Under the pieces are notes generated by a model. That model searched no databases. It was given only the letters and a program-made list of their open reading frames with translations, and had not been told where the DNA came from. Source: a virus. From it: 22,103 bases of DNA. Both the position numbers and the translations under genes were made by a program. Positions 1-22,103 of the stretch are shown piece after piece (positions within the stretch are counted from its first letter, which is position 1; every line of letters starts with the position of its first letter). Location: the IMG/VR virus record IMGVR_UViG_3300042387_000020, positions 1 to 22,103 of that record; one strand, written 5' to 3'.

Positions 1-57
1 TCTTTGTGACCTTTGTGCTTTGGGTATTGGTTTAACGGTTGAGACTGATGGCAGTAT
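1..57 (-). other. Sequence downstream of the lysis genes, no feature seen
   Basis: These 57 nt follow the TAG stop of the 78-aa gene. I see no ORF start, hairpin with a U-run, or promoter-like element. The next gene lies outside the window. Confidence 0.5.
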
Positions 58-294
58 CTACACTTTTTCATTAAAAATGAGCTTATCTAGCTTTCCTTCA
101 ATCCGCACCATGTGGTCTTCCATCTTCTGGAGCGCAGAGGAAAGTTCTTCGCGTTGTACGTATTTCTCTGCAATTCGTAGTTCAACCCTGTCAATACGCT
201 TATCGACTTCGGAGATACGATTGTGCATTCGAGAATGTAGGGCTACAACAGCTGTAAAGACAGCAACTGTGCCAGATACAATGGCTTCAATCAT
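58..294 (-). CDS. Membrane-anchored coiled-coil protein, spanin- or holin-like (78 aa)
   Basis: A short hydrophobic segment (about 3-19, EAIVSGTVAVFTAVVAL) is followed by an uninterrupted charged helix with heptad spacing (RISEVDKRIDRVELRIAEKY, then LSSALQKMEDHMVRIEGKLD). Short proteins of this type occur in phage lysis cassettes. The N-terminal anchor plus outward coiled coil is the topology of an inner-membrane spanin (Rz), though it is shorter than most; a role as holin regulator is also possible. The start ATG lies within the endolysin 3' end, preceded by AAGGAG at unusually short spacing. No Rz1-like lipobox was seen in the other frames of this gene. Confidence 0.68.
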   Translation of the reverse strand: MIEAIVSGTVAVFTAVVALHSRMHNRISEVDKRIDRVELRIAEKYVQREELSSALQKMEDHMVRIEGKLDKLIFNEKV

Positions 295-1264
295 GCTCCT
301 TCAGAATACGTTGGATTTTGGTGGCATACAGTGGGTCCGTTGCATATCCTTCCTTTACCAACAGTTCAGCGCACTCCTCAGGCGTGGAAGCACGATTGAC
401 GCCCTTCATGTCTTTGTAGTCCTTGTACCAGAGGTCAACAAGGTAGGCAATGCAGGCATCGAGGGATGCGAAGTTCTTAAAGCGGGCATCGGTTTTGATC
501 TCCATGCCACCGACAAACTCAGTTGTAGGTACCAGGGAGCCTTCGTCGTTCTTACCTTTTAGACCAAAGTAATTGTGTGTGCCTGAGGTGTGCTTGCCAT
601 ACCCCGACTCCAAAGCCCACTGAGCAGCGACTACTTCAGGGAACTTGGCGCCAGCAGCTTTAGCAGCAGCTTTAACTCCATCCCAGGTGTTAGCAGTAGC
701 GACCTTTGGTGTTGGAGTTGCTGTAACTCGGAAGGTCATGAACCAACCAGTACGAGCGCCTTCTACTTCCCAACGCTTTAGCCAGTTGACCCAGGAGTAA
801 CGAACTTCTTTACCCCCGGATCCAACAGTGACGTAGCCACCATTGACGTTATCCATCTCACCGTATGGATCGTGGAAGACACCCTTACCACCTTCGTCAC
901 CAATCAGAAGCATCCAGTGGCCACCACCACGAGGAGCAGAGGCGTGGCCTCGGTGGAGGATGCCTGTAGCTGTTGGGTATCCGTTCTTCAGTTCACTTAG
1001 AAGGGCCTGTTTGGTGCCGTTCTTGTAGAAGGTGGCGGTGACACCGTAGTCCTTGCAAGCTTTGATGTGAGCCGTGTATTCAGTTGTGTCTCCGTACTTC
1101 AACACGGTACGGAGATAATCATCGTCAGCGTTACTACCACGCAAGGCATCAGGACGGAGATACTTGATGGCCATCGCGCAGGTGCTTGAAAAACACATGC
1201 GATCTCCGTGCCTAGTGGCAGAGTCCGTCTGGAGATAATACTGGGGGACTTTGAGTAGAACCAT
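287..1264 (-). CDS. Two-domain endolysin: C39-like peptidase plus GH73-like glucosaminidase
   Basis: Degrades the host cell wall at lysis. The N-terminal domain (about 1-180) is a papain-fold C39-type peptidase: the nucleophile is likely C24 in RMCFSSTCAM, with H116 in GGGHWMLLIG and D132 in FHDPYGE as partners. A linker (TPTPKVATANT, about 182-192) leads to a glucosaminidase domain (about 195-325) with FPEVVAAQWALESGYGK, in which E219 is the probable catalytic acid, and NYFGLKGK. It thus combines a peptide-cleaving and a glycan-cleaving domain. There is no signal peptide, so export would need a holin, and the 68-aa membrane protein just upstream is a candidate. AGGA lies 2 nt before the ATG. 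Its 3' end overlaps the next gene by 8 nt. Confidence 0.92.
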   Translation of the reverse strand: MVLLKVPQYYLQTDSATRHGDRMCFSSTCAMAIKYLRPDALRGSNADDDYLRTVLKYGDTTEYTAHIKACKDYGVTATFYKNGTKQALLSELKNGYPTATGILHRGHASAPRGGGHWMLLIGDEGGKGVFHDPYGEMDNVNGGYVTVGSGGKEVRYSWVNWLKRWEVEGARTGWFMTFRVTATPTPKVATANTWDGVKAAAKAAGAKFPEVVAAQWALESGYGKHTSGTHNYFGLKGKNDEGSLVPTTEFVGGMEIKTDARFKNFASLDACIAYLVDLWYKDYKDMKGVNRASTPEECAELLVKEGYATDPLYATKIQRILKEHD

Positions 1265-1268
1265 TGTC

Positions 1269-1475
1269 CTACTTCCGTGTGAATGCCCGACGCAGGCGAC
1301 GGATCTTATCGTCTTCAGTGCGGTGCTTGCTGAAGTACGCAGCAGCCATAGAGATGGCCTGAGTAACGCTGTTGGAGCGGCGCTTCTTAGTTAGACCGAG
1401 GTACTCAGAAGCGATAAACAGAATAAAAAAGGCCAAGGTCTCATAAGAAACCTTGACCCCGAGGATGGTGATCAT
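1269..1475 (-). CDS. Small membrane protein, holin candidate (68 aa)
   Basis: One hydrophobic segment lies at about residues 12-28 (TLAFFILFIASEYLGL), followed by a strongly basic, soluble C-terminal part (KKRRSNSV ... DDKIRRLRRAFTRK). It sits directly upstream of the endolysin gene, with four nt between them. T7 gene 17.5, the holin, is 67 aa and also lies after the tail fibre gene. Size, single membrane segment, basic tail and position support a holin role, but no family signature is recognised. It could instead be an unrelated small membrane protein. Confidence 0.65.
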   Translation of the reverse strand: MITILGVKVSYETLAFFILFIASEYLGLTKKRRSNSVTQAISMAAAYFSKHRTEDDKIRRLRRAFTRK

Positions 1476-1498
1476 CTTACTAAAGAAAGATTAAGTTG

Positions 1499-1960
1499 TT
1501 ATAGGCCAAACAGCTCCTTCAATTCCGCCACGGTCAGTCCCGCAGCTTCCAGCTTCTGCTCAGTGGTGAGAGAAGGATCGGGTAAGGGTGGAGCAATCTC
1601 ACTCAAGAGATACTCGCGGAGTTCATCAGGATTGAAGCCATATCGTAAGAGTCGATCCCGAGTAGTGAGATTCTCATCGGAGAGTGTAGGTAGAACAGGG
1701 GGCGTATAAACACCCGGTTCTACAGGCTCCTCAACAAGTGGCTCAGGCGTAGGTACTTCAGAGATTGAGGGCTCAGGAAGTGCGATTAGGTTCCAAGAAT
1801 GGCCATCCCAGATGACGGTTTCTGAGGTCAGGGCAGATGGAGGTTGTTCCGTAGTTGCATGGGCAGGTACGAGGTAAACGCCAGGTTCAAGAGGCGACTC
1901 ATCAGCATCAGCCTCAGAAAGATACTCACCAGTAACAGGATGGTAATGGTAGATTTTCAT
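1499..1960 (-). CDS. Tail-fibre assembly/accessory-like protein, 153 aa
   Basis: The N-terminus, MKIYHYHPVTGEYLSEADAD followed by PGVYLVPAHATTEQPP, follows the pattern of phage tail-fibre assembly chaperones encoded directly downstream of fibre genes. VIWDGHSW (about 49-56) is the second part of that pattern. A Pro/Glu-rich linker (about 60-90) leads to two related C-terminal segments: LTTRDRLLRYGFNPDELREY and LTTEQKLEAAGLTVAELKEL. The gene begins three nt after the fibre stop. It probably helps fold or attach the fibre, or remains at its tip. The duplicated C-terminal helix-turn segments are not part of the usual chaperone pattern and may bind another virion protein. Confidence 0.78.
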   Translation of the reverse strand: MKIYHYHPVTGEYLSEADADESPLEPGVYLVPAHATTEQPPSALTSETVIWDGHSWNLIALPEPSISEVPTPEPLVEEPVEPGVYTPPVLPTLSDENLTTRDRLLRYGFNPDELREYLLSEIAPPLPDPSLTTEQKLEAAGLTVAELKELFGL

Positions 1961-1963
1961 AAG

Positions 1964-4402
1964 TCAGTATTTAATAACATACAGAAGGGCGATGTTGCGT
2001 GGACGAGCCTCGTTATCACCAGAAGCATTCACGGTAACGCCTGTGCCATTACCATAAATACCGATTCCAGTACCGCTGCCGTAGATACCAATTCCGGTTC
2101 CTGAAGCGTTGGTAGCAGCACCATATTCATTTCTATTAACTGACGTACTGCCGGTACCATTAACGGAAGTGTTTAAAGAGTTACTCCTCACGTAGCCGTG
2201 AGCGTGACCTGGATCCCAAACACCGTGAGCGTGACCAGGGTCTGCAACACCGTGAGCGTGTCCAGGATCAGAAACACCGTGGTTGTGACTGAGGTTGGTA
2301 CTGGCTTGGACTGAAGCAAATGCTCTCGAGTTATCAATACCTCTTGAATCATCCCAACCACGAATGAATTCTCCACGGAGGTCTGGTAGGTTGAATGTCG
2401 TAGACCCATTTCCTGCACCAAAGGTTGTACCGATAACAGCGAACAAGGCAGAATATGTAGTGCGACTAATCGCAGCACCGTTAGCTTTTAGATAGCCTAG
2501 AGGTGCAACATTGACGGCAAGTGTAAGGATAGAGCCAACGATATCAACGGGCGAGATGTTTCCTGTTACCGTAAGATTGCCAGCAACTGTGAGGTTGTTG
2601 TCGAATGTGGCAGCTCCCGTGACATCGAGTGTCCCTGGTACATCAAGATTGCTAGTCCATTCAACACCGGTGCCTGTGGCATCAGTTTGAAGTAGTTGAC
2701 GAGGGCTACCGTCAGCCAGTTTGCTAACAGCGATGCCCGCTGATTGACTAATGTCTGTGTTAGTAATAGAGCCCGTTGAAATCTCGGTAACACCACTACT
2801 ATTGATAGTAACGTCTCCAGTGACAGGGACTTCTGTTGGGACGTTATTAGAGTTACCAATGAGAATAGATCCTGCTGTGATACTGGCGAGCTTGTGATGG
2901 GCGATAGCGGCGCTGGCGCTGAGGTTAGCATCAGTAATGACGCCACTACTAATTGCAGTCTCTCCATCACTGTCTACAACTACATCACCAGAAAGAGGTG
3001 TAGCTGTCGGGACGCCAGCCACGTTCCCAATGAGTACAGAGCCAGGGGCGATTCCCTGAAGCTTGCTATGCTGAATAGCGGCATAAGTACCAATGTCACT
3101 GTCTGTGATTGCGCCATCGGCCAACATTGTACTAGTAATAGAACCTACATCACCAGTAGTAACAACGGTGCCGCTTACATTGGGGAGGAATAATGATCTA
3201 TCTGCCGTTGGATCAATTGCAGAGACCGTCGTCTCAAAACCATTAGAGGAAGCACCCTCAAAGACAAGGCTCGCAGCAGCGCCAATTTCTAGATTACCGG
3301 TAAGAGTTCCACCAGTTTGTTTAAGATACCGACTCTCAGCATTGTTTGCAAAGTAATTGAGCCAGTTCCAGGTTGCACCAGCAGTTGTGTAAGTAATTCT
3401 TACAGTAAGACCGGAATCACCGATAAACCCGGTCGGAAGACCAACAAGGGGTGTGAATGACTCAATGCCAGCAGAGTCACTTACCTCGATATAGGTGTTG
3501 TTTGCTGGGGCTACTGGAATAGCAGAGACGTTAGGTACAAGCGTATAGTTAATAGAACTTGATACAGCGGCAATGGCTTGGTCAGCCTTGCTATCAGCAC
3601 TATTAGCTGTTACGACGGCTCCATTGGCAACAGTTACTGCATTTGTGGCAGAAACGACTGCACTATCAGCTGAACTGACTGCAGCTGCAGAAGCAGAGCT
3701 GGCGGCGTTGGATGTAGCAACAGCGATGCTGGCAGAGTTCTGAGCAGAATTAGCTGTAGAAACAGCAGTAGAAGCACTTAGAGCGGCTGCATTTGAAGTA
3801 GATACAGCAGAAGAAGCACTAGAAGATGCAGCATTAGCGGTTGCTGTAGCAGCATTAGATGCAGACAGAGCTGTATTTGCAGTAGTGACTGCTGTAGCTG
3901 CATTAGTAGACGCTGTTGTAGCTGTTGTGGTAGCGGTATTTGCGATACTCACAGCGTCTGAAGCGTCAGCAGTAGCTAGATTAGCGGTTACGGTAGCTGC
4001 ATTTGCAATTGAAATGGCAGAGTTGGAAAGGCTAAGAGCGTTGCTGGCAACGGTGGCAGCAGAGTTGGCAGTAGCAGCTGAGGCTGCAGAGATATTATTG
4101 GCTTCTTGCGTTACATAGAGATTCTGAGTGAAGTTATCATTGAGATCCTGAGAACGGATTGCAGATCCAGGGAAGAAGGTAGACGAAAGAGCAGAGTCAT
4201 CCGTAGCACGAAAGATCTTAATGGCGACACCACTAGCCGGTGCCGTAGCAAACTGGACCGTAGTGGCGTTAGCGAGGGTGTATGCAGTTGTAACCGTGCC
4301 ATTCAAGGAAACCTTGATGTCGGACGGATCGAGATATGGAAAAGTGAAGGAATAGAGAACGGTTGAGCCGTTCCCTGTATATGTATTCTGAGTGGTTGCC
4401 AT
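1964..4402 (-). CDS. Tail fibre, gp17-like N-terminus with collar-type C-terminus
   Basis: Receptor-binding fibre. The N-terminal ~85 residues (TYTGNGSTVLYSFTFPYLDP; later RSQDLNDNFTQNLYVTQEA) match the T7 gp17 tail-attachment domain. Residues ~92-280 are a long Ala/Ser/Thr/Asn heptad-like stalk. Residues ~420-600 contain two full and one partial repeat of about 60 residues built on TDSDI/TDANL/TNTDIS ... HSKL/HHKL/VSKL ... GSVLIGN/GSILIGN. From about 615 there is a phage tail collar domain (VAPLGYLKANGAAISRTTYS; TFNLPDLRGEFIRGWDDSRG). A His-rich segment with repeated HAHGVxDPG and GTGIGIYGx units follows, ending NEARPRNIALLYVIKY. The HxH pattern resembles iron-binding tips of T4-type fibres. 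812 aa, against 553 for T7 gp17. Confidence 0.93.
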   Translation of the reverse strand: MATTQNTYTGNGSTVLYSFTFPYLDPSDIKVSLNGTVTTAYTLANATTVQFATAPASGVAIKIFRATDDSALSSTFFPGSAIRSQDLNDNFTQNLYVTQEANNISAASAATANSAATVASNALSLSNSAISIANAATVTANLATADASDAVSIANTATTTATTASTNAATAVTTANTALSASNAATATANAASSSASSAVSTSNAAALSASTAVSTANSAQNSASIAVATSNAASSASAAAVSSADSAVVSATNAVTVANGAVVTANSADSKADQAIAAVSSSINYTLVPNVSAIPVAPANNTYIEVSDSAGIESFTPLVGLPTGFIGDSGLTVRITYTTAGATWNWLNYFANNAESRYLKQTGGTLTGNLEIGAAASLVFEGASSNGFETTVSAIDPTADRSLFLPNVSGTVVTTGDVGSITSTMLADGAITDSDIGTYAAIQHSKLQGIAPGSVLIGNVAGVPTATPLSGDVVVDSDGETAISSGVITDANLSASAAIAHHKLASITAGSILIGNSNNVPTEVPVTGDVTINSSGVTEISTGSITNTDISQSAGIAVSKLADGSPRQLLQTDATGTGVEWTSNLDVPGTLDVTGAATFDNNLTVAGNLTVTGNISPVDIVGSILTLAVNVAPLGYLKANGAAISRTTYSALFAVIGTTFGAGNGSTTFNLPDLRGEFIRGWDDSRGIDNSRAFASVQASTNLSHNHGVSDPGHAHGVADPGHAHGVWDPGHAHGYVRSNSLNTSVNGTGSTSVNRNEYGAATNASGTGIGIYGSGTGIGIYGNGTGVTVNASGDNEARPRNIALLYVIKY
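2043..2102 (-). repeat. 27-bp tandem repeat encoding GIGIYG units
   Basis: Two 27-bp units (from 2043 and 2070) plus a partial third (2097) encode repeats of about nine residues built on GTGIGIYG near the fibre C-terminus. They follow the HAHG repeats and have the same period, consistent with a beta-structured fibre tip. Confidence 0.75.
2196..2289 (-). repeat. 27-bp tandem repeat encoding HAHGVxDPG
   Basis: Three complete 27-bp units begin at 2196, 2223 and 2250, with a partial fourth at 2277. They encode His-Ala-His-Gly-Val-x-Asp-Pro-Gly in the C-terminal tip of the tail fibre. Unit ends differ by a few bases. HxH groups of this kind bind metal in T4-type fibre tips. Confidence 0.85.
3540..4130 (-). 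repeat. Low-complexity coding region for the fibre stalk
   Basis: Within the tail fibre gene this stretch encodes tandem Ala/Ser/Thr/Asn units of about seven residues (for example ATVTANLATADASDA). GCA/GCT/AGC/ACT-type codons recur throughout. Similar stalks form trimeric coiled coils. Unequal recombination here could change fibre length. Confidence 0.75.
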
Positions 4403-4404
4403 TA

Positions 4405-7400
4405 CTACTTACCGTTTGGAAGGTTAAGGACTTTTTGCATCTGATCGGCATCGTTATAACGACCCTTCTTCCGTAGCTCTGCAAGTGCATTAGCAGTAGC
4501 TTCGCGTTGCAGGATTGCACTGACTTCTGGAAACTGAGTCATCTGCACCCAAGCCTGACGCTTGGCGTTCTTAAAGATGCTATCGATTGCTTGATAATGG
4601 ACATATGTGGATGCTTCAGTCAGTTGCCCTGCATCACGATCCTTTTCCATCTTCTGGATCGAAGCCATCATCTGTTGACCAGTCTTCTTGCCGTAGAAGA
4701 GTTCAGTCAGCTGCGCCTCGACATTCTGCTTGCCGATCAGCATCTGCCATTTACTCTTTAGTTGACCAGGGATAGGTCCACCATCTGGCTTGGTGTTGAC
4801 CGAAACTTTTACGTCGTACAGAGAACGCCACAGTGTTTGACGAGTGGCAGTAGGTGCAGTGTTGAGTTGGAACGGCATTACAGCATTCCAAGTCCTAGTA
4901 CCCCAGTCGTAGAGCTTCAGGGGTTCACCGTTCAGCGTGTCATATTTGTAGGGAAGTTCAGCCAGTTCACCTGCCCACAGGTTCCGGTTCTTCAGGCTAT
5001 CTCGGAAGCCAGCCTCAAGTTCACGCATTCCAGGGTTGAAGAGTTTACCAACTTCATTCCGCATGCTTGACATAGGAACGTAGCTGTTCAACATGCCTGC
5101 AGCAACTGAGCCGATCTTGTCAGCATCCCGAGCACCCATCAACTCAGTCAGTTGAGAGAGTCCGAACAGGAATGATTTGTTAACTACGTTTGCTTGCACC
5201 AGATACCACAAGCGACCAATCATCTTTTCACTAAATGCCTCACCCATTTGCTTCTGGGTGTCACCCACGTCAGCAACCATTGCGAGGAAGCTGTTGAACG
5301 GTTCAATTGAGTCGTAGCTGACAAACTTATCGCCAACCATGATTGACCTGGGTTGCCAACCTTGACCGATCCATGCATCCCTAAGTGTCTTGTCTTCAGG
5401 TCCATTACCAGTAAGACGGCCAGACATATACAAACCACCGGCAAGGAAGATGACAGAAGCTCCCATCGCTTCACGGCCAGCAATCAATGCTTTAGCTGCT
5501 TGGTGATCATCAGCTGTGGAGATGCCGTACTTCAACAGGTCGGGGTGACCAGTTGGCAGGTTCTTGACAGCCGAGACTTCTTCAACGAATCGGTTAAGGA
5601 ACGGTGTGTGCTTACCAGCTAGTTCAAGAGCGTTGTACCCTGTCCGAGTGAACAGCATGAACGGCTTCGTGAACGGGTGAGCAGCAAATGCCTGCTCCAG
5701 ACGCTCAACAAGCTTGGGGATATCATTTGTCATAGCAGCTTCAGAGGCAGAGTACTTAGCCATCTGATCTGTCAACATCCCACGTTCATCAAAGACCTCG
5801 TCGTAGAAAGCAGTTTCGTACCTGCTTACTAGGTCTGGCATTGCAGCTTCATCTACAACTCGACCAGACTCGACCATAGAGTCGTAGGCTTTGTGGTAAG
5901 CAATCTCACGCAACCTGGCACGTCCAATCATGTTGTGGAAGGCCATGTCGGAGGCAGACATAACACGTGAAGACCAAGTGAGGAACGGGTTATTGTTCAT
6001 CCACCGCAGAGTGTTTGCCCAGCCGTACGCAGCCTGGTGTGCATCAGTGCCACGGTTCTTCACCCAATCCCCCATCGCTTCCCATTCAGCATCCGTATCA
6101 GTACGGGTGTAGTTGGTAGCAATAGTGTTTAGGTCGGGGATCTCGTTGCCACTAAAGTTAGATTTGAGTTGATGACGGAAGATCTTCCAAGACTCACCAA
6201 TGCTGTCGGTCATACCGTTCAGCGATGCCCAAGCTCCTCGTAACGCACGTTCGTCGCCACGCAGCATTGCACCCATGGCTGTCTGGACTGGACGTGTGAA
6301 GGTCACCAGACCTGTACCAAAGGCTGCCCGGAGCGGAGTCTTAGGACCAGAGATCGTACTGTGAATGATCAGTGAGCCAAGCTCTTTCTGGATAGCACTT
6401 TGATGACGGATATCACCATCCTTGTACCCAGTCAGCTTGTTTGCAAAGAACTCATCAACATCAGCCCAAGTGGACAGCTTATCGTTCATGGAGAACGCAT
6501 CGGTCACCAGCTTGAGCAGTTCATCTGAAGTGTCGTTGTCAATTGCTTCACGGATCAGTTCTTTTACGTTCCGCTGGCTTTCAGCAATCTCAGTAAGCTT
6601 TGCACCGATTTCAGTCTTTGCTGGAGGTTTGATTGTTGTCTCTCCATTCAGGTACTTCAGGTTGCTCAGTGCAGTACTCCGAAGATACCGACTCTGCTTT
6701 AGACCAATACCAATAGCTGTGTATCGGTCAAGCATCTGATCCAGTGTTCCATCCTTTACGGTTGGGTCAACCTGGTCCATGATTGAACGTTGGAGCCGTG
6801 CATAGTCACGCAGCTCACGGTTCAGCGTACCGGTCAGTACAGCAGCTTTCAGGTGGTCAACGTCAGAGTAGAAATCAACTCCTGCGTATCGACCGTACTC
6901 ATCGTAGTTACGGGTGAACAGAGATTCAAATTCTGCATCAGTCATGCTTCCAACAGTCTTTCTACCAGCGAGAACTTCGTCGAACTCACGCATGACCTGC
7001 GGAGCTAGTTCGTCGATGGGGACTCGGTTGGCACGTAACTGCTCAATGGTCTGACGGAAGATCGGATCACGATCAACCCGCTTCATGTACTCCTCTTGGG
7101 TAATCGGAGTACCACCGGGTGTGTTGTTGATTCGTTCTAGTTCGTTCTTGGTGATGAAGTTGTTTGGGGTACCATCCATCTCTGACCATTTGGTCGACAT
7201 GTGGTGAGTACTTTCCAGACTGTCTACAATGGATCGTGTGGTGCTATTGGCACGTCCCTGGTGGACATCACCGCCTTCATTGATGTAGGAGTCAAATCCA
7301 CGTTCGCCTTCTGGGTCAGCCTTCAGACGCTCAACACCGTTGTTGATCTCATTAGCTTCTTGAGACTCCTGTCGCTTTAATGCTGGGTGCTTGTCGCTAG

Positions 7401-8487
7401 CCCAGTCATACCCTGCTTTACGGGCATAGGCCTGTTTGGCTGCGTACTGCTCGTCAGCAGACATCTCCTTCCACTGCTTGTTGATCGTCGGGTCAGCAGT
7501 GAAAGCTTTCTCCGCATCACGCTGGGCACCTGCAGTAACTTTGAAATCAAGTTGATCTGTGGCAGCCTTACGCATTGATGCATAGCGGCTGTCGTTAGGG
7601 TGTGGTACGGGAGCTTTGACTTCACCAACTCCACCACGCTTACCGAGGTTAGTTGTGACCTTCTTGACTCCAGCACCAATACCAGACGCTGCAATATCAA
7701 GTACAGGTCCGGCACCCATCCCCTCAAGCATGTTGTACAGGGACCGCTGTGCTGGGCTCATTTGCTCGTGAGTAGCAAACGGCTTCAGAGCATCTTCCCA
7801 GTCAGGCCGCATCTTGATCAGATCAGCAGCCATGTTGGATTCAGTGGACGTGCTAGCGATCAAGTCAGCAGGAGCACCTACTACGACGCCGTGTAGGGCG
7901 GTTCTACCAAGGTTCTGGAGTGATTGCCCCTTGACCATCGGAGAACCCTTGGCAACGTATTGGAGGCCCTTACCAACGACGTTCCCAGTACCCGCAACCT
8001 TCGATAACCCACCGGATGCCTTCCGAGTGAGGGCCATCAGGCCTCCAAACTCAACAGCACCACGAAGGAACTTACCCCAAACAGTCTTATTTATGGGCTG
8101 CTCATCAGGGTTAAATGGCAGCCAAGCTGGACGGTAGGGGCCGCTTGAGGTCTGATAAAAGCGAGGATCAAAGATCTTCTGTGGTACAGCTGCTACAGAG
8201 TTGGCAATATCCTGTGCTCCACCAACAACAGCATTCTGGGCTTCTTGGAAGTTCTCCTTTAGGCCGAACTGTTTGGGATCCTTTGTATCGAAGCTGTTCT
8301 TGAGTTGACCGTCAGGTTTGACTAGGTCAGCCTTCTGATCGTATTGCTGCGCTTCCTGTTGGACTTGACCTTCAAATGCCTGGGTACGCGCAGCCTCTTC
8401 TTGTGCATAGTTCTGGGAATCGATCATCTGCTGTTTTAAAGCATCCTGATCCCAGTCTTCTTCAGTAAAGTTTGAATTAGAAAACAT
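4405..8487 (-). CDS. Internal virion protein, gp16-like (DNA ejectosome)
   Basis: The 1360-aa size matches T7 gp16 (1318 aa), the inner-membrane part of the DNA ejection channel. The first 60 residues are Gln/Glu-rich. Around 130-200 there is a Gly/Ala-rich, partly hydrophobic stretch (FLRGAVEFGGLMALTRKASG). The second half has segments I recognise from cyanophage core proteins: PLRAAFGTGLVTFTRPVQTA, WANTLRWMNNNPFLTWSSRV and FAAHPFTKPFMLFTRTGYNA. A hydrophobic stretch, MGASVIFLAGGLYMSGRLTG, could be membrane-interacting. No ESxG-type transglycosylase motif is seen at the N-terminus, unlike T7 gp16. Five nt separate it from the gp15-like gene, and two nt from the tail fibre start. Confidence 0.92.
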   Translation of the reverse strand: MFSNSNFTEEDWDQDALKQQMIDSQNYAQEEAARTQAFEGQVQQEAQQYDQKADLVKPDGQLKNSFDTKDPKQFGLKENFQEAQNAVVGGAQDIANSVAAVPQKIFDPRFYQTSSGPYRPAWLPFNPDEQPINKTVWGKFLRGAVEFGGLMALTRKASGGLSKVAGTGNVVGKGLQYVAKGSPMVKGQSLQNLGRTALHGVVVGAPADLIASTSTESNMAADLIKMRPDWEDALKPFATHEQMSPAQRSLYNMLEGMGAGPVLDIAASGIGAGVKKVTTNLGKRGGVGEVKAPVPHPNDSRYASMRKAATDQLDFKVTAGAQRDAEKAFTADPTINKQWKEMSADEQYAAKQAYARKAGYDWASDKHPALKRQESQEANEINNGVERLKADPEGERGFDSYINEGGDVHQGRANSTTRSIVDSLESTHHMSTKWSEMDGTPNNFITKNELERINNTPGGTPITQEEYMKRVDRDPIFRQTIEQLRANRVPIDELAPQVMREFDEVLAGRKTVGSMTDAEFESLFTRNYDEYGRYAGVDFYSDVDHLKAAVLTGTLNRELRDYARLQRSIMDQVDPTVKDGTLDQMLDRYTAIGIGLKQSRYLRSTALSNLKYLNGETTIKPPAKTEIGAKLTEIAESQRNVKELIREAIDNDTSDELLKLVTDAFSMNDKLSTWADVDEFFANKLTGYKDGDIRHQSAIQKELGSLIIHSTISGPKTPLRAAFGTGLVTFTRPVQTAMGAMLRGDERALRGAWASLNGMTDSIGESWKIFRHQLKSNFSGNEIPDLNTIATNYTRTDTDAEWEAMGDWVKNRGTDAHQAAYGWANTLRWMNNNPFLTWSSRVMSASDMAFHNMIGRARLREIAYHKAYDSMVESGRVVDEAAMPDLVSRYETAFYDEVFDERGMLTDQMAKYSASEAAMTNDIPKLVERLEQAFAAHPFTKPFMLFTRTGYNALELAGKHTPFLNRFVEEVSAVKNLPTGHPDLLKYGISTADDHQAAKALIAGREAMGASVIFLAGGLYMSGRLTGNGPEDKTLRDAWIGQGWQPRSIMVGDKFVSYDSIEPFNSFLAMVADVGDTQKQMGEAFSEKMIGRLWYLVQANVVNKSFLFGLSQLTELMGARDADKIGSVAAGMLNSYVPMSSMRNEVGKLFNPGMRELEAGFRDSLKNRNLWAGELAELPYKYDTLNGEPLKLYDWGTRTWNAVMPFQLNTAPTATRQTLWRSLYDVKVSVNTKPDGGPIPGQLKSKWQMLIGKQNVEAQLTELFYGKKTGQQMMASIQKMEKDRDAGQLTEASTYVHYQAIDSIFKNAKRQAWVQMTQFPEVSAILQREATANALAELRKKGRYNDADQMQKVLNLPNGK

Positions 8488-8492
8488 AAGAG

Positions 8493-11400
8493 TTAGGCAT
8501 TTGTGCCATGCAAGAATTGAAAGCGTCTTCCATCAGGAAGTTGGATAATTAGATGGTCAGTTCCGCCGTCACCTTTAAAGCTGCCGACAGCAACTGCACC
8601 GTTCTTCAGACGTACAGGAGTACCAGCATCGGCTGCATAGTCGACACCGTAGGATGGGCGTTTACGTGACCTATGCTCTTTTTCACCATCAGTGATGATC
8701 GTGCCCTTGGAAAGTGGTTTCCACTTACCCTTAGACTGAACTTCAACATAGGGGTCAAGTTCAGTCGTAGCAATTGGAACACTACCCGTAGACTTCATCG
8801 TCCCACGGTCTACACGCTTAACATCTAGGTGGGGGCCAGTGGAGCCGTAACCAAGGCTGCCGATCTTGTAGACAACACCAGTTCGGATGTTTTCTGGTTG
8901 ACGCCACATGTTGGGGCTATTAAGTCGGGCCTTTGCTGTTTCAAGTCGTTGAGCAAGGGTTGAACGGCTGACCTTTACAAGACCAGACCATTCATTGCCC
9001 ATCCCAACGATGGCCTCTTTAAGTGTTCCTGAGCCGCTGAAGAAGCGCCCAGCACGTCCACGAAGAAGAGCAATGGCAAGTTTGTCTTGAGTTACAGCGT
9101 TGAATGGATCATTCAGGTTGACTCCGGTTGAACCGTAGCTACCGGCCATCAAACCTTTAAGAGTTGAAGCGATGATCTGATATCGGCCAGCTGCATGGAG
9201 CTTTCGTTGACCGTGTAACTCCATGACCTGGGCCACAGTCATCTTTGTTAGACCAACGCCAAATACATCTTTTGAGTTAGCGGATCCGATTGGCTCTTGA
9301 GCACTACGCCCACCACGGTTCATAGCGTCATAATTACCATGCCCCGCGCTCTCCTCACTAGCGATCAGGTTTAGTAGATCACGATATGGATCCGCTCCTT
9401 GATTCATCCCGAAGGATTGGTAGGTGTTAGCAGCTGATGGACGGTATTCAAGGATCCTCCGTTGGTACGGTGAAAGACCTTGACGTACCTGTTCCGAATA
9501 CACTGGTTGGAGAGGCTTCATTCCAGCAGCGTTCAGCTGTGCATTGATGATGTCTACAGGAGACAGTGATGGAGACTTAGCAGCAAGAGCAAAGATGATT
9601 GGAGGTAGAGATCCACCACGACCTGTGGCGAAAGCCTGTAGCTGCTTCATCTCAGGAGCAGTCAGTTTGACGTTATTCTCCAGGTACTGAGGATCTTTGT
9701 TGATGTTGGCTGCAATCGACCCAACACGCTGTACCTCTTTGACATAGGTGTTTGCCTTCCCCATCCCGACATATGGATTTAGAGAACCAATGTCGTTGGT
9801 CATTGCAAACGGTCCTTTGCTGGACTGTTTACCGTCCCAGAGGAGGTTATTGACGTATTCAGATGCTGAGCCTATGGCACCAGCTTGGTTACCCTTTCTG
9901 ATCTCATCAAGAGCTTTCTCTTTGAAGACCCGCTCGATTTCAACTTGAACCCACTTGTAAGCACTGGAGTCCTTTTTATCAGCTCCTGTTTGCTCAAGCA
10001 ATTCCGAGGCACGAGCATTAAGGATTCCAAGCTGTGCTTTCATCGCGGTCTGATCGACTGCACCGAGCTTGTCACCATCAGAAGCTGCATCCTTATGCTT
10101 CTTAATCAGTGTCTCGGAGTACTTGCCAGGACGCAGGAGTTCTTTTGTTGTAAGCAGTCCACGGTTGCTTAGGTAGGTAAGGTGCTGGTCAGCAAGAGAG
10201 TCAATGATCTTTGTTGAAGTACGAGATTCAATGCTGGATAGGAACTGCGACTGCTTACCACCAGTTGCTTTGGCGTACTTCTCCTTAGCCTGTTCAAGCT
10301 CTTCATCGGAAAAACCTTCGGCTTCGTATTTCTGCTGGAACAGGTTGTCAAGTTCCTCACCAGCCAACGTGTCTTGGAACTCACGATTCTGGTATGCTTC
10401 TTTCTGGCGAGCCGTCATCGCCTTTTCTACATCACCTGCATACAAGGCGAAGGTGTCAGAGATCTTCCGAGTAGAGCCGTCGTTGTGAGTGTAGGAGTGA
10501 TTCTTGATCTTTTCCCAAACACCAGGCTCTAGCAACCCATCAGTGGCCAGCTTCGTCAGGTGCTTAAACAGCTCACGGCCCTTCTGACCTAGGAATGGCG
10601 ATTTACCGTCAGCACCCACACCAGCTTCACGTTGAATCCAGTTGAGAGCACCTGCACCAGCTGACTCTGGATCAGAAATCATGGAGCGAAGATCATTAAG
10701 CTTCTGCTCCTCCATATCCTGCTGCTTTACCTTGTAAAGGGTCTCAAGGTATTGAGCTTTTTCTGTTGTCTCCTGTAGCCCCATCTTTGGGAACAGGTGT
10801 TCATTCAACAGAATTGGATTGATTCCAAGGAACTGCTTTTGGAACTGTGTGCGAAGTAAGGCATTGGCGGTTTCCCAATCAGCCTCACTCTTGGCACCGT
10901 TAAGCGTCAGACCAGCTTCATTCAGTTCTGTGTCACCGTTTTGTGCTCGCCACAGCGGGTACTCCATCGCACCTTGGATGGCGTACATCTTTGTCGCGCC
11001 ATATAGCTTCCTACCAGATAGGTTGGTCAGCTTCTCAAGTACGTCAACTGGAGTGCCCTCAAATTCAAGCTGGTTTACAACACGCTTAACTGTTGCATCA
11101 GCTTGATCCAGTTTGGCAACACTCTCCCTGTATCGCTGAAGCTTTTCTGGAGAGACCCCGAACTGACTAACGAGGTTCATACCCTCAATCTCATCAGCCT
11201 CATCCTTGTTCTTTTGGTAGTTAAGGACTACCTTGTTTAGGGATGGAGCTAGCGAAGCTAGGGCACCGACAGCTGTGATGTTGTTTTCTAGGTTCTGCTG
11301 GTTACGTGCAGCATTCTCAACGTCTGTCCGAAGGTTCTGCTGAACACCTTGTTGAAAGCGTTCACGACTTCTTTGTCCAAAAGAAAAGTTGGCATCACGA

Positions 11401-11600
11401 TTCTGCTGCTCAATCCTCTGCCGTGTCTCTTGACCTGAAAGATAAGCATCCCGGTTGCTACGCTCTACTTGCTGATTCTCTCGCATCTGCCGTAGCAGTG
11501 CTTGGCCTTGCTGACCAATCGATTCAACATTAGCGTTGGAAACCTGGATGGGGTTAAAACCTCTCTCGCGGGCGTACCCTTGATACCTGATTTGTTCCAT
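8493..11600 (-). CDS. Internal virion protein, gp15-like, with lysozyme-like and M23-like domains
   Basis: The 1035-aa protein holds the gp15 position but is about 290 residues longer than T7 gp15 (747 aa). Residues 1-110 are polar, Gln/Arg-rich and probably coiled; the middle is helical, as in ejection-tunnel proteins. At about 735-885 is a lysozyme-like segment: LIASEESAGHGNYDAMNRGG, then AAGRYQIIASTLKG, with a likely catalytic Glu near 748-749. At about 890-1035 are M23-peptidase-like motifs: YGSTGPHLDVKRV followed by PSYGVDYAADAGTPV and a final HLIIQLPDGRRFQFLHG. The extra length therefore carries cell-wall functions, probably for piercing peptidoglycan during DNA entry. The gp16-like neighbour has no N-terminal transglycosylase motif, so the activity seems to have moved to this protein. 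Confidence 0.88.
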   Translation of the reverse strand: MEQIRYQGYARERGFNPIQVSNANVESIGQQGQALLRQMRENQQVERSNRDAYLSGQETRQRIEQQNRDANFSFGQRSRERFQQGVQQNLRTDVENAARNQQNLENNITAVGALASLAPSLNKVVLNYQKNKDEADEIEGMNLVSQFGVSPEKLQRYRESVAKLDQADATVKRVVNQLEFEGTPVDVLEKLTNLSGRKLYGATKMYAIQGAMEYPLWRAQNGDTELNEAGLTLNGAKSEADWETANALLRTQFQKQFLGINPILLNEHLFPKMGLQETTEKAQYLETLYKVKQQDMEEQKLNDLRSMISDPESAGAGALNWIQREAGVGADGKSPFLGQKGRELFKHLTKLATDGLLEPGVWEKIKNHSYTHNDGSTRKISDTFALYAGDVEKAMTARQKEAYQNREFQDTLAGEELDNLFQQKYEAEGFSDEELEQAKEKYAKATGGKQSQFLSSIESRTSTKIIDSLADQHLTYLSNRGLLTTKELLRPGKYSETLIKKHKDAASDGDKLGAVDQTAMKAQLGILNARASELLEQTGADKKDSSAYKWVQVEIERVFKEKALDEIRKGNQAGAIGSASEYVNNLLWDGKQSSKGPFAMTNDIGSLNPYVGMGKANTYVKEVQRVGSIAANINKDPQYLENNVKLTAPEMKQLQAFATGRGGSLPPIIFALAAKSPSLSPVDIINAQLNAAGMKPLQPVYSEQVRQGLSPYQRRILEYRPSAANTYQSFGMNQGADPYRDLLNLIASEESAGHGNYDAMNRGGRSAQEPIGSANSKDVFGVGLTKMTVAQVMELHGQRKLHAAGRYQIIASTLKGLMAGSYGSTGVNLNDPFNAVTQDKLAIALLRGRAGRFFSGSGTLKEAIVGMGNEWSGLVKVSRSTLAQRLETAKARLNSPNMWRQPENIRTGVVYKIGSLGYGSTGPHLDVKRVDRGTMKSTGSVPIATTELDPYVEVQSKGKWKPLSKGTIITDGEKEHRSRKRPSYGVDYAADAGTPVRLKNGAVAVGSFKGDGGTDHLIIQLPDGRRFQFLHGTNA

Positions 11601-11617
11601 CTAAATCACTGTAATAG

Positions 11618-12511
11618 TTAGCTCGTGTATTGAAGGTTCTTGGGCAGCATTGAGTTGAAGAGTCCACTCGTGTATCCACCAGCGATACCATTTGCTACGT
11701 TCGCTGCCATAGTGATACCAGAACCACCTTGTACGGTGTTCGTACCTTTGATCGGCTTGGGTGGCTTTCTCGGCTTCTGAGGATCCATGATCACGGCCCT
11801 CGGCATCTTCAGCGGTGCGCTTGGGTTAGGTGCCCGCAGTGGTGCAAGCATCCGGCGAGCGTTTGCTGCTAGATCTGCTCCGTACTTCTCCGTGTCGATC
11901 TGACGGTTAGCAATACGGTTCTCCTTAGTGGCACTCACAAGGCTCTCAGCGAGGATTGCCTGGTTGCGGCCATACCCAGCAATAGCTGAAGCCAGAGCCT
12001 TACCAGCGGACCGTCCAGAGCCCCCAGAGGCGACGACCTGACCTTCCTCCTGAAGCATCTTGACGAACATATCTTGCTGATCGAATGCCATACCAGTCAA
12101 GACTTCTTGAAACTTCCGAGCTTCAGCTTCACGTGCAACACCAGCTGCCATGTTGTTGAAACCCATCTGTAGTTTATAATTCTTCTCAGACTGGTTAAAC
12201 TGACGTACTTCGTTGTTGTAGTCGAAGTCACGGATTGCTAGAGTGTCGCGATAGCTCCGAAGATTGGTCTCGTCTTGCCAAGCAAGGTTTGCTTCTTGGT
12301 TGCTACGAGTATTTGCAGCTTCCTTTTTTCTATACTTGTAATCAAGGCGTGTATCTTTCCAGTTAAACTGGTACAGGCTCTTGTCATATTTAAACTGGTT
12401 ATCGATCCTTTCTTGCTCAGCACGTCTTGCGGCATTGGCTGAGGAGTTGGAACCGATTGCACCAAATATTGTAGAGCCTAGTCCAAGGACGGCTCCCAAT
12501 GGAAATGCCAT
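11618..12511 (-). CDS. Internal virion protein, gp14-like
   Basis: In T7, gp14 is ejected with the DNA and forms a pore in the outer membrane. This 297-aa protein holds the gp14 position between gp12 and gp15 and is longer than T7 gp14 (196 aa). It has an N-terminal hydrophobic Gly/Ala segment (LGAVLGLGSTIFGAIG, 5-20), then a long charged helical region (about 25-150, ending EARKFQEVLTGMAFDQQDMF), a Gly/Ser hinge (VASGGSGRSAGKA) and a Pro/Lys-rich C-terminal part (MDPQKPRKPPKP). It has the best ribosome-binding site in the window, AAGGAG seven nt before the ATG, at the end of the nozzle gene. Direct sequence similarity to T7 gp14 is not obvious, so the call leans on position and general features. 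Confidence 0.85.
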   Translation of the reverse strand: MAFPLGAVLGLGSTIFGAIGSNSSANAARRAEQERIDNQFKYDKSLYQFNWKDTRLDYKYRKKEAANTRSNQEANLAWQDETNLRSYRDTLAIRDFDYNNEVRQFNQSEKNYKLQMGFNNMAAGVAREAEARKFQEVLTGMAFDQQDMFVKMLQEEGQVVASGGSGRSAGKALASAIAGYGRNQAILAESLVSATKENRIANRQIDTEKYGADLAANARRMLAPLRAPNPSAPLKMPRAVIMDPQKPRKPPKPIKGTNTVQGGSGITMAANVANGIAGGYTSGLFNSMLPKNLQYTS

Positions 12512-12514
12512 CTA

Positions 12515-14938
12515 TTATCTCCTTGTGTAGAAACGTGGTGAATAGTTTCCTTCCCACATCATCGACAAAAGGCTGACAGGAAAGGGTGAATCAGAAGTCA
12601 GGCGAAGGTTGAAGTTCTCTGACCGTTGATGGATAGGTACTGTAAATTGAGATGTACCAACAAATGGGATATCGTTAGCCAAGTAATACCCAGCATCTTT
12701 CACTCCCTGCGTCTCAACCCATTCAGTGCGACCCGCAGTCTTAAGTCGGAAGACCATGTCCCCACCAAGCCCAAGCATGAACTTAAGTCTTGCAAGGATC
12801 AGGGATGCTGCATAGTCGGCCTGATTAGCATTACTGCTGGAGCGGTAGTAGAGGCGTGGCAGCTCTAGATCCATGTCATAGGTGTAACCTACTACGAGAT
12901 CATCACTGGTAAGGTCTAACTCGTCAACCTTTGCATAGAATCCACCACCGTCTTGCAGCACTGTCGGGAACAGAACAAGGCCAGCATTTGTGTAGCTTGG
13001 TGTTGTTGCAGGGTTAGTAGTTACGACACACAGTGTCCGATTGGAATCGTGCTTATACGGCAGGTAAATCTTGGTGTGTTCAGAACCAGGTGTGCTGATA
13101 AAGGTCTTACTTGCAGGTGCTGACCACATATCCAATCGAGGATCCACACGGCTACCGTCACTGGTAACAAAGCTGGAGGTAGTGGAACTCTGGATCAGGT
13201 TGATTCGATGAATGACGTAGGAGTTAGCCTGTTTGGTCAGTACCCAGAACACATCGTTATTGATTGCATGGTGTAGTACAAGGCCAGACATCCTCCAGGT
13301 AAACCAGGATTGGATCTGTCGCTCTTCACCAGTCGTGTAGAACCGGAATAGGTACAGGTCTCTGCTTGACGTAGAGCCCATCGATAGGATCGAGTTCTGA
13401 GGAGAACCTACAACCTGATCAACCGTCGATGGAATCCATTCAGGAACAACCCGAGAGATATCCAACACAATCGGACTTTCATCTTGACCACGGGTCTGCA
13501 TCTCAAACACACGGCTGTATGACGGTGTCTTAGATAGGAAGCCAACCGTCGTGCCAAGGTCAACCGGATCATTCAACGTATCCATCTCGTAGTTGGAGAT
13601 GGTCTTGATCGTGGTCGTACCTGGCGTCAGGACCCCATTAGCCCCCTGTAGAAGGAACTGCTGGGAGCGACTGAACAGCAGCAGACCTTGGGCCACTGGA
13701 ACCACTCCGTGGAGCGTTGCAGGACGGATCGAGGAGCAACTGATGTCGACTGGGTCTGACGCAATGGTGGTCAGAGCACTGTTGTGGTAGAAGTTGAAGT
13801 AGTCTCCGCTTTGACTCATGGAGACGTTTTCTTCAGTCAACGCACCGAGACGGTTGTTGTAGAAGAAGAGCTTCTTAATGGTTTGACCTGCAAAGGTCGG
13901 GTGTTCATTACTTTCATCATCACCAACTAGACGGTTCTCCCACGTTGCTTGCCTGAACGTGAAGGTCCCATCGTTGTTACGCACCAGTTGGTGAGGCATC
14001 GTGGCTGCAGTCAGACCAGTGCTGACATCAGGCTTGATTGTCTCTTCCCAATACCCTGGACCAGAAACCCCATTGTCTGCAAAGAACTTGAGGTAGTAGT
14101 CATCCTCTACAGCCACGCTATTGCTGACTTTAACGATCCTGCCGTGCTTGGCCTTTGCAGGTAGTCGAGAGATATTGTCTACTGAATCTTGGAAGGCTAC
14201 GATGGCTTCCTTGTCAGCACCACCTTTGACGGTGATGGTAAATGCTGAAGCATTCTCTACTTCAATCGTTGTGCCAATCTTTGTTGCAGTAAAACCAGTA
14301 ATGCCATTAATTGATGTGACCAGTGAATCTACAATTCTGTCTGCAGTTACCGTGTTCTCTGTCTGTGCGGGCGTGGTGATTGCTGCTTCAGCGTTGAACG
14401 TGGTGTAGCTGACTGTAGTGCTGTTAAGTGTGACTTCGTACTTGGCTGCGTATTCAACAGCATTCAGACGAATCGTTGCACGTTTGCCGTAGGTGTAACT
14501 CGGTGCTGCTTGGGTGCCAACGGTAACCAGCTTATTGGTGATAAATGTGTAGTCGTTGATGGTAAGGACATCGTAGTCATCCTTTGCACCAGTGAGATAA
14601 CTAGTAGCACCAGCACCATAGGTGACAGTCTTAGGAGCACCAGTCAGAAGACTCCAGATCTTAATCTCAGATCCTTTGATGACGCAGATGTATTGCTCGA
14701 CATCATCCCGAAAGATTGAAAACCACTTACCATCGTTGTAGGTAGACGGGGAAACCACCGCCCCGGCAGCATCCTTTAGTTCAGCAACAAACTTACCACC
14801 GGGACGCTTCATCAAACCGAACGTCGGTTCAGGGTATGCGTTCTGACAAGTACGTAGCTGACCAGGAAACTTCAGATCATCTGTCTGTTGGGAGACACCA
14901 CCTAAGTAGTTAGGAATTCGTTGAGTGACTGAAGCCAT
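12515..14938 (-). CDS. Tail tubular protein B (nozzle), gp12-like
   Basis: Forms the hexameric tail nozzle that carries the fibres and closes the DNA channel. The 807-aa size is very close to T7 gp12 (794 aa). The N-terminus, SVTQRIPNYLGGVSQQTDDL then CQNAYPEPTFGLMKRPG, is characteristic of this family, as are NRLGALTEENVSMSQSGDYF and ILSMGSTSSRDLYLFRFYTT in the middle and the short C-terminal MWEGNYSPRFYTRR. It follows tail tubular A with a 1-nt gap. It probably binds the gp17-like tail fibre encoded at 1964-4402. Confidence 0.96.
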   Translation of the reverse strand: MASVTQRIPNYLGGVSQQTDDLKFPGQLRTCQNAYPEPTFGLMKRPGGKFVAELKDAAGAVVSPSTYNDGKWFSIFRDDVEQYICVIKGSEIKIWSLLTGAPKTVTYGAGATSYLTGAKDDYDVLTINDYTFITNKLVTVGTQAAPSYTYGKRATIRLNAVEYAAKYEVTLNSTTVSYTTFNAEAAITTPAQTENTVTADRIVDSLVTSINGITGFTATKIGTTIEVENASAFTITVKGGADKEAIVAFQDSVDNISRLPAKAKHGRIVKVSNSVAVEDDYYLKFFADNGVSGPGYWEETIKPDVSTGLTAATMPHQLVRNNDGTFTFRQATWENRLVGDDESNEHPTFAGQTIKKLFFYNNRLGALTEENVSMSQSGDYFNFYHNSALTTIASDPVDISCSSIRPATLHGVVPVAQGLLLFSRSQQFLLQGANGVLTPGTTTIKTISNYEMDTLNDPVDLGTTVGFLSKTPSYSRVFEMQTRGQDESPIVLDISRVVPEWIPSTVDQVVGSPQNSILSMGSTSSRDLYLFRFYTTGEERQIQSWFTWRMSGLVLHHAINNDVFWVLTKQANSYVIHRINLIQSSTTSSFVTSDGSRVDPRLDMWSAPASKTFISTPGSEHTKIYLPYKHDSNRTLCVVTTNPATTPSYTNAGLVLFPTVLQDGGGFYAKVDELDLTSDDLVVGYTYDMDLELPRLYYRSSSNANQADYAASLILARLKFMLGLGGDMVFRLKTAGRTEWVETQGVKDAGYYLANDIPFVGTSQFTVPIHQRSENFNLRLTSDSPFPVSLLSMMWEGNYSPRFYTRR

Positions 14939-14939
14939 A

Positions 14940-15554
14940 TCATCGAGCTAAGGTACGGTACGGTTGATAGCTGTTATAGAAGTTTGTCCCACGAGGGAAG
15001 CCAAAGAAGGTATAGTTACCTTGGTTGCATTCGTACTCAATGGCGTTGGCGCGAGTCATTGCTTCCTTCTGTTGAAGCATGGAATAGACAGTGGAATCAC
15101 CTACCATCTTGGTTGAAGCTTGAACCGCAGCTCGTGATGTGATGTAGTCACGGAACGGGATCGGGAGATCTTTGAATTCAAACAACCAAACCACGTCACA
15201 CTTCAGCTGCTGTGTCCACGTGTAGGTATGATCGATCTTGTTGTACAACTTCCCGTTCCTGCGGACTACATCAATACCACGATTATCAGGTATATTAGAT
15301 AGGTCCAGCAAAAGGATGTTATCAGCAATAGCGATCTCGCCATTGTTGTCAGGTGTGAACGGGTATTCAGACTCTGTGTTAAATGACCACCCTTCTGCTT
15401 GGATCTCACGGTTCACCTCGTTTAAGGTGTCGTATGCGATAGCTACGTCAGGGTTGGTTTGATCGAGAGTAGTGACAGGAGCCTGTCCTACTGCTCCGAG
15501 TATTTGATTTACGGCAGCCAGTTCGGTGGCCACTAAAGCACTAGGAAGGGGCAT
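14940..15554 (-). CDS. Tail tubular protein A, gp11-like
   Basis: Adaptor (gatekeeper) ring between portal and tail nozzle. The 204-aa length is close to T7 gp11 (196 aa). Typical features include ELAAVNQILGAVGQAPVTTL near the N-terminus, EVNREIQAEGWSFNTE at about 47-62, and a late helical segment (PIPFRDYITSRAAVQASTKM, ~131-150) followed by an Asn-rich C-terminus. The start ATG sits immediately after the terminator U-run and has no Shine-Dalgarno. Its stop (TGA) is one base before the tail tubular B start, so the two are probably co-translated. Order after the capsid gene is as in T7. Confidence 0.95.
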   Translation of the reverse strand: MPLPSALVATELAAVNQILGAVGQAPVTTLDQTNPDVAIAYDTLNEVNREIQAEGWSFNTESEYPFTPDNNGEIAIADNILLLDLSNIPDNRGIDVVRRNGKLYNKIDHTYTWTQQLKCDVVWLFEFKDLPIPFRDYITSRAAVQASTKMVGDSTVYSMLQQKEAMTRANAIEYECNQGNYTFFGFPRGTNFYNSYQPYRTLAR

Positions 15555-15562
15555 ATCACTAT

Positions 15563-15598
15563 TAAAGAAAAAGAGGGGAACTCTTAATAAGCTCCCCC
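15563..15598 (-). terminator. Intrinsic terminator after the capsid unit (T-phi-like)
   Basis: On the transcribed strand GGGGAGCTT pairs with AGAGTTCCCC over nine base pairs (two G-U) around a 5-nt A/T loop, and is followed immediately by TCTTTTTCTTT. This is a classical rho-independent terminator. It lies after the 56-aa gene and only about 9 nt before the tail tubular A start, the same place as T-phi after T7 gene 10. Partial read-through would be needed to express the tail and core genes, giving less tail than capsid protein. Confidence 0.85.
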
Positions 15599-15610
15599 GT
15601 AATTAAAAGA

Positions 15611-15781
15611 TCAGACGTTGGTGATGTTGCACTCAACGCTGGGGTAGGCAAGACGAAGACCTTTGGTCACCGACTTGACAGCAGAGTCAGCCACAGCAGA
15701 GCCGTAGCCTTTTTGGGTCTTAGCCACCGATTTGCGTTCAGCATCAGTGGTGCAGACGCCAGCGGCGTTAGAAGCAGCCAT
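15611..15781 (-). CDS. Small 56-aa protein downstream of the capsid gene
   Basis: This short frame begins 12 nt after the capsid stop and reads MAASNAAGVCTTDAERKSVA..., ending LAYPSVECNITNV. A Shine-Dalgarno GAGG lies 9 nt before the ATG and overlaps the capsid TGA stop, which is better initiation context than most genes here and suggests translational coupling to the capsid gene. The product is Ala/Lys/Ser-rich with two cysteines and no membrane segment. Its location before the terminator places it in the most highly transcribed unit. It may be a minor capsid, cement or decoration protein; I do not recognise a family. Confidence 0.78.
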   Translation of the reverse strand: MAASNAAGVCTTDAERKSVAKTQKGYGSAVADSAVKSVTKGLRLAYPSVECNITNV

Positions 15782-15793
15782 TGGTTAAATACC

Positions 15794-16810
15794 TCAGGAA
15801 CGAGCGGACTGCAGCTCGATAGCAGCAGCGGGGTTCAGGGTGCCGCAACCCATGGCCAGACGGCCCAGGATCACATCGCCCTGATACAGCACAGACACAT
15901 CACCAGAGGTGGTCTGCACTTGAGGACCGATGGCCTCCACAACACCAGCAGCATCCTTCTGATAGATGAGGCCGCAGTGGGTGGAGAAGTCACCGGAGTA
16001 GTTGTTGTTCTCACCAGTCACAGCAGCCACGTTACCGGCCAGGAACGGCAGGTTGTTGCTGCGCTTGATGGTGATACCAGCGATTTCATACAGACCTTCG
16101 CCGCTGTTCAGGTTACCTTGGGAGGCACCATAGTCACGGTTGAGGATGTTGGAATCAACCTGGCTGATCAGTGCGTAGTACTGACGGGGAGACAGCACAG
16201 CGTGACGGCCAGACTTGGGCACGTTCTTCTCATCAAGAATGGAGGCAGCTTCAAAGAAGGCGTCCACCAGAGCTTGAGCATCGAACTCTTTGTTGGCACC
16301 AAGTTGGATGATCGAACCACCAGGCTCAGGACCGGGAGCAGCAGTGATGGGGTGAGCCTCGCGTGCAGCTTTGGCGATCATACGGAAGATCTTTTTGTCA
16401 TAAGCCTCAGCGAGGGCATGACCGATCTTCTTGGAGATCTCGCCGCGCAGCGAGTAGTGAGCGAGAGTCTCGTCCAGGTCATACACAAAGGCAGAGCTGA
16501 CGAGCAGGTCGTCACAGACGATGGTCTTCTCGGCCACCGGGGGATCACCACTACCCAGAATAGGAGTACCAGGGGTGTGGTAACCAGCGGTCATACGACC
16601 GGTGAAGATGAACTGCAGGGACTTGCCGTTCTTCAGAGTACGACGCTGCACGGTATCACGTGCAATCGTGGCGGACTCATAAGCTTTGAACAGCTCACCG
16701 CTGAACAGTTTCAGATATGTAGCGTACTTAGTGTCGTACGCATTGGTTCCTGCGGTACTGGATACAGCTTTGTTAAGAGTACCGAGTACGGATTGTACGG
16801 CGTTAGCCAT
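15794..16810 (-). CDS. Major capsid protein, gp10-like
   Basis: The 338-aa shell protein of the icosahedral head (HK97 fold in this family). Recognisable cyanopodovirus segments are TKYATYLKLFSGELFKAYE (28-46), TLKNGKSLQFIFTGRMTAGY, HTPGTPILGSGDPPVAEKTI, VYDLDETLAHYSLRGEISKK and the C-terminal SGDVSVLYQGDVILGRLAMG. These match, from memory, the P-SSP7-type capsid protein rather than coliphage T7 itself. The gene has its own long leader, follows an apparent promoter region, and is followed by a small gene and a strong terminator, an arrangement like T7 gene 10. Its codons are noticeably richer in G/C at third positions than those of neighbouring genes, as expected for very high expression. A long plus-strand reading frame across it is a by-product of that composition. 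Confidence 0.97.
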   Translation of the reverse strand: MANAVQSVLGTLNKAVSSTAGTNAYDTKYATYLKLFSGELFKAYESATIARDTVQRRTLKNGKSLQFIFTGRMTAGYHTPGTPILGSGDPPVAEKTIVCDDLLVSSAFVYDLDETLAHYSLRGEISKKIGHALAEAYDKKIFRMIAKAAREAHPITAAPGPEPGGSIIQLGANKEFDAQALVDAFFEAASILDEKNVPKSGRHAVLSPRQYYALISQVDSNILNRDYGASQGNLNSGEGLYEIAGITIKRSNNLPFLAGNVAAVTGENNNYSGDFSTHCGLIYQKDAAGVVEAIGPQVQTTSGDVSVLYQGDVILGRLAMGCGTLNPAAAIELQSARS

Positions 16811-16842
16811 TGTTAGAAAAGAGAGAGAAGTTAATAATTCTC

Positions 16843-16856
16843 CCTAACCGGTTAGG
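16843..16856. repeat. 14-bp perfect palindrome in the capsid-gene leader
   Basis: CCTAACCGGTTAGG is a perfect 14-bp palindrome, flanked by AATT on both sides with a 3-nt offset. In RNA it could form a 5-bp stem with a CCGG tetraloop 33 nt before the capsid ATG. On the transcribed strand it continues as TTAGGGAGA, resembling the TATAGGGAGA initiation end of T7 promoters. It could be an mRNA-stabilising or processing hairpin, or an operator-like site. Confidence 0.65.
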
Positions 16857-16942
16857 AATTCACAAGACGCGATGTCATGTGCATTCAAGTGTTTTTGTGT
16901 TTGTCTGTCTCTCCAGACTGTCAATGACTAAAGGGTATCCGC

Positions 16943-16963
16943 CTTGGCGGGCCAATAGCCAAG
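16943..16963. repeat. Inverted repeat CTTGGC/GCCAAG
   Basis: A perfect 6-bp inverted repeat with a 9-nt loop. Its left arm also lies within the near-palindrome CCGCCTTGGCGG (16940-16951), so two alternative hairpins compete. No U-run follows on the transcribed strand. It sits between the two candidate promoter elements. Confidence 0.6.
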
Positions 16964-16996
16964 AGAAAGGGGGTCCGACACTGAGGTGCCCCCAAT
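16946..16996 (-). promoter_or_regulatory. Candidate phage RNA polymerase promoter elements
   Basis: Two ATTGG-type elements lie here on the transcribed strand: ATTGGGGGCACC (16996 to 16985) and ATTGGCCCGCC (16956 to 16946). They partly resemble the promoter reported for cyanophage Syn5 RNA polymerase as I recall it (ATTGGGCACCCGTAA): the first shares ATTGGG and CACC but with two extra Gs and a different 3' part. Placement just upstream of the capsid gene fits a phage late promoter. The match is imperfect, so this is only a candidate. Confidence 0.3.
16961..16993 (-). terminator. Weak terminator-like hairpin after the fibre-accessory gene
   Basis: On the transcribed strand GGGGG (16993-16989) pairs with CCCCC (16973-16969), with two more CC/GG pairs inside across a small internal loop. 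TTTCTCTT follows directly. The stem is short and the U-run is interrupted, so it would be a weak terminator at best; it could equally be a structured element associated with the promoter. Confidence 0.35.
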
Positions 16997-17000
16997 CCAG

Positions 17001-17222
17001 TTATTGATTTGACAGAAGAGCTAATAGTACTTCCTTCTGTTCAGAGGTTAATGCCGCCAACGGATCAGCATCAGGTTCCTGTTGAGATTCACTGAAAATT
17101 GGATGCTGGCTATCAGGATCAGCAATAGCTGTACACCCGTCTGGTGGTTGCCAGTCAGTTTCACCATCCCAAAGAACACGGTTAATGCACTGACCTTCAG
17201 AATTAAGAATTGCGTATTGCAT
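17001..17222 (-). CDS. Small fibre-accessory-like protein, 73 aa
   Basis: The N-terminal part (MQYAILNSEGQCINRVLWDG, then WQPPDGCTAIAD) follows a pattern common in small phage proteins encoded beside fibre genes: a beta strand, a 'WDG' turn and a 'PPxGxxAI' segment. The C-terminal helix (LTSEQKEVLLALLSNQ) resembles the end of the 153-aa protein that follows the tail fibre at 1499-1960. I chose ATG at 17222, two nt after the stop of the glycine-rich gene; an upstream in-frame TTG at 17231 would overlap that gene and is less likely. A role in folding or attaching the glycine-rich fibre is inferred from position and this resemblance; no activity can be read from the sequence. Confidence 0.7.
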   Translation of the reverse strand: MQYAILNSEGQCINRVLWDGETDWQPPDGCTAIADPDSQHPIFSESQQEPDADPLAALTSEQKEVLLALLSNQ

Positions 17223-17224
17223 GG

Positions 17225-18373
17225 TCACCAAGCCCAGATACGAACAACGCCAGAACCTCCGTTGCCACCAGCGCCGGAGTTGAAGCCATTGGTGCTGGCC
17301 GCACCGCCACCGCCACCGCCACCAGGGAAGGCGCCAGCGCCACCACTACCTGAAGCAGCAGTAGTGGAGGCAGCGCCGCTACCACCACCATCGCCATAGG
17401 TTGGGCCATTGCCACCACTACCACCGGTTAAACCACCACTACCACCGCCGCCAATACCGGATGCATTAAAGGCGCTGTTTTTCTGCTCAGCGAAACCTTG
17501 ACCACCAGTGCCGCCGGCATTAGCCACATTGCTTGTGCTAATACCGCCACCACCTGCCCCGCCTCCTGGACCTAGTGACGCTCTATTCCCAGAACCTCCA
17601 AGGCCTCCAGATGAACCACCAGATCCACCAGCAGCAGCAAATAACCCACTGATTGAGTTGCCGTAGTAAGAAATTATTCCTCCAGGGCCAGTGGTTGATG
17701 CGCCACCGCTACCACCCTTTGCTGCTGGCACAATTAACAAACTACCGAATGATGATGATCCACCATTGATACCGGTGACTCCATCTGTGTTATCAGTAGT
17801 TACTGCAGAACCGCCAGCACCACCTGCACCAACGGTTACGGTTTCAGTGCTACCGGCAGCTGATGCGACAATCATGCGGCTGACAAACTTCCCACTTGCT
17901 CCACCACCACCGCCAGTTCGTGCGGTAGACGGGGCACCACGCCGACCAGAAGCACCACCACCACCGCCAGCAACAACCTCGATGTAAAGTATGGTCACAC
18001 CCGCAGGCTTCGTCCAGGTGCCACTGCTGGTGAACTCTTGGTAGTTTGCAGCACTACTTCCGCCACCACCACCACCACCAGTTGCAGACAATGTCCCACT
18101 TGTCAGGGAAAGGCCAGAGCCAACGCTGATCTCCTCAGCCACACCCGTGCCAGCTGTCGAGCGGCCCAGCAGCTTCCCGGTGCCCATGCTGGTGCTGACG
18201 GTTTGCGTGCCGCTGTCGTAGGCGATCGGAGCTGTGGCAGCGACCACGCCAGCAGGTCCCTGCGGGCCGGTGGCACCCGTTGCACCCGTTGCACCAGTCG
18301 GCCCAGCAGGTCCTGTTGTGCCAGCTCCAACTTCATCAAAACTATTAGTAAATGGATTAAGTCTATACGGCAT
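17225..18373 (-). CDS. Collagen/glycine-rich fibre-like protein (candidate adhesin)
   Basis: The 382-aa protein has, in order: an N-terminal motif MPYRLNPFTNSFDEV shared with the upstream collagen-like protein; a short Gly-X-Y run (GPAGPTGATGATGATGPQG, about 21-39); a linker (KLLGRSTAGTGVAEEISVGS, near 70-90) typical of phage fibres; a seven-Gly hinge; and a domain starting EFTSSGTWTKPAGV followed by VEVVAGGGGGA. This last pattern belongs to the glycine-rich phage tail domains whose Gly-rich stretches can pack as polyglycine-II helices, as in the S16 gp38 adhesin tip. From about residue 105 to the end the protein is dominated by GG and GGGG runs and finishes VVRIWAW. Five nt separate it from the collagen gene. 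The linker region is much richer in GC than its surroundings. A receptor-binding or surface-fibre role is inferred. Confidence 0.85.
   Translation of the reverse strand: MPYRLNPFTNSFDEVGAGTTGPAGPTGATGATGATGPQGPAGVVAATAPIAYDSGTQTVSTSMGTGKLLGRSTAGTGVAEEISVGSGLSLTSGTLSATGGGGGGGSSAANYQEFTSSGTWTKPAGVTILYIEVVAGGGGGASGRRGAPSTARTGGGGGASGKFVSRMIVASAAGSTETVTVGAGGAGGSAVTTDNTDGVTGINGGSSSFGSLLIVPAAKGGSGGASTTGPGGIISYYGNSISGLFAAAGGSGGSSGGLGGSGNRASLGPGGGAGGGGISTSNVANAGGTGGQGFAEQKNSAFNASGIGGGGSGGLTGGSGGNGPTYGDGGGSGAASTTAASGSGGAGAFPGGGGGGGAASTNGFNSGAGGNGGSGVVRIWAW
18057..18082 (-). repeat. CCA/CCG triplet run encoding poly-glycine
   Basis: On the plus strand this is a run of CCG and CCA triplets, specifying seven consecutive Gly residues between the linker and the glycine-rich domain. 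Similar shorter runs recur near 17303-17325, 17899-17912 and 17957-17972. Slippage in such runs would change length in multiples of three and keep the frame. Confidence 0.75.
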
Positions 18374-18378
18374 GATAT

Positions 18379-18936
18379 TTAGTTATGTTGAACAGTAATA
18401 CCACCGGCTACCCAACCACGTTGCTGAGGCGATGAATCACCTGTGTACTGAACTCTGCCTGGAGGGCCTGGAGGACCAGATACGCCTGGCTTACCTTGTG
18501 GTCCTTGTGGCCCTGGAGGACCCATGGGACCGCGATCTCCACAAGGACCACGCTCACCATCCAGACCATGACTACCATTCACACCGGGCTGTCCTTGTGG
18601 TCCAATCAGAGAGACCCCTTGTGGCCAACCGTTAGCGGACTTAGGTCCGTAGATTAACCAACTCTGGTGGTTGATATAGAATTGACCAATCTCTCCCATG
18701 AATGGAGAAGGAGGGTTGGTACCACTAAGAATACCAAGCCCATCCTTTCCATTTACTCCCGGTGAGCCAGTCTCACCTTTAGGTCCTACAGGCCCCTGCG
18801 GTCCTGCCTCTCCTCGTACACCTTGTTCACCATCAAGACCAGGTTCACCGGGTTCACCGGGTTCACCTGGAGGTCCAGGCGGTGCGTACTCAGGTACAAA
18901 TGATAAGGAGCCTGTAATAGGATTTAGTCTAAACAT
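18379..18936 (-). CDS. Collagen-like repeat protein (candidate head or tail fibre)
   Basis: The 185-aa protein has two runs of Gly-X-Y triplets, at about 20-68 ([20 protein letters not shown] onward) and 113-161, which would form a collagen-type triple helix. Between them lies a short folded module ([20 protein letters not shown]) of a kind seen in other collagen-like phage and bacterial proteins. The N-terminus, [14 protein letters not shown], resembles that of the next gene and may be an attachment peptide. The C-terminus ([14 protein letters not shown]) is non-collagenous and could serve as trimerisation tip. One Cys lies inside the second triplet run (GPCGDRG). The start overlaps the preceding stop (TAATG). 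A surface fibre or decoration protein is the best reading; collagen-like head fibres adjacent to capsid genes are known in phi29 (gp8.5). Confidence 0.85.
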
Positions 18937-19151
18937 TACGAGATACGGATCACGCTGACTAGATAACCGTTAGCGTCGTAGGTCATATTGACGGTTGATA
19001 CAATCTGACCACTTGCGCCACCCGCTCTGTAAACGACAGTAGTTGGGTTTCCATTAGCATCGTTGGTGATGCTGATGTAGTCGTGTTCGGGTACGCTTAG
19101 ACCCGTCTCCATCTGTCGGCTTGAGTACCGACCTGTTGCAATGTTAGCCAT
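18936..19151 (-). CDS. Hypothetical 71-aa small virion-type protein
   Basis: The protein has a beta-rich pattern: DYISITND at 24-31, TTVVYRAGG at 37-45, then [19 protein letters not shown]. This looks like a short antiparallel sheet of the TYDxNGxLxSV kind common in small phage structural proteins, but I cannot name a family. It begins 21 nt after the stop of the 64-aa gene, and its stop overlaps the start of the collagen-like gene as TAATG, so the two are probably translationally coupled. That coupling suggests the product works with, or in the same structure as, the collagen-like protein. No ribosome-binding site is evident. Confidence 0.72.
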
Positions 19152-19172
19152 TTAGTTTGTGATGTCAGTTAA

Positions 19173-19367
19173 TCAGGCCCAAGCACCTGCATACGGGGCA
19201 ACATCATCCAAGGTTCCAGGTTCACATGTTGCACCCTTTGGGCTCAATTCAGTGAGGGTGGTTCCAGCATAGGGGTAGATGAATGCACCAGATGTGCTGG
19301 TAGGTGCACAGTATTGAACCTTCGCTACCGAAGAGTTCTTTGGATCAAACGGGTTTGCTCGTGCCAT
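19173..19367 (-). CDS. Hypothetical 64-aa protein
   Basis: I do not recognise this protein. It starts one base after the stop of the RlpA-like gene, which supports it as a real, co-translated gene. It opens with MARANPFDPKNSSVAKV, has two cysteines (CAP at about 20 and TCEP at about 48), several Pro/Gly turns and an Ala/Trp C-terminus (YAGAWA). There is no membrane segment or coiled coil. The composition (Ser, Thr, Gly, Ala, Pro with few charges) resembles small virion structural proteins. Its position in the scaffold-capsid interval with fibre-like genes suggests a structural or accessory role, which is inference only. Confidence 0.72.
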   Translation of the reverse strand: MARANPFDPKNSSVAKVQYCAPTSTSGAFIYPYAGTTLTELSPKGATCEPGTLDDVAPYAGAWA

Positions 19368-19368
19368 T

Positions 19369-19674
19369 CTATTTAATGGGTGTGATGGTTACTTGACCTA
19401 CACCTACACTCCTCAAGCCAATCGCATCAGCTGCTGCCCTACTCAAATCAATATCACGACCATGAACAAAAGGTCCACGATCATTAATAGTGACATTGGT
19501 ACACCTCTTGGTTGAGGTGCTACACACTCGGACTTTGGTTCCAAATGGGAGTGTGCGGTGAGCAGCTGTGTGTGCATTCATGTTGTAGATCTCACCGGAG
19601 GCGGTGCGTCTACCGTGATATGGAATGCCATACCACGAAGCGAGAGAAGCAAGTGTAAGTGTCAGAGTTAGCAT
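19369..19674 (-). CDS. RlpA-like double-psi beta-barrel protein (putative lytic transglycosylase)
   Basis: RlpA-family domains cleave glycan strands of peptidoglycan, classically those lacking stem peptides. The 101-aa protein is almost entirely this domain. It opens with ASWYG (12-16) and continues with RTASGE (23-28), AAHRTLPFGTKVRV (37-50), NDRGPFVHGRDIDLSRAAA (64-82) and a final G-x-G-x-V strand. Residues corresponding to the active-site positions described for bacterial RlpA are present: E28, H39 and D65. Two cysteines (C51, C58) flank a short loop. The first 12 residues (MLTLTLTLASLA) are hydrophobic but lack the charged n-region of a signal peptide and the SPOR domain of cellular RlpA is absent. 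An in-frame TGA just upstream fixes the start. Lying between scaffold and capsid genes, it may be a virion-borne entry enzyme or an extra lysis enzyme. Confidence 0.88.
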   Translation of the reverse strand: MLTLTLTLASLASWYGIPYHGRRTASGEIYNMNAHTAAHRTLPFGTKVRVCSTSTKRCTNVTINDRGPFVHGRDIDLSRAAADAIGLRSVGVGQVTITPIK

Positions 19675-19726
19675 TAGTTCATTGCAAAGGACTTTTATAT
19701 TGCTTACTCTTCCAAAACTGCCAATA
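19675..19726 (-). other. Intergenic gap after scaffold gene, possible weak promoter
   Basis: This 52-nt gap is the largest break between the scaffold and RlpA-like genes. In the transcribed direction it contains TTGGCA and an AT-rich ATATAAAAG about 18 nt further on, which loosely resembles a bacterial -35/-10 pair. There is no hairpin with a U-run. A TGA in frame three bases upstream of the RlpA-like ATG fixes that gene's start. Confidence 0.2.
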
Positions 19727-20503
19727 CTAGTAGCTCAGATTTGAACGTTCTAGTTTGTCGTATACATCCTGCCGGTAGGCCGGATCGTTTTCATAGCGAG
19801 GATCACTCATTGCACGGACAACCTCTGCCTGACTGCGGAATGCATCCACAGTTCGTGCAGCGTTGCCGGTCAACAGCTGACCGTCATACCCAACGGAATC
19901 ATTGAATCGGTAGCTCAGAGCCTGAATCGCAAAGTAAATAGCTTGAGGGTCACCACGATCCATGACCTGGTCATAGACCTGAATCTCCTCAGGTGAAAGG
20001 TTCTGAGCAGCCCATGCCATCATGTTGTTGTACTGCTGTTCACCACCAGCAACACCCTTAAGTTCACTGACATCAGTCTCATCCAGAGCGTAGCTCTCGA
20101 CTTGAGGTTCAGCGTTCTGTCGGTAGCTGAGGAACATATCAGCAATATCAGATGCTGACATCCCCTCCAGAGCTTGCAGGGTTTCATCAGAGAACTGACC
20201 AGAGTCAGCCTCCTCAGCAAGACGATTAAGGAAAGAGTAGTCTCCCTCCTCGATCACCTCTTCTTCCTGTTCTGCTACTTCAGGTTCCTCGTCTTCGGGT
20301 TCCTGTCCTCGTTGACTGAACCTCGATTGAAGTTCAAGGTAAGCACGTTCCAGCTCTTCAGCGTCACGATACTTACCAGCCAACAGGGCTTCTTGTTCTT
20401 GTGCTAGACGTTCACCAATCTCCAGACTTTCAGAGTCACGAGCCTCAGCCTCTTCAAGAGCTGCCGGATCGTCGGAGGGGTCATACGTCAGGTTGAATGC
20501 CAT
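19727..20503 (-). CDS. Capsid assembly scaffolding protein, gp9-like
   Basis: Internal scaffold that directs assembly of the procapsid and leaves before or during packaging. The 258-aa product is strongly acidic, with a Glu-rich block at about residues 66-88 (EPEDEEPEVAEQEEEVIEE), typical of T7-family scaffolds. The N-terminal half is predicted to be helical (ELERAYLELQSRF). The C-terminal section carries the FRSQAEVVRAMSDPRY pattern seen in cyanopodovirus scaffolds and ends in a basic/polar helix (QDVYDKLERSN), where capsid-binding helices usually lie. It follows the portal gene directly, as in T7. The usual next gene, the capsid protein, is instead about 2.9 kb away. The start at MAFNLTYDPSDDP is the only ATG in a suitable position; no strong ribosome-binding site is visible. 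Confidence 0.9.
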   Translation of the reverse strand: MAFNLTYDPSDDPAALEEAEARDSESLEIGERLAQEQEALLAGKYRDAEELERAYLELQSRFSQRGQEPEDEEPEVAEQEEEVIEEGDYSFLNRLAEEADSGQFSDETLQALEGMSASDIADMFLSYRQNAEPQVESYALDETDVSELKGVAGGEQQYNNMMAWAAQNLSPEEIQVYDQVMDRGDPQAIYFAIQALSYRFNDSVGYDGQLLTGNAARTVDAFRSQAEVVRAMSDPRYENDPAYRQDVYDKLERSNLSY

Positions 20504-20708
20504 AAGAAGTTTGTACTTTTAGATTACCAAGACCAACCGACTCAACACGATTAGGACGACCAATGGTCGATTTACCAATCAGGTTGGTACGACGGGCGTA
20601 TTTGTTTTCATTGAACTCTTCGCGGTCTTCCTGGGTAAGAGGATTAGAGACCGGGGGGAGGGGGTCCTTCTTGACCCGTTGGGGCTTGCTGGGTGTCTGT
20701 TTGTCCAT
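20481..20708 (-). CDS. Hypothetical 75-aa protein overlapping portal and scaffold genes
   Basis: I do not recognise this protein. It starts with ATG inside the portal coding sequence (65-nt out-of-frame overlap) and ends 23 nt inside the scaffold gene. Without it there would be a 140-nt gap between portal stop and scaffold start, unusual in a region where most gaps are under 20 nt. The product is basic and polar: a Pro/Lys-rich N-terminus (KPQRVKKDPLPP), a charged stretch (QEDREEFNENKYARR) and a Gly/Val C-terminus. There is no membrane segment and no internal Met that would give a shorter version. No clear Shine-Dalgarno precedes the ATG, so translation would depend on coupling to the portal gene. 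It could be a small head protein, or the overlap could mean the ORF is spurious. Confidence 0.5.
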   Translation of the reverse strand: MDKQTPSKPQRVKKDPLPPVSNPLTQEDREEFNENKYARRTNLIGKSTIGRPNRVESVGLGNLKVQTSYGIQPDV

Positions 20709-22103
20709 TGAGTAAAGTCATTGCATCTGGATTCTTGCTGGGATCGAACAGCGGTGTACCTGCAAGAGCAGCGGTCTGGTTGACCAGAGCCATCTCCTTC
20801 TGCATACCCATCTGCTGTTGCATCTCAGCTTGTTGTGCTTCCATGCTCTTGATCAGGTTCAGTACGTCAATACCTTGGGCAGCAGCAAGACGCTTGATTG
20901 CCTCGTCAGGATTGATGTATTTACCCAGAGCTTCTGGTCCGATTGTTTGAGCAATGGTCTGGAGGAAAGCAGTAAGACTCTCCCGATCCTGACCACGACC
21001 CAAGGCATTGATACCTGCAACGATGGTTGGATTAACCAGACCTTTAGGCAGCCTGACAATCTCACCGTTGCGTTGCATCACATTGAGCTTACGGTTCAGA
21101 TACGGAATCAGGAACTCAACAGTCAACAGGGAGAACAAGCCACCTAGTTGTTGTTCCAGTTCCATCTGAGTCATTCGCACTTCTTCAGCAGTAGTGCGTT
21201 CACTCTGACGTGGATTCAGTACAAGCATCGCTTCACTGATTCGACGTTCAAGAGTTGCTGCCATTTCAGCAGCTGTACGGAAGTCCGCAGTCTTACCAAC
21301 CTGGATGACACCAATGTCTTCAGGTCGACCCTGAACGATGGCTCCGTTGCCCGCAGCAGCGATTGTCTGGGGCTTAGTGGTTGAGGAGGGGGAGACTACA
21401 AAGACAACCTTGGCAGCCGCTGCAGAGCCTTCTACGAGGGCCTGCATCAACGCTTCAAGGGAACGCAGGTCACCGAGGAACTCCTCGACACGACCACGTC
21501 CAAAGCATTCACCATCAACGGTGTTGAACCGCAGCGGAAGCCAGGGGCTAGCATCAATCGGTGCTTTACCCATTGAGCCAGGGATGATCTTATCCAGCAC
21601 TTCTTGGTGCCAGATCCAACGATTGTTATCACGTCGGACATGAGTGAAGACTTCTACATCTTCCTCATCATTTGAGCCGTCATCACCAGGAGCATTGGGC
21701 ACAGCCGTAGCCAGTGGTCCCAATAGCTTCTTACTGATGCGCTCCTTGGTGACGATCTCAATCACCTGACCGTTACCATCTCGATCTACGACGTACCGGT
21801 TCAGTGGGTACAACTTAAGACCTTCCTTACCCATGTAGATCAGAGCATTACCCCCGACCACAAGGTGCTTGATTGCTTGGTGAATTACAACCCGATCACT
21901 GCTTGCAGCGATTGAGTCCATCACCATACGTTCAAGCTTGGCGAAGCTCAGGTCAAGTTCTGACCTAGCTTCTGCTGGAAGCTCAACACCTAACTTGGAA
22001 TCATTAATCTGTAGCTTAAAGAAGCTGGTCTGTGGAGGCAGCAGAGCTAGCATCAACTTAGATGCCAACGTGACCACACCCTTTGCACCAACACTTTGCC
22101 ACG
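20644..22103 (-). CDS. Portal (head-tail connector) protein, gp8-like, 5' end outside window
   Basis: Forms the dodecameric ring at the tail vertex through which DNA is packaged and ejected. The frame stays open to the window edge: the first visible codons read WQSVGAKG, followed by LASKLMLALLPPQT. This matches the T7 gp8 stretch WQAVGARG..LASKLMLALFPMQT, which lies about 55-60 residues into that 536-aa protein, so the true start is beyond base 22103. A GTG at 22077 is internal. About 485 residues are visible, ending in a Pro/Gln-rich tail (GQEGPPPPGL). The C-terminal part has a Gln/Met-rich helix (EAQQAEMQQQMGMQKEM). It is the first gene of the visible structural run and its 3' end overlaps the next ORF by 65 nt. 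The assignment is by recognised family resemblance and position before the scaffold gene. Confidence 0.95.
   Translation of the reverse strand, partial: WQSVGAKGVVTLASKLMLALLPPQTSFFKLQINDSKLGVELPAEARSELDLSFAKLERMVMDSIAASSDRVVIHQAIKHLVVGGNALIYMGKEGLKLYPLNRYVVDRDGNGQVIEIVTKERISKKLLGPLATAVPNAPGDDGSNDEEDVEVFTHVRRDNNRWIWHQEVLDKIIPGSMGKAPIDASPWLPLRFNTVDGECFGRGRVEEFLGDLRSLEALMQALVEGSAAAAKVVFVVSPSSTTKPQTIAAAGNGAIVQGRPEDIGVIQVGKTADFRTAAEMAATLERRISEAMLVLNPRQSERTTAEEVRMTQMELEQQLGGLFSLLTVEFLIPYLNRKLNVMQRNGEIVRLPKGLVNPTIVAGINALGRGQDRESLTAFLQTIAQTIGPEALGKYINPDEAIKRLAAAQGIDVLNLIKSMEAQQAEMQQQMGMQKEMALVNQTAALAGTPLFDPSKNPDAMTLLNGQTDTQQAPTGQEGPPPPGL

Follow-up and report, generated by a model that had tools for sequence, protein, structure and literature searches.

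The window, as we call the whole 22,103-nt stretch of viral DNA analyzed here, derives from a virus whose hosts are probably blue-green algae. Between its scaffold and capsid genes lie six minus-strand genes (Table 1), tightly packed and with a single TAATG overlap, as the original prediction described; all of the ORFs were confirmed at 17001-19674. From RlpA to P73 the spacings are 1, 21, -1 (the TAATG), 5 and 2 nt, with 52 nt separating the scaffold gene from RlpA and 190 nt separating P73 from the capsid gene. The proposed identities of the two flanking genes were borne out by profile matches (scaffold, PF05396 at 1.5e-7 and phrog_1052 at 4.1e-53; capsid, PF21703 at 1.7e-84). Judged by dN/dS, the six ORFs look like real genes: NG86 ratios, rough at dS values of 0.9-2.1, were 0.025-0.155 for five of the six in comparisons with phage S-SRP01 or contigs L178 or L258, P73 having no ratio because its dS was not computable. 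A scan of the stretch ahead of the capsid gene found no promoter-like or terminator-like sites above shuffled background. By eye, S-SRP01 has a comparable stretch before its capsid gene.

Table 1. Features between the scaffold and capsid genes, with positions in the window.
Feature	Position	Strand	Supporting match
RlpA-like double-psi beta-barrel enzyme, 101 aa	19369-19674	-	PF03330, 5.6e-25
P64, 64 aa, opens the putative adhesin core	19173-19367	-	relatives in S-SRP01 (81%) and DSL-LC07 (56%)
P71, single YD/RHS-like beta-meander	18936-19151	-	phrog_26903, 2.2e-12
COL, collagen-like, 185 aa, N-terminal tag MFRLNPITG	18379-18936	-	PF01391, 8.6e-20
GLY, with tag MPYRLNPFTN ahead of a short collagen-like linker and a glycine-rich tip (residues ~107-382)	17225-18373	-	PF21722, 1.1e-6
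P73, 73 aa, ATG start, putative partner of the glycine-rich tip	17001-17222	-	phrog_14370, 0.0035
Intergenic stretch ahead of the capsid gene	16811-17000	-	

Four of the six genes are already known from Synechococcus phage S-SRP01 (MW015080), from a freshwater reservoir, where RlpA, P64, P71 and COL occupy the same interval in the order seen here (84%, 81%, 92% and 70% identity, respectively). In the closest relatives, COL comes immediately after P71. The last gene of the S-SRP01 block encodes a 291-aa protein that, unlike GLY, is not glycine-rich, and no P73 is listed there. Among open-licence papers, no title concerning the six-gene block was found, and the main text of the S-SRP01 paper (PMC8557907) contains no mention of RlpA, lytic transglycosylase or collagen.

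We compared 67 query-selected scaffold-capsid intervals, of which 42 contain RlpA, 27 contain psbA and 14 contain P71. The MPP-B cyanopodoviruses S-CBP1, S-CBP3, S-CBP4 and P-SSP7 have photosynthesis genes (hli-psbA) in this interval in place of adhesins, and RlpA lies there also in the three S-CBP phages; the cargo of psbA-bearing cyanopodoviruses at this site comprises hli, RlpA and psbA. PMC4646655 likewise describes the slot as common to metabolic cargo (psbA, hli). The accessory genes of the window occupy the position of this MPP-B cargo slot, and slot contents in relatives include PHROG tail-protein matches. No psbA was found within the 22.1-kb window, and the gene is also missing from 6 of 10 relatives' records, the complete S-SRP01 included. 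Mutual exclusion of psbA and adhesins was rejected, since six of the 67 intervals hold both psbA and P71. Adjacency of the scaffold and capsid genes, which had been presumed for most cyanopodoviruses, holds in Syn5 but fails in the six psbA-bearing records examined. Insertion into a normally closed junction was also rejected, because relatives keep cargo at the same site. We regard the scaffold-capsid interval as the cargo slot of this cyanopodovirus lineage, which forms part of our best explanation.

The RlpA-like protein has a double-psi beta-barrel domain and matches PDB 4avr (1.7e-25) and the hub 8kea (1.4e-11). Residues E28, H39 and D65, which we take to be catalytic, are all present; of 47 aligned rows, every one retains H39 and D65, and 36 retain E28. 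There is no lipoprotein signal or lipobox, as the RlpA N-terminus lacks a cysteine (MLTLTLTLASLASWYG), and so we refer to an RlpA-like domain rather than to a lipoprotein. Could this enzyme be the glycan-cleaving arm of the adhesin, the whole block forming a single functional unit? RlpA is adjacent to and co-directional with the adhesin genes both here and in S-SRP01, and the A-1(L) hub has a built-in RlpA-like domain, for which host-cell hydrolysis is reported (a property known only for this related hub domain). However, P71 is missing from 29 of the 42 RlpA-bearing intervals, and L270 has P71 without RlpA. RlpA and psbA occur together in 17 intervals, and RlpA is the upstream gene in all of them, at a distance of 4-11 nt in 15 and of 325 or 395 nt in the other two; in L181 and L184 it sits beyond the adhesins, 11 nt ahead of psbA. 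We consequently rejected RlpA as a member of the adhesin unit and consider the single-unit reading highly improbable. The proposal of one surface module thus stands in part: adhesin-like products are encoded together, but RlpA, judged by its gene neighbourhoods, is a resident of the slot with or without adhesins, outside the adhesin core.

Within that putative core, P64 occurs in 12 of the 14 P71-bearing intervals and in 23 of the 53 others. P64 also occurs without adhesins. The AlphaFold model of P71 has a mean pLDDT of 82.9 (~93 in the core), and RHS/teneurin-like chains head its VIA-align rows, with Z no higher than 4.6; this modeled resemblance may reflect only a common arrangement. P71 is followed by a gene whose product begins with a short N-terminal tag, xFNPFTGxLD or a variant, borne by 11 BLAST-distinct bodies. 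At 79 P71 loci, taken from the top of larger hit lists, the next ORF was readable in 76, of which 73 fit two tag patterns, first drawn up after the list had been viewed, and three are near-variants. The tag was found in 8 of 549 other ORFs, every one of them the next gene after COL. An independent tag score, trained on seven annotated phages only, placed 38 of 44 unique NP-type successors above the best of 531 controls; overall, 39 of 59 successors exceeded the best control (AUC 0.942), the DVATG variant being missed (only 1 of 15 above that control). The annotation of S-TIM5 labels the tagged protein that follows P71 as a virion structural protein. These linkages make P71 a candidate adaptor or chaperone of tagged fibre proteins, and it could instead have a chaperone or regulatory role without becoming part of the virion.

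COL is a candidate shaft. Only Collagen and Gly_rich_2 domains were found in COL and GLY, and neither contains the T7-type tail fibre (gp17) N-terminal domain PF03906, which resides in a separate fibre gene at 1964-4402. GLY scores 29.2 bits against PF21722 (curated cut-off 24.3), and its tip profile matches Bxb1 gp33 at 1e-7. A GLY model with a mean pLDDT of 59, reaching 73-92 only in residues ~111-220 and 331-382, was searched with Foldseek against the PDB only; it matched Bxb1 (6.9e-9) and the Pam3 fibre (2.5e-5), with TM-scores by query of 0.29-0.34 for the top two structures. A glycine-rich tip like that of GLY is found in the Bxb1 gp33 tail wing brush and the Pam3 fibre (and, by literature, in the S16 adhesin), whereas GLY itself starts with an NPFTN tag and a collagen-like linker. 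PMC13243192 describes polyproline-II bundles in Bxb1 gp33 and a Pam3-type cyanophage fibre (7YFW), likened to the S16 tail protein.

The same glycine-rich tip recurs, at no more than 71% identity, in contigs with other gene neighbourhoods. L258 joins it to an Mtd_N domain (PF18454, 6e-11) where GLY of the window has the NPFTN tag; Mtd is the major tropism determinant of phage BPP-1. Inspection by eye places a P73-like ORF after the tip at 10 of 13 loci, and one is likewise present in L182 and L183 (56%). Matches to P73 in published phages were confined to two records of Burkholderia phage Magia, over 31 residues. P73 is a candidate tip chaperone or cap, and GLY and P73 appear to form an exchangeable tip pair. 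Across the 67 intervals, the block falls into three parts: the resident RlpA, a P64-P71-collagen core and this exchangeable pair.

The original prediction read the gene position as a sign of head attachment, with the phi29 head fibre and the Syn5 horn, both capsid appendages, as precedents. The block does adjoin the capsid gene, and in KBS-S-2A the P71 unit lies two genes past the coat protein gene. Syn5 has a small YD-like gene, gp52, directly upstream of gp53 and gp54, which presumably form the horn, and Foldseek finds a weak resemblance between the folds of gp52 and P71 (rank 49, probability 0.99, E 0.47). However, comparison by sequence detected no homology between the two (hhalign probability 1.5%), and gp53 and gp54 lie ~17 kb past the Syn5 capsid gene. 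Moreover, psbA, which is no head gene, occupies the same slot. In L186 the same P64-P71-collagen cassette sits at a tail-fibre locus, and position therefore gives no support for head attachment. The best 80 P71 loci per scan, drawn from larger hit lists, include L186 and nine others in which a T7-like tail-fibre match lies upstream. We thus consider decoration of the capsid by these proteins unlikely. The gene arrangement itself is genuine, but we see in it one member of a broader family of fibre cassettes and not a one-off head appendage.

The copies at tail-fibre loci, the PHROG tail matches, the structural match of GLY to chains from tail tips and fibres and the separate T7-like fibre gene all favour side fibres attached to tail or neck, a second receptor-binding set added to the T7-like fibre. 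Against this, a scaffold/psbA/capsid context is commoner than a tail-fibre context among the best 80 P71 loci (25 versus 10, with 45 lacking a recognised context), and we give side fibres an even chance. A role within or on the infected cell, like that of psbA and hli, would suit a slot common to metabolic cargo; we find this rather improbable given the collagen and glycine-rich tip architecture, the Mtd_N fusion, the GLY matches to virion proteins and the S-TIM5 annotation.

Together, these observations make it likely that the slot holds a virion adhesin (fibre) cassette with interchangeable tips beside a resident RlpA. In such a cassette, COL and GLY would dock to the particle via their common N-terminal tag, x[FL]NP[FI]TxxL, and P71 would serve as their adaptor or assembly partner. 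COL would build a collagen-like shaft, and GLY would present a polyglycine-type tip touching the host surface, which P73 would help to fold or would cap. Exchange of the GLY-P73 pair between phages would then alter host recognition, while RlpA may act on the glycan of the cell wall during entry or lysis without depending on the adhesins.

The host range of cyanophages matters for ecology but is difficult to deduce from genome sequence. The short tag and the P71 marker gene could flag fibre genes that annotation has missed: in the seven annotated phages, P71 is 'hypothetical' in all seven and its tagged neighbour in six. Since the slot carries photosynthesis cargo, attachment genes or both, the value of each can be tested in isolates such as S-SRP01. 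More tentatively, P71 and the NPFTG tag may constitute a plug and socket common to cyanophages, with P71 as a very small adaptor for any fibre bearing the tag. If so, phages of different tail types would trade host-recognition proteins, even into a slot for photosynthesis genes.

The original prediction of six packed genes between the scaffold and capsid genes of this 22.1-kb virus record was confirmed, with inter-ORF spacings of 1, 21, -1, 5 and 2 nt. In order, they encode RlpA, small proteins of 64 and 71 residues (P64 and P71), a 185-aa collagen-like protein (COL), a tagged protein with a glycine-rich tip (GLY) and its 73-aa tip partner (P73). Family searches assigned a DPBB/RlpA domain to RlpA, collagen repeats to COL and Gly_rich_2 to GLY; P71 matched phrog_26903 and, weakly and under the Pfam cut-off, RHS_repeat, P73 weakly matched phrog_14370, and P64 had no match. 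Five of the six ORFs gave dN/dS values against relatives of 0.025–0.155, which are only rough because dS is high (0.9–2.1); P73 yielded no dS. The block is a composite of a resident enzyme, RlpA, and an exchangeable fibre cassette, located in the slot that holds photosynthesis cargo in relatives, and is not categorically new.

Coordinates of features in the window and in relatives (L numbers denote compared loci)
Feature	Record	Position	Strand	Remark
Six ORFs	window	17001–19674	minus	fill scaffold-to-capsid gap
Glucosaminidase gene	window	287–1264		PF01832; apart from RlpA block
Tail-fibre-assembly-like protein	window	1499–1960		HPVTGEYL stretch near start
Group I intron	L035	6589–6821		RF00028, 100 bits
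83-aa protein after P71	L175	4195–4446		
Syn5 gp52	L176	10139–10483		directly upstream of gp53/gp54

Adjacency of scaffold and capsid genes, assumed at the outset, fails for S-CBP1, S-CBP3, S-CBP4, DSL-LC07, NATL1A-7 and P-SSP7, each of which has psbA and an hli match within this interval; the Syn5 interval contains no annotated gene. According to PMC4646655, psbA was encoded by all MPP-B phages analysed at that time. Whole-record searches did not find psbA in 6 of 10 relatives, S-SRP01 among them. We compared 67 intervals, including the window, from loci gathered by capsid, scaffold, P71, GLY and COL queries (the best 80 of 385, 100 and 489 confirmed matches for capsid, scaffold and P71, respectively); members sharing an exact 400-nt stretch were removed, and near-duplicates stayed. 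RlpA was present in 42 intervals, psbA in 27, P71 in 14, and psbA together with P71 in six, counts that do not represent natural frequencies because the loci were query-selected from the best 80 of longer lists. Since six intervals carry both, psbA and P71 are not mutually exclusive; in L181 and L184 the adhesin genes lie ahead of RlpA-psbA.

Some slots without P71 contain other large proteins. The L035 slot has a 610-aa protein matching a PHROG tail protein (1e-111), and slot proteins of 292 aa (L188) and 552 aa (L194) had no PHROG match. Relatives without RlpA (L006, L050, L068, L077, L087 and others) have, ahead of the capsid gene in the same slot, proteins of 118–124 aa (starting like MKKLALxLA) and 159–184 aa (starting like MPFTNNTTYGT), perhaps another surface pair. 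Separately, the major capsid gene of the close relative L035 is split by an intron whose stops break the capsid frame; L036 has the same interrupted match, the Rfam run covering L035 alone.

RlpA had been proposed as the enzyme of the adhesin unit, a reading opposed by the absence of P71 from 29 of the 42 RlpA-bearing intervals in this query-selected set. Among the 14 P71-bearing intervals, only L270 lacks RlpA. All 17 intervals with both genes place RlpA upstream of psbA, at 4–11 nt in 15 and at 325 or 395 nt in L192 and L052. RlpA is also present, unannotated, between hli and psbA in six of nine S-CBP1/3/4 records. The window protein retains E28, H39 and D65, and no lipobox cysteine was found in it; H39 and D65 are invariant across 47 aligned rows, among them the window and its twin L257, and E28 occurs in 36. 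The hub of cyanophage A-1(L) (8kea) contains RlpA-like sequence within a domain that was named endoglucanase by its authors, who show that this domain hydrolyses host cells (PMC10966104). RlpA is likely to have a role in the cell wall, probably independently of the adhesins; the glucosaminidase is the likelier lysis enzyme.

The public S-SRP01 record carries four of the six genes (RlpA, P64, P71 and COL) in its interval, but its last gene differs. The order P64, P71, COL recurs in 12 of 14 P71-bearing intervals. COL is shortened in L184, a 69-aa ORF separates P64 from P71 in L178, and L039 (one contig with L208) and L270 lack P64 and encode a tagged protein other than COL after P71. Downstream of this core the content varies, comprising tagged proteins of 230–538 aa, 291/292-aa proteins, a 145-aa protein paired with one of 392, 419 or 437 aa, or a gene set including a beta-propeller.

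Head attachment, argued from gene position, was not supported. Among the best 80 of 489 P71 loci, 25 have scaffold, psbA or capsid context, 10 lie downstream of a T7-like tail-fibre match and 45 have no recognised neighbour. In L186, the genes for a T7-like tail fibre, a protein of 268 aa and a tail-assembly chaperone (PF16778) are found upstream of P64, P71 and COL (84, 82 and 60% identical to the window). Such cassettes occur in both head-gene and tail-gene settings, and position therefore cannot place the product; we tentatively favour a tail or neck site over one on the head.

The ORF that follows P71 starts with a motif like FNPFTGNLD in seven annotated phages. Across 79 IMG/VR P71 loci (the best 80 of 489, minus L231, whose match is cut), the next ORF carries this N-terminal tag as an NPFTG pattern in 51 and a DVATG pattern in 22, with three near-variants and three loci lacking a readable next ORF; the patterns occur in 8 of 549 other ORFs, each right after COL. 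Because the patterns were composed once the successors were known, a second test used an independent score trained on the seven annotated phages alone. The top of 531 controls was exceeded by 38 of 44 unique NP-type and 1 of 15 DVATG-type successors (39 of 59 overall; AUC 0.942); of 52 ORFs one position further downstream, excluded from this test, eight also outscored it. When only the sequence past residue 25 is compared, 56 unique successors group into 11 BLAST clusters. P71 is modelled as a four-stranded meander resembling one YD/RHS repeat, and the small YD-like Syn5 gp52 gives a weak fold match to it. The tagged protein of S-TIM5 bears the annotation label of virion structural protein. 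Tag-like stretches were also seen in the window's tail-fibre-assembly-like protein and, about three in succession, in the 83-aa protein of L175.

A single scan for GLY relatives gave 15 loci, of which 13 were read, several being near-identical pairs. By eye, a P73-like ORF follows the tip in 10 of 13; the contig ends after the tip in two, and none was seen in L266. Judged from ORF starts only, most of these neighbourhoods differ from the window's. In L258, the tip (71% identical to GLY from residue 18 onward) is fused to an Mtd_N domain and collagen repeats. The tip profile matches the Bxb1 'tail wing brush, gp33' (PDB 9d93; 1e-7). The AlphaFold model of GLY (mean pLDDT 59) also matches the gp33 chain (6.9e-9, TM-score by query 0.34) and the cyanophage Pam3 fibre (2.5e-5, 0.29), both of which are described as having polyproline-II bundles and likened to the S16 adhesin (PMC13243192). 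The interest of this block resides in the pairing of P71 with the tag and in the exchange of tips.

Follow-up and report, generated by a model that had tools for sequence, protein, structure and literature searches.

The stretch of viral DNA analysed here (G000, an IMG/VR record of 22,103 bases, hereafter the window) is a piece of a T7-like cyanophage genome, and its major capsid protein (15794–16810, minus strand) is 81–89% identical to those of the T7-like cyanophages S-CBP1, S-CBP3, NATL1A-7, DSL-LC07, S-SRP01, and S-CBP4. Two fibre-like genes, both on the minus strand, sit in the interval between the scaffold gene and the capsid gene. The gene at 18379–18936 encodes a collagen-like fibre protein of 185 aa, which matches PF01391 with 70.7 bits (cut-off 27.2) and has an orthologue in S-SRP01. 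It opens with a tag peptide (18895–18936), for which modelling of a homologous tag predicts a β-hairpin with the turn NPITG, and carries Gly-X-Y runs of 16 triplets at residues 21–68 (18733–18876) and 17 triplets at residues 112–162 (18451–18603). After 5 nt follows the gene of a glycine-rich fibre-like protein of 382 aa (17225–18373). Its start, MPYRLNPFTNSFDEV (18329–18373), also matches the motif, and behind it lie nine Gly-X-Y triplets at residues 18–44 (18242–18322) and then the Pfam domain Gly_rich_2 (PF21722, 29.2 bits, cut-off 24.3). With PF01391 or PF21722 above the cut-off, the window proteins fall into the collagen-like/Gly-rich class of phage fibres. The initial annotation had described both proteins at 17225–18936, the shared N-terminal motif, and the Gly-X-Y repeats behind it, all of which we found as stated. 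Directly upstream of the collagen-like gene and on the same strand lies a gene for a 71-aa protein (18936–19151), termed the hub here, whose C-terminal domain is YD-repeat-like, includes the residues VYRAGG, and matches phrog_26903 (E = 2.2e-12), a family without functional annotation. The stop codon TAA of the hub and the start codon ATG of the collagen-like gene overlap in the sequence TAATG.

The scaffold–capsid interval (16810–19727) is a variable accessory site. In five close relatives it holds other genes in place of the fibre cassette, with psbA in 5/5 and hli annotated in most, and the freshwater phage S-SRP01 is the only one of these relatives with the hub and a collagen-like protein; the cassette is therefore accessory in this lineage. 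The collagen-like orthologue of S-SRP01 has the same first residues as the window protein, while the gene that comes after it is unrelated and untagged. Another gene of the interval (19369–19674, minus strand) encodes a small protein; its counterpart in S-SRP01 carries the annotation RlpA-family lytic transglycosylase, and the corresponding interval of DSL-LC07 includes a ‘rare lipoprotein A’ gene. Next to the glycine-rich gene, a 76-aa protein (17001–17231, minus strand), YAILNSEGQCINRVLWDGETDWQPPDGC, carries a WDG...W.PP.GC motif. Such WDG-PP proteins were found downstream of the hub at 9 of 247 hub loci and at none of 38 control loci, which weakly suggests that this is possibly an accessory gene of the fibre cassette, perhaps one for assembly.

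The similarity between the two N-termini is marginal within the window. Among the N-termini of its 19 proteins, the best ungapped match was five identities over seven residues, and 130 of 2000 shuffles (about 6.5%) reached the same value, so the window by itself would not establish a shared motif. The database of viral contigs confirmed that the motif is real. There the tag has the consensus M-x-[YF]-K-[FL]-N-P-F-T-G-x-[LF]-D, which over 179 distinct copies reads [YF]-K-F-N-P-F-T-G-[NKT]-[LF]-D-x-V-G. Both window proteins fit [YF]x[FL]NPxT[GN]x[LF] no farther than about 10 residues from their N-terminus, slightly off consensus, with L for F before NP in both, I for F in one, and N for G in the other. 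When the unanchored pattern [L]NPFTGx[L]D, which contains no ATG, was scanned over the viral contigs, it gave at least 116 matches; these come from metagenomic contigs, some of them related to each other, so that the counts are not independent events. Among the matches listed, an ATG lay 3–6 codons upstream of the motif in 92 of 116 and exactly 4 codons upstream in 78 of 116. A control pattern with permuted codons had just 38 matches across the whole collection, and an ATG lay 3–6 codons upstream in 2 of them. In 50 whole virus records, picked for holding the motif or the hub, the motif pattern occurred 52 times and the reversed pattern not once. Third codon positions varied freely over 173 tag copies, indicating that the conservation lies in the peptide and not in the DNA. 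The consensus had no match among PDB sequences, and the literature covered, which excluded subscription journals and preprints (bioRxiv), contained no paper on NPFTG in this sense or on phrog_26903; the tag is widespread and apparently undescribed. In one contig (L272, 8195–8446; MW202613), an 84-aa ORF right after the hub carries three tandem copies of the motif (LNPVTGQLD, FNPFTGQLD, and LNPFGISLD), as if the hairpin could be repeated.

Clustering of the ORFs around the motif loci put one family far ahead of all others, with proteins of about 70–86 aa at 155 loci among the matches listed, and the window gene at 18936–19151 belongs to it. A profile of this hub family hit 167 of the 192 motif loci among the matches listed and 0 of 38 control loci, as well as 48 of the 50 whole virus records; several of the seeming absences came down to short fragments or to weak hits. 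We also ran the reciprocal scan with a DNA pattern of the hub alone, leaving the motif unused. It found 77 viral contigs and, among genome contigs representing 84,980 species with one genome each, only two, from a Patescibacteria MAG and Rhodoblastus acidophilus. Of the 62 hub loci newly found in this way, 60 were followed by a gene that opens with the motif; the two exceptions were a variant, MAYVFNVLTGNLD, and a contig error, AYVFNPFLGGLDW, where the junction contains an N. Over all hub loci the fraction was 241/246, and the five exceptions comprised two motif variants, one contig error, one degenerate start that precedes a true motif gene, and one locus without any. Two hubs occur in record G034, each adjoining its own motif gene, and one record combines two hubs with four motif genes.

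The conserved hub domain, about 50 aa long, forms the end of the upstream gene's product, and the ORF closed 45, 46, or 55 codons past the residues DYI in 61 of 62 loci. The part in front of it is variable, only a few residues long in some hubs and about 400 or more in others, with a median hub size of 86 aa; in two loci it matches phrog_1645, a ‘virion structural protein’ of the head and packaging category. Measured from the hub stop, the tagged gene started at −15 to +13 nt in 228 of 242 cases, which suggests coupled translation and matched amounts of the two proteins. These gaps occur in all three frames, and a joining of hub and fibre by frameshift or read-through was therefore rejected. 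Among the long hub ORFs we found no hub–fibre fusions; their extensions are N-terminal. The genes ahead of the hub include capsid, portal, head assembly, head–tail adaptor, internal virion, and tail-collar fibre families, showing that the cassette occurs in head and tail-fibre gene blocks alike.

The bodies behind the tag were highly varied and included collagen-like, Gly-rich, β-helix, tailspike, and Mtd-like proteins. Thirty representatives with unrelated bodies had only the tag residues M, N, P, T, G, and D in common, and in 28 locus pairs the hub and the tag were near-identical while the bodies were unrelated. The expectation set out at the start, of one N-terminal peptide shared by fibres that are otherwise unrelated and of one partner gene occurring with them, is borne out. 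Family matches of the bodies are to tail fibre, tailspike, collagen-like minor tail, virion structural, head decoration, β-helix, and phage tail tip families. The bodies of S-CBS1 and S-CBS3 are annotated as major tropism determinants; a regular expression for Mtd-like C-termini returned several probable false positives, and by eye only those of S-CBS1, S-CBS3, and one contig (L110) were convincing. The cassette is present in the Autographiviridae S-SRP01, S-SRP02, S-B28, and S-RIP1, in S-CBS1 and S-CBS3, which have a tape-measure gene, in the isolated phage KBS-S-2A, and in a record named Myoviridae. In S-TIM5 the hub is followed by a degenerate start, MTAHFNFVSGKL, on a gene annotated as virion structural. 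In one viral contig (probably L292, from 1898 onward, minus strand), a reverse transcriptase gene (phrog_1423) lies near the tagged fibre gene, downstream of the cassette, and is possibly part of a diversity-generating retroelement.

AlphaFold predicted the hub of the window as a four-stranded sheet with a pLDDT of 94–97. For the tag, we modelled a read-through of the hub stop into the tag at loci where the two are in frame. The tag then formed a hairpin of strands V60–N63 and N68–L71 with PFTG at the turn, at a moderate pLDDT of 72–79 for the block, which fell to 53 and 38 behind it. In a Foldseek search of the PDB, all matches of the hub model were below significance; the leading ones were largely Rhs/teneurin sheets, of which the best Rhs matches had E values of 0.09–0.25. 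Likewise, the hub reached 18.1 bits against Pfam RHS_repeat (PF05593), below the 22-bit cut-off, and the S-SRP01 hub is named ‘YD repeat-containing protein’ in UniProt. The fold thus resembles the YD sheets of Rhs and teneurin proteins below significance, with only two hairpins in place of the long shell of those repeat proteins. The hub hairpins YTGSNLT and YDGSNNLT look like the tag sequence FNPFTGNLD. No covariation between hub and tag was detected (Spearman 0.03, a value reached by 50 of 200 permutations); a single fixed interface would fit this absence, yet the absence lends no support to binding.

The near-obligate adjacency makes the pair look like a plug and socket for fibre swapping in many aquatic phages, and we consider such a fibre anchor the probable function. 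The plug would be the β-hairpin of about 14 residues (strand, N-P-F-T-G turn, strand), which would fix a variable, swappable fibre onto the virion. The candidate socket is most likely the YD-repeat-like domain of about 50 aa encoded directly upstream (18936–19151). We infer both the binding of plug to socket and the location in the virion, and the variable N-terminal part of the hub may in turn bind the virion. A docking function had been suggested in the initial annotation and is supported in this sense; for the partner, capsid, portal, and nozzle proteins had been named, and the association points to the phrog_26903-type domain instead. We counted against the plug-and-socket reading that two tagged fibres share one hub in the window and that no virion proteomics for hub or tag came to light. 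A single hub may serve one or more tagged fibres, here both the collagen-like and the Gly-rich protein. It is conceivable, though we hold it only tentatively, that the tag and hub together are a general exchangeable connector of aquatic phages with different tail types, into which nearly any body, Mtd-type included, can be plugged; the tag would then be a YD-like hairpin that might complete the two-hairpin sheet of the hub by donor-hairpin complementation.

There are three rival explanations. The hub might be a non-structural assembly factor, a chaperone that takes hold of the nascent fibre by its N-terminal hairpin, aids its trimerisation or protects it, and is absent from the finished virion, with the tag docking elsewhere. 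The small size of most hubs fits this, as do the strict adjacency and the coupling of both genes; however, it speaks against this that two loci have the hub domain fused to a virion-protein family of the head and packaging category, and the long variable N-terminal extensions are easier to explain by virion attachment. Known fibre chaperones also differ in gene order and target end, as their genes usually lie 3ʹ of the fibre gene and they act on the fibre C-terminus. We therefore regard a chaperone as rather unlikely. Less likely still is that the hairpins at the N-termini serve chiefly as an oligomerisation nucleus that caps the fibre trimer and sets its register, with the hub as a linked but separate structural protein and no specific docking partner. 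Many bodies do open with collagen-like Gly-X-Y repeats, which need a nucleus for trimerisation, but this leaves unexplained both the near-obligate hub neighbour and the same tag on β-helix, tailspike-like, and Mtd-like bodies. Chance or simple duplication, with an accidental match or one start copied from the other, is very improbable: the in-window match is just marginally unlikely under shuffling and local copying could explain the second tagged gene of this genome, where S-SRP01 has one, but many contigs keep the peptide beside the hub while third codon positions vary freely and the bodies differ, and the motif position, the reciprocal hub test, and the reversed-pattern count contradict it as a full explanation.

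The plug-and-socket reading has parallels in known systems. In phages SP6 of Salmonella, K1-5 and K1E of E. coli, and the KP34- and KP32-type Klebsiella phages, an N-terminal peptide of about 7–11 residues is found on differing receptor-binding proteins and has been proposed to bind a virion anchor protein (Latka et al. 2019, PMC6872550, with reference there to Leiman et al. 2007); the heptapeptide of KP34 group A is MALxxLV (PMC6872550). The window shares with the SP6, K1-5, and KP34 proteins a short conserved N-terminal peptide on divergent fibres, but the peptide here is an NPFTG hairpin and not of the MALxxLV type. Their partner is an anchor protein or the first receptor-binding protein, whereas the constant neighbour here, and the putative partner, is the phrog_26903 domain and not an anchor or T7-tail domain. 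Moreover, each of those peptides belongs to one phage group, while the NPFTG tag spans several lineages. The NPFTG system most likely works like these anchor peptides, with another peptide and another partner. As a practical rule, a gene that starts M-x-x-x-FNPFTG and comes after a small YD-like gene is a candidate for a fibre or receptor-binding protein, in many phage genomes where such products are now labelled ‘hypothetical protein’; the hub provides a named candidate for the docking partner and a hint of how unrelated phages may swap fibres.

The model of the hub also had a weak fold match to gp52 of phage Syn5 (E = 0.28, probability 1.00, rmsd 2.4 Å). The gp52 gene lies upstream of the gp53 ‘structural protein’ gene and overlaps it by one base (L337, 7639–9323), and gp53 and gp54 are described as horn proteins. 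Homology to the Syn5 horn was rejected, with a profile comparison probability of 2.5 and a gp53 that has no tag, and we keep the gp52–gp53 pair as a lead only. The T7 gp17-type anchor (PF03906) combines a fixed N-terminus with a variable C-terminus and attaches the fibre to the podovirus virion. It is a domain of about 150 aa and is present in the separate tail fibre of the window (1964–4402); Pfam gave no PF03906 match in the collagen-like and Gly-rich proteins. After this T7-type tail fibre comes a tail-fibre-assembly-like protein (1499–1960, minus strand), whose start, MKIYHYHPVTGEYLSEAD, is another PxTG hairpin-like start.
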